From: Acidocella aromatica
GTDB lineage: Bacteria > Pseudomonadota > Alphaproteobacteria > Acetobacterales > Acetobacteraceae
Reading direction: 5' to 3'
DNA: 64,000 bases
Assembly: GCF_014201825.1 (NCBI RefSeq)
Contig: NZ_JACHFJ010000001.1
Coordinates: forward strand, 186,001 to 250,000
Part shown: positions 1 to 64,000 of the stretch, one piece after another
Position numbering within the stretch: position 1 is the stretch's first letter
How the letters are laid out: every line of letters starts with the position of its first letter
Translations under genes and position numbers: made by a program
The notes under the pieces: model-generated
The model's input: the letters and a program-made list of their open reading frames with translations, nothing else
Told to the model about the DNA's origin: nothing
The model's database searches: none

Positions 1-1026
1 GTAAGCGCCGGGATAGCCCTTGGCGCACATCACCACCGTGGCCGAGCTGCCGGGGCGGAACTCCACCGTGGTGTCCTTCAGCGTGCCATTGGTGGCGGCC
101 AGCAGGGCGGGCAGCAGGTCGGATTTGAGCATCGGCAGCACCGTCTCGCATTCCGGGTCGCCGAAGCGGACGTTGAACTCGATCAGCTTCGGCCCGTCGT
201 GCTCGACCATCAGCCCGGCGAAGAGGAAGCCACGGAACGGCGTGCCGCGACGGACCATCTCTTTCAGCGCGGGGCGGACGATCTTTTCCATGCTCTCCCG
301 CACCACATCCGGCGTGGCCCAGGGTGGGTTGAAGATCGCGCCCATGCCGCCGGTGTTGGGGCCGGTATCGCCCTCGCCGACGCGCTTATGGTCGGCGGCA
401 GTGCCAAAATAGAGCGCGTCCTCGCCATCGCACAGGGCGAAGACGGAGATTTCCTCGCCAACCAGGCATTGCTCGATCACCACCAGGGAGCCCGCTGCGC
501 CGTGGACCTTGTCCTCCATGATGGCGGTAATGGCCTCGTGCGCTTCCTCGGGCGTATGCGCCACGACGACGCCCTTGCCAGCCGCGAGACCGTCGGCCTT
601 GATGACGATCGGCGCGCCCACGGCGTCGATATATTCATGGGCCTCCAGCGCGTGGGTGAAGCTCGCCCATTTGGCAGTGGGAATGTTCGCGGCCTCGGCC
701 ACTTCCTTGGTGAATTTCTTGCTGCCCTCGAGTTGCGCGGCTGCGGCGGACGGGCCGCAGCAGGCGATGCCCGCTGCCGCTAGGGCATCGGCGATGCCCG
801 CCACCAGCGGGGCCTCGGGGCCGGGGATCACGAGGTCGATCTTCTGCTCCACGGCAAAGGCCACAATCCCCGCGATGTCGGTGGCGCGCAGGGGCACGTT
901 CTCGCCGCACTGGGCGGTGCCGGGGTTGCCGGGGGCGATGTAGAGCTTGTTGAGCTGCGGGCTCTTGGCGATGGCCCAAGCCAGCGCGTGCTCCCGCCCG
1001 CCGGAACCGATGATCAAAACGCGCAT
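1..1026 (-). CDS. purD: Phosphoribosylamine-glycine ligase, 3' part missing
   Basis: GAR synthetase joins glycine to 5-phosphoribosylamine with ATP, the second step of purine synthesis in the cytosol. The visible 342 codons start MRVLIIGSGGREHALAWA, the typical PurD N-terminal nucleotide-fold motif. They continue through the ATP-grasp region, with IVIKADGLAAGKGVVVA, GDTGPNTGGMGA and the metal-site segment EFNVRFGDPE. The family is about 420-430 residues, so roughly the last 80 lie beyond the left edge. It is divergent from xseA with 49 bases between the starts, so the two promoters must share that short gap. Identification is secure. Confidence 0.97.
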   Translation of the reverse strand, partial: MRVLIIGSGGREHALAWAIAKSPQLNKLYIAPGNPGTAQCGENVPLRATDIAGIVAFAVEQKIDLVIPGPEAPLVAGIADALAAAGIACCGPSAAAAQLEGSKKFTKEVAEAANIPTAKWASFTHALEAHEYIDAVGAPIVIKADGLAAGKGVVVAHTPEEAHEAITAIMEDKVHGAAGSLVVIEQCLVGEEISVFALCDGEDALYFGTAADHKRVGEGDTGPNTGGMGAIFNPPWATPDVVRESMEKIVRPALKEMVRRGTPFRGFLFAGLMVEHDGPKLIEFNVRFGDPECETVLPMLKSDLLPALLAATNGTLKDTTVEFRPGSSATVVMCAKGYPGAY

Positions 1027-1075
1027 GTCGTGCCCCCTACTGTTACCGGGGCGCGCTGTATCATAGTCTGGGCCC

Positions 1076-2563
1076 ATGAGTGAAATGGGACAGAACACGC
1101 CGGAATTTTCGGTCTCCGAACTGGCCGGGGCGGTGAAGCGCACGCTGGAGGGATCGTTCGGCCGCGTGCGGGTGCGCGGCGAGATCACGGAATTCAAGGC
1201 TTACGGCTCGGGGCACCAATATTTCGCGCTGAAGGATGAGGGGGCGAAAATCCGCGCCATCATCTGGAAGGGCGTGGTGGCGCGAGTCGGGCTGAAGGCG
1301 GAGAACGGGGTGGAGGTGATCGCCACCGGCAAGCTCACCTCCTACCCCGAGCGCTCGGAGTATCAACTGATCGTCGAGCGGCTGGAATATGCCGGGGCCG
1401 GGGCGCTGCTGGCGCGCATCGAGGCGCTGCGGGTGAAGCTGGCTGCTGAGGGGCTGTTCGAGCGACGCCGTCCGCTGCCCATGCTGCCCGGCGTGATCGG
1501 CGTGGTCACCTCCGCCCAAGGCGCGGTGTTGCAGGATATCAAGACCACCATCGCCAGGCGCTTTCCGCGCCAGATATTGCTATGGCCGGTACCGGTGCAG
1601 GGCGAGGGGGCGGCCGAGAAGATCGCCGCCGCCATCAACGGCTTCAACGCCCTGCCGTCAGAACTACCGCAGCCGGATGTGCTGATCGTGGCGCGCGGCG
1701 GCGGCAGTCTGGAAGACCTGATGGCCTTCAACGACGAAGCCGTGGTGCGCGCCGCCGCCGGAAGCCGCATTCCGCTGATCTCCGCCGTGGGGCATGAGAC
1801 GGACACGACGCTGATCGACTTCGCCGCCGACCGCCGCGCCCCCACCCCCACCGCCGCCGCCGAGATGGCCGTGCCTGCCCGGCTGGAGCTGCTGGCCGAC
1901 CTCAGCCAGCGCGCCGCACGGCTGGAGGGGGCGCTGGCCCGGTTGCTGAGCCTCGCCCGCGCCGGGCTGGACCGCGCCGGCGCAAAACTGCCCGACCTGC
2001 CCGCCATGCTGGGCACGGCGCGCCAGCGCCTGGACGACCGCACGGAGCGCCTGACCCTGGCGTTGCCCAATTTCTTCGCCGCCCGCCGCGCGCGGGTAGA
2101 GCGGTTGGCGTTGCGGCATCCACGCGAGTTCTTGCTCCGCCTGCGCGGCAATGTGCAGCTGCTGGAGCGCCGGCTGCGGGATGGGCTGCCCAATTTGCTG
2201 CGCGCGGGGCAAAAGCGGCTGGACGCGGCAGGGTATCGGCTGACCCATCCGGGCGGCGAGATCGCGCTGCGGCGTGGCGGGTTGGACTTGCTGGCGCAAC
2301 GGCTGGACGCGCCTCTGCCGGGACGGCTGCGTGAAGCGCGGCTACGGCTAGAAAATGTTTCCGCCAGGCTGGAAACCGTGAGTTATGAACGGGTGCTGGC
2401 GCGTGGCTTCGCGCTGGTGACGAATGCCAAGGGTGCCGCGGTGACGAGTGCCGCGAAAGTGGCGCCCGGTGCGGCGCTCACGCTGCGCTTCGCCGATGGC
2501 GAGGTGGGCGTGCGCGCCGACAAGGGCGAGAAGAGAACCGCTCAACTCGATTTGGGATTATAG
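1076..2563 (+). CDS. xseA: Exodeoxyribonuclease VII large subunit
   Basis: Large subunit of ExoVII, which degrades single-stranded DNA from both ends and partners with small XseB subunits (not in this window). The 495 residues begin with an OB-fold nucleic-acid-binding domain (about 10-110, with VRGEITEFK). The nuclease domain follows, with the conserved ARGGGSLEDLMAFNDE near residue 205 and SAVGHETDTTLIDFAADRRA near 235. The rest is a long Arg/Leu-rich helical region typical of the family's extended coil. The ATG at 1076 is the first in frame. Adjacency to purD is common in alphaproteobacteria. Confidence 0.96.
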   Translation: MSEMGQNTPEFSVSELAGAVKRTLEGSFGRVRVRGEITEFKAYGSGHQYFALKDEGAKIRAIIWKGVVARVGLKAENGVEVIATGKLTSYPERSEYQLIVERLEYAGAGALLARIEALRVKLAAEGLFERRRPLPMLPGVIGVVTSAQGAVLQDIKTTIARRFPRQILLWPVPVQGEGAAEKIAAAINGFNALPSELPQPDVLIVARGGGSLEDLMAFNDEAVVRAAAGSRIPLISAVGHETDTTLIDFAADRRAPTPTAAAEMAVPARLELLADLSQRAARLEGALARLLSLARAGLDRAGAKLPDLPAMLGTARQRLDDRTERLTLALPNFFAARRARVERLALRHPREFLLRLRGNVQLLERRLRDGLPNLLRAGQKRLDAAGYRLTHPGGEIALRRGGLDLLAQRLDAPLPGRLREARLRLENVSARLETVSYERVLARGFALVTNAKGAAVTSAAKVAPGAALTLRFADGEVGVRADKGEKRTAQLDLGL

Positions 2564-2575
2564 GAGGATTCACAC

Positions 2576-2818
2576 ATGAAAACGCTGATCGTGCAGATCA
2601 AGTGCCAGCTTGGCGAGGCCTATAACGTCGCCGCCTATATCATCGACAAGGTGATCCCCTGCCATATCTACTCGATCTCGGGTCATTACGATCTGCTGGC
2701 GATCATCAATCTCGATGACGAGATCGATCCCGGCGTGTTCGTGAACACGCAACTGCATAAAGTGCCGGGCATTGCCGAGACCAGCACGATGATCGCATTC
2801 AACGCGTTCACGCCGTAA
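2576..2818 (+). CDS. Stand-alone Lrp/AsnC ligand-binding domain protein
   Basis: This 80-residue protein is only the C-terminal effector-binding (RAM/AsnC_trans_reg) domain of Lrp-type regulators; no helix-turn-helix precedes it. The pattern of strands and helices (KTLIVQIKCQLGE, YDLLAIINLDDE, PGIAETSTMIAF) is the usual ferredoxin-like fold. Such single-domain proteins are known to form oligomers and can modulate full-length Lrp proteins or act as amino-acid sensors; the specific role here is unknown. It starts 12 bases after xseA with a strong Shine-Dalgarno (aggagg), so it is probably co-transcribed. Confidence 0.85.
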   Translation: MKTLIVQIKCQLGEAYNVAAYIIDKVIPCHIYSISGHYDLLAIINLDDEIDPGVFVNTQLHKVPGIAETSTMIAFNAFTP

Positions 2819-2820
2819 GG

Positions 2821-3381
2821 TCAGCTCTCCAGCTCAGAATCCCAGTAGAGAAAATCCCGCCAACTCTCGTGCAGATAGTTCGGCGGGAAATGCCTGCCGC
2901 TTTCCTGCAGCTCGTAGCTGGTCGGGCGGCGGGGTTCCTGGCGCGGGATCATACCGCATTCGCGCGGCATCTTGCTGCCCTTGCGCAAATTGCACGGGCC
3001 GCAGGCCGTCACCACGTTTTCCCAACTCGTGCGTCCGCCTTTGGCGCGGGGGATCACGTGGTCGAAGGTCAGCTCCTGCGTCGCCCGCTTGCCGCCGCAA
3101 TATTGGCAGGAGAAGGTATCGCGCAGGAACACGTTGAAGCGGGTGAAGGCCGGGGTGCGGGCCGAGGGAATGAAATCGCGCAGGGCGATGACGCTGGGCA
3201 GGCGCATGGAGAAGGAGGGCGAGCGGACCTCCTGCTCGTATTCCGAAAGCACGGAAACCCGGTCCAGGAATACCGCCTTTACGGCGTCCTGCCAGGTCCA
3301 TGTCGACAACGGATAATAGGATAGCGGACGGAAATCCGCATTGAGAACAAGCGCGGGAAAATGAAACCCGCCGTCAGGCAT
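2821..3381 (-). CDS. HNH endonuclease family protein
   Basis: This 186-residue protein has an HNH nuclease module in its C-terminal half. A first zinc knuckle CQYCG (about residue 95) is followed by LTFDHVIPRAKGG, containing the Asp-His catalytic pair. Then comes WENVVTACGPCNLRKG, with the Asn and second CxxC. The N-terminal part (VLNADFRPLSYYPLSTW) is typical of a widespread chromosomal HNH family found in most alphaproteobacteria and not tied to mobile elements. The cellular substrate is not known. It is convergent with the AsnC-domain gene, with only two bases between stops. Confidence 0.85.
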   Translation of the reverse strand: MPDGGFHFPALVLNADFRPLSYYPLSTWTWQDAVKAVFLDRVSVLSEYEQEVRSPSFSMRLPSVIALRDFIPSARTPAFTRFNVFLRDTFSCQYCGGKRATQELTFDHVIPRAKGGRTSWENVVTACGPCNLRKGSKMPRECGMIPRQEPRRPTSYELQESGRHFPPNYLHESWRDFLYWDSELES

Positions 3382-3573
3382 TACTCTGCCTGCCCCTGTG
3401 AGGGAGCAAATCTTGGGGAGTAGCCACGAAACGCTCCCACATGTGGTAGTGCCTTCGAGTCATGCGCGATTTATGACAGGGGAAGCGCCGCACTGCAAGA
3501 TGCCCAGCCGAATGTAAGGGTTTTGTCACGCGCCTCGCCAAGCCGCAGGGCCGCCGTATAGACTGCGTGGCGC

Positions 3574-4389
3574 ATGAGCATCGTTACCCGTTTCGCCCCC
3601 AGCCCGACCGGATATCTGCATCTTGGCCACGCTTTTTCAGCCTGGATGGCCTGGAAGCGCGCGGATATTTTCCGTCTGCGCCTGGAAGATATCGACACCA
3701 CGCGCTGCCGCCCGGAATACGCCGATGCCATTCTGGAAGACCTGCGCTGGCTGGGGCTGGACTGGGATGGCGAGGTGCGCGTGCAATCCCAGCACTTCCC
3801 CGAATACGCGCGGGCTTTGGAAAAACTCCAGGCGCGCGGGCTGCTCTATCCCTGCTTCTGCACACGGGCCGAGATCGCGCGCGCGCAATCCGCCCCGCAT
3901 GGGGTGGAGGGGCTTTACCCTGGCACTTGCCGTACGCTCCCGCCCGAGGTTCGGGCGGCGCGGATTGCCTCCGGTGCGCCCTATGCCTTGCGGCTGGATG
4001 TGGCGGCGGCGCGGCGATGCGTGGGGGAATTGCGCTTCTTCGAGGAAAACACAGGCTGGCTTGAGGCCAAGCCGGAGCGGCTGGGCGATGTGGTGCTGGC
4101 GCGCAAGGATACGCCAAGCAGCTACCATCTCTGCGTGGTGCATGACGACGCGCTACAGGGCATCACCCATGTCATCCGGGGCGAGGATCTGCGCGATGCC
4201 ACGCATATCCATGTGTTGCTGCAAGCCCTGCTCGGCCTGCGCACACCCATTTACGCGCATCACCGCCTGCTCACCGATTCCTCGGGCAAGCGCCTGGCCA
4301 AGCGCGACAAGGCCGCGACATTGCGTGAGATGCGCGCCGCCGGTACGAAACCGCAGGCGATCCTGCAACAATTCGAGGCCTCGGCATGA
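3574..4389 (+). CDS. gluQ: Glutamyl-Q tRNA(Asp) synthetase
   Basis: GluQ-RS activates glutamate and attaches it to the queuosine base at position 34 of tRNA(Asp). It is a truncated paralogue of GluRS lacking the anticodon-binding domain. The 271-residue length fits that architecture. Visible are the class I signature PSPTGYLHLGHA, the zinc-binding cysteines YPCFCTR and YPGTCR, and a KMSKS-like loop SGKRLAKRD. The true GltX at 46672 has the additional C-terminal domain, which supports the distinction. The end overlaps the next start by four bases (ATGA). Confidence 0.93.
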   Translation: MSIVTRFAPSPTGYLHLGHAFSAWMAWKRADIFRLRLEDIDTTRCRPEYADAILEDLRWLGLDWDGEVRVQSQHFPEYARALEKLQARGLLYPCFCTRAEIARAQSAPHGVEGLYPGTCRTLPPEVRAARIASGAPYALRLDVAAARRCVGELRFFEENTGWLEAKPERLGDVVLARKDTPSSYHLCVVHDDALQGITHVIRGEDLRDATHIHVLLQALLGLRTPIYAHHRLLTDSSGKRLAKRDKAATLREMRAAGTKPQAILQQFEASA

Positions 4390-5342
4390 CACGTTTCATC
4401 GCAGCCCTGGGCTGGCTTCTGGTCTTCATGCTGGGCGGCGCCATGGCGATGAGCGTGGCCGGCGATCTTGCCGCCCAGCATCATCCGGTGCCGGTTAAAG
4501 CCCTGGCCCTGCTGGGCGGTCTGGGCAGCGAGATCGGTAGCAATCTCTGGCTACTCGCCCTGTGCTTCGCCCGGCTGCCCGGAGCACGCGAACCGCGCTG
4601 GAGCCGCCCGCATCTGGGGTTGCTGCGGGGGCTGTGGGGCATATTCGGCTTTGGGCTGGTCATGGCCGCAGGTGGCGGGCTGTTCGTGAATGTGCGGGTG
4701 GCGGCGGCATTCTACCTGATCCTGCAACGCAGTACGGTTCTGCCCAGCTTTACCGATCCGGTGACGCTCACTGGCGCCGTGCTGGCGGGCGAGTTGATGG
4801 CGGGGCTGTGGCTGGCTTGGTCGATGCGCCGCCTCGGCCCGCAAGCTTTGGCCGATGGCAGCCCGCACGGCGTGGCATGGCGGCCTGCCCCGCTTGCCGC
4901 CTATGCCCAGGCGGTGCTGCTGGCGCTACTGCTCACGCTCGTGGTGGCGGCCATGTTCCGGCTGGTGCCGCCGAATTTCCATGCCATGAAAGACCTTTCC
5001 ACGGCCAAACTATTCGATGGCCCGCCCATCACCATAGCGGCCATGCTGGGGGTGATGCTGCTGCTCGGCCCGGTGCTGGAAGAAATCGCCTTCCGGGGCA
5101 TCGGCTTCGCCGGGATCGCCGCAAGCCTCGGCCCCACCGGCGCGACGCTGCTCACCACCGCCCTGTTTCTGGCCGCGCACGCGCCGGAGAAAATGTATTA
5201 TCTGCCTGGGTTTCTCGACGTAGGGCTGCTGGCGCTGGCCTCGTGCCATCTGCGGCTGCGTTATGGCTCGATCAGGCCGGGCATTCTGCTTCATGTGCTG
5301 TATAATGGCCTCGGGCTGGTGGCCACGGCGGCACTGCGCTAG
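4386..5342 (+). CDS. CPBP-family intramembrane metalloprotease
   Basis: A 318-residue membrane protein with about eight hydrophobic segments and the C-terminal CPBP (Abi/Rce1-like) domain. The glutamyl-glutamate plus Arg motif EEIAFRGIGF lies near residue 235, and a histidine follows in LAAHAPEK, as in the family's predicted metal site. Family members cleave prenylated or other membrane-associated peptides, but bacterial substrates are mostly unknown. Translation is coupled to gluQ through ATGA. The domain call is good; the function remains open. Confidence 0.8.
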   Translation: MTRFIAALGWLLVFMLGGAMAMSVAGDLAAQHHPVPVKALALLGGLGSEIGSNLWLLALCFARLPGAREPRWSRPHLGLLRGLWGIFGFGLVMAAGGGLFVNVRVAAAFYLILQRSTVLPSFTDPVTLTGAVLAGELMAGLWLAWSMRRLGPQALADGSPHGVAWRPAPLAAYAQAVLLALLLTLVVAAMFRLVPPNFHAMKDLSTAKLFDGPPITIAAMLGVMLLLGPVLEEIAFRGIGFAGIAASLGPTGATLLTTALFLAAHAPEKMYYLPGFLDVGLLALASCHLRLRYGSIRPGILLHVLYNGLGLVATAALR

Positions 5343-5415
5343 CTCGCACGGGGGATTTGGCATCCTCCGGCAATCCGCGTAAACAGGACCGGATTTTCAG
5401 GGTGGAGAGATTACC

Positions 5416-5655
5416 ATGGGTGGGTTGAGCATCTGGCATTGGCTGATTGTGCTGGCCGTCGTGCTGCTGCTGTTCGGCACCGGCAAGGTCAGCAACCTGA
5501 TGGGCGAGTTCGGCAAAGGCATCAAATCCTTCAAGCAGAATATCGCGGATGAGGATAAGAAGCCTCAGGATGCCTCGATGGCCGATACCGGCGCGCTGAA
5601 TGCGCCGAAGTCCGGCGCCGAGACCGAGGCCAAGACGTCCGTCAACCAGGGTTAA
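5416..5655 (+). CDS. tatA: Sec-independent translocase subunit TatA
   Basis: TatA oligomerises in the inner membrane to pass folded proteins with twin-arginine signals. The 79 residues show one N-terminal membrane helix ([16 protein letters not shown]), the hinge FGTGKV, an amphipathic helix ([15 protein letters not shown]) and a charged, disordered tail, which is the complete TatA layout. No tatB or tatC follows, so the rest of the translocase is encoded elsewhere. It is three bases from mtnB, which implies co-transcription with the salvage genes without an obvious functional link. Confidence 0.93.
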
Positions 5656-5658
5656 GAC

Positions 5659-6252
5659 ATGGTTCCTATGGAATTGGCGGAGGCCCTGGCCGAGGCCGGG
5701 CGCCGGATGGATGCGCGTGGCTGGGTGCCGGGTTCCGCTGGCAATCTCTCGGCGAGAATCGACGAAACCCGCATCGCGATCACCCGCAGCGGCGTGCATA
5801 AGGGCCGCCTGACCACGGCCGATATCATCGCCGTGGATTACGAGGGCAACCCGCTCGTGCCGGGCCAGAAGCCCAGCGCCGAGACGCTGCTGCACTGCCA
5901 ACTCTACCGGCTGTTCCCCGCCGTGGGCGCGGTGCTGCACGGGCACTCCCTGGCGGCCACAGTGCTTTCCATGCAGGGCGGCATCACCTTCGCCAATTAC
6001 GAGATCCTGAAGGCCTTCGGCTACGCCACCCATGAGCTGGAAGTGCGGCTGCCGGTCTATGAGAACGACCAGGACATCGCCCGGCTGGCGAATTTCATCG
6101 AGCCCCTGCTGCAGAACGAGCCGCCGATCGGCTACGTGATCGAGGGTCATGGCGTGTATGGCTGGGGCACCAGCGTGGAGCATGCCTATTGGCGGCTGGA
6201 GGCGCTGGAATTCCTGCTGGCCTGCGAACTGGAGCGGAGGAAGCTGAAATGA
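5659..6252 (+). CDS. mtnB: Methylthioribulose-1-phosphate dehydratase
   Basis: MtnB removes water from 5-methylthioribulose-1-phosphate in the methionine salvage pathway. The 197 residues form a class II aldolase/adducin domain. They include SAGNLSARID at the substrate site, GVHKG, and the zinc-binding histidines in VLHGHSLAATV and YVIEGHGVYGWG. It starts a block mtnB-mtnD-mtnC with ATGA overlaps. The isomerase that makes its substrate, mtnA, is in the same window at 62091-63179. Confidence 0.95.
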   Translation: MVPMELAEALAEAGRRMDARGWVPGSAGNLSARIDETRIAITRSGVHKGRLTTADIIAVDYEGNPLVPGQKPSAETLLHCQLYRLFPAVGAVLHGHSLAATVLSMQGGITFANYEILKAFGYATHELEVRLPVYENDQDIARLANFIEPLLQNEPPIGYVIEGHGVYGWGTSVEHAYWRLEALEFLLACELERRKLK

Positions 6253-6788
6253 GCCGCCTGACCGTTTACAAGGACGACGCCCCCAACGCCCCGATCTTCG
6301 ATTCGGAAGAGCCGGCCGCCGTGGCGGCGGAGCTGAAGCCTATCAATGTCGGGTTTGAGCGCTGGGATAGCCCCGTTCATCTGCCAGCCGACGCTCCGGC
6401 CGAAGCGATCCTGGACGCCTACCGCCCGTATCTGGACGCGCTGATGGGCGCCACCGGCGCGGGCTCGGCGGATGTGGTGAAGCTGACGCCGGAACACCCG
6501 CAGGCCGCCGCGCTACGCGAGAAGTTTCTCAACGAGCACACCCATACCGAGCCGGAGATCCGCTTCTTCGTCGAGGGTTCCGGGCATTTCGTGCTGCACG
6601 AGAACGGCAAGGTCTATGTCGCCCTGTGCGAGGCTGGCGACCTGATCCATGTTCCCGCCGGGATCAAGCACTGGTTCGATGCCGGGCTGAAGCCCAGCTT
6701 CACCGCTTTGCGCGTATTCACCGACACTTCCGGCTGGGTGGCGCATTTCACCGGTGACCAAATCTCCAAGCGCTTCCCCACAGCATGA
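6249..6788 (+). CDS. mtnD: Acireductone dioxygenase
   Basis: MtnD is a cupin dioxygenase converting acireductone to 2-keto-4-methylthiobutyrate and formate with Fe, or to an off-pathway product with Ni. The cupin ligands are visible as EHTHTEPEIRFF (two His and a Glu) and the later IKHWFDAG (third His). The 179-residue length fits the family. The ATG at 6249 is preferred because it overlaps the mtnB stop as ATGA and gives MSRLTVYKDD; an upstream in-frame ATG at 6189 would add 20 atypical residues. Confidence 0.95.
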   Translation: MSRLTVYKDDAPNAPIFDSEEPAAVAAELKPINVGFERWDSPVHLPADAPAEAILDAYRPYLDALMGATGAGSADVVKLTPEHPQAAALREKFLNEHTHTEPEIRFFVEGSGHFVLHENGKVYVALCEAGDLIHVPAGIKHWFDAGLKPSFTALRVFTDTSGWVAHFTGDQISKRFPTA

Positions 6789-7441
6789 AACCCGCAGCCA
6801 TTCTCACGGATATCGAGGGCACCACCACCCCGATCTCCTTCGTGCAGCGCGTGCTCTTCCCCTATGCGCGCACGCGCATGGCGGAGTTCGTCGCCTCCGG
6901 CCATCCGGCCCTGGCCGATGTGCCGGAGCCAAAGCTGGAAACCCTGCTCGGCTGGATGGACCGCGATGAGAAGATCACGGCGCTGAAAGCCATCCAGGGC
7001 GTCATCTGGGAGGAGGGCTACAAATCCGGCGCACTCATTGCCGAGCTATATGGGGATATACCCCCCGCCCTGCGCCGCTGGGTGCGTGCGGGCCTACGGC
7101 TGTTCGTGTATTCCTCCGGCTCCGTGCCGGCGCAGAAGCTGCTCTTCGGCCACACTCCGGCGGGCGATCTGACCGGGCTGTTCCAGGCTTATTTCGACAC
7201 GCGCGTGGGCGCCAAGCGCGAGGCCGCGAGCTATGCCTCCATCGCGCGCGGGGTGAACGTGCCTCCCGAGGAGATGCTGTTCCTCTCGGACATGGAAGCC
7301 GAGCTGGATGCCGCTAAAGCCTCAGGCCTGCAAACCTGCCAACTTGTGCGGGACGAGGATGGCACCATCCCCACCAAGCGACATGAGACGGCGAAGGATT
7401 TCAACGATGTGGCAAGGAAGTTTGGGCTGCCGCATGGCTAA
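6785..7441 (+). CDS. mtnC: Enolase-phosphatase E1
   Basis: MtnC is a HAD-superfamily enzyme that enolises and dephosphorylates 2,3-diketo-5-methylthiopentyl-1-phosphate to acireductone, the substrate of MtnD. The 218 residues carry the nucleophile motif LTDIEGTTTP near the start, a Ser motif VYSSGSVPAQK and the acidic motif LFLSDMEAELDAA. The ATG overlaps the mtnD stop. Product and consumer enzymes are therefore translationally coupled. Confidence 0.95.
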   Translation: MKPAAILTDIEGTTTPISFVQRVLFPYARTRMAEFVASGHPALADVPEPKLETLLGWMDRDEKITALKAIQGVIWEEGYKSGALIAELYGDIPPALRRWVRAGLRLFVYSSGSVPAQKLLFGHTPAGDLTGLFQAYFDTRVGAKREAASYASIARGVNVPPEEMLFLSDMEAELDAAKASGLQTCQLVRDEDGTIPTKRHETAKDFNDVARKFGLPHG

Positions 7442-8939
7442 GTCACCGCGCGACTACATCCGGGCGGCACATGCCCGGTTACAAAAAGCCCCGCTGATGC
7501 GGGCTTTTTTGTGGGGTCTTGCCGCCGCAACCGCGCTGCCGCCCGTGCATTTCCTGCCCGCGCTGTTGTTCTCCCTGCCCGCCTTTTTATGCCTGTTGGA
7601 CGAAGCCGGCAGCATCAAGCGCACCATCTACACCGCTTGGTGCTACGGCTTTGGCTTGGCCATCGCGGGGCTATACTGGGTCACCGAGCCGGTGCTGACA
7701 GAGGCCAAGGATTTCTGGTGGCTGGTGCCCTTCGCCGCCCCGGCCATCTCGGCGGCGGTGGCGTGCTATACCGTCATCCCCGCCCTGGCGATCCGCTGGA
7801 TCAAGCCCGGCTTCGGGCGGTTGCTGGTGTTTGCCGGAGCCTGGGTGCTCTCCAACATCGCGCAGCAATTCTGGTTCTCGGGCTTTCCCTGGAATTTCTG
7901 GGGGACGGATTGGACCATCCCCGGCAGGCTGGGCGATGTCTTCATCCAGCCCGCCGCCTGGGTGAGCGTGCATGGCCTGACGCTGTTCACCGTCATCCTG
8001 GCTGGACTGCCGCTGTTCGGCAAGCGTGGGCTGGCAGCCCTGGTGGTGGCGCTGGCGGTCTGGGCCGGGGCGGGCTGGGCGCGGCTGCAAACCCCGGTGG
8101 CATCCACGGGGCTGAACATCGCCATGCTGCAGCCCAACTTCACCGAACCGCCGGATTATTCCCGCCCGGCGCTGGAGGCTAATTGGCGGCGCCTGCTGGC
8201 CATGAGCAACGCAGCGGTGAATTCGGGGGCCAATGCGATCATCTGGCCGGAAGCCGCCAGCCCCTGGCTGCTGGACTCGGATTACGGCGCGCGCCAGCAA
8301 CTGGCTGAGATCACCGGCACCACGCCGGTCATTGCGGGAACGCTGCGCATGGAGAGCCAGACCGATTTCCGTAACTCGCTGGTGGTGCTCTCCGGCCCGG
8401 TGCCGCCGCTGGCGGTGTACGATAAATGGAAGCTGGTGCCCTTCGGCGAGTACATGCCGCACTGGCTGCCCCTGAAGATCATCCCCGACATGCTGGGCGG
8501 CGGCTTCACCCCCGGCACCGGCCCCGCGACCATCACCGTCAGCGGCCTGCCCCCCTTCGCCCCGCTGATCTGCTACGAGGACGTGTTCCCCGGCGAAATG
8601 ATCGACGAGTCGCACCGCCCCTCCTGGCTTGTGGTCATCACCGATGATGCTTGGTTCGGTAACTCCGCAGGTCCATACCAACATTACATCAACGCCAGAT
8701 TGCGCGCCGTGGAGGAGGGCCTGCCCCTGGCCCGTGCCGGCAATTCCGGCATCACCGCGATGTTCGACCCGTTTGGCCATGTCATCGCTTATTTACCGCT
8801 GGATGCTCAAGGGGTTCTGGTAGCGCCTTTGCCCCGCGCCCTGCCACCGACGCTTTTTTCTAGGCTTGGCCTTATACTTCCGGCTATACTTGCGGTTGTG
8901 GCAATCATTGCGGGAAAATTAGTCAGCCGCAGAATTTAG
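7434..8939 (+). CDS. lnt: Apolipoprotein N-acyltransferase
   Basis: Lnt adds the third acyl chain to the N-terminal cysteine of lipoproteins in the inner membrane. The 501-residue protein has about six N-terminal membrane segments and a nitrilase-like domain. The catalytic triad is visible as Glu in IIWPEAASPW, Lys in YDKWKLVPFGEYMP and Cys in PLICYEDVFPG, plus a final membrane helix. The ATG at 7434 overlaps the mtnC stop by eight bases; longer in-frame starts within mtnC encode out-of-family sequence. Several lipoproteins in this window would be its substrates. Confidence 0.95.
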   Translation: MAKSPRDYIRAAHARLQKAPLMRAFLWGLAAATALPPVHFLPALLFSLPAFLCLLDEAGSIKRTIYTAWCYGFGLAIAGLYWVTEPVLTEAKDFWWLVPFAAPAISAAVACYTVIPALAIRWIKPGFGRLLVFAGAWVLSNIAQQFWFSGFPWNFWGTDWTIPGRLGDVFIQPAAWVSVHGLTLFTVILAGLPLFGKRGLAALVVALAVWAGAGWARLQTPVASTGLNIAMLQPNFTEPPDYSRPALEANWRRLLAMSNAAVNSGANAIIWPEAASPWLLDSDYGARQQLAEITGTTPVIAGTLRMESQTDFRNSLVVLSGPVPPLAVYDKWKLVPFGEYMPHWLPLKIIPDMLGGGFTPGTGPATITVSGLPPFAPLICYEDVFPGEMIDESHRPSWLVVITDDAWFGNSAGPYQHYINARLRAVEEGLPLARAGNSGITAMFDPFGHVIAYLPLDAQGVLVAPLPRALPPTLFSRLGLILPAILAVVAIIAGKLVSRRI

Positions 8940-9174
8940 CGTAACATATGGTGACATTTTTGATATAGCGTACAGCCTGTCTATTTAATAAGGCAATCTG
9001 TGATTTTTTCATTGAGATTTGCGTTACGTTACAGTAATTTGCCGTATAACGTGTAATATCTGGCAAAGTATCGTGTTAGGTTACCTTTCTTATGGTTGCA
9101 TTCCATGAGTTTCGGGCAACCTAAGAAGATTATAAGCCGGTGGCTACCACCGCAAGTTGGAGAAGACTAGTCTT

Positions 9175-9654
9175 ATGGCCGAAGAACCCGCCGAGCGCCA
9201 GGAACGTGAAAGCCGTCCCAGCCCAATCGATATTCATGTCGGTTCGCGCATCCGCCTCCGCCGGACATTGCTCGGCATGTCTCAGGAACGACTGGGCGAC
9301 GCCCTGGGCCTGACCTTCCAGCAGGTACAGAAATACGAGCGCGGTGTGAACCGGGTGGGCGCCTCACGCCTGTTCGACATCTCCCGCGTGCTGGACGTAC
9401 CGATTTCCTATTTCTTCGACGATATGCCGGAAGGTATGTCCGAGGGACCAGTATCCGGTCCGCGCGGGCGCATGTATGGCTTCGCCGAACACCAGGAGCC
9501 GTTCAGTGCCGGGGTGGACGACCAGTTGACCAAGCGTGAAACGCTGGAACTGGTGCGGGCCTATTACCGCATCCAGGATCCCGCCATGCGCAAACACATG
9601 TTCGACCTGATGAAATCCCTAGCCCCGCCCGAAGCGGCATTCGACGCAGGCTGA
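9175..9654 (+). CDS. XRE-family transcriptional regulator
   Basis: A 159-residue cytosolic DNA-binding protein. A Cro/CI-type helix-turn-helix spans about residues 20-80 (VGSRIRLRRTLLGMSQERLG, QQVQKYERGVNRVG) and a C-terminal tail ends in KSLAPPE. This form is common in alphaproteobacteria. The ATG at 9175 has ggagaag nine bases upstream; a TTG at 9157 is less likely. The preceding 235 bases (8940-9174) are strikingly A/T-rich compared with the surrounding genes and probably contain its promoter, but I cannot assign a specific operator. Confidence 0.88.
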   Translation: MAEEPAERQERESRPSPIDIHVGSRIRLRRTLLGMSQERLGDALGLTFQQVQKYERGVNRVGASRLFDISRVLDVPISYFFDDMPEGMSEGPVSGPRGRMYGFAEHQEPFSAGVDDQLTKRETLELVRAYYRIQDPAMRKHMFDLMKSLAPPEAAFDAG

Positions 9655-9660
9655 AACGAC

Positions 9661-9692
9661 GGGCTGAACCCTTTTCAGGTTCAGCCCTTTTT
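9661..9692 (+). terminator. Intrinsic terminator after the XRE gene
   Basis: A 10-bp perfect stem (GGGCTGAACC with GGTTCAGCCC) around a seven-base loop is followed by five T residues, immediately after the XRE stop codon. It separates this gene from the convergent fatty-acid operon. Confidence 0.9.
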
Positions 9693-9697
9693 CTCGC

Positions 9698-11458
9698 TCA
9701 GAATGCTTCCTCGGGCAGCGCCATCATCGCGGCCTTGCCGGCCTTAATGGTGAAGAGCAGCGCGCCGGCCTGAGGCAGAATGCGCTCCATGTAGAACCGC
9801 GCCGTGGCCAGCTTGGTCTGGTAGAAAGCGGCATCCGGCCCGCCGAGCGGCGCTTTTTCCGCCGCGATGAGCGCCATGCGCACCCACATGAAGCCCAAAG
9901 CCACCAGCCCGAACATGCGCAGATAATCGGTGGCGGCGGCACCGGCCTCCTCGGGGTCGGACATGCCCTTCTCGGCCACGAACCCCGTGGCCAGTTGCAG
10001 CGCGCCGAAAGCCCGGGCAAAGCCCTGCACCAGCTTGCCGATATGGGCGTCGTTCTGGTGTGCCTCGATGAACTCCGCCACCGGATGGAAGAAGCGGCGC
10101 AGGCTACGGCCAAAATTGGCGGGGAGCTTGCGGCCGATCAGGTCCAGCGCCTGCACGCCGTTTGTGCCCTCGTAGATCATGGCGATGCGGGCATCGCGCA
10201 CGAACTGCTCCATGCCATGATCGCGGATATAACCGTGCCCGCCGTAAACCTGCACGCCGAGGCTGGCACTTTCGAAACCTAGATCGGTGAACAGCGCCTT
10301 CACGATGGGGGTCATCAGGGCCACGAAATCGGCCGCCGCCTCGTCGCCTTTCTCCGCCGCGTCCAGCGCCTGCGCCACCCACACGCCCATGGCGCGGCAG
10401 CCTTCGTTATAGGCGCGAATGGTGAGCAGCATGCGCCGCACATCCGGGTGCACAATGATCGGGTCGGCGGGTTTATCGGGGTATTTGGCACCGGCCAGGG
10501 AGCGGCCTTGCAGACGCTCCTTGGCATAAGCCACCGCGCCCTGATAGGCGGCCTCGCCAACCCCCAAGCCCTGCGTGCCGACGGAGAGACGTTCGGAATT
10601 CATCATCACGAACATCGCCTGCATGCCCTTATGCGGCGTGCCGACCAGCCAGCCGGTGGCGTCGTCGAAATTCATCTGGCAGGTGGCCGAGGCCTTGATG
10701 CCCATCTTGTGCTCGATGGCCGCGCAGGAGACGCCGTTGCCAGCACCGGGATTGCCGTTGGCATCGGGCAGGAATTTGGGCACCAGGAAGAGCGAGATGC
10801 CCTTGATGCCGGGCGGAGCGTCCGGCAGGCGCGCCAGTACCAGATGGATGATGTTGTCGGTCAGGTCATGCTCACCGGCGGAGATGAAGATCTTGGAGCC
10901 GGTGATCTTGTAGCTGCCATCCTCCTGCGGCACCGCCTTGGTGCGCAGCAGGCCGAGATCCGTGCCGCAATGCGGCTCGGTGAGGCACATGGTGCCCGAC
11001 CATTCGCCCGAGACCAGCTTGGGCAGGTAAAAATCCTTCAGCTCCTTCGAGCCATGGCTCTTCAGCGCCAGATACGCGCCGTGTGAAAGCCCCGGATACA
11101 GGCCGAAGGACAGGTTGCAGGCGCAGATCATCTCCTCAACCAGCTTGGCCACGGATTCCGGCAGGCCCTGCCCGCCATAATCCGGGCTGGCGTTCAACGA
11201 ACCCCAGCCGGATTCCGCGAAGGCCTTGTAGGCGTCCTGGAAGCCCTCGGGCGTGCGCACCGTGCCGTTCTCAAAATGGCAGCCTTCCTCGTCACCGCTG
11301 GCGTTGAGGGGGAGCAGCATTTCGGTGCAGAATTTCGCTGCTTCCTCCAGGATGGAATCCAACAGCTCGGGCGTGAACTCGGCATTATCCGCCGTGCCGC
11401 CATGCAGTTCGTGCAGCACGAAGCGCATGTCGCGCAGGGGCGCTGTGTAGGTTTGCAT
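9698..11458 (-). CDS. Acyl-CoA dehydrogenase (long, FadE-type)
   Basis: FAD-dependent first step of beta-oxidation, making trans-2-enoyl-CoA. The 586 residues have the usual N-terminal, middle and C-terminal dehydrogenase domains (MCLTEPHCGTDLGLLRTKA, and QVYGGHGYIRDHGMEQFVRD near residue 415). About 120 extra C-terminal residues are typical of the long bacterial subgroup. Substrate chain length cannot be told from sequence. It is the last gene of a same-strand set with the fused dehydrogenase/hydratase (12-base gap) and thiolase, so a role in fatty-acid or related acyl-CoA degradation is well supported. Confidence 0.92.
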   Translation of the reverse strand: MQTYTAPLRDMRFVLHELHGGTADNAEFTPELLDSILEEAAKFCTEMLLPLNASGDEEGCHFENGTVRTPEGFQDAYKAFAESGWGSLNASPDYGGQGLPESVAKLVEEMICACNLSFGLYPGLSHGAYLALKSHGSKELKDFYLPKLVSGEWSGTMCLTEPHCGTDLGLLRTKAVPQEDGSYKITGSKIFISAGEHDLTDNIIHLVLARLPDAPPGIKGISLFLVPKFLPDANGNPGAGNGVSCAAIEHKMGIKASATCQMNFDDATGWLVGTPHKGMQAMFVMMNSERLSVGTQGLGVGEAAYQGAVAYAKERLQGRSLAGAKYPDKPADPIIVHPDVRRMLLTIRAYNEGCRAMGVWVAQALDAAEKGDEAAADFVALMTPIVKALFTDLGFESASLGVQVYGGHGYIRDHGMEQFVRDARIAMIYEGTNGVQALDLIGRKLPANFGRSLRRFFHPVAEFIEAHQNDAHIGKLVQGFARAFGALQLATGFVAEKGMSDPEEAGAAATDYLRMFGLVALGFMWVRMALIAAEKAPLGGPDAAFYQTKLATARFYMERILPQAGALLFTIKAGKAAMMALPEEAF

Positions 11459-11470
11459 CGCCGTTTACTC

Positions 11471-13747
11471 CTAGTTGCGCAGGGGCTTGCCGGTGACGAG
11501 CATGTGCTCGATCCGCGCCAGCGTGCCTTCGTTCTTGATCAGCCGCATGAAGGCGGCGCGTTCCAATGCCAGAATGTCCTGCTCGCTCACCTCGTCGATG
11601 AGATCCGCCGGACCGCCCGAGAGCACGGTGGCGAGGTTGGAGGACACCACCATGTCATAGGTGGTTGCCGCACCACGGGCGCGAAAGCCCTCGGCAGCGC
11701 TCTCGAAGGCGAGCTGTGCCGCCTCCCCGCCCAGCCTGTAGGTGGGGGGCGTGGGGGGCGTGTAGTTTTCCGCCAGCTTCAGTGCGCGAGCCTTGGCGTC
11801 GGCCAGTAGTCGGTCGCGGTTCATGGTGATGCCGTCCTCGGCGCGCAGGAACAGCAATTCCTTGGCCTGGGCAGCGGATTTGCTCACCGTGGCGGTGCTT
11901 ACAATCTCGAACACCTTGGCGGCGGCGGGCATCGGGCCGCGCGGCATGCCGGGCGCTGCCGCCCAGCGGGCCAGCATCTCGGAACAGCCGCCCCAGCCGG
12001 GCACCAGCCCCACGCCGCATTCCACCAGGCCGATATAGGTCTCGGCATGGGCCTGCACGGCATCGGCATGCAGCACCACCTCGCACCCGCCGCCCAGCGC
12101 CATGCCGAACGGAGCCGCCACCACCGGGAAGGGCGCGTATTTCATCGCTTTGAACACTTGCTGCCCGGCGGCCACAAGTTTCTCGATCTCGCCCCAGGCC
12201 GCGATATTGGCGGCGAAGATGGCAAGGCCGAGATTGGCGCCGACGGAGAAATGCGCGCCCTCGTTATACAGCACCAGCGCTTTAGGCTTCAGCTCCACGG
12301 CCTTGCCCAGGATTTCAAGATTCTGCTGATCCCAGCTATTGCTCTTGGAGGTCAGCTCGAAACAGAACACTCCATCGCCGATATCCCACACGGCAGCCGA
12401 GGCGTTCTTCAGCACCGGCTTGGAGACGCGCTTGATGTCGGCCAGCAGCAGCACGCCCTCGGGGCGGGTAAGCTTGTGGTACGCGCCATCGGTGCCCAGG
12501 TAGTTTTGCTGGCCCTCGGTGAGCGTGTAGAAGCTCTTGCCCTTGGCCGCCGCCAGCAGAGGCGGCACGGCCATGCCCTCGGCAGCCAGCTTCTCGGCCA
12601 GCCAATCCGCGCCGAGCTTGTCGATCAGCTCGAACGGCCCGAACTTCCAGTTATAGCCAAGGCGCATCGCTTCATCGATGGAGGTGATGTCCTCGGCTGC
12701 TTCCGGCACCAGTGTCGCGGCGTAGGCCAACGTCTGCCCCAGCACGCGCCAGGCGTAACGCGCGGCAGGCGATGGAGCAGAAAGCAGCGCGCGCAAATCG
12801 CGTAGCTTGGCCTCAGGCAGATCGGCCTTTTGCACCGGGCGGTAATCGCCGGTGGCGAGGTCGATGGCCTCGCGCCCCGCGGCGCCCTTCCGGTAGAAGC
12901 CGCCCTTGCCCTTGCGGCCGGTATAGCCCTCCGCGATCATCTTCTTGATGAGCGGTAGATCGCGGTTGGCGGCGTGGAAGGCGTCGCCCTGAGGCAGCGT
13001 GGCGGCGAGGCTGGCGTTGATGTGCGGCATCAGATCCAGCCCGACGAGGTCGATCAGCCCGAACACGCCGGTCTTGGGAATGCCGAAGGGGCGGCCCATG
13101 ATCGCGTCCGCAGCCTCGACGGCGATGCCCGCATCCAGCGCCTCGATGACGCCGCATTGCAGCCAGTACACGCCTAGCCGGTTGGCGATAAAGCCCGGAG
13201 AATCCTTGGCCCGTACAACGGTTTTGCCGAGTGCGATGTCGGCGAAGCGCGCCACGCCATCGGCCAGAGCCGGGTCGGTGGCGGGGCCGGTGACCAGCTC
13301 CAGCAGGCGCATATAGCGCGGCGGGTTGAAGAAATGGGTGATGAGGAAGTTACGCGCGAAGCTCTCGGGCAGCCCTTCCACCAGCTTCGCCAGCGGAATG
13401 GTCGAGGTGTTGGAGGACACCACGGAACCGGGGCGGCGCACGGCGTCAATCTTGCGATACAGATCCTGCTTCAGGTCCAGCCGCTCGACGATGGCTTCCA
13501 CGATCCAGTCGCACTCGACGAGTTTGGCAATATCCTCTTCAAGGTTGCCCGGCGTGACCAGCTTGACCGCCGTCGATGACATGAACGGCGCTGGGTCGGT
13601 CTTCTGCATCTTGGCGATGGCCCCGGCGGCGGCACCGGGGACGATGTCGAGCAGCAGCACAGGCGTGCCCGCATTGGCGAAATGCGCGGCGATGGCCGCC
13701 CCCATGGTGCCTGCGCCGATGACGGCAGCTTTTTGAATTCCAGGCAT
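11471..13747 (-). CDS. 3-hydroxyacyl-CoA dehydrogenase / enoyl-CoA hydratase fusion
   Basis: This bifunctional beta-oxidation enzyme hydrates enoyl-CoA and oxidises the 3-hydroxyacyl-CoA. Unlike E. coli FadB, the dehydrogenase is N-terminal (NAD-binding AAVIGAGTMGAAIAAHFANAG-type fold; then SSNTSTIPLAKL and THFFNPP). The crotonase domain is C-terminal (FGMALGGGCEVVLHADA, VECGVGLVPGWGG). It is 758 residues from the ATG at 13747, which overlaps the thiolase stop as TGATG; a longer frame to 13795 runs into the thiolase gene. This order matches the common alphaproteobacterial FadJ-like family. Confidence 0.93.
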   Translation of the reverse strand: MPGIQKAAVIGAGTMGAAIAAHFANAGTPVLLLDIVPGAAAGAIAKMQKTDPAPFMSSTAVKLVTPGNLEEDIAKLVECDWIVEAIVERLDLKQDLYRKIDAVRRPGSVVSSNTSTIPLAKLVEGLPESFARNFLITHFFNPPRYMRLLELVTGPATDPALADGVARFADIALGKTVVRAKDSPGFIANRLGVYWLQCGVIEALDAGIAVEAADAIMGRPFGIPKTGVFGLIDLVGLDLMPHINASLAATLPQGDAFHAANRDLPLIKKMIAEGYTGRKGKGGFYRKGAAGREAIDLATGDYRPVQKADLPEAKLRDLRALLSAPSPAARYAWRVLGQTLAYAATLVPEAAEDITSIDEAMRLGYNWKFGPFELIDKLGADWLAEKLAAEGMAVPPLLAAAKGKSFYTLTEGQQNYLGTDGAYHKLTRPEGVLLLADIKRVSKPVLKNASAAVWDIGDGVFCFELTSKSNSWDQQNLEILGKAVELKPKALVLYNEGAHFSVGANLGLAIFAANIAAWGEIEKLVAAGQQVFKAMKYAPFPVVAAPFGMALGGGCEVVLHADAVQAHAETYIGLVECGVGLVPGWGGCSEMLARWAAAPGMPRGPMPAAAKVFEIVSTATVSKSAAQAKELLFLRAEDGITMNRDRLLADAKARALKLAENYTPPTPPTYRLGGEAAQLAFESAAEGFRARGAATTYDMVVSSNLATVLSGGPADLIDEVSEQDILALERAAFMRLIKNEGTLARIEHMLVTGKPLRN

Positions 13748-14883
13748 CACACGCGCTCCAGAATGGTGGCGATGCCCTGCCCGCCGCCGATGCACTGCGT
13801 AGCCAGCGCGTATTTGCCGCCGGTGCGCGCCAGCAGGCTGGCGGCCTTGCCGGTGATGCGCGCCCCCGTGGCGCCCAGCGGATGACCAAGGGCCAAGGCC
13901 CCGCCATCGAGGTTCACCTTCTCCACATCCAGCCCGAGATCGCGGATGCAGGCGAGAGACTGCGAGGCGAAGGCCTCGTTCAGCTCGATCACATCCAGCT
14001 CGGCGGCGGTAATACCCGCACGGGCCAGGGCTTTCTGCGTGGCTGCCACGGGGCCGATGCCCATGATCTCCGGCGCGCAGCCCGAGACGGCGCTGGCCTT
14101 GATACGCGCCAGCTTCTTCAGCCCGTGCTTATCGGCGTAAGCCTCGGAGCAGACCAGTACGGCTGCGGCGCCATCGGTTAGTGGAGAGGACGTGCCGGCG
14201 GTGACCGTACCGCTCACGTCGAAAGCCAGCTTCAGCCCGGCCAGCCCTTCAAGAGTGGTCTCGGGGCGCGGGCAGCCATCGGCGTCCACCACGCCCGCCT
14301 TGCCGGTAATCGGCACGATTTCGTCCTTCAGCCGCCCCTCGGCGATGGCGGCGGCGGCACGCTGTTGGCTGCGCACGGCGAAGGCCTCCTGCTCGGCGCG
14401 GGAGATGTTCCATTTGCGAGCCACGTTCTCGGCGGTGTCGCCCATGCCAATGTAAGCGGCGGGAACCTTGGCCACCAGCGCCTTGTTGGGCAGCACGTTA
14501 TAGCCGCCCATCGGTACGCGGCTCATGCTCTCCACACCGGCGGCGACGAACACCTCGCCCATGCCCGCCGCGATATGCCCGGCGGCGATGTGCACCGCCT
14601 GCATCGAGGACCCGCAGAAATGGTTCACAGTGTAGCCCGCGACACTCTGCGGCAGGCCGGACAGCAGCCCGACGAGACGGGCGACGTTAAGCCCCTGCTC
14701 GCCCTCGGGGAAGGCGCAGCCCATGACCAATGCCTCGATATCCTCGGGCTTCACGCCGCTGCGCGCGATCAGCGCCACGATGGTCTGGGCGGCGAAATCG
14801 TCGGGGCGCACGCGGGCAAGCTGGCCCTTGGGCGCGGGGGTGAAGGGGGAGCGGGCGTAACCCGCGATGACGGCATTGCTCAC
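13747..14883 (-). CDS. Acetyl-CoA C-acyltransferase (thiolase)
   Basis: A FadA-type thiolase that cleaves 3-ketoacyl-CoA to acetyl-CoA and a shortened acyl-CoA. The 378 residues include the nucleophilic cysteine in VNHFCGSSMQAVH, the His motif ALGHPLGATGARI and the C-terminal cysteine in ATQCIGGGQG. It lies between the MerR regulator (24-base gap) and the fused dehydrogenase/hydratase (overlapping). The order regulator-thiolase-fusion-dehydrogenase forms one transcription unit on the minus strand. Confidence 0.94.
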   Translation of the reverse strand: MSNAVIAGYARSPFTPAPKGQLARVRPDDFAAQTIVALIARSGVKPEDIEALVMGCAFPEGEQGLNVARLVGLLSGLPQSVAGYTVNHFCGSSMQAVHIAAGHIAAGMGEVFVAAGVESMSRVPMGGYNVLPNKALVAKVPAAYIGMGDTAENVARKWNISRAEQEAFAVRSQQRAAAAIAEGRLKDEIVPITGKAGVVDADGCPRPETTLEGLAGLKLAFDVSGTVTAGTSSPLTDGAAAVLVCSEAYADKHGLKKLARIKASAVSGCAPEIMGIGPVAATQKALARAGITAAELDVIELNEAFASQSLACIRDLGLDVEKVNLDGGALALGHPLGATGARITGKAASLLARTGGKYALATQCIGGGQGIATILERV

Positions 14884-14907
14884 GGTAATCTCCGTTGTCT
14901 TGACTTG

Positions 14908-15336
14908 CTACTTGGTGGCGACGGCTGGTTTTCGCGCCGCCTTGGGTTGGGTTTCGATGGTTTTCAGCGCGTCTGTGGCTTGGCGCTCAATCTCACGCAG
15001 TTCGATGAGCGTTTCCTCCAGCGCCAAGCGCTGCTCCTCCAGGCTGTGGATGCGGCTCTGCACCGCCTTCAGCAGCGCCTTGGTCTGCTGCGCGTGGGTC
15101 GGGTCGATATCATAGAGTTCAAGATATTCCTTGATCTCCTTGATAGAGAAGCCGAGCCTCTTGCCGCGCAGGATCAGGATCATGCGCGCGCGGTCCCGCT
15201 GGGTGTAGACCCTGGTGTTCCCGGCACGCTGCGGAGAAATCAGCCCCTGCGACTCATAAAAATGCAGCGTCCGCACCGTGATCCCCAGCCCGGCGGCGAG
15301 TTGGGTGACAGTGTAGAGCAGGCTCTCGTGCGACAT
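14908..15336 (-). CDS. MerR-family regulator of the fatty-acid genes
   Basis: A 142-residue MerR-type activator/repressor. The N-terminal winged helix is YTVTQLAAGLGITVRTLHFY followed by ESQGLISPQRAGNTRVY, then a long coiled-coil dimer helix (about 85-125). No cysteine metal site is present. MerR proteins of the LiuR group regulate acyl-CoA catabolism in proteobacteria. Its position directly upstream of the thiolase and downstream of fadL makes a similar local role likely (inference). The start has a tctccttc-type Shine-Dalgarno complement just before it. Confidence 0.87.
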   Translation of the reverse strand: MSHESLLYTVTQLAAGLGITVRTLHFYESQGLISPQRAGNTRVYTQRDRARMILILRGKRLGFSIKEIKEYLELYDIDPTHAQQTKALLKAVQSRIHSLEEQRLALEETLIELREIERQATDALKTIETQPKAARKPAVATK

Positions 15337-15412
15337 CGGCTATCATCTCCTTCAGTTGGCGGGCAGGAAAGCCCCCTGCCCGGCCGTTGTCATCACGTTA
15401 CACGGTTTTGGT

Positions 15413-16732
15413 TCAGAACTTCATGGTCACTCCGGCGGTCACGCTGTTGTCGGAGTCGTCGTAACCGCCGGTGATCATCCCCGCCGAGGCGCTGGCGGAG
15501 TTGTTGATCTTCCCACCCGGCGAGAACAGGTGCAGATAGGCCAGTTCCAGCTTGGTGTTGGGCAGAAGCTGGTACTGCGCGCCTATGCCCAGATTGTAAT
15601 GGTCGGCATCCGGCACGCGGGTGGTGCGGTTGTCGTTGGAGACCGGGGATTCATCGTAGGAGAAGCCGGTTTGCAGCATCAGCTTGTCGGTAAGTTGGTA
15701 GTTGGCGCCCACGCCGGCGAACCAGCTATTATGCCAGTTCTCATACAGGGTGGAGGAGCCCGAGCCGTTGGTGGCGGTCACCACCAGCGCGTGGAACAGC
15801 GACCATTCCGTCCAGGTCGCGCTGGCCATCAGGGCGAGGCGCGGCGTCACCTGGTCATAGACACCAAAGCTCACGCTGTCCGGCAGGGTGATGTTGGTGG
15901 TGGCGTGACTGTTGGCGGCGTTCAGCATGGCCGCAAGCAACGGGCTATAGGCGGCGTAGATCGGCGGCACGGTAATGTGCTGCCCGCCCTTGATGTTGTG
16001 GCGGATGCGCGAGCGGTAATCCAGACCGAAGCGCAGTGTGTCATCAACCTTGTAGATCGCGCCAAGGTTATAGCCTACACCGACATCATCGCCATAGATG
16101 TCGCCGATGGCGTCCTTGCCCGTCAGCGCGCTCAGCGGCGTGTTCAGCGCCTGGCTGAGATTGGCGTTGAAATAGTCGATGTTCGGTCCGCCGCCGACGG
16201 AAAAATGATCGTTGATCTTGTAGGACAGCGCCAGACCGAGATTGATGTCGGTGATACTGGAAACGAGGCTCTGATACCGCCCGACGAAATCCCCCGGATA
16301 GGAGACGCGCTCGCCATAAGGGGCGGTGACGGAGAAGCCCAGCCGCCATTTCGGCGCCAGGGCCCACACGCCGAACGCGGCGGCGGACGCGGCCGGGGCA
16401 ACGGCATTGCCGCCGTTCACGCCTGAGACATTACCGCCCGTGTACGGGTTGCTGGCCGAGCCGGTGAACGTCGCACTTGGGCCGATATAGCTGACATTGC
16501 TGTCCAATTCGCTGCTATCGAGCAGCGCCATACCCGCAGGGTTGGTCGAGACAGTGCTGGCATCATACGCCTTGGCCACCTCACCGGCGAAGGCGTTGCC
16601 CAGCCAATCCGCCGAACCTTCGTTCAGCCCAAACCCCGACGCAAAGGCCGGACCGGACGCACCAAGCGCCGCAACCAGCGCCAACACCGACACCTGTGAT
16701 AAATTGGTATACCGCGTTCTCTCCACCGACAT
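15413..16732 (-). CDS. fadL: FadL/OmpP1-family outer membrane transporter
   Basis: A 439-residue outer-membrane beta-barrel for uptake of long-chain fatty acids or other hydrophobic compounds. It has a signal peptide ending near GPAFA, then the FadL N-terminal hatch start SGFGLNEGSADWLGNAFAG. The family's NPAGM motif follows, and the barrel ends in a terminal phenylalanine (TAGVTMKF), the usual BAM signal. It is 76 bases upstream of the MerR gene on the same strand and probably feeds the beta-oxidation enzymes behind it. It is divergent from the DUF2147 gene. Confidence 0.9.
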   Translation of the reverse strand: MSVERTRYTNLSQVSVLALVAALGASGPAFASGFGLNEGSADWLGNAFAGEVAKAYDASTVSTNPAGMALLDSSELDSNVSYIGPSATFTGSASNPYTGGNVSGVNGGNAVAPAASAAAFGVWALAPKWRLGFSVTAPYGERVSYPGDFVGRYQSLVSSITDINLGLALSYKINDHFSVGGGPNIDYFNANLSQALNTPLSALTGKDAIGDIYGDDVGVGYNLGAIYKVDDTLRFGLDYRSRIRHNIKGGQHITVPPIYAAYSPLLAAMLNAANSHATTNITLPDSVSFGVYDQVTPRLALMASATWTEWSLFHALVVTATNGSGSSTLYENWHNSWFAGVGANYQLTDKLMLQTGFSYDESPVSNDNRTTRVPDADHYNLGIGAQYQLLPNTKLELAYLHLFSPGGKINNSASASAGMITGGYDDSDNSVTAGVTMKF

Positions 16733-16843
16733 TTCTTTGCTTCCTCCTCATGCCTATTGCTATTTTGCGGCGTTGTTGATCGCCTGTTGATTAGGGCACT
16801 TAACTTACGTATTGTGTATGCAACATATGTCATGAGGGTGGAA

Positions 16844-17338
16844 ATGCAAGCGATTTTCAACGTGGGTTTAAGAAAAATTTTGCTGATTATGGCGTTTGCC
16901 ATGACGGGCCTGGGCTGCTGGGGCTCGGTCGCGAGAGCGGAAACGCAGGATGTGCAGGGCTGGTGGATGGACCAGAATGGCAAGGCGGGCATCCTCATCG
17001 CGCCTTGCGGCGGGCAGCTCTGCGGCAAGATCGAATGGTTGCACCAGCCGCTGGACAAGGAAGGCAAGCCCAAGACCGACATCCATAATGGCGATGCCGC
17101 CCTGCGCCCGCGCCTGCTCTGCGGGCTGTCGATTCTCGGCGGCTTTACGCCGGCTGATAACGGCGGCTGGCATGGCGGCTGGATCTACGACCCGGAAAGC
17201 GGCAACACCTATAAGTCGGTGATGCATGTGGGCGATGACGGCAAGCTGCATGTGCGTGGCTATATCGGGTTCACGCTCATCGGCCGCTCCGTCACCTGGG
17301 TCAGGCCACCCCAGCAACTCGCCCCCTGCGCAGGGTGA
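16844..17338 (+). CDS. Exported DUF2147 protein
   Basis: A 164-residue secreted protein. It has a signal peptide (KILLIMAFAMTGLGCWGSV, cleaved near ARA/ETQD) and a DUF2147 domain (VQGWWMDQNGKAGILIAPC, CGKIEWL, GGWIYDPESGNTYKS). The family is periplasmic and of unknown function. The ATG at 16844 is chosen for its gagggtgg Shine-Dalgarno five bases upstream; ATG 16832 and TTG 16757 are in-frame alternatives. It is divergent from fadL across about 110 A/T-rich bases. Confidence 0.85.
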   Translation: MQAIFNVGLRKILLIMAFAMTGLGCWGSVARAETQDVQGWWMDQNGKAGILIAPCGGQLCGKIEWLHQPLDKEGKPKTDIHNGDAALRPRLLCGLSILGGFTPADNGGWHGGWIYDPESGNTYKSVMHVGDDGKLHVRGYIGFTLIGRSVTWVRPPQQLAPCAG

Positions 17339-17406
17339 GGCCGGATTAAATCTCTGCGTCATCCCCCTGCCATTGGGCGTGGTTTGGCACTATCTCCCTT
17401 GGCGGC

Positions 17407-18591
17407 ATGACGATACGAGATTTCGACGAACTTTGGCAAAACGCGCTGGCGGCGCAAGACGCCGCCGGACGCAGACGCAGCCTGAGAGTGGCGGACAGAC
17501 TGCCCGATGGCCGGGTGCGCGTGGATGGCGGTCCGCCGCTTCTGGATTTTTCCTCCAACGATTATCTTGGCCTGTCGCACCACCCGGCGCTGACCCGCCG
17601 CGCCTGCGAGTATGCCGAGCGCTGGGGGGCGGGCTCGGGGGCCTCCCGCCTCGTGGCCGGAAATTTGCCGCCCTTCCCCGATATCGAGGCCAAGCTGGCC
17701 GCGGCCAAGGGGACCGAGGCGGCGCTGATCCTCGTCTCCGGTGTGCAGGCCAACCTAACCGTGCTGCCCGCCTTACTCGACTCACGGTATCTGGGCGCGG
17801 AACCTCTCGTTTATGCCGACAAGCTGAACCACGCGAGCCTGATCCAGGGCTGCATCGGCGCGGGCGTGCGGCAGATCCGCTTCCGCCATAACGATCTCGA
17901 ACATCTGGAAGAACTGCTGGAGCGGGACAAGGATCTGAACCGCCCACGCTTTATCGTCACCGAAAGCGTGTTCAGCATGGATGGCGATTGCGCCGACATC
18001 CCCGCCCTGCGCGCTTTGGCCGAGCGCTACGGCGCGTTTTTGTATCTGGACGAAGCCCATGCCACCGGCGTGCTGGGCGAAAATGGCTTCGGGCTGGCGC
18101 ATGGGCTGCGCCAAGGGCTGGTCATGGGCACGTTCAGCAAGGGGATGGGCGGATTCGGCGCTTATGTCGCCTGCTCGGCGGCGCTGCGGGAGTATCTGGT
18201 GAACCGCTGCGGCGGGGTGATCTACGCCACCGCCCTGCCTCCCGCCGTGCTCGGGGCCATGGAGGCGGCCATCGACCTCGTGCCCCGCCTCGGCGCCGAG
18301 CGCGCCCACCTAGCCCGGCTGGCCGCCAATTTCCGCGCCACACTCAACGCCGCCGGGCTGGATACCGGCATTTCGGCCACGCAGATCGTGCCGGTCATCC
18401 TGGGGGCTGAGGAGCGCACGCTGAACGTCGCCCGTGCGCTGGAGGCGGAGGGCTTTCTGGGCGTGGCCATCCGCCCGCCCACGGTTCCCAATGGCACCAG
18501 CCGCATCCGCTTCGCCCTTTCCGCCCGGCATAGCGAGGCCGATATCTCCGCCCTCGCCGACGCCGTAATCCGGCTGGCCCGCGCCGCATGA
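17407..18591 (+). CDS. bioF: 8-amino-7-oxononanoate synthase
   Basis: BioF condenses pimeloyl-ACP (or CoA) with L-alanine, the first step of biotin ring assembly, using pyridoxal phosphate. The 394 residues show FSSNDYLGLSHHP, substrate/PLP residues YADKLNHASL and DEAHATGVLGENG, and the PLP lysine in GTFSKGMGGFGAY. The start is the ATG at 17407. It is coupled by ATGA to the esterase-like gene and on to bioC, so the unit covers early biotin synthesis. bioA, bioD and bioB are not in the window. Confidence 0.94.
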   Translation: MTIRDFDELWQNALAAQDAAGRRRSLRVADRLPDGRVRVDGGPPLLDFSSNDYLGLSHHPALTRRACEYAERWGAGSGASRLVAGNLPPFPDIEAKLAAAKGTEAALILVSGVQANLTVLPALLDSRYLGAEPLVYADKLNHASLIQGCIGAGVRQIRFRHNDLEHLEELLERDKDLNRPRFIVTESVFSMDGDCADIPALRALAERYGAFLYLDEAHATGVLGENGFGLAHGLRQGLVMGTFSKGMGGFGAYVACSAALREYLVNRCGGVIYATALPPAVLGAMEAAIDLVPRLGAERAHLARLAANFRATLNAAGLDTGISATQIVPVILGAEERTLNVARALEAEGFLGVAIRPPTVPNGTSRIRFALSARHSEADISALADAVIRLARAA

Positions 18592-19211
18592 AACCGCTGC
18601 TGCTGCTCGTGCATGGCTGGGGGTTCGACGCCAGCTTCTGGGATGGCTTGCGCGCCTGCTTCACGCCCGAGGACACGCTGGCCTGGGATCTCGGCTTTTT
18701 CGGCCAACCCGCGCAGCCCGCGCCGCCGCCGGGTCGAAAGGTGCTGGCGGTTGGCCATTCCCTCGGTCTGCTCTGGCTGCTGCACCAGCGCCCGCTGGGC
18801 TGGGACGGGCTGGCGGGCATCAACGGCTTCACCCGCTTCGCCAAAGCCGGCGATTTCCCCGCCGGCATCTCTCCGCGCGTGCTGGAGCGGATGCTCTCAC
18901 GGCTCGCCACCGCCCCGGCCGAAGTGGTGAGCGAGTTCCGCGCTCGCCAGGGCTGCACCGCGCCGCTTCCCGGCATGCCCAACGCCGAAGCCCTGGCCGC
19001 CGGGCTGCAAGCCCTTGCCGGTTGGGACGCCCGCCCGGCCCTGGTGGATGCCGCGCTCTGCGGACAACAGGACATGCTGGTCTCCGCCGCGATGAGTAAA
19101 GACTGTTTCCCCGAGGATCGGATCATCTGGCATGAGGGCGGGCATCTGCTGCCGCTCGATGCCCCGGACTGGTGCGCCTCCCAGCTTTACGGTCTACTGG
19201 AACGGCTCTGA
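18588..19211 (+). CDS. BioH/BioG-like alpha/beta hydrolase
   Basis: This 207-residue alpha/beta hydrolase has the oxyanion segment LLLVHGWGFDASFWDGL and a nucleophile elbow VGHSLG (Ser near residue 56). A late Asp (near LCGQQDML) and His (WHEGGHLLPLD) complete a triad. Between bioF and bioC, with overlaps on both sides, the likely job is hydrolysis of pimeloyl-ACP methyl ester. This is the role filled by non-homologous-looking enzymes such as BioH, BioG, BioK, BioV or BioJ. It is short for BioH (about 256), so I do not assign one of those names. Confidence 0.8.
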   Translation: MKPLLLLVHGWGFDASFWDGLRACFTPEDTLAWDLGFFGQPAQPAPPPGRKVLAVGHSLGLLWLLHQRPLGWDGLAGINGFTRFAKAGDFPAGISPRVLERMLSRLATAPAEVVSEFRARQGCTAPLPGMPNAEALAAGLQALAGWDARPALVDAALCGQQDMLVSAAMSKDCFPEDRIIWHEGGHLLPLDAPDWCASQLYGLLERL

Positions 19212-19957
19212 TGACCGATAAAACCAGGGTTGCCGCCGCCTTCACCCGCCAAGCCGAGGCTTATGACAGTGTCGCCACCATCCAACGCGAGGTGGCACGG
19301 CGTTTGGCCCAGCGCATCGCCAGCCGCCTGCCCGCTCCTCCCACGCGGATTTTGGAGATCGGCTGCGGCACCGGGCTGCTCAGCGCCGAACTCGCGGCGG
19401 CTTTCCCTCAGGCCCGGCTGCTGCTTACCGACATTTCCCCCGCCATGCTGGAGCGAGCCCACGCCCGGCTGGGCAACCGTGCCGAATACCGGATTCTGGA
19501 TGGAGAACATCCCGAGGGGCTGACGGGCGGCTACGACCTCATCGCCAGCAGCCTCGCCATGCAATGGTTTGCCGATTTGCCCAGTGCACTGGCACGACTC
19601 AGCCACCTGCTGGCCCCAGGCGGGTGGCTTTGCTTTGCCACTCTGGGGGCGGGCAGCTTCGCCGAATGGCGCGCGGCGCATGCGGCGCTTAGCCTGCCCT
19701 GCGGGCTACACGACTATCCCAACGCCGCCGCCTTCCCCTGGCCATCTGGAGTAAAAGGCACAATCGAGGAAGATTTCCTCGCTGAGCGCCATACCTCCGG
19801 CCAAGCCTTTGCGCGGGCGTTGAAAACTTTGGGAGCCGGCGAACCGGCCCAGGGCCATCAACCCCTACCGCCCGGAGCCTTCCGCAAACTGCTGAACGCC
19901 CTGCAAGGCGGTTTTTCGGTGACGTATCATGTGCTGTACGGAGAGCTTCGCACCTGA
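19211..19957 (+). CDS. bioC: Malonyl-ACP O-methyltransferase
   Basis: BioC methylates malonyl-ACP to start the disguised fatty-acid route to pimelate. The 248-residue SAM methyltransferase has motif I ILEIGCGTGLLSAELA and acidic motif II LLTDISPAML. It also has the post-motif LIASSLAMQWF and the BioC-typical N-terminus VAAAFTRQAEAYDSVA. The ATG at 19211 overlaps the upstream stop as TGATG; the extra 13 residues of the longer frame are unlikely. The methyl group it adds would be removed by the preceding hydrolase. Confidence 0.92.
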   Translation: MTDKTRVAAAFTRQAEAYDSVATIQREVARRLAQRIASRLPAPPTRILEIGCGTGLLSAELAAAFPQARLLLTDISPAMLERAHARLGNRAEYRILDGEHPEGLTGGYDLIASSLAMQWFADLPSALARLSHLLAPGGWLCFATLGAGSFAEWRAAHAALSLPCGLHDYPNAAAFPWPSGVKGTIEEDFLAERHTSGQAFARALKTLGAGEPAQGHQPLPPGAFRKLLNALQGGFSVTYHVLYGELRT

Positions 19958-20385
19958 AACCACAGCCCTAGGCTTCGAACGCGGTTCAGGACGAACGCTT
20001 AGGGATACAACGTCATCTAATCCGCTCCACCAACGATTGTCGTGAACATTAAAGATCCACCACATTAGCACCTCTTCCGATGGCGTGGAGTCGTATCCTG
20101 CGCCGTAAGACCGCAAAAGCGGCACATACCTCCGGCAGACGCCAACAAGTGCACCAACAACCACGCAGCAATCAGTTCACGTTTTTTTTACTGTTTGACA
20201 CATCTTGATCATCGTTTGGAAATTACAGCGTTTTTTAGAGGAGTATCTGCATCCTCGCAAAAGCTTGTTCTGATTTTCTCTTTTTTTGGACGATCCGCCC
20301 TAGGAATGTTGTATGCAACTAGTCTAAAGCTATCAGGCTTCCGTATTATTAACTGGCTGTCATCTTGTGTGTGGGGACCTGAAGA
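19958..20385 (+). other. Intergenic region upstream of the Hint-domain gene
   Basis: These 428 bases hold no convincing gene. The left 200 bases are mixed in composition. The right part (20180-20385) is markedly A/T-rich with several T runs, and probably contains the promoter of the surface-protein gene. The weak Shine-Dalgarno ctgaag directly precedes its ATG. I see no clear repeat or terminator hairpin. Confidence 0.5.
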
Positions 20386-23382
20386 ATGTCTGATACGTGG
20401 AAGGGCTCGTCCACCTCTTGGTTCACCAAGAACAATTGGAGCGGAGGCGTTCCGACCAATTCGGCCAACGGCACCCAATCGGTAGTCATTTCCGGCACCA
20501 CAACCAACCAGCCGGTTATTTCCCCCACCGCGAGCGGCGCTGCGGACATTTACGTGGCGCAGACGCTCACCGTCGACAGCACCACCTACACCGTGCTGCT
20601 GGAAACCCAGATTGCCGGCCAGCTCATTACCCTGAGCAATGGCGCGAACTTGACCATTCAGGGCATCGCCATGGGCGTGTTCTACGGCAATACCGGCACC
20701 ACCCCGACCGGGGCCACCATGACCGGGCTGCACGGTGCGCTCTCCGCCACGCCGAGCTACGACTCCCACCTACAGCTCATCGCGCGGGGCACGGACACAC
20801 TGACCGTCGATACCGTCAACGAGAATTTCGGCCTTATCACCATCGGCTCCGGCGACAAGCTGACCATCTCCAACATCACCACCGGCGGCAACCAGCAGGC
20901 GCCGCACGGGCTGATCAATTACGGGCTGATCACCATCGCCTCTGGCGGTGAACTCGACATCACCTCCACCAACGGCTCCTCCGGTACCGTCGCCAATTTC
21001 TACAATGCGGGCTGGATCGTCGATAACGGCGGCACGCTGAACATCGCATCCTCGGTGCTCGACGGCGCCAACACCGCCTCCAGCGCCACCTCCATCGATG
21101 GCTATATCGTGCTCGAGGGCGGAGCCAACGCCATACTGGCCAGCACGATCACCTCCCGTGAGGAAGTGCTGTTCGCTGACACGTCCTCGAACACGCTGCA
21201 AATCGCCGCGGGCACGCTGTTCGCGGGCACGGTGGCGGGCTTCGGCGCTACCGACACCATCATTGTCAACGGCTTCACCGGCACGTCCAACGCCACGCTG
21301 GTCAGCAGCGGCACGACGACTAAGCTGGTCACCTCCAATGGCACAGTGCAAACCACCATTACCCTGGCTGGCACGCTAAGCGGGGGGCTGGCCGTCGGCA
21401 CCAATTCCTCCACTGGGCAGGAATTCATTCTGCTCGGTGGCTCCACGCTCACCAGCTCGACGATCGCCAGCGGCACCACCTTCGGCAACGGCACCGTTTC
21501 CCTGGGTGGCACCAGCGTGCCCGCCATCACCCTCAGCGGCACTGCGGGCATCAGCGGCTCCGGCACAGACGTGAAGGTGAACTCCAGCCTCACCGGTAAC
21601 GGCACGCTGTTCATCGACAACAGCGCCACCCTGGCGCTTGGCAACACCGCCGGAACGGATGCGGGCATCACCGTGCTGTTTGGCACGCATGGGTCCGCCA
21701 CCGCCCCCAACACGCTGATCCTGAACGACAACCCATCCGGCTTTGGCGGTAAGATCAATAATTTTGGGGTAAATGACGAGATCATCGTCGGCTCCAACGT
21801 GCTGGCCCAGCCGACCGCGGGCCAGGGCCTCGTGCTCAGCTACAGCAGCGCGACTGGCGTGCTGACGGTGACCGATACCCTGAGTTCCACCGGCAGCGCC
21901 GTCAGCAGCACGCAGCTCACCATCGCGGGCACGGCAGCGGGTGCGCTCTCCACCGCCTCCTTCGTGGCGCTGGAAGGTAGCTCGGGCATCGATATCGAAC
22001 TCGCCCCCACCACGGCCACCAACTTCACCTTCTCCACCTCCGGCATCGGCAGTTTCGAGCAGGCTAGCAACTTCACCGGCGGCACCGCGCCTGGCGACAT
22101 CATCACCAGCCTTGAAACGGTGAGCATCACCGCAGGGACCGCCTCCATCTCCTCGGGCGGGGTGAGCGAGAACGGGATCATCACCGTTGCCAGCGGCGCA
22201 GCCTTCTACGATGCTGGCTCGCTCTCCGGCACCGGCACGCTCGCCGTCGGCGCGGGCGGCAGCGCAACTCTGTCGGGCACCACCACGCTGGGCAGCATCT
22301 TTGATGCCGGCACGCTGGTACTCGGAGGTAACGATGCCGCGGCGATTACCATCGCCTCCGGCGCGCAAGCCACCATCTCCTCCGGCTTCAGCGACACAGT
22401 TGCCATTACAGGCGCCGGTACGCTGACCGTGAACAGCGGCGTCACAGCCACCCTGGCCGCGGGCTCCAGCGTTGCCACGGTCATCGATGCCGGCACGATT
22501 GACCTCGCCGGCGTCACGGGCGGCGTCATCTTCTTGAACGGCAATAATGCCGACAGCGTGGTGGATTTCTCCGGTACGGATGTCACAGGCCATGTGCTGA
22601 ATACGACTCTCTCGGATTTTGGCACCCACGACACGATTATCCTTGGCTCCAGCAATTTCAGCCTGAGCGGCACCACCGATCAGCTGACGGATAGCTACAA
22701 TAACGGCACGCTGGTGGTAACGGACGAGACTAACGGCGAAACGGTCACGATCGATGTCAGCTTGGCCGCTGGAGTTTCTCCGAACTCGATTGCCATGGAA
22801 GACTCCACCGGTCAGTTGGTCATCCATCTCTGCTTCTACCCCGGCACACGTATCGCCACGCCGGAGGGCGAGATGGCTGTCGAGGCGCTACAGGCGGGTG
22901 ATCTGGTGGTGACCGCCAACGGTACCAAGCCGGTGCGCTGGGTCGGCCAGAGCCATGTGCATACCCGCTTCGCCGATCCCCTCCGCAGCCTGCCCATCCG
23001 CATCAAGGCCGGGGCGCTGGGCGACAGTCTGCCGGTGCGCGACCTGCTGCTCTCGCCGGATCACGCGGTGTTTATCGATGGCATCCTGGTCCAGGCCAGC
23101 GCCCTGGTGAATGGCACCAGCATCGTGCGTGAGTACGACGCTCCCGAGCAGTTCACCTACTACCATGTGGAGTTGGAGACCCATGAGCTGCTGCTGGCCG
23201 AAGGTGCACTAGCGGAAAGCTTCGTCGACAATGTGGATCGCATGCACTTCCACAACTGGGATGAGCGCAAGGCTCCGGCCGAGGCGATCGTGGAAATGGA
23301 TTACCCGCGCGCCAAGTCGGCCCGCCAGGTGCCCATGGCCATCCGTCAGCGCCTTGGCGGCAACGCCGTAAACGCGGCCTAA
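20386..23382 (+). CDS. Large repetitive surface protein with C-terminal Hint domain
   Basis: A 998-residue protein. Residues 1 to about 800 are a low-complexity Gly/Ser/Thr/Asn-rich array of short beta-helix-like segments (LSGTGTLAVGAGG, SATLSGTTTLGSIFDAGTLV and similar), as in autotransporter passengers and adhesins. From about residue 820 comes a Hint-type module: CFYPGTRIATPEGEMAVEAL, GDLVVTANG, LLSPDHAVFIDG and later HVELETHELLLAEG. Hint_2 domains of this kind occur in many Acetobacteraceae and Rhodobacterales surface proteins. There is no Sec signal peptide and no C-terminal barrel, so type I or another route is possible. Self-cleavage before the Cys is plausible but untested. Confidence 0.85.
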   Translation: MSDTWKGSSTSWFTKNNWSGGVPTNSANGTQSVVISGTTTNQPVISPTASGAADIYVAQTLTVDSTTYTVLLETQIAGQLITLSNGANLTIQGIAMGVFYGNTGTTPTGATMTGLHGALSATPSYDSHLQLIARGTDTLTVDTVNENFGLITIGSGDKLTISNITTGGNQQAPHGLINYGLITIASGGELDITSTNGSSGTVANFYNAGWIVDNGGTLNIASSVLDGANTASSATSIDGYIVLEGGANAILASTITSREEVLFADTSSNTLQIAAGTLFAGTVAGFGATDTIIVNGFTGTSNATLVSSGTTTKLVTSNGTVQTTITLAGTLSGGLAVGTNSSTGQEFILLGGSTLTSSTIASGTTFGNGTVSLGGTSVPAITLSGTAGISGSGTDVKVNSSLTGNGTLFIDNSATLALGNTAGTDAGITVLFGTHGSATAPNTLILNDNPSGFGGKINNFGVNDEIIVGSNVLAQPTAGQGLVLSYSSATGVLTVTDTLSSTGSAVSSTQLTIAGTAAGALSTASFVALEGSSGIDIELAPTTATNFTFSTSGIGSFEQASNFTGGTAPGDIITSLETVSITAGTASISSGGVSENGIITVASGAAFYDAGSLSGTGTLAVGAGGSATLSGTTTLGSIFDAGTLVLGGNDAAAITIASGAQATISSGFSDTVAITGAGTLTVNSGVTATLAAGSSVATVIDAGTIDLAGVTGGVIFLNGNNADSVVDFSGTDVTGHVLNTTLSDFGTHDTIILGSSNFSLSGTTDQLTDSYNNGTLVVTDETNGETVTIDVSLAAGVSPNSIAMEDSTGQLVIHLCFYPGTRIATPEGEMAVEALQAGDLVVTANGTKPVRWVGQSHVHTRFADPLRSLPIRIKAGALGDSLPVRDLLLSPDHAVFIDGILVQASALVNGTSIVREYDAPEQFTYYHVELETHELLLAEGALAESFVDNVDRMHFHNWDERKAPAEAIVEMDYPRAKSARQVPMAIRQRLGGNAVNAA

Positions 23383-23401
23383 GCTGGACTCATAACCAAA
23401 T

Positions 23402-23436
23402 AAAAACGGGGCAGGTTCACCACCTGCCCCGTTTTT
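23402..23436. terminator. Bidirectional intrinsic terminator
   Basis: A 15-bp perfect stem reads AAAAACGGGGCAGGT with its complement around a five-base loop. A-tract and T-tract on the two arms make it functional on both strands. It lies between the convergent Hint-protein and lrp genes. Confidence 0.93.
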
Positions 23437-23443
23437 ATGTCCA

Positions 23444-23905
23444 TTACAGCGGCAGCATCGCCGTGCGCTTTACGGTGCGCAGCGTCATGGTGGACTGCAC
23501 CCGCCTTATGCCCGGCAGGCGGGTCAGCACCTCGGAATGCAGGCGCTCCAGATCCTCCGAATCCTTATAGACGACCCTGAGGAGGTAATCGGCCTGCCCG
23601 GCCAAAAGGTAGCACTCCTGCACTTGCGGGATCAGCTTGATCCGCGCCTCGAAGGCGTCGAGCTGCTTACGGTCCTGCCCGTCGAGCGTGAGAAACACAT
23701 AGGCCGTACCCGGATAGCCCACCATTTTCTGGTCCAGCACCAAATGCGTGCCCGCCACCAACTCCCCCGCCATGAGCAGATGCAGCCGCCGCAGACAGGC
23801 TGAGGGCGAGAGGTTTACCTTGGCCGCCAGCTCGGCATTGCTTAGCCGTCCGTCCTGCTGCAAAGCGTTGAGAATCTTGATATCGGTGTCATCTAGGGCG
23901 GGCAT
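23444..23905 (-). CDS. Lrp/AsnC-family regulator, probably of ald
   Basis: A 153-residue full-length Lrp-type protein. The N-terminal helix-turn-helix is DIKILNALQQDGRLSNAELA followed by KVNLSPSACLRRLHLL. The C-terminal effector domain contains CYLLAGQADYLLRVVYKD. It is divergent from alanine dehydrogenase with a 152-base A/T-rich gap. Local Lrp proteins are known to activate adjacent ald genes in response to alanine in several proteobacteria and actinobacteria, so that role is a reasonable inference. Confidence 0.9.
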   Translation of the reverse strand: MPALDDTDIKILNALQQDGRLSNAELAAKVNLSPSACLRRLHLLMAGELVAGTHLVLDQKMVGYPGTAYVFLTLDGQDRKQLDAFEARIKLIPQVQECYLLAGQADYLLRVVYKDSEDLERLHSEVLTRLPGIRRVQSTMTLRTVKRTAMLPL

Positions 23906-24057
23906 GATATTTTCTTCGAACTATTCTTGAATAACTCGAATATTCAGCCAATTTCTAATGATACTCCACCCATAAATCGTAAAAAATTACGCAAGACTAG
24001 CATTATCCTTCAATCATTGGCCGTTGCGGCCAGCACCAAACCAGAAGGACAGAAAAA

Positions 24058-25176
24058 ATGCGTATAGGCGTACCCAAGGAAATCAAGGACCGTGAAGACC
24101 GCGTGGGCATGGTGCCCGGCGCGGTGCATGAGCTGGTGAGCAAAGGCCATGAGGTCTTGGTGGAGCACAACGCTGGCAAGAATATTGGCTTCACCGACGC
24201 TGATTACATCGCCGCCGGCGCCAAAATCGCAGCTGACGCCGACGCCGTGTGGAAGGCTGCCGAGATGATCGTGAAGGTGAAGGAGCCGCTGGCCGTGGAG
24301 CGCAAGAAGCTGCGCGCCGACCAGCTTCTGTTCACCTACCTGCACTTGGCCCCGGACCCGGAGCAGGCCAAGGACCTGATGGCCTCCGGCGCCACTTGCA
24401 TCGCCTATGAGACCGTGACCAGCCCCACCGGCACCCTGCCACTGCTGCAACCCATGTCCGAGGTCGCGGGCCGCATGTCCGTGCAGGTTGGCGCGCAGTA
24501 TCTTGAGAACGCCTATGGCGGCCCTGGCATCCTGCTGGGCGGCGTGGCGGGCGTACACCCGGCCAATGTCGTGATCCTGGGTGCGGGGGTTGCCGGTACC
24601 AACGCCACGCTGATGGCCGCTGGTCTGGGCGCTGATGTCACCGTGGTCGACCGCTCGCCGGATGCTCTGCGCCGGATCATCGCCAGCTTCGGCACTCGCG
24701 TGAAGACCGCCTACTCCACCCGCAACACCGTGGCCGCGCTGGTGGCGCAGGCCGATCTGGTCATCGGCACCGTGCTGATCCCTGGCGCCGCCGCGCCCAA
24801 GCTCATCACCCGCGAAATGCTGAAGACCATGCGTCCCGGGTCCGTGATCGTGGACGTGGCCATCGACCAGGGCGGCTGCACCGAGACCTCCAAGGCCACC
24901 ACCCACACCAACCCCACCTATGTGGTGGACGGCGTGACGCATTACTGCGTGGCCAATATGCCGGGTGGGGTGGCGCGCACCTCCACCTTCGCGCTGAACA
25001 ACGCCACCCTGCCCTATATCGTGGCGCTGGCGGATAAGGGGTGGAAGCAGGCCTTGGCTGAAGACAAGCACCTGCGGGACGGTCTGAACGTGCAGGGCGG
25101 CGCCATTACCTACAAGGCCGTGGCTGACGCCCTGGACCTGCCGCTGCGCAGCCTGGAAACCGCGCTCGCCGCCTGA
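24058..25176 (+). CDS. ald: Alanine dehydrogenase
   Basis: NAD-dependent oxidative deamination of L-alanine to pyruvate and ammonium. The 372 residues begin MRIGVPKEIKDREDRVGMVP. They include the substrate lysine in IVKVKEPLAVE, the catalytic His in LFTYLHLAPDPEQ, the Rossmann motif VILGAGVAGTNATLMAAGLG and the Asp in VIVDVAIDQGG. Family length is about 370. It sits opposite an Lrp regulator and is probably induced when alanine is used as a carbon or nitrogen source. Confidence 0.96.
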   Translation: MRIGVPKEIKDREDRVGMVPGAVHELVSKGHEVLVEHNAGKNIGFTDADYIAAGAKIAADADAVWKAAEMIVKVKEPLAVERKKLRADQLLFTYLHLAPDPEQAKDLMASGATCIAYETVTSPTGTLPLLQPMSEVAGRMSVQVGAQYLENAYGGPGILLGGVAGVHPANVVILGAGVAGTNATLMAAGLGADVTVVDRSPDALRRIIASFGTRVKTAYSTRNTVAALVAQADLVIGTVLIPGAAAPKLITREMLKTMRPGSVIVDVAIDQGGCTETSKATTHTNPTYVVDGVTHYCVANMPGGVARTSTFALNNATLPYIVALADKGWKQALAEDKHLRDGLNVQGGAITYKAVADALDLPLRSLETALAA

Positions 25177-25221
25177 ACCAAATGCATCCGGGCCGCATAG
25201 CGCGGCCCGGATCGATTGCAC

Positions 25222-26694
25222 TTAAAAGAGGTTGAAGCGCGTCGGGAGTTCGACGAGGATTTTCGCCGCCGGGGCATAAGGCCCGACACCGATCCCCACA
25301 CCGATATTCAGATTGGTCATCGGGGTAATCGCATAGCCCAGGCCGAAATTGAACGTACCGAAATCATAGGCCGAACCAGCGATCTGCCGCCCGCCAGCCG
25401 AGGACGCGAATACATGCTCTTCCTGGTAGCTGAAGGTCATGGAGGCCTTGTCATTCAGCGCGAAGCCGATGCCAAACGTACCCGCCACCGCCTGGCCCGG
25501 CTTCAGATATTCATGCACCGCCGGACCGCCGCCGGGATTGGGGATATCAAAATGGCTTCCGAAGCTCTGGACGAATTGCAGATTTCCAAACAGCACGCCA
25601 GGTGCCGTGGCATAGAACACCGTCAGGCTTGGCTCCAATGAATAGAAGCCCGTGCCGGTGGGCAGCTTCTTCGGCACGCCCAGCAAAAGCTGGTCGCTGG
25701 CGGTCTGGTTGGTGCTCGCCGAGCTGTAGATCGGAACATCATACGGGCTTTGGCCCGTGGCGGTCTTGAACATCAAATTGCCGACAAAGACCGGCCAGCC
25801 ATTATCGCCGCTGTTGAACTGATACGAGGCGCCTAATTGAATATCGCCGATATCGCCATTGGTTTGGCTGGTGTGTACAGGTATGGCGTTGGGACCGGCG
25901 GCCTGTGCCGTCATCGATCCGAACGCACCGACAACGGGAATCTTCAGGTTAATCTCGAGATTGTCCGTCACGCCATAACGCGCCGTTAGCGCTGCCGTCA
26001 GAAAGCGCTGATCCACACGAGAGATGTAGATATTACCGAAGGTAATTCCTGGGATAATGGTGAACCCATTCAGGTTGAGCTGGTTCTGGGTCCAGTAATC
26101 ATATTCCACCGAAGGATCAAGCAGCAACTGGCCTTTTGGCGTCAATACCCCGCCCGTGCCGGAAAGCACTGTGGAGGATTGAAGGATGACCTTTGTCTGC
26201 TGGTCCTGATTCTCCTGCTGCGCCTGTTGCTGCTCAGCGCCAACAGGTTGTGTGGGCGCCTGGGCTGGCTGATCTGTAGCCGGCGCAGGGGCGGTATATT
26301 CCGTGGTATCTGCTGGAACTTTTACCTTAGTCTTACTGACCTCACCCGCTCCACGCAGATTGGACATCTCATTGTCCAGCAATTGCTGCTGGCGATTCAG
26401 CTCCAGAGATTGCTGCTCTAGCTGTAACTCTTCCTGATTCAGCTTTGCCTGCTGCGCCGCGATAGACGCCGCAAGTGTCGTTATCTTGTCCTGCACTGAT
26501 TCCGCATGGCTTGGGCCAGCCATCGCCAACGCCATTGCAAAAGACATCGAAAATACAGAAACCGCGGGTACGCATAATCTATCCCACGGCAGATCTGGCG
26601 AGATCACGCCGCACACCGCGCCAGAAAAAGATTGCTGTTTGAAGTCTCCCGAATCCATGTGACAGCCCGAAAAAACGCTTGAACGCCGAGGCAT
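25222..26694 (-). CDS. FapF-like outer membrane barrel with N-terminal coiled coil
   Basis: A 490-residue exported protein with an unusually long N-terminus and a signal peptide ending near PSHA/ESV (residue 64). A Gln/Leu/Glu heptad coiled coil covers about 65-112. A double-glycine-like motif (L105, E109, M110, L113, G115, A116) is followed by a Pro/Gln linker. From about 170 there is a beta-barrel (GVLTPKGQLLLDPSVEY, ITFGNIYISRVDQ, ARYGVTDNLEINLKIPV) ending in phenylalanine. Coiled coil plus barrel next to a C39 peptidase matches FapF, the secretion pore of Pseudomonas functional amyloid; homology is inferred from architecture. The ATG at 26694 follows aaagggag. It is divergent from the amyloid-like genes. 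Confidence 0.72.
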   Translation of the reverse strand: MPRRSSVFSGCHMDSGDFKQQSFSGAVCGVISPDLPWDRLCVPAVSVFSMSFAMALAMAGPSHAESVQDKITTLAASIAAQQAKLNQEELQLEQQSLELNRQQQLLDNEMSNLRGAGEVSKTKVKVPADTTEYTAPAPATDQPAQAPTQPVGAEQQQAQQENQDQQTKVILQSSTVLSGTGGVLTPKGQLLLDPSVEYDYWTQNQLNLNGFTIIPGITFGNIYISRVDQRFLTAALTARYGVTDNLEINLKIPVVGAFGSMTAQAAGPNAIPVHTSQTNGDIGDIQLGASYQFNSGDNGWPVFVGNLMFKTATGQSPYDVPIYSSASTNQTASDQLLLGVPKKLPTGTGFYSLEPSLTVFYATAPGVLFGNLQFVQSFGSHFDIPNPGGGPAVHEYLKPGQAVAGTFGIGFALNDKASMTFSYQEEHVFASSAGGRQIAGSAYDFGTFNFGLGYAITPMTNLNIGVGIGVGPYAPAAKILVELPTRFNLF

Positions 26695-26852
26695 GGCAAG
26701 CTCCCTTTTTTCTTACTATGGATCACCGTAACTCAGTTTGTAAACGAGTTTATGTTTCTTTACCGTATTTTATTCTTTATCAAGCCCACGATGTATCTTC
26801 CAGACTGTTTCCGCGTTACGCGTGTTACAGTCAAAAGTTACAACTTTAACAG

Positions 26853-26879
26853 TTGCTGCATACGCAAAAAATGCAGCGA
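26853..26879. promoter_or_regulatory. Inverted repeat, candidate activator site
   Basis: TTGCTGCAT, nine bases, ATGCAGCGA: a dyad matching at eight of nine positions. Its centre lies about 90 bases upstream of the sigma-54 -24 element. That spacing is normal for an upstream activating sequence bound by a sigma-54 enhancer-binding protein, here plausibly the one encoded at 29970-31025. It sits in the otherwise A/T-rich 357-base divergent region (26695-27051). Confidence 0.45.
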
Positions 26880-26953
26880 TTCAGGTTGAATACAAACACA
26901 CAACACAATGAATTAGCTTATTTTTTTCATAAAATTATCTGAAGAACAAACTC

Positions 26954-26969
26954 TGGCACACGGCTTGCT
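26954..26969 (+). promoter_or_regulatory. Sigma-54 (-24/-12) promoter
   Basis: TGGCACA-CGGC-TTGCT matches the RpoN consensus TGGCACG-N4-TTGCW at all but one position, with the GG and GC elements at the required spacing. Transcription would start near 26980, about 70 bases before the first amyloid-like gene. I found no equivalent match on the other strand for the FapF-like gene. Confidence 0.82.
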
Positions 26970-27051
26970 GTAGTTCTTGCGTGATCGTGTTGCAGCATCA
27001 ACCGTCATGCGAAGCCAATCAAACTCACCTAATTAAACGAGGAGGACTATC

Positions 27052-27744
27052 ATGCGCTCACTGCTTCTGACGAGTTCCGCTCTTTTTCTTCTGGCCGGCG
27101 GCGTTGCACTGGCTAGCGGCCCTGGTGACCATGGCGGCTCTGGTGGCGGCACCACCACCACCAACGTGTGGGTTCCGGTGAAGAACGCCACCGCCGATAA
27201 CGGCAGCAGCTCCGCCACCTCCGGTAGCACCGCGGTGACTGCTAACGGCAATGCCTTGGACTCCAACAACACCACCTCTCTTCCAATTAAGAACGCCTCT
27301 TCGACTGGCAGCAGCAGCGCTGCCACTACTGGCGGCACCGCGATTACGACCGACGGCAATACGCTGAACACCACGAGTTCCGGCAACCAGGGTTCGTTTA
27401 ACACTCTGGACTTCACCAAGACGCTGACAAATGTCGGCAACGACTATCTGTCGGTCACGAAGACCTATGTGCACCAGGATATCAAGCTGGCTACGTCCAT
27501 GAATAATGGCGAAGTGAAGGATATCGTGTTCGTGGGCACCAGCGGTGGTGGTCGCGAGGGCGAGCATGGTTCTGGCGGCGGCATGGTGCGTAGCGGCGAT
27601 GCCAGCATGACCACTGGTATTTCCGCGAGCTCGGGCATCAACACCGTGCAGCAGAATACCGGCAATGCCTCTCTGCAGCAGAACTCCGTGGCGCTTGGCT
27701 CCTATGTCACCGGTGGCAGCAGCGGGTTCAACGGCGGCTTCTGA
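27052..27744 (+). CDS. Exported repeat protein, candidate amyloid subunit
   Basis: A 230-residue secreted protein rich in Gly, Ser, Thr and Asn. After a signal peptide (cleavage near ALA/SGP) come two imperfect repeats of about 33 residues: VPVKNATADNGSSSATSG (from 41) and LPIKNASSTGSSSAATTG (from 77). Each ends in TA(V/I)T..GN.L. The C-terminal part has SGINTVQQNTGNASLQQNS (about 194-212), a motif shared with the next gene. It is first behind the sigma-54 promoter, with a strong gaggagga Shine-Dalgarno, so it should be the most expressed product. A fibre-subunit role is inference from composition, repeats and context. Confidence 0.72.
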   Translation: MRSLLLTSSALFLLAGGVALASGPGDHGGSGGGTTTTNVWVPVKNATADNGSSSATSGSTAVTANGNALDSNNTTSLPIKNASSTGSSSAATTGGTAITTDGNTLNTTSSGNQGSFNTLDFTKTLTNVGNDYLSVTKTYVHQDIKLATSMNNGEVKDIVFVGTSGGGREGEHGSGGGMVRSGDASMTTGISASSGINTVQQNTGNASLQQNSVALGSYVTGGSSGFNGGF

Positions 27745-27773
27745 TTACTTTCCCCTGCACCGCAGCATTGGCT

Positions 27774-27803
27774 CCGCATGGCACTACACCAAGTGCCATG
27801 CGG
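27774..27803 (+). promoter_or_regulatory. Stable intergenic hairpin between two subunit genes
   Basis: CCGCATGGCACT, six-base loop, AGTGCCATGCGG: a perfect 12-bp stem with no T run after it. It follows the first gene of the operon. It could stabilise the upstream message or partly attenuate the downstream genes, which would set a subunit ratio as seen in other fibre operons. Confidence 0.6.
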
Positions 27804-27861
27804 GGTTGGTGTATCCAACTATAAATTTACGGTATCGTAATTTCTAGTTTAGGAGCGTCTA

Positions 27862-28215
27862 ATGAAGAACATGATCAAAGCCGCGGTTCCATGTCTTGTT
27901 GCCGCGGGAATTTTATGTTCCACGGCGCCTTCCGCTCTCGCTTCTGGCACCGACGATTCCAGCGCAATACTCAGTAGCCTTGGGAATACTCAGGTAGAGA
28001 GCAGTCAGCTAGCCAAACTCAGAGGCGGAGCCCTTTCCGTAGCTTCAGTGAATATTGGCACCGACTCAAACAATACTGCGAACAACTCGCCGACCGGCAC
28101 CATCAACAACAATCAGTCCGTGAACAACAACACCGGCCTGACGACAATATTACAAAATACGGGTAACAATGCTCTTTTGCAAAGTAGTATGACTGTGAAC
28201 ATCGTCGTTCACTAG
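27862..28215 (+). CDS. Small exported Asn-rich protein with double-glycine-like motif
   Basis: A 117-residue protein with a Sec signal peptide (cleavage near ALA/SGT). A segment VESSQLAKLRGG follows, with V45, Q49, L50, L53, G55 and G56 at the spacing of a bacteriocin double-glycine leader (-12, -8, -7, -4, -2, -1). The remaining 61 residues are Asn/Thr-rich (DSNNTANNSPTGTINNNQSV) and end with NNTGLTTILQNTGNNALLQS, closely resembling the C-terminus of the preceding protein. The Shine-Dalgarno aggagcg is well placed. It may be a nucleator or minor fibre subunit processed by the adjacent peptidase; this is inference. Confidence 0.72.
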   Translation: MKNMIKAAVPCLVAAGILCSTAPSALASGTDDSSAILSSLGNTQVESSQLAKLRGGALSVASVNIGTDSNNTANNSPTGTINNNQSVNNNTGLTTILQNTGNNALLQSSMTVNIVVH

Positions 28216-28234
28216 CATCGACCCTGGAGTGGCT

Positions 28235-28945
28235 ATGATGCAAAAAACAATAAAATTAGTGACAGGATTGCTGACATGCGCTTTCCTTGGAACATCGGGC
28301 GCACACGCTGGACAGATCAGTTTTAATGGTCTCTCGGTCGGATCTGGATATGCCGATGTCCATATTCAAAGCTTCCAGGAAAGAAAATTCAGTACGACGA
28401 TCAAGCAGAAATATGATTTTTCGTGCGGATCGGCGGCTTTGGCAACGTTGCTGCTCTTTACATATCATATGCCGGCGACTGAAACGTCCGTCTTCATCGA
28501 TATGTTCATGAACGGCGATCAGAAGGCGATCCAAGAATCCGGCTTCTCTCTGCTTGACATGAAAGACTACCTCACCCGCCATGGCATTCCGTCTGGCGGT
28601 TTTCGTGCGCCACTGGAAAAGTTGGCTGAAATCCGGGTGCCGGCGATCGTGCTGATCAACGAGCATGGGTACAAGCACTTTGTGGTTCTACGCGGCATCC
28701 AGGATGGTAACGTATTGCTTGCCGACCCTGCAATTGGCCTGCGTACCGTCTCGGTATCCAGCTTTCAGAAGCAATGGTCTGGGATATTCTTTATTGTTCT
28801 GGCCGACCTTCCGGCCGCACGAGCTAGTTTTAACGACCATCAGGATTGGGCCGGAGAGCCAGGCGCTCCGATCGATCTCACCAGGTTCATGATTAACTTG
28901 GCTACACTACAAGAAGTTACCATGCCTGATCCAACAAGGTTCTAG
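28235..28945 (+). CDS. Secreted C39-family (double-glycine) peptidase, FapD-like
   Basis: A 236-residue cysteine peptidase. A signal peptide (TGLLTCAFLGTSGAHA) is followed by the catalytic site KQKYDFSCGSAALATLL (Gln for the oxyanion hole, Cys near residue 70). Later come the active-site His in NEHGYKHFVVLRG and Asp in LLADPAIGLR. Unlike bacteriocin exporters it has no ABC or membrane domains, which matches the stand-alone FapD type. The ATG at 28235 is five bases after ggag; ATG 28238 and GTG 28229 are alternatives. All catalytic residues are intact. Neighbours with double-glycine-like motifs are the natural candidates for its substrates. Confidence 0.85.
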   Translation: MMQKTIKLVTGLLTCAFLGTSGAHAGQISFNGLSVGSGYADVHIQSFQERKFSTTIKQKYDFSCGSAALATLLLFTYHMPATETSVFIDMFMNGDQKAIQESGFSLLDMKDYLTRHGIPSGGFRAPLEKLAEIRVPAIVLINEHGYKHFVVLRGIQDGNVLLADPAIGLRTVSVSSFQKQWSGIFFIVLADLPAARASFNDHQDWAGEPGAPIDLTRFMINLATLQEVTMPDPTRF

Positions 28946-28972
28946 CCTGGTGTAAAACGGGAGCATGAAACG

Positions 28973-29542
28973 ATGTTGTATCGCGGCTTACCTAAATATG
29001 CACTATTTGCTGGCACGGCGGCCGCAGCCCTATTGGCTCCGGCCGCCAACGCCTTGCCTTCCGCCCCAGCGATCGTAACCATACCAGGCGCTGTGCAACT
29101 GACATCAGCCCAACTTGGGGCGATACGTGGGGGATTTGATATCAGCCCATCTTTATCGATCGACTTTGCCTTTCAGCAGATCGATACTGTTGGAGGCACG
29201 GTTATCCAAAGCATCATGGTTCCGAATGTAACTTTGACCTCGGCTTCATCTGCCATACCAATCACCGTAACAAATGGCGCTGGCAGCAATACCATTACGC
29301 CAGCCTCAGGCTCCAATATCACTCTGACCAGTACCGCCAATAGCGGCCTGACCACCATCGTCTCCACACTCGGTGGCAGCGGAATTTCTAATGTTGTAAG
29401 CAATCAGGCAAATAATGCGCTGGTTGGTGTCGCGACAACAATGAATATCGCGATCACGGGAATGACCCCCTGGCTTACACAACAACAAATTAATACAAAT
29501 ATTCAAAATTCTCTTTACTATAATAATGGTAGCTTCAAATAA
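28973..29542 (+). CDS. Exported Thr/Ser/Asn-rich protein with double-glycine-like motif
   Basis: A 189-residue protein with a signal peptide (cleavage near ANA/LPS) and the motif QLTSAQLGAIRGG: L43, Q47, L48, I51, G53 and G54 fit the double-glycine leader spacing exactly. The mature-like region is rich in Thr, Ser, Asn, Val and Ile, with alternating patterns (TLTSASSAIPITVTNGAGSN). Near the end are SGLTTIVSTLGGSG and NQANNALVGVATTMNIAIT, related to the C-terminal motif of the 117-residue protein. Probably a minor component or tether of the same extracellular assembly; this is inference. Confidence 0.68.
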   Translation: MLYRGLPKYALFAGTAAAALLAPAANALPSAPAIVTIPGAVQLTSAQLGAIRGGFDISPSLSIDFAFQQIDTVGGTVIQSIMVPNVTLTSASSAIPITVTNGAGSNTITPASGSNITLTSTANSGLTTIVSTLGGSGISNVVSNQANNALVGVATTMNIAITGMTPWLTQQQINTNIQNSLYYNNGSFK

Positions 29543-29600
29543 TTGAAGCCAGATTTTATTTTCAGCACAACCAGCCAGGAAACAGTTTCATAAGGCAATA

Positions 29601-29957
29601 GTGAAAGACCCGAAGATGAAGCGCAGAAATACAGCAAAGACACGGGGAATACGGCTAAGCCTGCTCACCAGTTGCTTCCTGGGTGTGACCCTGGCCAGCA
29701 TTATCATGCCGGCCAGGTCTCTTGCTCAAGGCATGAATCAAGCTGATATCCTGCCTGTTGCCGACATAACTTTATTCCCGCTTGCCAATAATACGATGGC
29801 ATCAGTCAAAGGGACGGGGTTGCAAGGACCTTCGCTCAATAAGTCGTCAACGCCGCTGGGCACAATCACATTGTGGGATGAGTTGAAGCCCTCGCCGCAG
29901 CAACAGAGTATAATCTCAGGCAGCCAAGTTATTACCATTAATGGCATCAGCCAATAG
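29601..29957 (+). CDS. Small exported protein, last gene of the amyloid-like operon
   Basis: A 118-residue protein with a basic start and hydrophobic signal segment (LSLLTSCFLGVTLASIIM, cleavage near SLA/QGM). It then has LANNTMASVKGTG, a weaker version of the leader motif (L61, T65, M66, V69, G71, T72). The tail (QQSIISGSQVITINGISQ) is beta-prone. I do not recognise a family. The GTG at 29601 follows aagg; ATG 29616 is an alternative. It ends 12 bases from the convergent activator gene. Confidence 0.55.
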   Translation: MKDPKMKRRNTAKTRGIRLSLLTSCFLGVTLASIIMPARSLAQGMNQADILPVADITLFPLANNTMASVKGTGLQGPSLNKSSTPLGTITLWDELKPSPQQQSIISGSQVITINGISQ

Positions 29958-29969
29958 CAGCTATCGGAC

Positions 29970-31025
29970 TTAGATATCCGGTTCTTGCCGGGATATACTC
30001 TGAAGTGCATCCGGGTGGCGCTTTGCCATACGGTAAAACGTGACGCGAGAAACACCTATCTCGGCAGCCGCTTTCGTCACATTATTCCGATTTCTGGCTA
30101 AAGCTTGCAGCATGACATTCCTTTCCTGATCGGAACCAGGTTGGAGGCGACGCGCAAGCGGCAGCACTTGTGAAGTCTTGGGCTGTTCAATCTCCGGCTT
30201 TATCTGAATTGCCAGATCCTCAGCCCTGATAACGTTAGATGAACTCATGACAACAGCCCGCCTGACCGCGGCAATCATTTCTCTTACATTGCCCGGCCAC
30301 GAGTAAGCCTGGATGATGGATTTCGCTTCCGGCGTAAACTCCATAACGTCGGTGCCAAGCTCCTTTGTTATCCGGCGCAGGAAATATGTCGCCAGAAGCA
30401 ACAAATCACTTTCACGCTCCCGCAACGACGGCATACGTAATGGCAGAACATTCAAGCGGTAGAACAAGTCATCCCTGAATATCCCTGCGGCCATGGCCGC
30501 CTCGAGATTAACGTGGCTTGCCGAAATCACACGGGCGTTCACTTGGATTGCGGTATGACCGCCCAATCTCGTAATGGTGTGCTCCTGCAAGAAACGCAGC
30601 ATATGAGCTTGCAGATCAAGCGGCAGATCCCCAATCTCGTCCAAGAATAGAGTGCCGTTATTGGCTTGCTCTATCAACCCGAGCTTCCGGGTCAACGCTC
30701 CTGTGAAAGCTCCCTTCTCGTAACCAAATAGTTCAGAGGCGATTAGCGATGCCGGCAACGCGGCGCAGTTTATGGCAATAAACGGCCCATTCTTGCGCTC
30801 GGATCTTTGATGGATTGCCTGCGCCGCCAGTTCCTTGCCTGTTCCGGTTTCCCCGGAAATCAGTACTGGGGCATCATATTTTGAAAAACGCCTTATACGC
30901 TCGAAAACCTCTCGCATGGTGGCGCAGTCGCCAACGATAAATTCCTGCCTTTTATCCGCTTCATCTCTACCATAAGACAGGCCTCCCGCCTGAAACTCCG
31001 TGTGAACTGGATGATGGGCAACCAT
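29970..31025 (-). CDS. Sigma-54 enhancer-binding regulator without receiver domain
   Basis: A 351-residue AAA+ activator. A short N-terminus of about 27 residues is followed by the central domain with Walker A SGETGTGKELAA, the sigma-54 contact loop GAFTGA, Walker B GTLFLDEIG and an arginine-finger region (FRDDLFYRLNVLPLRMPSLR). A Fis-type helix-turn-helix (NNVTKAAAEIGVSRVTFYRM) is at the C-terminus. No response-regulator or GAF domain is present, so activity is probably set by expression or a partner protein. The only sigma-54 promoter I see nearby drives the amyloid-like operon, the likely target. Confidence 0.88.
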   Translation of the reverse strand: MVAHHPVHTEFQAGGLSYGRDEADKRQEFIVGDCATMREVFERIRRFSKYDAPVLISGETGTGKELAAQAIHQRSERKNGPFIAINCAALPASLIASELFGYEKGAFTGALTRKLGLIEQANNGTLFLDEIGDLPLDLQAHMLRFLQEHTITRLGGHTAIQVNARVISASHVNLEAAMAAGIFRDDLFYRLNVLPLRMPSLRERESDLLLLATYFLRRITKELGTDVMEFTPEAKSIIQAYSWPGNVREMIAAVRRAVVMSSSNVIRAEDLAIQIKPEIEQPKTSQVLPLARRLQPGSDQERNVMLQALARNRNNVTKAAAEIGVSRVTFYRMAKRHPDALQSISRQEPDI

Positions 31026-31411
31026 CGGCGCAGTTCCTCTCTGTAATATTTTTTAAAGGGACGACTCTCTTAAGTTGTATATCGCCATCCCGTTACACGT
31101 TATGATTTAACAACGACGACTTTACGTCAATACTATACCTCTACGCCAAATGACTATGGATTATTTTCCCTTCATCTACGCGTCCAAAAAACATTAATGT
31201 CGAAACGTAACTTTATCCGCATACCATTATCATATCCAACCGTCACGATATCTAGAAATAAAATGCAATATGCTTGGCCAACTCGGCCGAGCGCAGGGCG
31301 ATGAGGGCAACGGCTAGCATGGCGCCATGATACCTTGGGGCAGGGCCGGCATTTGGCAGCCAATGGAGGCTTGATCATGACGGCAGTACGTATTCCTGCT
31401 AATCGTCAGCG
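31026..31411 (+). other. Intergenic region between the sigma-54 activator and trhO
   Basis: These 386 bases contain no gene I can support. The sequence is A/T-rich for the first 240 bases (including repeated gttac/gtta words near 31090-31110), then returns to the usual composition before trhO. It should hold divergent promoters for the activator and trhO. No RpoN-type match is visible. Confidence 0.45.
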
Positions 31412-32404
31412 ATGTCATTGCTAGAGCACACTGCGCCCGAGGAAGGGGCCGCCGCCAACCTGTCTGTCTGTGTCGCCGCACTCTATAAGTTTGCGTCCTT
31501 TGACGATTGTGTGGGCATTCGAGAGGTTTTGATAAAGCTTTGCCGCGCGCAAGGCGTGAAGGGCACCCTGATTCTCGCCCGCGAAGGGATCAATGGTACC
31601 ATCGCCGGATCGGATGAAGCAATGGGCGAAGTGCTGGCCCATATCAGGCAATTACCAGGTTGCGCGGACATCGACGTTAAATTCTCCCGTGCGCCATCGC
31701 CACCGTTTCACCGGATGAAGGTCCGGATCAAAAGGGAAATTGTCACGATGGGTGAGTTGAACATCAATCCGCTGGTTAACGTTGGCCATTATGTTCTACC
31801 TCAGGACTGGAATACTCTAATTTCCGAGCCAGGAACGATCCTGATCGACACGCGTAACGACTATGAGGTGGCGGTTGGTAGCTTCGCCGGTGCCATCAAC
31901 CCGCAAACACGGAGTTTCCGTGAATTCCCTGCTTGGTTCCGTGCCGAGCGCAATAGGCTGCTTGGCGAAGGCACGCCACCAAAAGTGGCGATGTTCTGCA
32001 CGGGCGGTATACGCTGCGAAAAATCGACCGCCTTTCTCATGGCGGAGGGGGTGGATGACGTCTACCACCTGCAAGGCGGCATCTTAAAATATCTGGAAAC
32101 CATCCCGCCGGAGCAAAGCCTTTGGGAGGGAGAGTGTTTTGTGTTCGATCAACGTGTCGCGGTGGGGCACGGCCTTGAGTTGGGCAAGCATGGCTTGTGT
32201 CACGCCTGTCGCCGTCCTGTGAGCGAGGCAGACCGTTTATCTCCCCTCTTCGAGGACGGTGTTAGCTGCCCTGCTTGCCATAGCGAACGTACCGATGAGC
32301 AACGCGCCGGCTATAGGGAGCGCCAGCGGCAGGAAAATCTGGCTGGCCAACGGGGAGATGAGCATATCGGCGCTGTGCTGGTCTCGCAGCATCAGCAGGA
32401 TTAG
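31412..32404 (+). CDS. trhO: tRNA uridine(34) hydroxylase, rhodanese family
   Basis: TrhO (YceA) hydroxylates U34 of certain tRNAs to 5-hydroxyuridine using oxygen. The 330 residues have an N-terminal ferredoxin-like domain ([20 protein letters not shown]). A rhodanese domain follows with the active cysteine in [12 protein letters not shown] (about residue 190). The Cys-rich C-terminal segment [12 protein letters not shown] with CPAC may bind zinc. The C-terminal 30 residues ([15 protein letters not shown]) are charged. The start is the ATG at 31412. Confidence 0.9.
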
Positions 32405-32412
32405 GGAGGCCA

Positions 32413-32607
32413 ATGAAAAATCCCTGCCTATGCCAGACTTTGGTCGATTTGGGATTGGCAGCCTTGTCCTCGAGTAGCCAGAGAGCGGTCAGACCGCTCT
32501 CTGGCCAGTCCTCCAGGGCTAACAGCGCTCCGGGTGGTGGCTTCGGCGGCCTTGTACACCGGGCAGCTTCAGGCCGCAGCGATTTCAGGCTAGATATAAC
32601 GCAATGA
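32413..32607 (+). CDS. Possible small protein between trhO and the deformylase-like gene
   Basis: A 64-codon frame begins eight bases after trhO with an agggagg Shine-Dalgarno overlapping the trhO stop. It ends in an ATGA overlap with the next gene, so it fits translational coupling. The product (MKNPCLCQTLVDLGLAALSS, then Ser/Gly/Arg-rich) resembles nothing I know. A perfect 13-bp palindrome inside it argues that the segment may instead be a non-coding regulatory spacer. Low confidence. Confidence 0.3.
   Translation: MKNPCLCQTLVDLGLAALSSSSQRAVRPLSGQSSRANSAPGGGFGGLVHRAASGRSDFRLDITQ
32477..32505. repeat. Perfect 13-bp inverted repeat
   Basis: GCCAGAGAGCGGT, three-base loop, then its exact complement. 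As RNA it would form a very stable hairpin between trhO and the deformylase-like gene. No T run follows, so it is not a classic terminator. Confidence 0.75.
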
Positions 32608-33098
32608 CCATCCGTGACATCCTAAAATTTCCAAATCCGGGTCTACGGCAGCCCGCGGCGGTCGTCTCCGTCTTCGATGGCGCGTTGAAAGCCTTGTCCG
32701 GCGACCTCATCGACACCATGCGCGCAGCACCCGGCATTGGCATCACGGGGCCGCATATTGGCGAATCATGGCGTATTATCGTTCTTGAATTAATACCGGG
32801 CGAGGTACGCATATACGTAAATCCTCAGATCATCTGGCAATCCGCTGAGTTGAAAATTCATGAGGAAGGCAGCGTCTCCATGCCCGGCGCTATCGAGACA
32901 GTTGAACGGCCGGCCCGCGTACGTGTGAGGTACCAGGATATTGACGGTGTCCCGGCAGCAGAAGAAGCGGACGGGTTGCTCGCCGTCTGCCTACAGCACG
33001 AGATTGACCAGTTGGACGGCATTTTCTGGATCCATCGCTTGTCACGCCTGAAGCGCGACAGACTGACAAAAAAATGGGAGAAGCAGCGGAGTCGCTAA
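32604..33098 (+). CDS. Peptide deformylase-like protein with altered metal ligands
   Basis: The 164 residues follow the PDF fold, with all three motifs recognisable but changed. Motif 1 is GIGITGPHIG (normally GxGLAAxQxG). Motif 2 is EEGSVSMPG, where the metal-binding Cys of EGCLS is Ser. Motif 3 is QHEIDQLDG, where the second His of HExDH is Gln. Two of three usual metal ligands are therefore gone, while the catalytic Glu remains. It is probably not a standard deformylase; it could be a pseudoenzyme or use another site. The housekeeping def is expected elsewhere. Confidence 0.8.
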   Translation: MTIRDILKFPNPGLRQPAAVVSVFDGALKALSGDLIDTMRAAPGIGITGPHIGESWRIIVLELIPGEVRIYVNPQIIWQSAELKIHEEGSVSMPGAIETVERPARVRVRYQDIDGVPAAEEADGLLAVCLQHEIDQLDGIFWIHRLSRLKRDRLTKKWEKQRSR

Positions 33099-33474
33099 TT
33101 ACCCGCCGCGCACGAGCCAGTGACAGACGAGTGCCAACGCCATCCATTTATCGCAGGCTGATCCGTGGAGAGGTCATTTCAGCTTCCGACGGACAGTATG
33201 GTTTTCCGCCCCTCCGCTCCCGGCTCATTTTGTCTAAATTATTGGACAGTGTCATTGCGTCGTATGGTCTGGGGGAAACCAACAGCTTTTAGGTGGCGTG
33301 GACGAATTTAAACCATTGCCCCTGGAGTGGCGATATGAACCATGTCAAGAGGCGGCTCGGCGAGGCTTACGACCACTGACGAGGGCTGCGAAGTCGCCTT
33401 CGGTGTCTTGGAAGACGAAACTCGATAGACTTTCTCTGGAGCGACCGCCGCCATCTTGCCGCGGGCACTGGAGC
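33099..33474 (+). other. Intergenic region without recognised genes
   Basis: 376 bases of mixed composition between the deformylase-like gene and a convergent small lipoprotein gene. Short frames here are not supported by Shine-Dalgarno sequences or recognisable protein features, and I see no strong hairpin. Confidence 0.5.
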
Positions 33475-33705
33475 TTATTGGCTGAACGCATTCCCCACCT
33501 GATGCGCCGTATGCACAATGGCGTCGCCCGTGGCGTTGGCCCCGTCGCTAAAGCCCCGGCCAATGGCATTGAAACCGCTGCCAATATGGCCTTGGCCAAG
33601 ATTATTGCCGGCCGCGTTGAAATCCCCTTGCGCACGGGCGCCATTGGTATTGCAGGCGGCAAGGGCCAAAGGCAGTGCCAACAGGCACAGGTGGGGTAGT
33701 CTCAT
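33475..33705 (-). CDS. Small entericidin-like lipoprotein
   Basis: The 76-residue product has a lipoprotein signal (LCLLALPLALAAC, lipobox LAAC with Cys18). A short Asn/Gly-rich, possibly amphipathic stretch follows (FNAAGNNLGQGHIGSGFNAI, ATGDAIVHTAHQVGNAF). It resembles small entericidin-like or stress-associated lipoproteins but I cannot name the family. It would be matured by Lgt, Lsp and Lnt. An aaggaaccg-type Shine-Dalgarno precedes the ATG. Nothing further is visible in the 274 bases between it and the DUF2322 gene. Confidence 0.7.
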   Translation of the reverse strand: MRLPHLCLLALPLALAACNTNGARAQGDFNAAGNNLGQGHIGSGFNAIGRGFSDGANATGDAIVHTAHQVGNAFSQ

Positions 33706-33979
33706 ATAAACGGTTCCTTTCGCCCCTCATCTCGTCCATCCAGGGACAGATTTCAATATTCTGGCGTCAGCTCAAATGCTTGCGCGAACAGTTGACAGGA
33801 ATTTATCCACGCCACCTCGCCAGTGGCATCGGCGGCGATCACCAGCTTATCCAGTTGTGACCGCGCCAGACCCAAGGCAGCCGTTGGGCAGAAATCTTCG
33901 CTCGCCTGTTAGCGGACACTTGAAGAAGTGTGTTACATGCCGCCTCGCAATTAACTCAGGAATTCGAGAGATGCTGGCG

Positions 33980-34309
33980 ATGATCCAACCAAGCGCGACC
34001 TTCAAGGATAATTTTCAGCAATTGCCGCCCATCGATGACGTGCAGCGCATCGACCTCATCAACAGGGAGGGGGCTGTGGTCGCCAGCATCGCGAATCAAC
34101 CGGGCAAGCAAGGCTCCCTAGCAGTTTACCAATACCTAAAACAGGTCTTTGGCACCCTGGACGCGAAAGCGGCTGAACACGGCTTGGTCGTATTCGCCGA
34201 GCATACAGCCGATGCGCGCAACCGCCCGGGCGCGCATCCGAATGTCGACCGCCTACTTGCGATCGCCGCTGGTGGTACTCCGCTGCGGATCGAAGTCATC
34301 GACGCTTGA
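33980..34309 (+). CDS. DUF2322 family protein
   Basis: A 109-residue cytosolic protein matching the DUF2322 pattern: FKDNFQQLPPIDDVQRIDLI, NQPGKQGSLAVYQYL, GLVVFAEHTADARNRPGAHP, NVDRLLAI. The function of the family is unknown. The ATG at 33980 is chosen because gagag lies nine bases upstream; ATG 33971 would place it directly against the start codon. There is no operon partner: a lipoprotein gene lies on the opposite strand upstream and a tRNA downstream. Confidence 0.78.
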   Translation: MIQPSATFKDNFQQLPPIDDVQRIDLINREGAVVASIANQPGKQGSLAVYQYLKQVFGTLDAKAAEHGLVVFAEHTADARNRPGAHPNVDRLLAIAAGGTPLRIEVIDA

Positions 34310-34478
34310 AATGAATGATTGAAACCTACAGCTTGACAGTTTCCAGACATTCCTAGCTTGGGCAAGAAAGACGGCAACTTTACGGCTATAGGGACGCCAA
34401 CGGGGCCTAACCAACCTGTCTCTAGCTAAAAGTCAGTCGGAGCCCCCCCCTGGGGAAGTTATTATTTTTGTTCGAGAA

Positions 34479-34773
34479 TGGCGTCCGCGGCGGGATTCGA
34501 ACCCACGACCCCAGGATTCATACCACTTCGGCTTTCACCGCCGCCCTTTCGGGCGTTCGTGGTCTGGACTGTCCCTTCACCATGGGACCGAAGCCCGTTA
34601 GGTGTTGCCCATCCAGTCTCTACACCTTCCTCTTGCGAGGCTTGGCTCGGGATTGGCAAGGCGCCTAAGCGCCGTAGCGTTCCCCGACTTTGAGCAAATC
34701 CATTGCACAGTTTCCAAGTGCAACGCCCAATTAAAAAGGAATCCTGTGCTCTATCCTGCTGAGCTACGCGGAC
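34479..34773 (-). tRNA. tRNA-Arg(CCU) interrupted by an intron
   Basis: Exon 1 is 34773-34737 (37 nt: GTCCGCG acceptor, D arm GCTC/GAGC, anticodon stem CAGGA, loop TTCCT). Exon 2 is 34518-34479 (AA, stem TCCTG, variable loop, T arm GTGGG-TTCGAAT-CCCGC, acceptor CGCGGAC, G, encoded CCA). Joined they give a perfect 77-nt cloverleaf with anticodon CCU, reading AGG. The intron sits directly after the third anticodon base (between 36 and 37). Confidence 0.93.
34519..34736 (-). other. Group I intron (IC3-like), 218 nt
   Basis: The intron follows a 5' exon ending in U and ends in G, as group I introns require. Its core contains GGTGTAGAGACTGGATGG, then CACCTAA, then CATGGTGAAGG and AGTCCAGA. These resemble the P3/J/P7 segments of the small tRNA introns known from Azoarcus tRNA-Ile(CAU) and Agrobacterium tRNA-Arg(CCU). 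No homing-endonuclease frame is present. Self-splicing is expected but not shown. Confidence 0.9.
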
Positions 34774-34960
34774 ACATTCCACCAAACTAACCGCCCACAG
34801 AACCGAGGGCACTGCAGACTTTGCCTATTTTATAGAGCTTTAGCTGCATTGGCAATGCAATGGAACATACGGCCAAGAAGTGGCAGAGTGGTAGGCTTAC
34901 CACCAACGCAATACCAAGATTACGCCAAATTGTACCACCACGGGTAGGATGGCAGGGTCT

Positions 34961-34993
34961 AAAACACGTTCTATTCTGCTGAGCTACGGAGAC
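34961..34993 (-). pseudogene. Degenerate 5' half of a tRNA-Arg
   Basis: Read on the minus strand, this 33-base stretch begins GTCTCCGTAGCTCAGCAGAA and resembles the first 33 bases of the intact tRNA-Arg(CCU). The D-arm segment TAGCTCAGCAG is identical. No T arm follows, so it is a remnant, perhaps left by an earlier integration or recombination. Confidence 0.5.
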
Positions 34994-35048
34994 TTAAGCC
35001 ACACACTGGGGATAAGCCTAGCCCAGCAACTGAGGCAAAGCAAAGGCT

Positions 35049-35094
35049 TGGCGCGCCCTGGTGGAATCGAACCACCGGCCTCAAGATTAGAAGT
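35049..35094 (-). repeat. Left attachment site copy
   Basis: 46 bases matching 42170-42215 with three differences (43/46). They begin with TGG (CCA on the tRNA strand) and end at the anticodon-loop sequence. Two of the differences are compensatory changes in the T stem. No 5' half of the tRNA adjoins it. Confidence 0.9.
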
Positions 35095-35385
35095 ATCATT
35101 CCGATATAGTAACAATTACCCGCGATCGGCCGCGATTGCCCCATTTGGGTGAAAATAGCTTCATCTCCGGCGGGGCTCCAGCCCATGCCGTGCCCGCAAT
35201 GGCCGTGGATCGCCCGCATCCACCGGCATCCACCTAGGGGGATTTTGGGGGGACGGGCCGAGGGAGGCTCCGGCCCAGGGGCGGCAGGTACTTGCAAGTG
35301 CTGTTTCCGCTCGAAAATCTCTCCACCACTTGCTTTCTCGGCCCTCTCTGGCCACCCTCGCGCCGGATTCTGCTGGGAGACACGC

Positions 35386-36702
35386 GTGCCGGATCATGTC
35401 GAAGACCCCGGGGTTGGCCCCGTGGCGAGCGGGGTGCCCCCGTCTGCCGCCGTCCAGGCGGCGGACGTGCTGCTGGACCGCATCCAGCTCAGCCTGGACA
35501 TCCTGCTCCCCGTGAAGGCCACGGCGAGCGAGGCGTCCAAATTCTGCCGGGCGCTGGCCCGCGCCGGCTTCCTGCTCCGCGCGCCCGAACCGGGTGCCGC
35601 CCTGGACCAAAAGCTCAAGGTAGGCCCTGCGCCTGTCCACCTGCCTGGCGGTGCCTCCGTCTCCCTGGCTGGCCAGCTCACCCTAGTCCCCAACGGCGCC
35701 GGTAGGCTCCAAATCCGCCGGGGCAGCACGCTCCTGCCGGACCCCATGCGCGCGCTGCGCTCCTTGCTCCCCTCCCCGCTGGCCGCAGGCAGGGGCGGCG
35801 AGGACAACCTCGCCGAGCCGTACTCCCCTGGCTCCTATGTGGACCTGCTGCCCCGCCAGCTTCGCGCGGTGGCCGAGGCGGTAGATGCCTTCGTGGCGGC
35901 GCTGGCACAGGCCGCCGGTGTCGCCTCAAACCAGCTCCGAGGCGCGGTGCGTGTGCAGCAGGCAGAGTTCTGCCGCGACTACTTGTACGAGGACGGCGCC
36001 GAGCACTTCGTCCGCCGCCTGCGCGACCGCCCCATCCTCGGCTCGCGGCACGAGCGCGGGCGGTTCTTCGCCGACCAGCTCGGCAACGGGCTGGCCGTCT
36101 CCTGGCACGAGGGCACCAAGAACGCGCCGGAGAGGAAGGCGTACCCGAAGCGGTCGGACCTCGTCAGGGTGGAGGTCTCGCTGCGCAGCCGCGCGGTGGT
36201 CTCCGCCCTGCGCAAGCGCCTGCGCGTCCCCAGTGCCGCGCCGAGCCTGTTGGGCGCGGACGTCGCGGACGAATTGGCCCATCTGGCGCACGGCGCCGAG
36301 GCCCTGCTGAACGAGGCGGTGGACGTACTCAACGAGGCCCTTGTGGCCGTGCCGCGCACCGGCGCGGATTTCCTGCTGGCGTTCGCACCGCTGCTGCGCC
36401 TGGCCGCCCCGGCACCGAAGAAGGTGGGCGCCGCCGGCCGGCCGCGCGGCGCGGAGGTGGAGCCTCTGGCTAACCAGGCCCTGGAGCGGCTGCTCGCCGA
36501 GGGCAAATTCGACATGCGCGGGAAAGCCCCGAGCAACCCCGTCCTGCTGGCGCTCAAGGAGATGCAGACCGCCGGCGCGCTGGCCGTGACGCCGCGCCTG
36601 CCGCGCCTGTTCACGGTGGCGCCGGAGCTGGAGGCGGCCCGGCAGGCCCTGGCCAAGGTGGAGACCAGCCCTCTGGGCGGAGTTGACGAAGGCGAGGTGT
36701 AG
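35386..36702 (+). CDS. Unknown island protein, 438 residues
   Basis: I do not recognise a family with confidence. The GTG at 35386 follows gggag by about seven bases; the frame is open further upstream but without a better start. The protein is Ala/Leu/Arg-rich. The middle part (CRDYLYEDGAEHFVRRLRDR, ERKAYPKRSDLVRVEVSLRS) faintly recalls phage or plasmid replication initiators of the II/X type, where a Tyr-Lys pair precedes an RxEv strand. The C-terminal part has a possible winged helix (NPVLLALKEMQTAGALAVTP). A replication or DNA-handling role is a weak inference. Confidence 0.6.
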   Translation: MPDHVEDPGVGPVASGVPPSAAVQAADVLLDRIQLSLDILLPVKATASEASKFCRALARAGFLLRAPEPGAALDQKLKVGPAPVHLPGGASVSLAGQLTLVPNGAGRLQIRRGSTLLPDPMRALRSLLPSPLAAGRGGEDNLAEPYSPGSYVDLLPRQLRAVAEAVDAFVAALAQAAGVASNQLRGAVRVQQAEFCRDYLYEDGAEHFVRRLRDRPILGSRHERGRFFADQLGNGLAVSWHEGTKNAPERKAYPKRSDLVRVEVSLRSRAVVSALRKRLRVPSAAPSLLGADVADELAHLAHGAEALLNEAVDVLNEALVAVPRTGADFLLAFAPLLRLAAPAPKKVGAAGRPRGAEVEPLANQALERLLAEGKFDMRGKAPSNPVLLALKEMQTAGALAVTPRLPRLFTVAPELEAARQALAKVETSPLGGVDEGEV

Positions 36703-36792
36703 AAGACCGGGCGTGCCAGCGCCAGCACCCGGCCGCATGTGATTCTCCCGCCCAGGCCGTTGCAGGCCGGGCGTTGCACCCAACCCCAACCA

Positions 36793-36829
36793 GCAGCAGG
36801 CCCCGCCCCCAAAAGGCGGGGCCTGCTGC
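36793..36829 (+). promoter_or_regulatory. Strong hairpin between island genes
   Basis: GCAGCAGGCCCCGCC, seven-base loop, and its exact complement form a 15-bp stem with no T run. It lies between the 438-residue protein gene and the next start (36844). It may attenuate or terminate transcription in a Rho-dependent way. Confidence 0.6.
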
Positions 36830-36843
36830 GTCTGGAGCATCAC

Positions 36844-37164
36844 ATGGACGAAGAAATCCAACCCCTGGAGGCGCTGCTGACGCGCTTTTCCAGCCCCGAG
36901 CGGCTGCCCGAAGTGCAGCGCGTGGACTTCGCTGAGGCCGTGCGCACCGGCCAAGACCCGCTGCGCGTCCTCCTGTACCTCCGCAGCCTCGGCATCGAGG
37001 TGCGCGAGCCGGCCGACCTCTTCCTGCGCAACGACGCACCCGACGAAGAGGAGCTGAACGCCTTCTGGGTGCCTGAGGGCGTGGCCGTCTGCATCCAAAG
37101 CGACGACCTGTGGCAGGTCTTCGAGATCGACCGGCCCGGTGCCAAAGGAGGCGCGCGGCCGTGA
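36844..37164 (+). CDS. Unknown acidic island protein, 106 residues
   Basis: A small acidic protein (MDEEIQPLEALLTRFSSPER, YLRSLGIEVREPADLFLRND) without signal peptide, membrane helix or recognised domain. The ATG at 36844 gives the sensible N-terminus; longer frames enter the upstream hairpin. The end overlaps the next gene by GTGA, so the two products are probably made together and may interact. Confidence 0.6.
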   Translation: MDEEIQPLEALLTRFSSPERLPEVQRVDFAEAVRTGQDPLRVLLYLRSLGIEVREPADLFLRNDAPDEEELNAFWVPEGVAVCIQSDDLWQVFEIDRPGAKGGARP

Positions 37165-37787
37165 TCGACATCAGCGAGAAGGACATCGCCGCCGTCCGGC
37201 AGACGGCGGACGGCGAGAGGTTCGTGGTGTTCACCCGCACCGACCTGCTGCCACACTGGGGGCAGGGCTTCTGGGGCGTGATGCTCGACACCGGCTCCGA
37301 CGGCCTCGGCGTGCCGGTGCGGTACGGCACGCTCTGCACGGCGCCGGCGGGCTGGAGCCTGCGCCAGCTCCTGCTGGTGCTGCAGGCGCGCATGGCGCTC
37401 GACCACGCCAGGGCGCCGGAAGGCGGCGCGCTCACCGTGCTCGAAGCGCTGGGCGAGGCCAGCAGACAGATGCAAGCGGGCGAGCCCCTCGGCGCCGGGG
37501 TAGAGTACGGCCCCTCCGGCCGCGCCTCTCCCTACGCCTGGACCCTGGCGTGGTGCGGCGATCTGGCCCTGCCGCTCTGCCCGGACCCGGCCAGCCGCGA
37601 AGAGGGCGTGGTGCCCGAGCAGGTGCTGCTCGTGCTGGCCGAGGCGCTGCGGGACTGGGCCGAGCGGGCGCCGTATCTGCGCCGGGTCTGGCAGGCCAGG
37701 AACGCCGTCCAGGCCGCGCTGGCCGCCGAGATCGTGCGCGTGCGGATCGCGCGGGGCGGGGGCGCGGAGCCAAGCCTGCCGGGGTGA
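37161..37787 (+). CDS. Unknown island protein, 208 residues
   Basis: The start is the GTG at 37161, with aaaggagg nine bases upstream and a GTGA overlap with the preceding gene. The sequence (VIDISEKDIAAVRQTADGER, GQGFWGVMLDTGSDGLGVPV, then a helical Ala/Leu/Arg-rich half) matches no family I know. No export signal is seen. It is likely a cytosolic partner of the 106-residue protein. Confidence 0.6.
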   Translation: MIDISEKDIAAVRQTADGERFVVFTRTDLLPHWGQGFWGVMLDTGSDGLGVPVRYGTLCTAPAGWSLRQLLLVLQARMALDHARAPEGGALTVLEALGEASRQMQAGEPLGAGVEYGPSGRASPYAWTLAWCGDLALPLCPDPASREEGVVPEQVLLVLAEALRDWAERAPYLRRVWQARNAVQAALAAEIVRVRIARGGGAEPSLPG

Positions 37788-37970
37788 GACCCAGACCAGC
37801 AGCGCCTGCCAATCGCCAACGCGCCGGGCGGAATTTGGGCCGCCCGGCCAACCGCCCAACCCGGCGTGGCGGCGAGCGGCTCCCTCCGCCGGCCAATGCC
37901 GGCCTCCAAAACATCTCCATGGCTGAAGCCGGGGCATCGCCGCCGCCGGCGCCTGAAAGTGGAGACAGAC

Positions 37971-38219
37971 ATGGCCGAGAAGAACGCCGCCGCTCAGAGC
38001 GGCATCGCCACCATCGCCGCCGGGCCGGAGACCGCGCGGCTGCTGACCCCGCGCGAGGCCGCCGAACGCCTGGGCGCCACCGTCGAGGCCCTGGAACGCT
38101 GGCGGGGGCGCGGCGGCGGCCCCGCCTTCGTCAAGCTCTCCGCCAAGTTCGTCCGGTACCGGCTGGAAGACCTGGATGCGTTCGTCCAGGCCTGCCGCCG
38201 CGAAAGCACGGCCGGGTAG
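37971..38219 (+). CDS. Excisionase/AlpA-like helix-turn-helix protein
   Basis: An 82-residue protein with a MerR-like winged helix-turn-helix of the excisionase (HTH_17) type: LLTPREAAERLGATVEALER, then WRGRGGGPAFVKLSAKFVRY and the closing RLEDLDAFV. The ATG at 37971 is in the position expected for this family; a longer frame to 37866 is low-complexity. It precedes the integrase by 101 bases. Recombination-directionality or regulatory roles are both possible. Confidence 0.85.
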   Translation: MAEKNAAAQSGIATIAAGPETARLLTPREAAERLGATVEALERWRGRGGGPAFVKLSAKFVRYRLEDLDAFVQACRRESTAG

Positions 38220-38320
38220 GCATCGCCCACCCGGCCCAGCGCCCGAACCACCCCGCCAGCAGCACGCCGGCGCCCCAGCGGCGCCCGCGTCCGACCACCC
38301 ACAACCAGAAGAGGAACCCC

Positions 38321-39538
38321 ATGACCGCGAGCACCATCACGCGCACGCTCATGCAGAAGCTGCCGCCCCTGCCGACGGGCGCGGCCAAGCACCGCATCTT
38401 CGACGACCGCCTCGCCGGCTTCATCGCCGAGCAGCGCGCCTCGGGCGTGACCTTCTACTTCAGGTACGCGGACGCGCGCGGCCGCCGGCACGAAATCCGG
38501 CTCGGCCGCCTCGGCGACGTCACCGTGGACCAGGCCCGCCGCCGCGCCGAGACGCTCCGGGCAGAGGTCAGTCTGGGAGGCGACCCGGCAGCGGAGAAGG
38601 CGAAGCGGCGCGCCGTCCCCACCGTGGAGGAGTTCGCGCGGGAACGGTACCTGCCGCACGCGCGCGAGCGCCTACGCTCAGCGTACAACGTCGAGGTGTA
38701 CCTGCGCCTGCGTATCCTGCCTGCGCTCGGCAAGAAGGTGCTGGACGAAGTGACGCCCCAGGACGTGGCCGAGCTGCGCCGCAAGCTGGTCGCCGAGGGG
38801 CTGGCAAACGCCACCGTCAACCGGCATCTCGCCTACGTCCGCGCCCTGTTCAACGCGGCGATCCGATGGGGGCTCCTCCAGGGGCGGAACCCGGCCGGCT
38901 CGCCGGGGATGCTGCCCGAGCAGCACCGGGACCGATATCTGTCCCCGGTTGAGACGCAGGCGCTCTTCCGAGCGCTGGACGCCGACCCGGACGAGACCGC
39001 CGCCTCGGCCCTGATGCTGCTCGCCGTCACCGGCGCCCGCCGGGGCGAGGCGCTGCAGGCGAAGTGGGAAGACGTGGACCTGGAACGCGGGCTGCTCACC
39101 GTGCCTCCCTCGCGCTCGAAATCCGGCCGCGTGCGGCACATCCCGCTCTCGGCCCTGGCGACAGCGATCCTCCAGCGCCAGCTCGCCAAGCGGCAGCTCC
39201 ACCCGGACAACCCGCACGTCTTCCCCAGCAGCCGCCGGGCGGGCAGCCCGGTTGAGGGCGTGCGGGGCGCGTGGCGGCGGGCGAAGAAGGCCGCTGGGCT
39301 GGCGGATGACCTGCGCATCCACGACCTGCGGCACTCGTTCGCGTCCGCGCTGGCCAACTCCGGCGTGCCGCTCAACGAAATCGGCAGGGTGCTCGGCCAC
39401 AGCCAGCTCAGCACAACCCTGAGGTACGCACACCACGCCCCGCAGAGGCTGATCGACACCGCCACCGTCGCGGCGCGGGCGTGGAACCTCCTACCCGAGC
39501 CCGAAGCGGCGCAGGCAGACGTGCAAGACGCGGCGTAG
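38321..39538 (+). CDS. Tyrosine recombinase (site-specific integrase)
   Basis: A 405-residue phage-type integrase. The N-terminal arm-binding domain (FYFRYADARGRRHEIRLGRL) and core-binding domain (about 100-190) precede the catalytic domain. That domain has Arg in AVTGARRGEALQAKW, Lys in SRSKSGRVRHIPL, HxxR in IHDLRHSFAS, His in VLGHSQLSTTLRY and the nucleophilic Tyr in TLRYAHH. The ATG at 38321 follows gaggaa; the frame stays open far upstream but that part overlaps other genes. It is the likely enzyme for integration at tRNA-Arg(UCU). Confidence 0.95.
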   Translation: MTASTITRTLMQKLPPLPTGAAKHRIFDDRLAGFIAEQRASGVTFYFRYADARGRRHEIRLGRLGDVTVDQARRRAETLRAEVSLGGDPAAEKAKRRAVPTVEEFARERYLPHARERLRSAYNVEVYLRLRILPALGKKVLDEVTPQDVAELRRKLVAEGLANATVNRHLAYVRALFNAAIRWGLLQGRNPAGSPGMLPEQHRDRYLSPVETQALFRALDADPDETAASALMLLAVTGARRGEALQAKWEDVDLERGLLTVPPSRSKSGRVRHIPLSALATAILQRQLAKRQLHPDNPHVFPSSRRAGSPVEGVRGAWRRAKKAAGLADDLRIHDLRHSFASALANSGVPLNEIGRVLGHSQLSTTLRYAHHAPQRLIDTATVAARAWNLLPEPEAAQADVQDAA

Positions 39539-39646
39539 GCCGGGCAAGCCGAGGCCGCCACCACCGCGACCGGCACGAAGACGGGGAAGGCGCCGCTGCG
39601 CCTTCCCCGAACGATCCAGAACCCCAACCAGAAAGGAACCGCCGAC

Positions 39647-39880
39647 ATGCAGACCGAGACGAAACCCGGCCGCATCCAGCTCCCGCCGCCCAGAAGGCGC
39701 AGCCTGTGGCGCCGCCTGCCCTCCGCCGTGAAGATCGCCCTCGCGGTGCCGCTGGTCATGGCGCTGCTCGGCGCGGAGGTCGAGCTGCGCCTCGCGCCCC
39801 AGATCGACGTCATCGCCACCGCCGCCGGCATCTGCGCCATCTGGGCGTGGCTCTCCGGCGGGCCGTCTGCGGCGGCGTGA
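39647..39880 (+). CDS. Small island membrane protein
   Basis: 77 residues: a basic N-terminus (RRRSLWRRLPS), one hydrophobic helix (VKIALAVPLVMALLG) and a second one (IDVIATAAGICAIWAWL). It has the architecture of a small inner-membrane protein of unknown role. An agaaagga Shine-Dalgarno precedes the ATG. It lies just downstream of the integrase. Confidence 0.55.
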   Translation: MQTETKPGRIQLPPPRRRSLWRRLPSAVKIALAVPLVMALLGAEVELRLAPQIDVIATAAGICAIWAWLSGGPSAAA

Positions 39881-39924
39881 GCCTGCATGGCGGGGCCAGG
39901 CACGCAGCTTGGCTCCGCCGGCCC

Positions 39925-40731
39925 TCAGCTTTTTCCCTTGAACGCGAGCACCCGCACGCCGGGCTTGGCGTTGGGCAAAACGACGATGCGCCGGAAGTGC
40001 GGCGCCAGCGCAGCGCGCACGCCGGCACGGGTGAAGAGGGCGAGATGCTCCGGCGGGCGCAGCGCCTCCCAGCGCAGCAGGTCACCACGCACCCGCCAAT
40101 GGCCCGCGTCCGGCGTGGTGAGGAACAGCACCCCGCCCGGCGCGACGGTGGCGGCGAGCCCCGCCGCGAAGCGCGGAACGTCCGGCACATGCTCAATCAC
40201 CTCGACACACTGGACGAGATCGAACTGCCGCCCCGGCGGCAGCGCGTCCAGTGTGCCGGTCAGGAACTCATTGCCCGGGAAACGTTCGCGCGCGATCGCC
40301 ACAGCGTCCTCGCCCAACTCCAGCCCGGTGGCGTCGAAGCCGTGCCGGCGTGCGGCCTCGACGGTGCAGCCGATGTTGCAGCCCACGTCCAGGAAGCGGC
40401 GGCCGCGCACGAGGCGCTTGAGCCACGCGAGGCGCCGCGAGTCCCGCGCGAGCTTCTTGTCCAGCTTGGCCAGGTAGGCGGTGTTGCTGCGGTAGGCCCC
40501 GTAGAAGCGGCCGAGTGCCGCAGGCGTGGGCACGCGGTCGGTGCAGACCGTGCCGCACACGCTGCACCGCAGGATGGCGCCGAAGGCAAGGTCCGGGTCC
40601 GCCTGCATCGCGGCCTCGTCATCCTGGCGCATGTCCGGGGCGGCGGCACGCCACTCGGCGCGGGTGAAGGCGGCGGCCAGGTCGGCCGAACCGCAGGCCG
40701 GGCAGCAGTCGCGGAGGGTGCCGCCGGTCAC
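39925..40731 (-). CDS. SAM-dependent methyltransferase with zinc-knuckle N-terminus
   Basis: A 268-residue class I methyltransferase. The N-terminal CxxC pairs (CCPACGSADL and LRCSVCGTVC) form a zinc ribbon as found in sugar or natural-product C-methyltransferases. Motif I FLDVGCNIGCTVEAAR and the acidic residue of TGLELGEDA bind SAM; VEVIEHVPDVPRF and PGGVLFLTTPD follow. The GTG start overlaps the glycosyltransferase stop by GTGA. With a GT25 enzyme upstream, modification of a surface glycan or nucleotide sugar is a reasonable inference. Confidence 0.82.
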   Translation of the reverse strand: MTGGTLRDCCPACGSADLAAAFTRAEWRAAAPDMRQDDEAAMQADPDLAFGAILRCSVCGTVCTDRVPTPAALGRFYGAYRSNTAYLAKLDKKLARDSRRLAWLKRLVRGRRFLDVGCNIGCTVEAARRHGFDATGLELGEDAVAIARERFPGNEFLTGTLDALPPGRQFDLVQCVEVIEHVPDVPRFAAGLAATVAPGGVLFLTTPDAGHWRVRGDLLRWEALRPPEHLALFTRAGVRAALAPHFRRIVVLPNAKPGVRVLAFKGKS

Positions 40732-41555
40732 GCCAAGTACATCCGCAGCAAGCCGTGCACGGCACCAAAATTCCGGAGCAGGGTACGGCGGGCGATCTGG
40801 TACAGCCCCGCCGGGCCGCGCCGGGCGTCGTCGGCCGCACGCTCGCCGATGGTGGAGGCGATGCCGGTCTCGTGGCGGACCGGGTAGGGCAGCACGGCGT
40901 AGGTGTCGAGGCGGTTGAAGCAGGTCTCGTCCAGGGCGATGTCGATCTGCTGGGTGATCGGCGTGCAGTAGGAGATGAGCTTGCGCGCGCCGGCGGCGGT
41001 GACGACGTAGGCCTGGGCGCCGCAGGGCCCGACCGCGAGGCGGGCGAGGTCGTACCCGCCGGAGAGCCGGCGTACGATCCTGCCCCGGCGTTCGCGCAGC
41101 CCGGCTAGCCGGACCACCTCGAAGCTCCCCCGCCGCATGCCGGCCAGCTCGGCCAGCACGGGCGCCACCGTGTCCGAGAGGACCACGTCGTCCTCCAGCA
41201 CCAACCCAATGCCCGCTTCGCTCGCGGCGATGCGCCGGCAGACTTCCAGATGGCTGAGGCAGCAGGCGATTTCGGCCAGGGTGAGGTCGCTGCCGTAGGT
41301 CCGCAGCCGGCGGCTGCGGTCGTAGATGCGCTCCAGCCCCTCGATCGGCTCCCGCCCGTCCACGGCCTGGACGATCTCGTGGGCCAGGCCGAGGCGCGCC
41401 ATCTGCGCGCGCATGTGCTCCCGGCGCTCCGGCACACGGTCGAGGGAGATGACGTAGATGGGAATGGCGGCCGGCGTGAGCACGGCCTCATCGGCGGAAT
41501 CTGGTCCGCCGAACGCGGGACGCGCCAAAGCGCCCGCCAGTGCAGGTGTGTACAT
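40728..41555 (-). CDS. GT25-family glycosyltransferase
   Basis: A 275-residue enzyme of the LOS/LPS glycosyltransferase family 25. It has the opening strand IPIYVISLDRVPERREHMRA, LTLAEIACCLSHLEV, the metal-site LVLEDDVVL and GAQAYVVTAAGARKLI. The ATG at 41555 has aaggcgag just upstream, and that Shine-Dalgarno is itself part of a repeat in the leader. It is coupled to the methyltransferase. Probable role: adding a sugar to lipopolysaccharide or another surface glycan, altering the host's surface as island cargo (inference). Confidence 0.85.
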   Translation of the reverse strand: MYTPALAGALARPAFGGPDSADEAVLTPAAIPIYVISLDRVPERREHMRAQMARLGLAHEIVQAVDGREPIEGLERIYDRSRRLRTYGSDLTLAEIACCLSHLEVCRRIAASEAGIGLVLEDDVVLSDTVAPVLAELAGMRRGSFEVVRLAGLRERRGRIVRRLSGGYDLARLAVGPCGAQAYVVTAAGARKLISYCTPITQQIDIALDETCFNRLDTYAVLPYPVRHETGIASTIGERAADDARRGPAGLYQIARRTLLRNFGAVHGLLRMYLA

Positions 41556-41559
41556 TGCT

Positions 41560-41776
41560 CGCCTTGTTTTTCGCCCGCCGCCCCTGCCACAGGACGAACG
41601 GGCGCAGTTGCCCACCGACGCCTCCTGGCGTCGGGCGGTTGGCAGAGTGGAAAAACAAGGCGAACCACTCCCTGCCTATTCCCCAAGGAGGCGAGACCAC
41701 GGCCTGCCTCCGGGAACTAGGTTCCGGGTGTTGTATTCGGCAGGCCACCCGACATAGGGGGCCGCCTTGTTTTTCG
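41560..41776 (-). promoter_or_regulatory. Leader of the GT25 operon with three complementary repeats
   Basis: Read on the minus strand, CGAAAAACAAGGCG occurs at 41776-41763 and again at 41573-41560. The exact complement CGCCTTGTTTTTC lies between them at 41662-41650. The last copy contains the Shine-Dalgarno of the GT25 gene. The middle segment can pair with the first copy (leaving the start free) or with the last (hiding it). An 8-bp hairpin CCGACGCC/GGCGTCGG lies inside the second alternative. This layout suggests an RNA switch; no known riboswitch class is recognised. Confidence 0.55.
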
Positions 41777-42169
41777 ATGCGCTGCCAAGCGCACCGGGAT
41801 CATATCACGGGTGGTCGCAAGGTGCCACTGGCACCTGCCGCGCGCCGAGATGGGGAGCTGGCTGGGGCGCGGCGGGCTGCGCGGCCGCACTTGGGTTCAC
41901 GCTCGCCCGGCTGGAAGCAGTCCGGTGGCGAAGTGACCGGGGAGTGTGCAGAAAGAGTGCTGGGCCTGTCCGGCGAGCTGTTCGCTGATGTCCTCGGCCT
42001 GCACCGGCAGGGACTTGTCTTGGCGAACTGGTGCAGACCGCCGCGCGCGTCCCACGCGACGTCCGGCGGCGAAATGGAGCCATCGGGGGGATTGTGGTGG
42101 GCAGAGGCCCCGGCGTCCGGGGGCGCCCCGCAGGGGCTCTCAAATCTCGCAGGAATTTCTTGGGAGATT
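41777..42169 (-). other. Island end region without recognised genes
   Basis: 393 bases between the GT25 leader and the tRNA 3' end. Frames here are short and have no recognisable domain. Near the tRNA end an AAATCTC/GAGATTT stem could shape the tRNA transcript's 3' trailer. The promoter of the GT25 operon is expected in this region. Confidence 0.45.
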
Positions 42170-42215
42170 TGGCGCGCCCTGATGGAGTCGAACCATCGGC
42201 CTCAAGATTAGAAGT
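42170..42215 (-). repeat. Right attachment site copy within the tRNA
   Basis: The 3' 46 bases of the intact tRNA-Arg(UCU). It is paired with 35049-35094. The longest identical block at its anticodon-side end is 19 bases (from CGGCC to AGAAGT), the probable crossover zone. Confidence 0.88.
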
Positions 42216-42246
42216 CTCGTGCTCTATCCAACTGAGCTAAGGGCGC
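42170..42246 (-). tRNA. tRNA-Arg(UCU)
   Basis: A complete 77-nt cloverleaf: acceptor GCGCCCT/AGGGCGC, D arm GCTC/GAGC, anticodon stem CGAGA/TCTTG with loop CTTCTAA (anticodon TCT), T loop TTCGACT, discriminator G and encoded CCA. Its 3' half is duplicated at the far end of the island, so the element restores the tRNA on insertion. Confidence 0.95.
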
Positions 42247-42279
42247 TGAAGCAAGCCAGCCCGTGCTAGCCTGGACGCG

Positions 42280-42585
42280 TCAGTGCGTCCAGTTTTCCTT
42301 GCGGTCGACGCGGAAATTATCGGCGTAGGCCTTGGGCTTGCGGGTATGCGCCGGGGGGATTTCCAGGTCGTAGGGAATCCCTTCCGCCTTGGCATAGGCG
42401 ATGGCGGCTTCCTGCGTCTCGAAGCTGAGGCGGATCTGCTGGCGCATATCGTCCGAGCCAGTCCACCCCATCAGCGGCTCGATCACCTTCTTGTGCTCCG
42501 GCTCATACTCCAGCACCCAGCGATGCGTGCGCGCCAAGCCGGACTGCATGGCGGATTTCGGCGGCAGATAAATTCGAGCCCGCAT
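42280..42585 (-). CDS. NADH dehydrogenase (complex I) NDUFS4-family accessory subunit
   Basis: A 101-residue protein of the ETC_C1_NDUFA4/NDUFS4 family: ARIYLPPKSAMQSGLART, WVLEYEPEHKKVIEPLMGWT, IRLSFETQEAAIAYAKAEGI, KAYADNFRVDRKENWTH. Alphaproteobacteria share this supernumerary subunit with mitochondria, where it sits at the N-module/Q-module junction. The ATG at 42585 follows ggaagaggtt; a longer frame runs into the tRNA-Pro gene. Confidence 0.92.
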   Translation of the reverse strand: MRARIYLPPKSAMQSGLARTHRWVLEYEPEHKKVIEPLMGWTGSDDMRQQIRLSFETQEAAIAYAKAEGIPYDLEIPPAHTRKPKAYADNFRVDRKENWTH

Positions 42586-42602
42586 AACCTCTTCCTTCCA
42601 TC

Positions 42603-42679
42603 TGGTCGGGGCGCCCGGATTCGAACCGGGGGCCTCTTGTACCCAAAACAAGCGCGCTACCAGGCTGCGCCACGCCCCG
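42603..42679 (-). tRNA. tRNA-Pro(UGG)
   Basis: 77 nt with acceptor CGGGGCG/CGCCCCG, anticodon stem CTTGT/ACAAG, loop TTTGGGT (anticodon TGG), T loop TTCGAAT, discriminator A and encoded CCA. Confidence 0.95.
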
Positions 42680-42696
42680 ACATTGTGCAGCCGGGA

Positions 42697-43179
42697 TTAG
42701 CCCCCGCCAAACTGCTTGGCAATCACCTTATCGCCAACACTGATATTATCAGCCGCGGTGGCACCGCCCGCAAGCTCCAGCACGGCGGCCACCGGCACAT
42801 TGCTGGAGATGTTGCGCAGGCTATACGGCACAGTGTTCTCGGCGATGGTCTTAATCGTGCCATCCGCCCCGATGAACACCATATCCAGCGGCACGATGGT
42901 GTTCTTCATCCAGAACAGCTGCACGGACGGCGGATCTACGGGAAACAGCATGCCTGTGCCCGCCGGCACCGAAGAGCGGAACATCAGCCCATAGGCCTGC
43001 TCCTGCGCGGTGGCGGCCACCTCCACTGTGAAATTATAGGTTTTGCCGTCATCGCCCTTGATGCCGAGCTGCTCGGTCTGCAGCTTGGGCTGCGGGCCGG
43101 TCGGGTCGTCGTTCACCTGGGCCAAAGCCACACCACCCAACGCCAGGCTGGCCGCTAAAACCGGAGCAAAAATCCTCAT
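42697..43179 (-). CDS. Exported DUF192 protein
   Basis: A 160-residue protein with a signal peptide ([17 protein letters not shown]) and a DUF192 domain: [57 protein letters not shown]. The family is small, periplasmic and of unknown function. The ATG at 43179 has an ideal ggagggg Shine-Dalgarno, better than the upstream ATG at 43191. Confidence 0.88.
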
Positions 43180-43232
43180 GCACCCCTCCATGCTGACGCT
43201 TCTCTTGCCCGGCGGCGCGCGCCCTGGCAAGC

Positions 43233-44618
43233 ATGGGCGGCGTGAACCGCGCTCTGCCAGCCCTTGTCTTCCTCGCCCTCTCAGCGCTCACGCGCCTGCC
43301 GGTGCTGCACCGTGCGGTGCTGGATTGGGACGAGAGCCTCTACTTCCTCATGGCGCAGCAATGGCGCCTGGGCCACCTGCCCTACACCACGGTGTGGGAC
43401 AACAAGCCGCTCGGCATCTACGTCATCTTCGCTGCCTTTCAGGCAGTCATCCCCGGCATTGCGGCCATACGCGTGGCCACAGCGCTGTTCGTGGCCCTGC
43501 TCGCCTGCACGGTATTCGGCATCACCCAGCGCCTCACCGCCAGCCGCCAAGCCGCCTGGCTGGCCGGGCTGGCGCTGGGGCTGGCCTCACTCTCCAATGA
43601 CGGCCTCTCCGCCAATACCGAGCTATTCATGGCCAGCTTCACAGCCCTGGCGGTGCTGGGCGTACTCGCCAATGCCCCGGCCTGGGCGGTGGGGCTGGCG
43701 CTGGGCTGCGCGGTGATGGTCAAGGATGTCGCCGTTACCGAGGCCCCCTGCGTCTTCCTCCTGCTGCTCTACCGGCGGCGGGACTGGCAGACGGGCCTTG
43801 CCTGCTTGTTGGGCGCCGCAATCCCGCTGGCGGCGGCACTCGCGTTGTACGCCGCCAACGGGCAATTGCCGCTTTGGTGGGAGTGCAATGTGCTGGCCAA
43901 TCTGCGGCGGGCCAGTGTGCCGCTTTCACCCGGCACCGTGTTCTGGGGCCTACAGACCCAGGCTGTGCGCTGGGGCGGGCTCTATGCCGCTGCTGCCCTG
44001 CTGGCGTTGCTGGGGCGCGGACGCAGCCTCGCCGCCATTTTCCCGCCGCTCTGGCTGCTTTGCGCCATCGTCGGCGCCATCTCGGCCAGGAGCTTCTACG
44101 ACCATTATTTTCTGCAAGCCCTGCCGCCGCTCTGCGTCTGCCTCGGCGCACTTTACGCCCGCCTGCCGCCCCGCCCGGCCTTACGCGCCACCCTGGTCGC
44201 CACCACTCTGGCCCAACCGCTGCGCGCCGCACAACTGGCCCTGGACTACGCTGTCAGCCCGGATGTCATCGCTGCCGCCGGAGCGGACCTCGCCGCCCAG
44301 CACCCAGCCAGCCTGTATGTGTTCGACGCCCAGCCAATTCTCTACGCCCTCGCCGGCACGCCTTTACCCACGCGTTATGTGCTGCCCTCGGTGCTCACCC
44401 GCACAACGCTGCCCCGTGTGGCTGGGGTGAATGCCTCGGCCGAGGTCGCGCGCATCCTGGCCACGCAGCCGCAATTCATCGCCCGCCGCACGCCAGCACC
44501 CAACGACGCCCTGTCCAGCCAAGCCGTCTATGCCCAGCTGGACGCCGTCCTGGCCCAGAATTACGCCCCCTGGCACAGCTATCAAGGCATGACGATCTAC
44601 AAACGCCTCATCCCCTGA
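43233..44618 (+). CDS. Membrane glycosyltransferase of the ArnT/PMT type
   Basis: A 461-residue GT-C-fold protein with about ten membrane segments. The first extracytoplasmic loop has the acidic motif DWDESLYFLMAQQWRLG and the following VWDNKPLGIYV, as in lipid-linked sugar transferases. Such enzymes move a sugar from a polyprenyl phosphate to lipid A, a glycan or a protein; the acceptor cannot be read from sequence. It overlaps the convergent PilZ-like gene by 11 bases. Confidence 0.85.
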   Translation: MGGVNRALPALVFLALSALTRLPVLHRAVLDWDESLYFLMAQQWRLGHLPYTTVWDNKPLGIYVIFAAFQAVIPGIAAIRVATALFVALLACTVFGITQRLTASRQAAWLAGLALGLASLSNDGLSANTELFMASFTALAVLGVLANAPAWAVGLALGCAVMVKDVAVTEAPCVFLLLLYRRRDWQTGLACLLGAAIPLAAALALYAANGQLPLWWECNVLANLRRASVPLSPGTVFWGLQTQAVRWGGLYAAAALLALLGRGRSLAAIFPPLWLLCAIVGAISARSFYDHYFLQALPPLCVCLGALYARLPPRPALRATLVATTLAQPLRAAQLALDYAVSPDVIAAAGADLAAQHPASLYVFDAQPILYALAGTPLPTRYVLPSVLTRTTLPRVAGVNASAEVARILATQPQFIARRTPAPNDALSSQAVYAQLDAVLAQNYAPWHSYQGMTIYKRLIP

Positions 44619-45108
44619 CCAGCACCTTCTCCAAGTTCCTGTAGGCGGCCTCCTCCGCCGCTTGGCGCAGATCCTCGTGCCCAAAAAACCGCTGCGAACG
44701 CAGATCCGCGATTACGAAGGGAATCGCCTGGGTCCAAAGCGCCCGCCCAAGTGCCGCCATCTGCGCTCCGGCCTCCTTGCTTACCAGCGGCCCGCCGATG
44801 AACTCCAGCCCGAACTTGCTGCCGGCACTCCAACACCTTCGCACGCGGTAGCTGGGGCCGCTCGCCATTTGCAACACCATCTCCTCCGGCAGCACGAACA
44901 TCGTACCCAAATCCACCAGCACGCCATTGGCGGCTTCATCCAGCACCAGACAATTGATGACGCTCTGGTTATAGCTGTCGCCCAGCAGAAGCTTAGCGCT
45001 CTTGATCACCGGTGTGCGGGACGCCGAACGCCGTTCCACCCACCCGGTACCGGCCAGGGGCGCGGCGCCCGTCTCCATCACATGTCCGCTATATTCATGT
45101 TCAAGCAT
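44608..45108 (-). CDS. PilZ-like domain protein
   Basis: A 166-residue protein whose middle resembles a PilZ c-di-GMP-binding domain. The RRSASR element (RxxxR) is followed after about 30 residues by LDEAANGVLVDLG (a degenerate D/NxSxxG) and KFGLEFIGGPLV. The C-terminal helix is charged. The serine of the second motif is missing, so binding is uncertain. The ATG at 45108 is preferred for its gaggcgg Shine-Dalgarno; ATG 45141 is upstream in frame. Confidence 0.65.
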   Translation of the reverse strand: MLEHEYSGHVMETGAAPLAGTGWVERRSASRTPVIKSAKLLLGDSYNQSVINCLVLDEAANGVLVDLGTMFVLPEEMVLQMASGPSYRVRRCWSAGSKFGLEFIGGPLVSKEAGAQMAALGRALWTQAIPFVIADLRSQRFFGHEDLRQAAEEAAYRNLEKVLVRG

Positions 45109-45265
45109 GCCATCCGCCTCGCAGTGAGTCTGGCGGATCATCCCCCCGAATGGTTAACAGCCCCCCAACGGCTTCCCCTACGCATTGATCCACATCAATG
45201 CCCAACACGGCTGAAACCGCCTAACCGGACCGGAATTTCCTCCCCACCCGAGCCGGACAACGCCC

Positions 45266-45889
45266 ATGGCCATCCTCGATCTCGACGCCTTCCTGCAAGC
45301 GCCTATGGCCACCGAACCCTTCCAGTACACCGTCATGCAGGGGTTCATCCGGCCGGAGCAGGCGCAGGCCGTGCGCGCCGATTTTCCCGAGATCGACCAT
45401 GCCGGGCTGCTGCCGGTGGAGGCGACCAGACCCGGCCCGAATTTCCAGGCGCTGATCGACGAGTTGACCGGCCCGGCCGTCACCGCCGCCTTCTCGAAGA
45501 AATTCGGCGTGGACCTCACCGACCGCCCGACCATGCTGACCCTGCGCGGCCGCTGCAGCGAGCGCGACGGGCGCATCCATACCGACAGCGAAGCCAAGCT
45601 CGTCACCGCCCTGCTCTATTTCAACGATGGCTGGGAGGCCGAAGGAGGTCGTCTGCGTCTGCTCCGCGGGCCAGACGACCTCAACGACATGATCGCCGAG
45701 GTCCCGCCCGAACTCGGCACGCTGGTGGCGTTCAAGCGGTCCGACAAATCCTTCCACGGCCATGAGCCCTATATCGGCGTGCGCCGCTACGTGATGATCA
45801 ACTGGATGACCTCGGGCCTCGCCGCCCAGCGCGAGTTGATGCGCCACAAGATCTCGGCCACGGCCAAGAAGGTGCTGCACTATGCTTGA
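45266..45889 (+). CDS. 2-oxoglutarate/Fe(II)-dependent oxygenase
   Basis: A 207-residue double-stranded beta-helix protein. The iron triad is visible as HxD in GRIHTDSEAKLVTALLYFN and the distal His in KSFHGHEPYIG; the 2-oxoglutarate Arg follows in GVRRYVMINWM. Proteins of this group hydroxylate proteins or small molecules; the target is unknown. It overlaps the next, related gene by eight bases, so the two are likely made together. Confidence 0.85.
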   Translation: MAILDLDAFLQAPMATEPFQYTVMQGFIRPEQAQAVRADFPEIDHAGLLPVEATRPGPNFQALIDELTGPAVTAAFSKKFGVDLTDRPTMLTLRGRCSERDGRIHTDSEAKLVTALLYFNDGWEAEGGRLRLLRGPDDLNDMIAEVPPELGTLVAFKRSDKSFHGHEPYIGVRRYVMINWMTSGLAAQRELMRHKISATAKKVLHYA

Positions 45890-46538
45890 CGCCACCACCA
45901 CGGCCGCGCATTTCCTCGGCAGCTTGGCCCAGGGGCAAGAAAAACAATCCCCCTACCGCCACTGGCTACTGGACAACATGCTGCCCAGCAGGATGGTGGA
46001 CGACATCGTAGCCCTGCCGGTCGCCCCACCGGCCATCGAGGACACGCAAGGAAGGCGCGAGACGCATAATTCCAAGCGCTGGTTCTTCGGCGTGGAGCAA
46101 CAGCAGCAATTCCCGGTCTGCCACGATCTGGCCGAGGCACTGCAAAGCCATGAGGTGGTGCATACGCTGGAGCGGCGCTGCGCGGTGAACCTCAAGGGCA
46201 GCTCGCTGCGCATCGAGTACTGCCTGGACACGGACGGGTTCTGGCTGGAGCCGCATACCGATATCGGCGCCAAATTCTTCACCATGCTCATCTACCTCAC
46301 CGACTCCGCGCCGGGGGAGAACTGGGGCACGGACATCTTCGCCTCCCCCACCGAGCATGCCGGTGCCGCCCCGTTCATCCGCAATCGCGGGCTGATCTTC
46401 ATCCCCGGCAGCGATACATGGCACGGCTTCGTCAAGCGCAGGATCACCGGCGTGCGGCGCTCGCTGATCGTGAACTACGTGACCGAGGAATGGCGCTCGC
46501 GCCACGAGCTGGCTTTCCCGGAGCAGCCTGTAGGCTGA
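45882..46538 (+). CDS. Second 2-oxoglutarate/Fe(II)-dependent oxygenase
   Basis: 218 residues with the same fold and motifs as its neighbour: PHTDIGAKFFTMLIYLTD (HxD), DTWHGFVKRR (distal His) and GVRRSLIVNYV (Arg). The flanking regions differ enough that the pair is an old duplication or two subfamilies. They may act on the same pathway or as a heteromer (inference). The preceding glycosyltransferase hints at surface-glycan or peptide modification, but nothing proves it. Confidence 0.85.
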   Translation: MLDATTTAAHFLGSLAQGQEKQSPYRHWLLDNMLPSRMVDDIVALPVAPPAIEDTQGRRETHNSKRWFFGVEQQQQFPVCHDLAEALQSHEVVHTLERRCAVNLKGSSLRIEYCLDTDGFWLEPHTDIGAKFFTMLIYLTDSAPGENWGTDIFASPTEHAGAAPFIRNRGLIFIPGSDTWHGFVKRRITGVRRSLIVNYVTEEWRSRHELAFPEQPVG

Positions 46539-46671
46539 ACCATCAGGAGCTTTTGGGTTGCGAAGGGCGCCGCCGGTTCAAGCGCTCCGGGCATTATTTT
46601 CGTAAAAAGGGTGTCCCACAAACCTCTGAAACTTCCTTCCCCCCCGAGCCAGAATGGTCTAACCCGCGCGG

Positions 46672-48021
46672 ATGGTAAAAGTTCGCTTCGCTCCCAGCCC
46701 CACGGGCTATCTGCATGTCGGCAACGCGCGCGCCGCGCTGGTGAATTTCCTCTTCGCCCGCAACCAAGGGGGGACGCTCCTGCTCCGGCTGGACGATACC
46801 GACACCGAGCGCGGCCGCCCGGAATATGAGCAGGGGATTTATGACGACCTGCGCTGGCTAGGCATTAGCTGGGACGAGACGGCACGACAGTCCGACCGCT
46901 TTGCCCGCTATGCCGAGGTGGCGGAACAACTGAAGGCCGCCGGGCGGCTTTACCCGTGCTTCGAGAACGAGGACGAACTCGCCGCCAAGCGCGCCGCACT
47001 GGTCAAGCGCAAGCTGCCCCCAGTGTATGACCGCGGGGCGCTAAACATGACTGCCGAGCAGCGCGCGGCCGCCGAAGCCAACGGCAAGACGCCCTATTGG
47101 CGCTTCAAACTCTCGGACGGTGCGGCAGGCTGGAACGACCTCGTGCTCGGGCCGCGCAACATCAAGCTTGGCACGGTCTCCGACCCAGTGCTGATCCGCG
47201 CCGACGGCACGCCGCTCTACACCTTCACCTCGGTGGTGGACGATGCCGATATGGGCATCACCCATATCATTCGGGGAGAGGACCATGTCTCCAACACGGC
47301 GGTGCAGATCGACCTGTTCCAGGCGATTACCAAGTCGCCCGTGCCGCGCTTCGCGCATCTGCCGCTGATCTCGGGCGGCGATGGCGAGAAGCTCTCCAAG
47401 CGCATCGGCTCGATCTCGTTGAAATCGCTCCGCAAGGATGGCATCGAGCCGGCGGCGATCACGGCGTATCTGGCTAGGCTTGGCACCAACAAAGATCCGG
47501 CGGCCGTGCCGATGGAGGAGCTGATCGGCAGCTTCAACCTCTCCGATTTCGGCCGTTCCCCACCGCGTTTCGACGCCAAGCAGATGCTCGGGCTGAACCG
47601 CAAACTCCTGCACCATTTGGAGTACGAGGCCGTGAAGGACCGCCTGCCCGAAGGCGCCACCGAGGCGTTCTGGCTCGCGATTCGCGGCAATCTGGACCTG
47701 CTGACCGAGGCGCGGCGCTGGTGGGAGGTGGTGAACAGCGAACTGCCCGCCCCCGAACTGCCCGGCAACTCCCAGGTGCTGCGCGCGGCGCTGGACACGC
47801 TGCCCGCCGAGCCGTGGGACGAGGAAACATGGAAGAGCTGGACTGGCGCGATCTCGGAAGCCACCGGCGCCAAGGGCCGCGCACTGTTCCAGCCGCTGCG
47901 CCTCTCCCTCACCGGCGAGGAGCACGGACCGGAGATGGCGAAGCTACTCCCGCTCATTGGCCGCGGCCGGGTGGAGCGCCGCCTAGCGGCCTGCGTTGCC
48001 GCGCGCGGCACGCCCGGCTAA
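46672..48021 (+). CDS. gltX: Glutamyl-tRNA synthetase
   Basis: Charges tRNA(Glu), and in this lineage often also tRNA(Gln) for amidation by GatCAB. The 449 residues have the class I signature FAPSPTGYLHVGNARAA, LLLRLDDTDTERGRPEY, HIIRGEDHVSN and the KMSKS loop GEKLSKRIGSIS. A C-terminal anticodon-binding domain follows. Many alphaproteobacteria have two gltX genes, so a second copy may exist elsewhere. The start is the ATG at 46672. Confidence 0.95.
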   Translation: MVKVRFAPSPTGYLHVGNARAALVNFLFARNQGGTLLLRLDDTDTERGRPEYEQGIYDDLRWLGISWDETARQSDRFARYAEVAEQLKAAGRLYPCFENEDELAAKRAALVKRKLPPVYDRGALNMTAEQRAAAEANGKTPYWRFKLSDGAAGWNDLVLGPRNIKLGTVSDPVLIRADGTPLYTFTSVVDDADMGITHIIRGEDHVSNTAVQIDLFQAITKSPVPRFAHLPLISGGDGEKLSKRIGSISLKSLRKDGIEPAAITAYLARLGTNKDPAAVPMEELIGSFNLSDFGRSPPRFDAKQMLGLNRKLLHHLEYEAVKDRLPEGATEAFWLAIRGNLDLLTEARRWWEVVNSELPAPELPGNSQVLRAALDTLPAEPWDEETWKSWTGAISEATGAKGRALFQPLRLSLTGEEHGPEMAKLLPLIGRGRVERRLAACVAARGTPG

Positions 48022-48056
48022 GAGGTTTCCCACGAAGGCACTTATGGGATTATCGC

Positions 48057-48722
48057 GTGGTCGATATTTTTGACGAGGTTTCCGAGGATCTGCGGCACGA
48101 CCGGGCGGTCTCCCTGGCCAAGCGCTATGGCGGTTTTCTGATCGCCGCCATGGTGCTGGTGCTCATCGGCGTCGGCGCGGAGCAGGCTTATACCGCGCAC
48201 AAGGCCAAGCTGGCCGAGGCCGCGGCCACCCAGTACCTCGCCCTCAGCCAGTCCGTGGACCAGCAGGGCGCGCAACTGCCGCCCGACCAGGCCGTGCAGG
48301 CCGCCCAGGCGCTGAACAAATTCGCGGCCTCCGCCCCCGAGGGCTACAAGACCCTGGCGAATTTGCGCGCCGCCGGGCTGTACGCCGCCGTCGGCAAGCT
48401 GGACCAGGCTAATGCGCTATGGACCGGCGTGGCTCAGGATGGCGGCGCGGACAAGCTGCTGCGCGACCTCGCCACCCTGCTCTGGGCGCAGCACGCTTTG
48501 GGCGCAGTGCCGGATACCGACATACAGGCCCGGCTACAGCCGCTCGCCTCCACCGCCAACCCTTACCACGCGCTGGCGCAAGAAGTGGAGGCGCTAACCT
48601 ATCTACACCAGGGCAACCCGGACTTGGCGAAAGCCTTGTTTACCAGCCTTGCCGCCGACCCCACCGCCCCGGCCGGTGTGCGCGAACGCGCCCAGGGCCT
48701 GCTTGCCCAGTTGAACGGATGA
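48057..48722 (+). CDS. YfgM-like membrane-anchored TPR protein
   Basis: 221 residues with one membrane helix near the N-terminus (GGFLIAAMVLVLIGVGAEQA) and a periplasmic tetratricopeptide-like helical domain (TPR_21: TLANLRAAGLYAAVGKLDQA, EVEALTYLHQGNPDLAKALF). In E. coli YfgM works with PpiD at the Sec translocon. The order TPR protein-bamB-der matches the E. coli yfgM-bamB-der operon. The GTG at 48057 is the best start; stop and the next ATG overlap. Confidence 0.85.
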   Translation: MVDIFDEVSEDLRHDRAVSLAKRYGGFLIAAMVLVLIGVGAEQAYTAHKAKLAEAAATQYLALSQSVDQQGAQLPPDQAVQAAQALNKFAASAPEGYKTLANLRAAGLYAAVGKLDQANALWTGVAQDGGADKLLRDLATLLWAQHALGAVPDTDIQARLQPLASTANPYHALAQEVEALTYLHQGNPDLAKALFTSLAADPTAPAGVRERAQGLLAQLNG

Positions 48723-50050
48723 CCCCTCCCATGATGCGACGCCGCACCGCCACCGCCAGCCTGTTCTCGCTCGGGCTGCTGGCCTCCTGCACCACGCACA
48801 AGAAAGCGCCGATCATCGGCACGCAGATCCCCGTGCTGCCGGAAGGCAACGACATGGATGTGGCGGTGAACCCGCCGCCGGTGAGCATTCCCCAGGCCAG
48901 CGCCCTGACCGCCTGGCCGCAGCCTCTGGCCAACCCCACCCATGCGCCGGGCAACGTGAGCGCGCCGCTGAACTTCAAGCCGCAATGGCAGGCCCCTATC
49001 GGCACCCCTGGCGGCCTGCGCCGGCCGCTGGCGGCCAGCCCCATCATCGCCGAGGGCAAGGTCTTCACCATGGATGCCGATGCCACGGTGCGCGCCTTCT
49101 CGCTCGCCGATGGCAAGCACCTCTGGCACGCCAACACCAGGCCAAAGCATGCCTCCGAGCAGAATCTGGGCGGCGGCATCGCGTATGACAGCGGCATCGT
49201 CTACGCCAGCACCGGCTACGCCGAGCTGCGCGCCCTGGACCCGGCCACCGGCAAGCTGCTCTGGCACCAGCAGCTCGACTTCCCCACCCGCTCGGCGCCG
49301 CTGGTGGCTGGCGGACTGGTCGCGCTGGTCACGCAGGATGACCTGCTGCTGACTTTCGACGCCACCTCCGGCACTCCGGGCTGGCGTTTCGACGGTTCAG
49401 CCGGGCAACCCAACTCCGCCGCCGTGGCGGTTGCAGGCCCCCCTTCCTTTGCCGATGGCATCATCGTCGCCGGGTTCTCCAACGGTCTGCTCGCGGCCAT
49501 CAACGCCAACTCCGGCACGCCGGTGTGGGAGCAGAGCCTCGCCGCCTCCTTCGGCCAGAGCGGGCAGCTCGACCTTTCCGACATCGTCGCCTCCCCGGTG
49601 ATCGCGGGCGGCGTGGTCTACGCCATCAACCTGGGCGACACGATGATGGCCGTGGACCTGCATTCCGGCGCCAAGGTGTGGACGCATGGCGCCACCGGCA
49701 CGCAGCCCATCTGTCTGGCCGGCGGCTTCGCCTTCGTGCTGGACAAGAACCAGATCCTCTACGCCGTGCATGCCGATGACGGGCTGATCAGCTGGTCGCT
49801 GCAATTGCCGCTCTACGCCAAGCCGAAGAAGCAGAAAGACCCGATCAGCTGGGCCGGGCCATTGCTGGTGAACGGCCAACTGCTGCTGGTGAGCGACCAT
49901 GGCACCGCCGCCTTGGTGGACCCGGTGGCCGGAGCGCTACAGCATGTGGTGAAGCTGAAGGATGGTGGCGTGGCCGATATGGCGCCGCTGGCCGCTGGCG
50001 GCATGCTGCTGCAGCTGACGCGCAACGCCAACCTTACGGCGTATGCCTGA
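48719..50050 (+). CDS. bamB: BamB-like outer-membrane assembly lipoprotein
   Basis: BamB is the beta-propeller lipoprotein of the BAM complex that inserts barrels into the outer membrane. The 443 residues start with a lipoprotein signal (SLFSLGLLASC). A series of PQQ-like propeller blades follows (VRAFSLADGKHLWHANT, LRALDPATGKLLWHQQL, AINANSGTPVWEQSL, AVDLHSGAKVWTHG). The ATG at 48719 overlaps the upstream stop; ATG 48731 is an alternative. The FadL- and FapF-like barrels in this window would be BAM substrates. Confidence 0.88.
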   Translation: MTPPMMRRRTATASLFSLGLLASCTTHKKAPIIGTQIPVLPEGNDMDVAVNPPPVSIPQASALTAWPQPLANPTHAPGNVSAPLNFKPQWQAPIGTPGGLRRPLAASPIIAEGKVFTMDADATVRAFSLADGKHLWHANTRPKHASEQNLGGGIAYDSGIVYASTGYAELRALDPATGKLLWHQQLDFPTRSAPLVAGGLVALVTQDDLLLTFDATSGTPGWRFDGSAGQPNSAAVAVAGPPSFADGIIVAGFSNGLLAAINANSGTPVWEQSLAASFGQSGQLDLSDIVASPVIAGGVVYAINLGDTMMAVDLHSGAKVWTHGATGTQPICLAGGFAFVLDKNQILYAVHADDGLISWSLQLPLYAKPKKQKDPISWAGPLLVNGQLLLVSDHGTAALVDPVAGALQHVVKLKDGGVADMAPLAAGGMLLQLTRNANLTAYA

Positions 50051-50052
50051 TC

Positions 50053-51390
50053 ATGATACCCCACGTTGTTATTGCCGGCCGACCGAATGTCGGCAAATCC
50101 ACCCTTTTCAACCGGCTGGCTGGGGCGCGAATCGCGCTTGTGGCCGACACGCCGGGCGTAACGCGCGACCGCAAGGAGGCCGAGTGCGTACTGGCGGGCA
50201 CGAAAGTGCTGCTGGTGGACACCGCCGGGCTGGAGGAAGCGGCACCGGACACGCTGCCGGGCCGGATGCGGGCCTCGACCTCGCTGGCCGTGGAGAACGC
50301 GGACCTCGTGCTGTTCGTGTTCGATGCCCGCGCCGGGCTACTGCCGGAGGACCATCATTTCGCCACCTGGCTGCGCCGAACCGGCAAGCCAGTGCTTGTG
50401 GTGGCGAACAAGGCCGAAGGCCGGGGCGGTGCCACCGCCGCGATGGAAGCCTATGAGCTGGGGCTGGGCGAGCCCTGCGCCATCTCGGCCGAGCATAACG
50501 AGGGCATCTACAACCTGATGACCGAGATCGCCGACCGGCTGCCCAAGCCGGAAGAGGGCGAGGCGGAGTCGGACGAGAATCTGCCGCTGCATCTGGCCAT
50601 CGTCGGACGCCCCAATGCAGGCAAATCGACGCTGATGAACTATCTGCTGGGCGAGCAGCGCATGATCACCGGGCCGGAGCCTGGGCTGACACGCGATGCC
50701 GTCTCCGCGGATTTCACCGGGCCCGACGGCAAGCTCTACCGGATTGTGGACACCGCCGGGCTGCGCAAGCGCGCCCGCGTGGATGAGGGACTAGAGAAGA
50801 TGTCCACCTCCTCCTCGATCGAGGCGCTGAAAAAGGCCGAGATGGTGGTGCTGGCGGTCGACGCCGTGAACGGCGTGCAGGAACAGGATCTGCACATCGC
50901 ACGGCTCATCGAGCGCGAGGGCCGGGCCTGCGTGATCGCGCTGACGAAATGGGACGCGGTGGAAGACCGCGGCGATGCGCGCAAGGCGGCACTCGATCGT
51001 ATCTCCATCTCGCTGAGCCAGATGAAAGGCATTACCGTGGTGCCGCTCTCCGCCGAAACCGGCGAGGGTGTGGCCAAGCTGTTCCCCGCCCTGCGCGCCA
51101 CCTACGAGAAATGGAACCTGCGCATCCCCACCAGCCAACTCAACCGCTGGTTCGAGTCGGCGCTGGAGCGCTTCCCCCCGCCGCTGGTGGAAGGGCGCCG
51201 GCTGAAGCTGCGCTATATCACGCAGATCAAGGCGCGGCCGCCGACCTTCGCGCTGTTCGGTACGCGTGCGGAGCAGGTGCCGGAGACGTATCAGCGTTAT
51301 CTGGTGAACAGCCTGCGCGAGACGTTCGAAATGCCGGGCGTGCCGATCCGCATCTATCTGCGCGGCACGACGAATCCGTACGCGGACTGA
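50053..51390 (+). CDS. der: Ribosome-assembly GTPase Der (EngA)
   Basis: Der has two tandem GTPase domains and a KH-like C-terminus and is needed for 50S maturation. The 445 residues show the first P-loop VVIAGRPNVGKSTLFNRLAG with G3 DTAG, and a second P-loop AIVGRPNAGKSTLMNYLLG with G3 DTAGLRKR. The G4 motif of the second domain is LTKWD; the KH domain has NRWFESALERFPPP and IRIYLRGTTNPY. It begins two bases after the bamB stop. Confidence 0.97.
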   Translation: MIPHVVIAGRPNVGKSTLFNRLAGARIALVADTPGVTRDRKEAECVLAGTKVLLVDTAGLEEAAPDTLPGRMRASTSLAVENADLVLFVFDARAGLLPEDHHFATWLRRTGKPVLVVANKAEGRGGATAAMEAYELGLGEPCAISAEHNEGIYNLMTEIADRLPKPEEGEAESDENLPLHLAIVGRPNAGKSTLMNYLLGEQRMITGPEPGLTRDAVSADFTGPDGKLYRIVDTAGLRKRARVDEGLEKMSTSSSIEALKKAEMVVLAVDAVNGVQEQDLHIARLIEREGRACVIALTKWDAVEDRGDARKAALDRISISLSQMKGITVVPLSAETGEGVAKLFPALRATYEKWNLRIPTSQLNRWFESALERFPPPLVEGRRLKLRYITQIKARPPTFALFGTRAEQVPETYQRYLVNSLRETFEMPGVPIRIYLRGTTNPYAD

Positions 51391-51411
51391 GTTTTAAAAA
51401 TTTTTTTAGGT

Positions 51412-51448
51412 CTGCTCAGCGCGTTCGAACCGGTGGCGCGCTGAGCAG
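51412..51448. terminator. Hairpin between convergent der and ABC-F genes
   Basis: CTGCTCAGCGCG and its exact complement form a 12-bp stem around 13 bases. An A/T tract (aaaaattttttt) lies on the der side. It is probably the shared terminator, although no clean T run follows the stem on the plus strand. Confidence 0.65.
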
Positions 51449-51466
51449 TAGTCTTCAAAAAACTCT

Positions 51467-53269
51467 TTAACCTTCTTTCAGCATCTCCAGCTCCAGCCAG
51501 CGCTCCTCGGCCTGTTCCAGCTTGGCGTGCAGGCCGCCAAGTGCCTCGGTGGCGGCGGCGAATTTCTTCGGGTCCTTCTCGTACAGTCCCTGCGTGGCGA
51601 GGATGGTATCGAGCTTCTGGATCTCGACATGCAGCTTGTCGATTTCCACCGTCAGCGTCTTCAGCTCATGCTGCTCCTTGAAGGAGATTTTGCGCGCCGC
51701 CGGTTCGGCTTGCTTGGGCGCTGCGGCTTGCGGCTTGGGGGCCGCTTTCTTCTCGCCCTTCTGCTCCGCCGCCGGCGCACCAGCGCGCTGGGCCAGCATG
51801 TCGGAATATCCGCCCGCGTATTCCACCCATTTGCCATTGCCTTCCGAGGCCAGCACTGAAGTCGCCACACGGTCAAGGAAGTCACGGTCATGCGACACGA
51901 CGATGACCGTGCCGGTGTAGTCGGCCAGCATCTCCTGCAACAGGTCTAATGTTTCCAGATCGAGATCGTTGGTCGGTTCGTCCAGCACCAGCAGGTTGGA
52001 GGGCTTGGCCAGCGCCACCGCCAGCAACAGCCGCCCGCGCTCGCCGCCCGAAAGTGTGCCCACCGGCGTACGCGCCTGCTCGGGCTTGAACAGGAATTCC
52101 TTCATATAGCCGATCACATGACGGCTCTGATTGCCGACATGCACTTGGTCGCTCTTGCCGCCGGTTAGCGTGTCGGCCAGCGAGGTATTGGGGTTGAGCG
52201 CCGCGCGCTGCTGGTCCAGCGTCACCACTTCCAGCGACGCGCCGAGCTTCACGGCGCCGGCATCCGGTTCCAACTGCCCGAGGATCAGTTTCAGCAACGT
52301 GGATTTGCCTGCGCCATTGGGGCCGACAATGCCGAGCCGGTCGCCGCGCAGCACACGGAAGGTGAGATTGTCGACCACCTTGCGCTCGCCAAAGCTCTTG
52401 GAAATTCCGTCGGCATCGACGACGATTTTGCCCGAGGTGGCGGCGTCCAGCGAGGCCAGCTTGGCCGTACCAAGCTTATGCGTGTAGTTGCGGCGCTCCG
52501 CGCGCAGGCTATGCAGCCCGGCCAAACGCTTGACGTTGCGCTTGCGCCGGGCGGTGACGCCATAGCGCAGCCAATCCTCCTCGCGCGCGATCTTGCGGCC
52601 CAGCTTGTGGAATTCCTGCTCCTCCTGCTCCAGCACCTCGTCGCGCCAGGCCTCGAAATGGGCGAAGCTCTTGTCCAGGCGCTTGGTCTGGCCACGGTCC
52701 AGCCAGACCATCGAGCGCGAGAGGTTCTCCAGGAAGCGGCGGTCGTGGGAGATGAGCACGAGGCCAGAGGAAAGCGACTTCAGCTCGCTTTCCAGCCACT
52801 CGATGGCGGGCAAGTCGAGATGGTTGGTCGGCTCGTCCAGCAGCAGCAGGTCGGGGCTGGGGGCCAGGGTGCGGGCGAGTGCGGCGCGGCGAGCCTCGCC
52901 GCCCGAAAGATTCGCGGGCTTCTCGTCGCCGCTTAAGCCCAGCTCGCCGAGCAGATAGCGGACACGATATTCGTCGTCATTCGGCCCAAGCCCCGCCAAC
53001 ACATAGTCCATGACATTAGCGAAGGCCGAGAGGTCAGGCTCCTGCGGCAGATAACGCATGGTCGCGCCGGGCTGGAAAAAGCGGGTGCCGGAATCAAAGG
53101 GGACCTCGCCCGAGGCGATCTTCAGCAGGGTGGATTTGCCCGAGCCGTTGCGACCGACGAGGCAGATGCGCTCCCCCGCCCCAACCGAGAGCGACGCCCC
53201 CGAGAGCAGCGGCACGGTGCCGAGGGTGATGGAGATGTCGGTAAGCAGGAGGAGCGGGGGAGGAGCCAT
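51467..53269 (-). CDS. ABC-F ATPase, Uup-like
   Basis: A 600-residue soluble protein with two ABC domains and no membrane segments. The first has Walker A VGRNGSGKSTLLKI and signature LSGGEARRAALARTL. The second has VGPNGAGKSTLLKL and LSGGERGRLLLAVAL. A Pro/Ala/Lys linker and C-terminal coiled coil (KTLTVEIDKLHVEIQKLDTI) match Uup. ABC-F proteins act on the ribosome; Uup also affects DNA recombination. Glutamates after both Walker B strands (LLDEPTNHLD, VLDEPTNDLD) are intact. Confidence 0.92.
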   Translation of the reverse strand: MAPPPLLLLTDISITLGTVPLLSGASLSVGAGERICLVGRNGSGKSTLLKIASGEVPFDSGTRFFQPGATMRYLPQEPDLSAFANVMDYVLAGLGPNDDEYRVRYLLGELGLSGDEKPANLSGGEARRAALARTLAPSPDLLLLDEPTNHLDLPAIEWLESELKSLSSGLVLISHDRRFLENLSRSMVWLDRGQTKRLDKSFAHFEAWRDEVLEQEEQEFHKLGRKIAREEDWLRYGVTARRKRNVKRLAGLHSLRAERRNYTHKLGTAKLASLDAATSGKIVVDADGISKSFGERKVVDNLTFRVLRGDRLGIVGPNGAGKSTLLKLILGQLEPDAGAVKLGASLEVVTLDQQRAALNPNTSLADTLTGGKSDQVHVGNQSRHVIGYMKEFLFKPEQARTPVGTLSGGERGRLLLAVALAKPSNLLVLDEPTNDLDLETLDLLQEMLADYTGTVIVVSHDRDFLDRVATSVLASEGNGKWVEYAGGYSDMLAQRAGAPAAEQKGEKKAAPKPQAAAPKQAEPAARKISFKEQHELKTLTVEIDKLHVEIQKLDTILATQGLYEKDPKKFAAATEALGGLHAKLEQAEERWLELEMLKEG

Positions 53270-53314
53270 ACGCGCTGTTTGGCGGTTCGCGGCTCAGGAC
53301 TCAAGAGTGCCTTG

Positions 53315-53695
53315 TCAGGGCAGAGTTACGGGCTGGGCCGGGCCGGAGGGAGCATAGCTGCTGGAAGGGAGCGGGCTGGGCTGCGGCGCAGCGGGTGCCG
53401 GAGTGAGTGCGGCGGGTGCTGGGGCGGCCGTACCGGAGACCGGGGGTGCCGTGCAGGGCAAGGGCGGACGGGAACCGTCGAGCTTGGCCTGATAGCGCCG
53501 GCCAGCCAGGAAACCCCGCTCATAGGCAGCGGACTCCACTTGGTGGAGTTGCTTGGTGGGCGCGGCAGCCTGTTCCGAAGCAGACTTGGAGGCGGCCTCG
53601 GGCTGGGTCGCGCAGGCAACCAGCGACGCCGCGGCGAGTACCGCCAGGAGCACCCCACGCACGGGCCGTGAAAGGCATGGTCTGAACATTAGCAT
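53315..53695 (-). CDS. Small proline-rich lipoprotein
   Basis: 126 residues with lipobox LVAC (signal VRGVLLAVLAAASLVAC). A short conserved-looking middle (LHQVESAAYERGFLAGRRYQ) precedes a Pro/Ala/Ser-rich C-terminal 50 residues that could span the cell wall. I do not recognise the family. ATG 53695 and ATG 53689 are both possible starts. Confidence 0.65.
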   Translation of the reverse strand: MLMFRPCLSRPVRGVLLAVLAAASLVACATQPEAASKSASEQAAAPTKQLHQVESAAYERGFLAGRRYQAKLDGSRPPLPCTAPPVSGTAAPAPAALTPAPAAPQPSPLPSSSYAPSGPAQPVTLP

Positions 53696-53795
53696 AATAT
53701 AGCCGTAACCTGATGCGCGTAAAACCCGCCAGGGCGTTGACGCAGCCCCTCCCCTGCGGCACGAGGCGCGCGAAACCTGCCGGACCAGCCTCCCA

Positions 53796-54530
53796 ATGTG
53801 TACCTCCTGCCCCCCCTTCTCCCGCCGTGCGTTTTTTGGCGGGGCGCTCACCTTGCCACTCTGGCATGGCGGACGTGGTGCCGGGCTGGTGGAACCCTGC
53901 CTGCGCCTGCCAGTGCCCGGGGTTGCCGTGACGCTGGATGCCTGCCCCGGGCATTTCGACGAGCGCATCGCCAATACGCTGATTGCCTGCAACATCCCGG
54001 CGACGATCTTCGTTACCGAAACCTGGATGCGCTGGAACCCGGACGGCCTGGCCCTGCTTAAATCCCGCCCCGATCTGTTCAAGTTGGAGAACCACGGGGC
54101 GCGGCATATTCCGCCGGTGCTGGGAACGGTGCCGATCTATGGCATTGCCCCGGCAGGCACGCTGGACGCCATCCGTGCCGAGGTGCTGGACGGCGCCGCC
54201 GCCATTACCGCCGCGACAGGCAAGCGCCCGACTTGGTACAGGGCGGCGGCTGGCATCTATAGCCCGGCGGCGATCCCGGCCATCGAGGCTATGGGGTTCA
54301 AGATCGCCGGGTATTCACTGAACTCGGATGAAGGGGCCTCGCTGCCCGCCCGCACCGTGGCGGCGCGGATTACGGCGGCGAAGAATGGCGATGTGATCGA
54401 AGGCCATATCAACCAGCCCAAGCGCGACAGCGGCGCGGGCATCGCCGCCGGACTGAAGGCACTGCACGCGGCGGGAACAAGCTTCGTCCGCCTGGACCAG
54501 CTGCCCACAAGTATCGACGTAACGGTATGA
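53796..54530 (+). CDS. Polysaccharide deacetylase-like exported protein
   Basis: 244 residues with a twin-arginine-like signal (SRRAFFGGALTLPLW) and a NodB-type domain. Motif 1 is VTLDACPGHFDE, where the catalytic Asp is present but the second, metal-binding Asp of TFDDGP is Ala. Motif 2 is ENHGARH, which keeps the HxxxH-type pair. Later motifs include RAAAGIYSPAAIPAIEAMGF. It could be a carbohydrate esterase with altered metal binding or a pseudoenzyme. Export of a folded metalloprotein by Tat would fit the tatA gene here. Confidence 0.75.
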   Translation: MCTSCPPFSRRAFFGGALTLPLWHGGRGAGLVEPCLRLPVPGVAVTLDACPGHFDERIANTLIACNIPATIFVTETWMRWNPDGLALLKSRPDLFKLENHGARHIPPVLGTVPIYGIAPAGTLDAIRAEVLDGAAAITAATGKRPTWYRAAAGIYSPAAIPAIEAMGFKIAGYSLNSDEGASLPARTVAARITAAKNGDVIEGHINQPKRDSGAGIAAGLKALHAAGTSFVRLDQLPTSIDVTV

Positions 54531-54633
54531 ACCGTAACCAACTGACACGCGGCCGATGTGACACTATATTGAAATCGTGCCACCCCGATCCACAGGGGCC
54601 GCAGTAGGTCCAAAATACAATCTGGAGGTTATC

Positions 54634-55077
54634 ATGCTCGTGTATCTTCGTCGCCTTACCCCCGCAGCAGCGGCTTTAGTCTTGCTCACTGGCTGCCAGC
54701 CCACCCCCCCTACCGGGCCGACGATCACCGTTATGCCGGGGCCGCATAAAACGCTCACGCAGTTTCAGAACGACGATTACGTCTGCCGCAACTTCGCGCA
54801 GAACCAGAGCTATCAGGCACCGCGGACGGGCCTTAACAGCCCCGTTGGCACGACTGCAGCAACCACCGTGGGCGGAGCGGCTGCCGGCGCACTGCTTGGG
54901 GCTGCGGCTGGCAATGCCGGCATGGGCGCAGCAATCGGCGCTGGCGCCGGGCTTCTCGGCGGTGGCGCCTATAGCATGCATGAGAACAACCAGCAGGGCA
55001 TGTCCGCGCAGCAGAGCTACAATATAGCGTATGCGCAGTGCATGAAAACCCGCGGCAACAGCGTGCCTCCGATGTAA
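54634..55077 (+). CDS. Glycine-zipper lipoprotein
   Basis: 147 residues with lipobox LTGC (AAAALVLLTGC) and a Gly/Ala glycine-zipper segment (VGGAAAGALLGAAAGNAGMG, AAIGAGAGLLGGGAYSMHEN). A C-terminal YNIAYAQCMKTRGN, usual for YMGG/Rick_17kDa-like lipoproteins, follows. Such proteins are outer-membrane anchored and of unclear function. The ATG at 54634 follows ggaggtt; the longer frame is not needed. Confidence 0.8.
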   Translation: MLVYLRRLTPAAAALVLLTGCQPTPPTGPTITVMPGPHKTLTQFQNDDYVCRNFAQNQSYQAPRTGLNSPVGTTAATTVGGAAAGALLGAAAGNAGMGAAIGAGAGLLGGGAYSMHENNQQGMSAQQSYNIAYAQCMKTRGNSVPPM

Positions 55078-55096
55078 TCCACCATCTCCCGTGAAT

Positions 55097-55135
55097 CCGC
55101 CTCAGCCGCACCTAACACAGGAGCGGCTGAGGCGG
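55097..55135 (+). terminator. Hairpin after the glycine-zipper gene
   Basis: CCGCCTCAGCCGC and its exact complement form a 13-bp stem around a 13-base loop, 20 bases after the stop codon. No strong T run follows, so termination strength is uncertain. Confidence 0.6.
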
Positions 55136-55221
55136 TGTAGGGGGAATGACATGAGGCCCAGAAACAACAAAGACCGCTGAAGCGGCCTTAAAATTTCCGT
55201 CTTTACCTGAAATATTTTGGA

Positions 55222-55297
55222 TGGTGGGTGCACAAGGATTCGAACCTTGGACCTACTGATTAAGAGTCAGCTGCTCTACCAACTGAGCTATGCACCC
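55222..55297 (-). tRNA. tRNA-Lys(CUU)
   Basis: 76 nt: acceptor GGGTGCA/TGCACCC, D arm GCTC/GAGC, anticodon stem GCTGA/TCAGT with loop CTCTTAA (anticodon CTT), T loop TTCGAAT, discriminator A and encoded CCA. Confidence 0.95.
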
Positions 55298-55479
55298 ATC
55301 CGTCCGGAGCGGCGTTGCCGCTGCGGTGTGTGAGGGAGCGTATAACTGTTCATCGCGAGAAAGAAAAGCCCACCCCAAAAGAAATTTTACAAGCAACCCC
55401 GCACTTTACCGTACGTTGACCTTAACGCATTGGTCATATTCACTAAGCGCATGAATACCCAAACCTGAAGGAGCCGCCC

Positions 55480-55675
55480 ATGGCCTATGCGCTGCAACAG
55501 CGCGTCAGCGGCCTTACACTGGGAATGATCTACGGTTTGATCGCCTCGGGCTACACCATGGTTTACGGCATTATCGGCATGATCAACTTCGCCCATGGCG
55601 ATGTGTTCATGATCGCGCATTCATGCGCCCACCGGCATTACCTCCGTGCCTCTGGGGCTTCTGGCGGCGTTATGG
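55480..55675 (+). pseudogene. livH: Truncated livH (branched-chain amino acid permease)
   Basis: The first 46 codons (MAYALQQRVSGLTLGMIYGL to INFAHGDVFMI) are a typical LivH N-terminus with two membrane segments, an aaggag Shine-Dalgarno and an ATG at 55480. After codon 46 the frame shifts: the family sequence resumes in another frame as GITSVPLGLLAAL. It then ends abruptly at about 55675, where transposase-derived sequence begins. No 3' part of livH is found on the other side, so the gene is dead. Confidence 0.82.
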
Positions 55676-56137
55676 TTCCCTGGCCGCGCCTGCGCATTAC
55701 ACAAATACAGAAAGCACAAGCCTCCAACCCCGCTTGGCATTCGTCGGACCCACGAGCAGATCGGGATCTCTTCGTTCTCGCCGACCAGCTTGGGCGCATA
55801 GCGATAGCGTGTTTCGTTCACCCCAAATGCCCGGCAGACCAGCACGATGCTGCCCCCGCGTCTCGCCGCGGCCGGCTATTTTTGCTAAAGCCTCCTTGAG
55901 CAACTCATTCTGCATGCTCAGCTCAGCAACCATCTTTTTCAGCCGCCGGTTTTCGTCTGCCAGGGACTTCATCGACGAAATCATCGAGGCGTCCATCCCG
56001 CCATATTTGGCCCGCCACTTATAAAATGAGGCGTCGCTCATGCCGCGCTCACGGCATAATTCAGCTACGGGCACACCGCCATCGGCCTGGCGTAAAATCG
56101 CAAGAATCTGCGCTTCGCTGTATTTCGACTGCTTCAT
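55676..56137 (-). mobile_element. IS3-family insertion sequence remnant
   Basis: Transposase OrfA is readable from the ATG at 56137: MKQSKYSEAQILAILRQADG, GMSDASFYKWRAKYGGMD and the leucine-zipper LADENRRLKKMVAELSMQNE. The start of OrfB follows in broken frames (VCRAFGVNETRYRYAPKLVG; DLLVGPTNAKRGW; GLCFLYLCNAQ) and stops after about 65 codons at the livH junction. The DDE catalytic region is absent. It is a dead, deleted element; terminal repeats could not be defined, though the right edge is probably between 56137 and 56200. Confidence 0.85.
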
Positions 56138-56202
56138 CCAAATCTCTTCAAGCAATGAGCCGAGAAAATTCTACTTATCAATCCCCTTAATCTCAGGGGG
56201 GA

Positions 56203-57348
56203 TTACCACCCGTCCCTCCTATACGGCCCCTCCTCCGTCATCTCCGCCATCGCTTCTTCCACGCTGGCACGCTCCACTTCCAAAAACTGCGCCACGGCGC
56301 GGCGCAGGCCGGGGTGGCGGATGTAGTGGGCTGAGTAGGTCGGCTGGGGCAGATAGCCGCGCTGGATTTTATGTTCGCCTTGCGCACCTGCTTCCACGCG
56401 CTTCAGCCCGTGGGTGATGGCGTAGTCGATGGCCTGATAATAGCACAGCTCGAAATGCAGGAAGGGCACGTCCTCGGTGCAGCCCCAGTTGCGGCCATAG
56501 AGGACATCGCCGCCGCGCAAATTCAGCGCCCCGGCGATGGGCCTGCCCTCGCGCGCGGCGATCATCAGCACCACCTTCTCCCCCAGCCTTTCGCCCAGCA
56601 GCGGGAAGAACTCGGGCGTTAAGTACGCGCCGCCCCATTTGCGGTCCACGGTGGAGGTGTAGAAGCGGTAGAAGGCGCGCCATACCTCCGGCGTCAGCGC
56701 CTCGCCCGAGAGGGCCTGGAAGGTGAGCCCCGCCTGTGCGTCCCGCCGCTCGCGCTTGATGGCTTTGCGCTTGCGCGATGAGAGTGCCGCCAGAAAATCG
56801 TCGAAGGCGGAAAAACCCTGGTTCTCCCAATGGAACTGCGTGCCAAGCCGTTGCAGCCAGCCTTCCTCGCCCAGCGTCTCCCATTCCGAACATGAACAAA
56901 ACGTAATATGGACGGAGGAGCAGTCCAGCTCCCCCGCCAGCGCCACCAGCGCCCGCGCCATGGCGGGCACGGCGGCGGGGTTGCGGGTGAGGATGCGCGC
57001 CCCCGGCACCGGGGAGAACGGCGCCGCCACCTGGAGCTTGGGGTAGTAATTGCCGCCCGCGTTGTGCAGGGCGTTGGCCCAGGCGTGGTCGAACACATAT
57101 TCGCCGTAGGAGTTTGTTTTGGCGTAACAGGGGGCTACGACCACCACCTGCCCGGCGGCATCGCGCAGCACGGCGTGGCGCGGATGCCAGCCCGTGCGCC
57201 CGCCCACCGAGCCGCTATCCTCCAGTGCCGAGAGGAAAGCGTAGGAGGTGAAGGGATTCCCATCCCCCGCGCACCCATCCCACGCCGCTTGCCCGATCTC
57301 GGCAATCCGGGAATAAACGTCCAGTGTCAGAGGTATTTCGTCCGCCAT
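56203..57348 (-). CDS. FemAB/GNAT-like acyltransferase (DUF482 type)
   Basis: A 381-residue protein of the family annotated as GNAT N-acetyltransferase or peptidoglycan-biosynthesis-like: NPFTSYAFLSALEDSGSVGG near the start, FDDFLAALSSRKRKAIKRER and FYTSTVDRKWGGAYLTPEFF in the middle. The C-terminal domain has GRNWGCTEDVPFLHFELCYY, AITHGLKRVEAGAQGEHKI and the ending GYLPQPTYSAHY. The substrate is unknown. It is divergent from pepN with a 56-base gap. Confidence 0.83.
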   Translation of the reverse strand: MADEIPLTLDVYSRIAEIGQAAWDGCAGDGNPFTSYAFLSALEDSGSVGGRTGWHPRHAVLRDAAGQVVVVAPCYAKTNSYGEYVFDHAWANALHNAGGNYYPKLQVAAPFSPVPGARILTRNPAAVPAMARALVALAGELDCSSVHITFCSCSEWETLGEEGWLQRLGTQFHWENQGFSAFDDFLAALSSRKRKAIKRERRDAQAGLTFQALSGEALTPEVWRAFYRFYTSTVDRKWGGAYLTPEFFPLLGERLGEKVVLMIAAREGRPIAGALNLRGGDVLYGRNWGCTEDVPFLHFELCYYQAIDYAITHGLKRVEAGAQGEHKIQRGYLPQPTYSAHYIRHPGLRRAVAQFLEVERASVEEAMAEMTEEGPYRRDGW

Positions 57349-57404
57349 GCTCCAAATTTAGGCGCGCGGGCGCAAATTTCGCCAGTACGGAGAGGATTTT
57401 TTAA

Positions 57405-59990
57405 ATGGCCGAACCAAGCTCCATCCACATTCCGGTGAATCTGGCGGATTACACGCCGCCCGTCTTTCAGGTGGAGACCGTGGAGCTGGAGTTCGACCTG
57501 CACCCCGCGGCCACGCTGGTGCGCTCCAGGCTGCGCCTGCACCGCCACGCCGCGGGACAGCTGCACCTGAATGGCCGCAAGCTGAAGCTGCGTGAAATCC
57601 TGCTGGATGGCGAGCCTCTGGGCGACAACCTCTACAGCCTTGACCCCTCGGGCCTGACCGTGTTCGAGGTGCCGGACGAGTTCACGCTGGAGACGCTGGT
57701 GGAGATCAACCCGGCGGAAAATACCGAGCTTTCGGGGCTGTATATGTCCGGCAGCGGGTTCTTCACCCAGTGCGAGCCCGAAGGATTCCGCAAGATCACC
57801 TTCTTCCCCGACCGGCCGGACGTGATGGCGCGCTACCGTGTGCGCATGAGCGCCGATGCCAAGCGCTTCCCCGTGCTACTCTCCAACGGCAACAAGCTGG
57901 CCGAGGGCGAGGAGTACGGCCGCCACTGGGCGGAGTGGGAAGACCCGCACCCCAAGCCCTCTTATCTCTTCGCGCTGGTGGCGGCGGACCTCGTGGCGGT
58001 GAAAGACGAGTTCACCACCCGCTCCGGCCGGCATGTGGACCTTGGCATCTGGGTGGAGCGCGGCGACGAAACGCGCTGCGGCCATGCCATGGCCTCGCTC
58101 AAGCGCGCGATGCTGTGGGATGAAGACACCTTCGGGCTGGAATATGATCTCGACGTGTTCAACATCGCCGCCGTGTCGGACTTCAATGCCGGGGCGATGG
58201 AGAATAAGGGCCTCAACATCTTCAATACCGCCTATGTGCTGGCCAGTTCCGCAACCGCGACGGACACGGATTTCCAGAACGTGGAGCGCGTGATCGCGCA
58301 TGAATATTTCCACAACTGGACCGGCGACCGCGTAACCTGCCGCGACTGGTTCCAGCTCTCGCTGAAGGAAGGCCTGACCGTATTCCGCGACCAGGAATAC
58401 ATGGCCGACCAGTTCTCCGCGGCGGTGAAGCGCATCGCGGATGTCCGGCTGCTGCGCGCCACACAGTTCCGCGACGATGCCGGGCCGCTCGCCCACCCCG
58501 TGCGCCCCGCGAGCTATCTCGAGATCAACAATTTCTACACCACCACCATCTACGAAAAAGGTGCGGAGGTGGTGCGCATGTACCGCACGCTGATGGGCCG
58601 CGAGGCTTTCCGGCACGGCATGGAAATTTACATCAGGGATAACGACAACTCCGCCGCCACGGTGGAGGATTTCTTCAACGCCATGCAGGCGGCGGTGCCA
58701 GAACATAACATCTGGCAAATCATGCGCTGGTACGAGCAGGCCGGAACGCCCGAGGTCACGGCAGAGGAAACCTATGATCCCGCCAGCCGCAGCTTCACCC
58801 TTACCCTGCGCCAAACCACCAAGCCCACGCCGGGTCAGGACGAGAAACACCCCTTCCTGATGCCGGTGGCCATCGGGCTGCTGGATGCCGAAGGCCGCGA
58901 TCTGCTCAGCGAAACGCTGCTCTTCCACAAAGCCGAACAGAGCTTCGTGTTCGCCGATATCGATCAGCCAGCGGCGGTGTCGTTGTTCCGCGGCTTCTCC
59001 GCGCCCATCAAGCTGAAAGGCCAGAGCCGCGAGCGCCTCGCCTTCCTCGCCGCCAAGGACACAGACCTCTTCAACCGCTGGGACGCGCTGCAGCAATACG
59101 CCACCGCCGTGCTACTGGAGGCCGTGGCCGCGCATCAGGACGGGCAGGTGTTCAGGCTGGATGACGGGCTGCTGGAGGCCATCGCCGCCACGCTGCGCGA
59201 AGCCCCGCGCGACCCGGCCTTCACCGCCGAGGCACTGCTGCTGCCCGCCGAAAGCCTGCTCGCCGACGAGATGGGGGTGGTGGACCCGGATGCGATCCAC
59301 GCCGTGCGAGAGGCCACACGCGCTGCCCTGGGCGAGGCGCTGCGCGACCGCCTCAACAGCACCTATTGGGAATACGGCAAGGTGGACCCGGCGGACCATT
59401 CTGGCCCGGCCATGGGCGCGCGGGCGCTGAAGAACGCCACCCTCGCCTATCTCGCCGCCTCGGGCGACGCCTCCCGCGCCTGGGAGCAGTTCAACAACAC
59501 GGGCAACATGACCGACAGGCTGGCAGCACTGACCCAGCTTGCCGACCTCCCCGGCGAGAAACGCGATACGGCGCTGACCTCCTTTTACGAAACATGGCGC
59601 AACACGCCGCTGGTGCTGGACAAATGGTTCTCCGTACAGGCGCGCGCCAACGCGGCGGATACGCTGGAGCGCGTGCAAGCGCTTACACGGCACGAGGCGT
59701 TCGAGCTGCGCAACCCCAACCGCGTGCGCTCGCTTATCGGCGCTTTCAGCGCCAATCAGGCCAAGTTCCACAATGCCTCCGGGGCTGGCTACCGGCTGCT
59801 GGGAGACATGGTGCTGCGGCTCGATGAAACCAACCCGCAGATCGCCGCCCGGCTTGTCTCCGGCCTCAGCTCCTGGCGGCGCTTTGATACCGCGCGGCAG
59901 GATTTGATGCGCGCGGAGCTGGAGCGCATCCTTGCGCGCGAAGGGTTGAGTTCCAATACTTATGAGATGGCGTCGAAAGCGCTCGGCTGA
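57405..59990 (+). CDS. pepN: Aminopeptidase N (M1 family)
   Basis: A zinc aminopeptidase with broad specificity that completes intracellular peptide breakdown. The 861 residues show the exopeptidase motif GAMENKGLNIFN and the zinc site HEYFHNWTGDRVTCRDWF, with the downstream ligand in LSLKEGLTVFRDQE. The M1 C-terminal helical domains follow. Length matches bacterial PepN (about 870). The ATG at 57405 gives MAEPSSIHIPVNLADYTPP. Confidence 0.96.
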   Translation: MAEPSSIHIPVNLADYTPPVFQVETVELEFDLHPAATLVRSRLRLHRHAAGQLHLNGRKLKLREILLDGEPLGDNLYSLDPSGLTVFEVPDEFTLETLVEINPAENTELSGLYMSGSGFFTQCEPEGFRKITFFPDRPDVMARYRVRMSADAKRFPVLLSNGNKLAEGEEYGRHWAEWEDPHPKPSYLFALVAADLVAVKDEFTTRSGRHVDLGIWVERGDETRCGHAMASLKRAMLWDEDTFGLEYDLDVFNIAAVSDFNAGAMENKGLNIFNTAYVLASSATATDTDFQNVERVIAHEYFHNWTGDRVTCRDWFQLSLKEGLTVFRDQEYMADQFSAAVKRIADVRLLRATQFRDDAGPLAHPVRPASYLEINNFYTTTIYEKGAEVVRMYRTLMGREAFRHGMEIYIRDNDNSAATVEDFFNAMQAAVPEHNIWQIMRWYEQAGTPEVTAEETYDPASRSFTLTLRQTTKPTPGQDEKHPFLMPVAIGLLDAEGRDLLSETLLFHKAEQSFVFADIDQPAAVSLFRGFSAPIKLKGQSRERLAFLAAKDTDLFNRWDALQQYATAVLLEAVAAHQDGQVFRLDDGLLEAIAATLREAPRDPAFTAEALLLPAESLLADEMGVVDPDAIHAVREATRAALGEALRDRLNSTYWEYGKVDPADHSGPAMGARALKNATLAYLAASGDASRAWEQFNNTGNMTDRLAALTQLADLPGEKRDTALTSFYETWRNTPLVLDKWFSVQARANAADTLERVQALTRHEAFELRNPNRVRSLIGAFSANQAKFHNASGAGYRLLGDMVLRLDETNPQIAARLVSGLSSWRRFDTARQDLMRAELERILAREGLSSNTYEMASKALG

Positions 59991-60012
59991 ACAGAACCTA
60001 CGGGAAGACCAG

Positions 60013-60699
60013 ATGATCGAACTCTATTACTGGACCACGCCGAACGGGCATAAGATCACGATTTTTCTCGAAGAGACTGGCCTTCCCTATAAAATCCTCC
60101 CCATCAACATCTCCAAGGGCGAGCAGTTCGAGCCATTTTTCCTCAGCTTCTCGCCCAATAACCGCATCCCCGCGATCCGCGACCTCTCCCCCGCCGATGG
60201 CGGCGAGCCGATCGGCATTTTCGAATCCGGCGCCATTCTCGAATATCTCGCCGACAAAACCGGCCAGTTCCTGCCTCGCGAAACGCGCCAGCGCTTCGAA
60301 GTGCTGGAATGGCTCTACTGGCAGATGGCCGGGCTCGGCCCCATGGCCGGGCAAAATCACCATTTCGTGCAATACGCGCCAGAGCGCATCCCCTACGCCA
60401 TGGAGCGCTACATCAAGGAGACCAACCGTCTCTACGGCGTGCTGAACAAGCGCCTCGAAGGGCGCGACTACATCGCGGGCGAGTACTCAATCGCCGACAT
60501 GGCCTGTTACCCGTGGATCGTCCCCCATGAACGCCAGCAGCAAAAGCTGGAAGATTTCCCGCATCTCAAGGCGTGGTTCGAGCGGATGGCGGCGCGCCCA
60601 GCCGTGCGGCGCGCCTATGCCAAGGCGCAGGAGATCAACCCCAGCCCAACCGTGACACCGGAATCACGCGCCATCCTGTTCGGCCAAACAGCGCGATGA
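60013..60699 (+). CDS. Glutathione S-transferase, YfcG/YghU-like
   Basis: 228 residues with an N-terminal thioredoxin-like domain (IELYYWTTPNGHKITIFLEE, NNRIPAIRD, FESGAILEYLADKTG) and an all-helical C-terminal domain (MAGLGPMAGQNHHF). The Thr/Asn-rich active-site start without Cys is characteristic of the nu-class disulphide-reductase-like enzymes YfcG and YghU. The ATG at 60013 is chosen over a longer frame overlapping pepN. It is coupled to the next GST by ATGA. Confidence 0.88.
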   Translation: MIELYYWTTPNGHKITIFLEETGLPYKILPINISKGEQFEPFFLSFSPNNRIPAIRDLSPADGGEPIGIFESGAILEYLADKTGQFLPRETRQRFEVLEWLYWQMAGLGPMAGQNHHFVQYAPERIPYAMERYIKETNRLYGVLNKRLEGRDYIAGEYSIADMACYPWIVPHERQQQKLEDFPHLKAWFERMAARPAVRRAYAKAQEINPSPTVTPESRAILFGQTAR

Positions 60700-61364
60700 G
60701 CCGCGTGCTCTACGACCTTGCCGGAGCGGATGAGAGCATCCGCTTCAGCCCCTTTTGTTGGCGCACCAAGCTGGCGCTCGCGCATAAGAACCTCGCCTTT
60801 GAGACTACTCCCTGGCACTTCACCGAGAAGGACAAGATCGCGTTCTCGGGCCAGAGCAAGGTGCCCGTGCTGGTGGATGGCGAAAAGGTGGTGAGCGACA
60901 GCCATACGATCGCCGAATATCTGGAAACCACCTACCCCAATGAGGCTTCGCTCTTCGGTGAACCTCCCGCGCGCCCTCTCACCACCTTCATCAAGGCGTG
61001 GACGGAGACCGTACTGCACCCGGCCCTCGTGCCCGTGCTGCTTGCCGATATTCACGCGCTACTCACACCCGAAGACCAAGCATATTTCCGCCAGACACGC
61101 AAAGGCTACTACAAGCGCAGCCTGGAGGATTTCGCAGCACACCGGGCGGAAGCCATAACGCTGCTGAACACCGCGATGAAGCCGCTGAAGAGTACGCTGG
61201 AGAAGCAGCCCTTCCTCGCCGGGCTGGCGCCCAACTACGCCGACCATATCGTATTCGGCGCGCTCAAATGGGCGACAACTGTATCCTCCACCACGCTGCT
61301 GGAGCCGAACGGCGTGCTGGAGCGCTGGATGAACGCGGTCCTGGAAACCTACGGGCTGGCGTAG
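60696..61364 (+). CDS. Glutathione S-transferase family protein
   Basis: 222 residues: N-terminal SRVLYDLAGADESIRFSPFC followed by WRTKLALAHKNL (a CxxK-like start with Cys in FSPFCWR). The glutathione-site strand SKVPVLVDGEKVVSDSHTIA follows, then a helical C-terminal domain. The Cys suggests thiol-transfer rather than classical conjugation. It starts inside the preceding GST stop and overlaps the convergent DUF2272 gene by 16 bases. The physiological substrate is unknown. Confidence 0.85.
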   Translation: MSRVLYDLAGADESIRFSPFCWRTKLALAHKNLAFETTPWHFTEKDKIAFSGQSKVPVLVDGEKVVSDSHTIAEYLETTYPNEASLFGEPPARPLTTFIKAWTETVLHPALVPVLLADIHALLTPEDQAYFRQTRKGYYKRSLEDFAAHRAEAITLLNTAMKPLKSTLEKQPFLAGLAPNYADHIVFGALKWATTVSSTTLLEPNGVLERWMNAVLETYGLA

Positions 61365-62101
61365 TTCACGCGCAGCACGACGAACCAGTTCTCGCGGTTG
61401 CCCTGCAATTCGCCGGTAGCGTTGGTCTGCAAATGTTCCATCGTCACCGCGTCATCCACATTGCCGCCAACGATGGTAACGCTGTCCACCCCGCCGCCAA
61501 CGATAATGCCGCAATGCGCGGGGAAGCTGCTGGTTGTCGGCAGATCGGCAAAGGTGAGATTGCGTGCCGAACCGCGCGGGAAACAGGCGAGATCACCCAG
61601 GCGCGGCGCGTAGTTCGCCGGATCTTCCGCATCCAGCAGCCCATGCGCCTCATGCCGCGCAGCCGCGTTGATATAAGTCGCGTGATCAGCGCCGTAGGGG
61701 AAATCCCGCCCCGCCCCGGCTATACGCATGACATAAGAGATGAACGCCGCCGACCAAGCGTATTGCCCGTTCTCCGGCACAGGGAAAACACGGCCCGCAC
61801 CATCATGCTTGCCAGTCCAGCCCGAAGTCTGGTCACCAGCATTCATGCCTTCCCACCAATATTCGCCGACACGCTGCCACAGCCCTTGCTGGCGCTCGGG
61901 CATGGTGGCGCCGGTCTGCACGTAGCCGGCGCCACCATTATCATCCACATGCTCACCCCAAAGCCGCCACTCATCCATCGCCACCGCCACGGCGGCGCTG
62001 CGGGAGAACGGCTCGTAAGGCACGTTGGCGAAGGGCGGCGCGTGGTTCTGCACCGCGCAGCCGCCCAACAGCAGAAGAGGAAGAAGAGACTTACGCAACA
62101 T
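61349..62101 (-). CDS. DUF2272 lipoprotein
   Basis: 250 residues with lipobox LGGC (SLLPLLLLGGC) and a DUF2272 domain: EWRLWGEHVDDNGGAGYVQT, QRVGEYWWEGMNAG, YAWSAAFISYVMRIAGAG, FPAHCGIIVGGGVDSVTIVG. A Cys and several His suggest a papain-like (NlpC/CHAP-related) hydrolase, but activity is not established. It overlaps the mtnA stop by 11 bases. Confidence 0.82.
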   Translation of the reverse strand: MLRKSLLPLLLLGGCAVQNHAPPFANVPYEPFSRSAAVAVAMDEWRLWGEHVDDNGGAGYVQTGATMPERQQGLWQRVGEYWWEGMNAGDQTSGWTGKHDGAGRVFPVPENGQYAWSAAFISYVMRIAGAGRDFPYGADHATYINAAARHEAHGLLDAEDPANYAPRLGDLACFPRGSARNLTFADLPTTSSFPAHCGIIVGGGVDSVTIVGGNVDDAVTMEHLQTNATGELQGNRENWFVVLRVNYASP

Positions 62102-63179
62102 CCTTGAACATCGCGGTCAGCGCGGCCTCGTTGGCATCGCACAGACCACGCTCCGTAATCAGCCCGGTGACGAGCCGCGCCGGCGTCACGTCGAAGGCTG
62201 GGTTGGCGGCCGGGCTGGAGGTCGGCACGATACGCACGGTGGCGATGGAGCCATCCAACGCACGGCCGGTCATGGTGGTCACTTCCGTCGCCGCACGCTC
62301 CTCGATGGGAATGTCGGAGAGGCCGTCGCTGATCGTCCAATCAATGGTGGAGGAAGGCAGCGCAACCCAGAACGGCACGCCGTTATCACGCGCCGCCAGC
62401 CCCTTCAGATAAGTGCCTATCTTGTTGCAGACATCGCCGCTGCGGGTGACGCGGTCGGTGCCGACGATGACCAGATCCACCTCGCCATGCTGCATATAGT
62501 GGCCACCAGCATTGTCGGCGATGACGGTGTGCGGCACACCATGCTTGCCTAGTTCCCAGGCGGTGAGCGAAGCGCCCTGGTTGCGCGGGCGGGTTTCCTC
62601 GACCCAGACATGCACGTCGATGCCGGAATCGTGTGCCATGTAGATCGGCGCGAGCGCGGTGCCCCAGTCCACAGTGGCAATCCACCCAGCATTGCAATGC
62701 GTCAGCACGTTCACGCGGCGGCCATTCTTGGCGCGCTCAGCAATGAGCGGCAGGCCATTCTCGCCTATGGCGCGGTTCGTCGCCACGTCCTCGTCGCAAA
62801 TCTTCGCGGCTTCCTCATAAGCGGCGGCGACGCGCGCGGCGGCAGGCAGCGGAGCCAGCACCTTCTCCATGCGCGCCAGCGCCCAACGCAGATTGATCGC
62901 TGTGGGGCGGGTGCCGCCGAGCACGGCTAGCGCGTTGGCTAGGCTGGCGTCGGACGCATCGGCGCGCAGCGCCAGCGCCACGCCATACGCCGCCGAGGCG
63001 CCAATCAGCGGCGCGCCGCGCACCAGCATGGCTTTGATCGCATGCGCCATCTCTTCCATCGTGGTGAGGCGCACGAGATCGACCGCCCAGGGCAGCTTGG
63101 TCTGGTCGATGATGCGGACTGACCAGCGGTCCAGTTCATCAACCCAGATCGAGCGGAAGGGCGTGCCGTCAATTCTCAT
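62091..63179 (-). CDS. mtnA: Methylthioribose-1-phosphate isomerase
   Basis: MtnA converts 5-methylthioribose-1-phosphate to the ribulose form, the substrate of MtnB. The 362 residues have AMLVRGAPLIGASAAYGVAL, the catalytic Cys in VLTHCNAGWIATVDWGTALA, the Asp in IVGTDRVTRSGDVCNKIGTY and the family's ETRPRNQGASLTAWEL. The start is the ATG at 63179. It lies apart from mtnB-mtnD-mtnC but within the same 64 kb, beside UPF0262 on the same strand. Confidence 0.95.
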   Translation of the reverse strand: MRIDGTPFRSIWVDELDRWSVRIIDQTKLPWAVDLVRLTTMEEMAHAIKAMLVRGAPLIGASAAYGVALALRADASDASLANALAVLGGTRPTAINLRWALARMEKVLAPLPAAARVAAAYEEAAKICDEDVATNRAIGENGLPLIAERAKNGRRVNVLTHCNAGWIATVDWGTALAPIYMAHDSGIDVHVWVEETRPRNQGASLTAWELGKHGVPHTVIADNAGGHYMQHGEVDLVIVGTDRVTRSGDVCNKIGTYLKGLAARDNGVPFWVALPSSTIDWTISDGLSDIPIEERAATEVTTMTGRALDGSIATVRIVPTSSPAANPAFDVTPARLVTGLITERGLCDANEAALTAMFKDVA

Positions 63180-63190
63180 AATTCGATATC

Positions 63191-63667
63191 CTAAAGTTTC
63201 TGGTGCAGGGCGCAGACGAGGGTGAATAAGCGCCGTGCGGTCGGAAAATCAATCTCCACCTTTCCGGCCAGGCGTTCGACCATCAGTTCCGCACCTTCGT
63301 TATGCAGGCCCCGGCGACCCATATCGATAGCCTGGATGCGCGCCTCGCGCCCTTCGGCCACGGCCTGGGCGTAAGAGTCGAGCAGCATCTGGTAGTCCTT
63401 GATGAGCATCTTGAACGGCCCCATCGCGAGCATCACCGCCTGCACCGGGTTGTCCTCTGCGTCGCGAATGTCGAACACCAAACGCCCCTGCTGAATGGAA
63501 AGGTGGAGTATGCTTTGCAGGTCGGGATGCGTGGTGAGGTAGAAGGAGTTATCCTCGCGCAGATCCGCCACCGCCTGGTCGCGATCAGCCTCCTGCAAGG
63601 CGGAGAGCCTGTGCAGTGCCTCCCCCTCCAGCACAATCAGCGTCAGCCGCCCCTTTGCATCCGCCAT
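63191..63667 (-). CDS. UPF0262 family protein
   Basis: A 158-residue cytosolic protein of UPF0262, a family largely restricted to alphaproteobacteria. It has FYLTTHPDLQSILHLSIQQG, RLVFDIRDAEDNPV, PFKMLIKDYQMLLDSYAQAV and HNEGAELMVERL. Function is unknown. The ATG at 63667 overlaps the stop of the upstream DUF983 gene (TAATG); the longer frame upstream reads through that gene. Confidence 0.9.
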   Translation of the reverse strand: MADAKGRLTLIVLEGEALHRLSALQEADRDQAVADLREDNSFYLTTHPDLQSILHLSIQQGRLVFDIRDAEDNPVQAVMLAMGPFKMLIKDYQMLLDSYAQAVAEGREARIQAIDMGRRGLHNEGAELMVERLAGKVEIDFPTARRLFTLVCALHQKL

Positions 63668-64000
63668 TACAGCCTCTCGCGTTTCAAGCCGAGCTTCAGC
63701 AATATGCCGATCACCGCCCCCTTGGCCATGCGTAAAACGACCATGCACAGCAGCACCAACAGAACCAGCAGCACCCCGGCCATGAAGATCCCGGGCCGAT
63801 AATAGCCCTTGTAGAAAAACACGACAAATAGCGCCACAAAGTGCAGCACAACGAGCATGGCTATGTAGGGGGGCGCGTCGTCTGCCGGCATGTCCCCAAG
63901 CGGCGCGCCGCAATGCAGGCAGGCTTTGTGGACCTTGAGATAGCCGTCGAAAATCGGCCCCTCCTTGCAGCGCGGGCATCGCCCGCATGCGCCGCGCCAG
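63667..64000 (-). CDS. DUF983 membrane protein, 5' end missing
   Basis: The visible 111 codons include paired cysteine motifs (RCPRCKEG and CLHCGAPLG) and two membrane helices (YIAMLVVLHFVALFVVFFY and FMAGVLLVLLVLLCMVVL). This is the DUF983 pattern of a zinc-ribbon plus membrane protein often near cytochrome-oxidase or haem genes. The start lies beyond the right edge. Coupled to UPF0262. Confidence 0.85.
   Translation of the reverse strand, partial: WRGACGRCPRCKEGPIFDGYLKVHKACLHCGAPLGDMPADDAPPYIAMLVVLHFVALFVVFFYKGYYRPGIFMAGVLLVLLVLLCMVVLRMAKGAVIGILLKLGLKRERL

Follow-up and report, generated by a model that had tools for sequence, protein, structure and literature searches.

The 64,000-nucleotide stretch of DNA analysed here (the window) comes from an Acidocella-like bacterium and holds a Fap-like locus. 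It encodes a FapF-type pore, a FapD-type C39 peptidase and a FapE homologue (the 28973 protein; we name proteins by their lowest coordinate), together with the small 27862 protein, the 'LWDE' protein 29601 and the 27052 protein, a putative major subunit (Table 1). The pore matches the NCBIfam FapF model (E 1.8e-43; 149 bits, short of the cut-off of 700) and, over residues 184–476, the PDB FapF structure 5o67 (E 7.3e-29). The 28973 protein, which the sequence-only reading had not recognised as FapE, is tied by an iterated profile to canonical-type FapE, whose representative in locus L101 is FapE by NCBIfam; it did not itself reach the NCBIfam FapE cut-off, had no NCBIfam match at E≤1, and its fold found no PDB match at E≤0.001. 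No family match was obtained for the 27052 protein in Pfam and NCBIfam profile searches, nor any NCBIfam match at E≤1, and its putative role as the major, FapC-like subunit is read from position and composition. The sigma-54 type element TGGCACACGGCTTGC is the sole exact match within the window, and all 11 genus loci likewise have TGG[CT]A[CT]N5TTGC 90–130 nt upstream of their 27052 orthologue. Signal peptides were called with a home-made heuristic, not SignalP.

Table 1. Genes, leader sites and promoter element of the Fap-like locus (window coordinates).
Feature	Position	Strand	Remarks
FapF-like outer-membrane pore, periplasmic extension at N-terminus	25222..26694	-	NCBIfam FapF, PDB 5o67
Leader-like site LLDNEMSNLRGA in FapF extension	26347..26382	-	Residues 105–116 of 490-aa frame
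Sigma-54 type -24/-12 element TGGCACACGGCTTGC	26954..26968	+	Before 27052
Putative major (FapC-like) subunit	27052..27744	+	Signal peptide; without leader motif
Small secreted protein with leader	27862..28215	+	
Leader site VESSQLAKLRGG of 27862 protein	27994..28029	+	Residues 45–56
FapD-type C39 peptidase	28229..28945	+	Signal peptide; Q60, C66, H150, D166
FapE homologue	28973..29542	+	
Leader site LTSAQLGAIRGG of 28973 protein	29099..29134	+	Residues 43–54
Secreted 'LWDE' protein	29601..29957	+	
Leader-like site LANNTMASVKGT of 29601 protein	29781..29816	+	Residues 61–72; weakest of four
Sigma-54 activator	29970..31025	-	AAA+ and HTH matched, receiver domain not matched

The peptidase (28229) passes the Pfam C39 cut-off (E 4.3e-20; 72.3 bits against 22) and matches NCBIfam FapD below the cut-off of that model (E 1.4e-44; 152 bits against 330). 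It has the C39 fold, matches leader-binding C39 domains, and keeps Q60, C66, H150 and D166, the C39 catalytic arrangement, invariant. With 238 aa it is a C39 domain alone, lacking a fused ABC transporter, and is thus not a peptidase-containing ABC transporter (PCAT). The genome yielded no second C39, its sole match being FapD of this locus; a destination of the leaders in a PCAT elsewhere in the genome was rejected on this ground. Nor do the candidate substrates look like PCAT-exported proteins with an N-terminal leader and no Sec signal, given their Sec-type signals (by the heuristic) and the single C39. A tblastn search of viral contigs with a single-protein query, which reaches close relatives only, returned no FapD relative.

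The sequence-only reading had placed a double-glycine leader motif in four of these proteins, at coordinates and residues that proved exact on re-check. All four sites have the hallmark of double-glycine substrates, hydrophobic residues at -12, -7 and -4 with G at -2. Known C39 sites end in GG, GA or GS; residue -1 is G, G and A in three of the window sites and T in the 29601 protein. The residue that follows is A after VESSQLAKLRGG (27862), F after LTSAQLGAIRGG (28973), and G after both LANNTMASVKGT (29601) and LLDNEMSNLRGA (the FapF-like barrel). The original pattern matches four times among the 265 six-frame ORFs of at least 80 aa in the window, at precisely these sites, but it was built from them, and its uniqueness in the window is by itself no test. 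With a position weight matrix (PWM), p was reported as 0.000 for the 27862 site (200 shuffles) and was ≤0.005 for the FapF site; the 29601 site of the window gave p=0.155 against shuffles, not significant alone, and the motif was not found in the 27052 protein (p=0.34). The FapE leader is modelled as a short helix (residues 45–51). Support for a leader is strong in FapE and the 27862 protein, moderate in FapF and weakest in the 29601 protein.

Within the genus, L(-7) and R-G-G are invariant in the 28973 family (11 rows including the window). L(-7) is likewise invariant in the 27862 family (12 rows), which ends in RGG in seven rows, RGA in one, RAG in one and RARGE in three. The 29601 family ends in [VI]xG[TSGM] in 10 of 10 rows, with p≤0.05 in eight, and full sites occur in 5 of 8 matches to distant LWDE proteins. 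The 12 FapF rows end in RGxG (nine), HGRG (two) or RAAG (one).

Beyond the genus, differing protein families adjoining FapD carry the motif h(-12)..L/M(-7)..h(-4)-R-G-x. From two overlapping sets of matches (26 and 51), 60 regions were taken. The training pattern, which constrains -12, -7 and -3 to +1, was matched by 41 of 44 FapE-profile ORFs, the exceptions lying in L115, L091 and L084. Before held-out loci were counted, 12 of 80 named loci that shared a 60-mer with training regions were removed. An initial scan left 38 of the 68 loci without a near hit of at least 10; many FapE genes had been lost to the ORF filter and were found by a later search. When the FapE homologues in held-out loci were aligned by a leader-free profile, 42 of 43 carried the motif at the boundary, by a pattern that still demands [LM](-7) and G(-2), for which reason a shuffle control was used. 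Alignments A2 and A3 show L48, R52, G53, G54 and N144 invariant, but R-G-G is circular there because rows beyond the window and its genus were picked by a match to RGG[FYLMV]; the held-out 42/43 is the fairer figure for its conservation. In canonical-type FapE the motif is the same but closes with RG[RK], residue -1 being R or K in 17 of 17; FapE of L194 ends in RAG. Some 27862-type proteins have K or Q at -1, the 127 matches scored for this type being a mixture with other, larger subunits. A search of 398 genomes turned up FapE in 16, every one among the 40 with FapD; its profile included the leader and was gathered from FapD loci. The FapE and FapD searches (398 genomes each) agree in their listed handles and are taken to have covered one and the same draw.

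Loss of the motif from conserved positions in homologous loci, named in the sequence-only reading as telling against it, is therefore not what FapE shows, either in the genus rows or in the held-out loci. The data support a double-glycine leader of the C39 type that follows a Sec signal, adjoins a secreted C39 peptidase and is kept in homologous loci.

For the pore, the earlier claim is supported in part. Of 112 FapF-like proteins whose extension measures at least 40 aa, 36 have the motif at p≤0.01 (the window and its genus account for 12 of these, and that of L204 is not an RG site; L144, without extension, was left out of the count). It is absent from all 25 with a shorter extension and from the Pseudomonas-type FapFs (L101–L103, L139, L140), so that the FapF site cannot be a universal step. 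Could the site be a mere coil end, a leucine-rich helix that meets a glycine by coincidence? The hydrophobic residues of the genus sit within Q/E/L-rich, coil-like sequence, and the short-extension FapFs lack the motif, as such an account would have it; yet full-consensus sites lie in the extensions of L087 (LSDDELGEARGG) and L083 (LAPDDLVTMRGRY), and 24 of 100 extended FapFs outside the genus reach p≤0.01 where about one is expected. We regard coincidence as doubtful here.

We propose the following model. A second, bacteriocin-like signal behind the export signal probably marks several secreted proteins of the system as FapD substrates. FapE and its companions would exit the cytoplasm by Sec and lose the signal peptide while retaining a second short leader, predicted to be a helix that bears hydrophobic residues at -12, -7 and -4 and runs into R-G-x. 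FapD would bind this helix as PCAT C39 domains bind bacteriocin leaders, and would cut at its R-G-x end. The cut would free FapE's fibre part and the small 27862 protein, and probably also the 29601 protein; through the same site in the periplasmic extension of FapF, FapD would in this lineage also cut the pore between the coil-like segment and the barrel. The purpose would most likely be to keep minor subunits inactive until delivery. We consider it likely that FapD acts in the periplasm as a free-standing peptidase of double-glycine leaders and cuts FapE and its companions at R-G-x, on the basis of the motif, its conservation across families, the linkage to FapD, the intact catalytic residues and the C39 fold. 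Counted against it are the residues at -1 (R/K in canonical-type FapE, T in 29601, K/Q in some 27862-type proteins), the three same-genus 27862 orthologues ending in RARGE, the RAG of L194 FapE, the 38 of 68 held-out loci without a near hit in the initial scan, the Pseudomonas-type FapFs without motif, and a passage of PMC10638192 in which FapC is modified by FapD.

The bond itself might lie before rather than after residue -1, directly behind the near-invariant G(-2) (RG|G, RG|R, RG|T), which would place glycine at P1 throughout. All 49 training and all 42 held-out sites have G(-2) (G being required in both selections) and -1 varies, but the bond would then be one residue closer to -4, -7 and -12 than in LahT, and we think this cut unlikely. 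The variable -1 would also suit a motif that is only docked, being bound by FapD or the pore for cargo recruitment, in the manner of degenerate C39-like domains, with any cleavage elsewhere; inactive C39-like domains exist (PMC5557850 and PMC6173800), and PMC5557850 considers that the N-terminus of FapE may hold a sequence for targeting to FapF. We rate docking alone as improbable. Least probable, and to our mind very unlikely, is that the motif merely caps the fibre domain of FapE as a structural element, kept for folding and unrelated to FapD. The mature start of FapE is also conserved, and common descent explains part of the motif's conservation, the FapE rows being homologous; the motif nevertheless recurs in 27862-type, LWDE and FapF proteins, whose mature parts differ, and the FapE stretch just before it is poorly conserved, averaging 1.15 bits against 2.67 for the motif (in rows picked by RGG).

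What would cleavage by FapD mean for Fap systems at large? According to PMC5557850, the catalytic Cys of FapD is required for Fap secretion, the FapD target is unclear and Fap proteins are without canonical C39 sequences; a 2025 review (PMC12822426) states that FapE and FapF are 'thought to' be processed by FapD. The GG-type loci provide the key, in that RG[RK][YF] of canonical-type FapE occupies the end of a double-glycine leader. R or K at -1 makes a trypsin site, which, reasoning from canonical-type FapE, may be why trypsin-based mass spectrometry could not place the cut. With exact residues named, the question of the FapD target becomes testable in a biofilm amyloid system.

Pseudomonas Fap (FapABCDEF) shares with the window a FapD-type periplasmic C39, a FapF-type pore and a FapE homologue with the same motif, but its FapE has R/K at -1 where that of the window has G, the two systems differ in gene order and subunits, and the window proteins do not reach the NCBIfam equivalog cut-offs for FapD and FapF. 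Comparison of 83 GG-type with 16 R/K-type FapDs shows differences at many positions, S68 to A among them; the groups may be two clades, and we therefore claim no specificity residue. With the double-glycine leaders of the C39 peptidase-containing ABC transporters LahT, ComA and PCAT1 the window system shares hydrophobic -12, -7 and -4, G(-2), and the C39 fold and catalytic residues. Unlike in those systems, the leader follows a Sec signal, the peptidase is free-standing and exported, -1 extends beyond G/A/S, and R(-3) is nearly fixed.

We tentatively suggest a periplasmic double-glycine branch, in which, after Sec export, a free-standing C39 cuts bacteriocin-type leaders from several minor subunits and, in many lineages, also the coil of its own pore, so that subunit activation and the state of the pore would be coupled through a single protease, and a code that drifts at -1 (G, A, T, R, K, Q) spans Fap, GG-type and Fil systems across Proteobacteria; we hold this possible, at somewhat less than even weight. 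The Fil 'putative pilus' system (FilA, FilB, FilC) has other subunits, and its NCBIfam FilB and FilC models match the window FapD and FapF with scores far below the cut-offs. In L132, a FilA-like DUF6160 protein carries MTDTAMSNATGQ after its signal, with Q at -1.

Components of a Fap-type fibre system are encoded together at 25.2-31.0 kb of the window, and the set recurs in unchanged order in 11 regions from the same genus, of which several are incomplete. By FapD (72% identity), the closest relative with a name is Acidocella sp. KAb 2-4, which makes the window Acidocella-like. A sigma-54 type element lies ahead of the 27052 gene, with a sigma-54 activator gene adjoining, and a similar element occurs 90-130 nt upstream of the 27052 orthologue in all 11 genus loci, in three of which T replaces the last C of TGGCAC. 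The G+C content is 0.50-0.53 at 26001-32000 versus 0.60-0.68 in the surrounding window, and FapD is present in 12 of 37 genomes of the genus (in one as a fragment); the Fap-like island is therefore patchy in the genus and perhaps mobile. The 27052 and 27862 proteins share a QNTGNxxLxQ-like C-terminal signature, looser in FapE (27052-29542), which may be a stacking or export unit.

Features by window position, with proteins named by gene start; the window's FapD and FapF score far under the NCBIfam cut-offs set for true Fap proteins
Feature	Position	Strand	Matches
Repetitive secreted-looking protein, 998 aa	20386-23382	plus	Hint_2 domain (PF13403) at its end
FapF-like pore	25222-26694	minus	NCBIfam FapF E 1.8e-43; PDB FapF 5o67 E 7.3e-29
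Sigma-54 type -24/-12 element	26954-26968	plus	
Putative major subunit, 230 aa	27052	plus	
27862 protein, 117 aa	27862	plus	
FapD-type C39 peptidase with signal peptide	28229	plus	Pfam 4.3e-20; NCBIfam FapD 1.4e-44
28973 protein (FapE homologue), 189 aa	28973	plus	
29601 protein (LWDE protein), 118 aa	29601	plus	
Sigma-54 activator	29970-31025	minus	

The sequence-only reading had placed a leader motif, V/L(-12), Q/T/E(-8), L/M(-7), L/I/V(-4), R/K(-3), G(-2) and G/A/T(-1), behind a Sec signal (-1 being the residue before the presumed cut), in the pore and the 27862, 28973 and 29601 proteins. Residues and spacings are as it stated, and its pattern finds these four alone among 265 ORFs; the pattern was derived from the four sites themselves, so relatives are needed as a test. 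Within the genus, the 28973 family (11 rows) retains L(-7) and R-G-G, with a variable preceding stretch. The 27862 family (12 rows) retains L(-7) and ends in RGG (7), RGA (1), RAG (1) or RARGE (3), and it departs from a strict GG rule. RGxG is retained in 9 of 12 FapF rows, and [VI]xG[TSGM] in 10/10 of the 29601 family, whose window site taken alone is below significance (p=0.155).

In 60 regions collected around FapD homologues, secreted neighbours carry leader-like sites such as LSDNELGELRGGF, ISTEELAEARGG and LSDDELGEARGGVG. An iterated profile seeded with the 28973 family extends to canonical-type FapE, of which that of locus L101, the sole one compared with NCBIfam, matches FapE at E 8.3e-104; the motif is present in all 17 canonical-type FapE (16 loci), where position -1 is R or K, as in LKDQELATLRGRY. 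A scoring matrix trained on 49 FapE sites was applied to 68 held-out loci (80 named FapD loci minus 12 with a 60-mer in common with the training regions). At distances of up to 2.5 kb from FapD, 200 secreted ORFs were scored and 37 of them reached at least 10; beyond 4.5 kb, 1 of 85 did, a FapF (shuffle rate 0.27%). Such matches occur in 30/68 loci, a shortfall due in part to a filter that discarded any ORF overlapped by a longer one. When FapE was reduced to its mature part for a profile run on stop-to-stop frames, there were 59 matches across 56 of the 68 loci; 43 of them align to the mature start, and in 42 of the 43 the motif stands before it (offset 0 in 40; shuffles 2.9%), the sole exception, from locus L194, ending in RAG. 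The motif search across FapD loci of other genomes, named as a check by the earlier reading, bears out the motif at the FapE boundary. FapE profile matches occur in 16 of 398 genomes of the phylum, the window's own counted, all within the 40 having FapD; the window's own genome has one C39 match.

A 27862-family profile built without the leader matched 127 times across 92 loci, and 75 of the matches have a site at p<=0.01; the set also includes larger motif-free subunits, among them the window's 27052 protein (p=0.34). An extension of at least 40 aa is present in 112 of 138 FapF-like barrels, and 36 of these 112 have the site at p<=0.01, 12 being from the window and its genus and the L204 match not being an RG site. 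Barrels with shorter extensions have it in 0/25, and none was found in the Pseudomonas-type FapFs of L101-L103, L139 and L140; it is present in the FapFs of L082 and L083. The LWDE signature of the 29601 protein occurs outside the genus in eight ORFs, with full sites in five (L088, L104 twice, L105, L111) and none in those of L084, L112 and L119. Since FilB-type loci of the Fil system, L096 (7580-8005) and L132 (9912-10874), encode secreted proteins with leader-like sites (LSDTQMDSVVGG and, in a FilA-like DUF6160 protein, MTDTAMSNATGQ, respectively), the leader code may extend to that system.

The likeliest account is that the motif is a second leader, which FapD would cleave. Published data agree with FapE having a site and the major subunit lacking one: in PMC5557850, the Cys of FapD is required for FapC secretion, the first ~70 residues of FapE give no tryptic peptides, FapB and FapC are found intact, and FapF yields peptides from its coil and none from its linker. 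That paper, which states that Fap proteins are without canonical C39 sequences, already remarks on the GG and GA motifs of FapE and FapF, as does PMC5135000; an earlier account of this leader motif was not found in an open-access library with few subscription papers. Counter to cleavage of the second leader by FapD, FapC is said in PMC10638192 to be modified by FapD. If FapD does cut here, it could do so after G(-2) instead of after -1, and cutting of FapF cannot be general. Periplasmic trimming may act as a licensing step, as first proposed from the sequence.

In L113 (6654-11070), the 27862-type, FapD and FapE genes are duplicated in tandem. The whole of L125 (6086-7616) looks decayed, with short frames for FapF (162 aa) and FapD (165 aa) and a FapE fragment.
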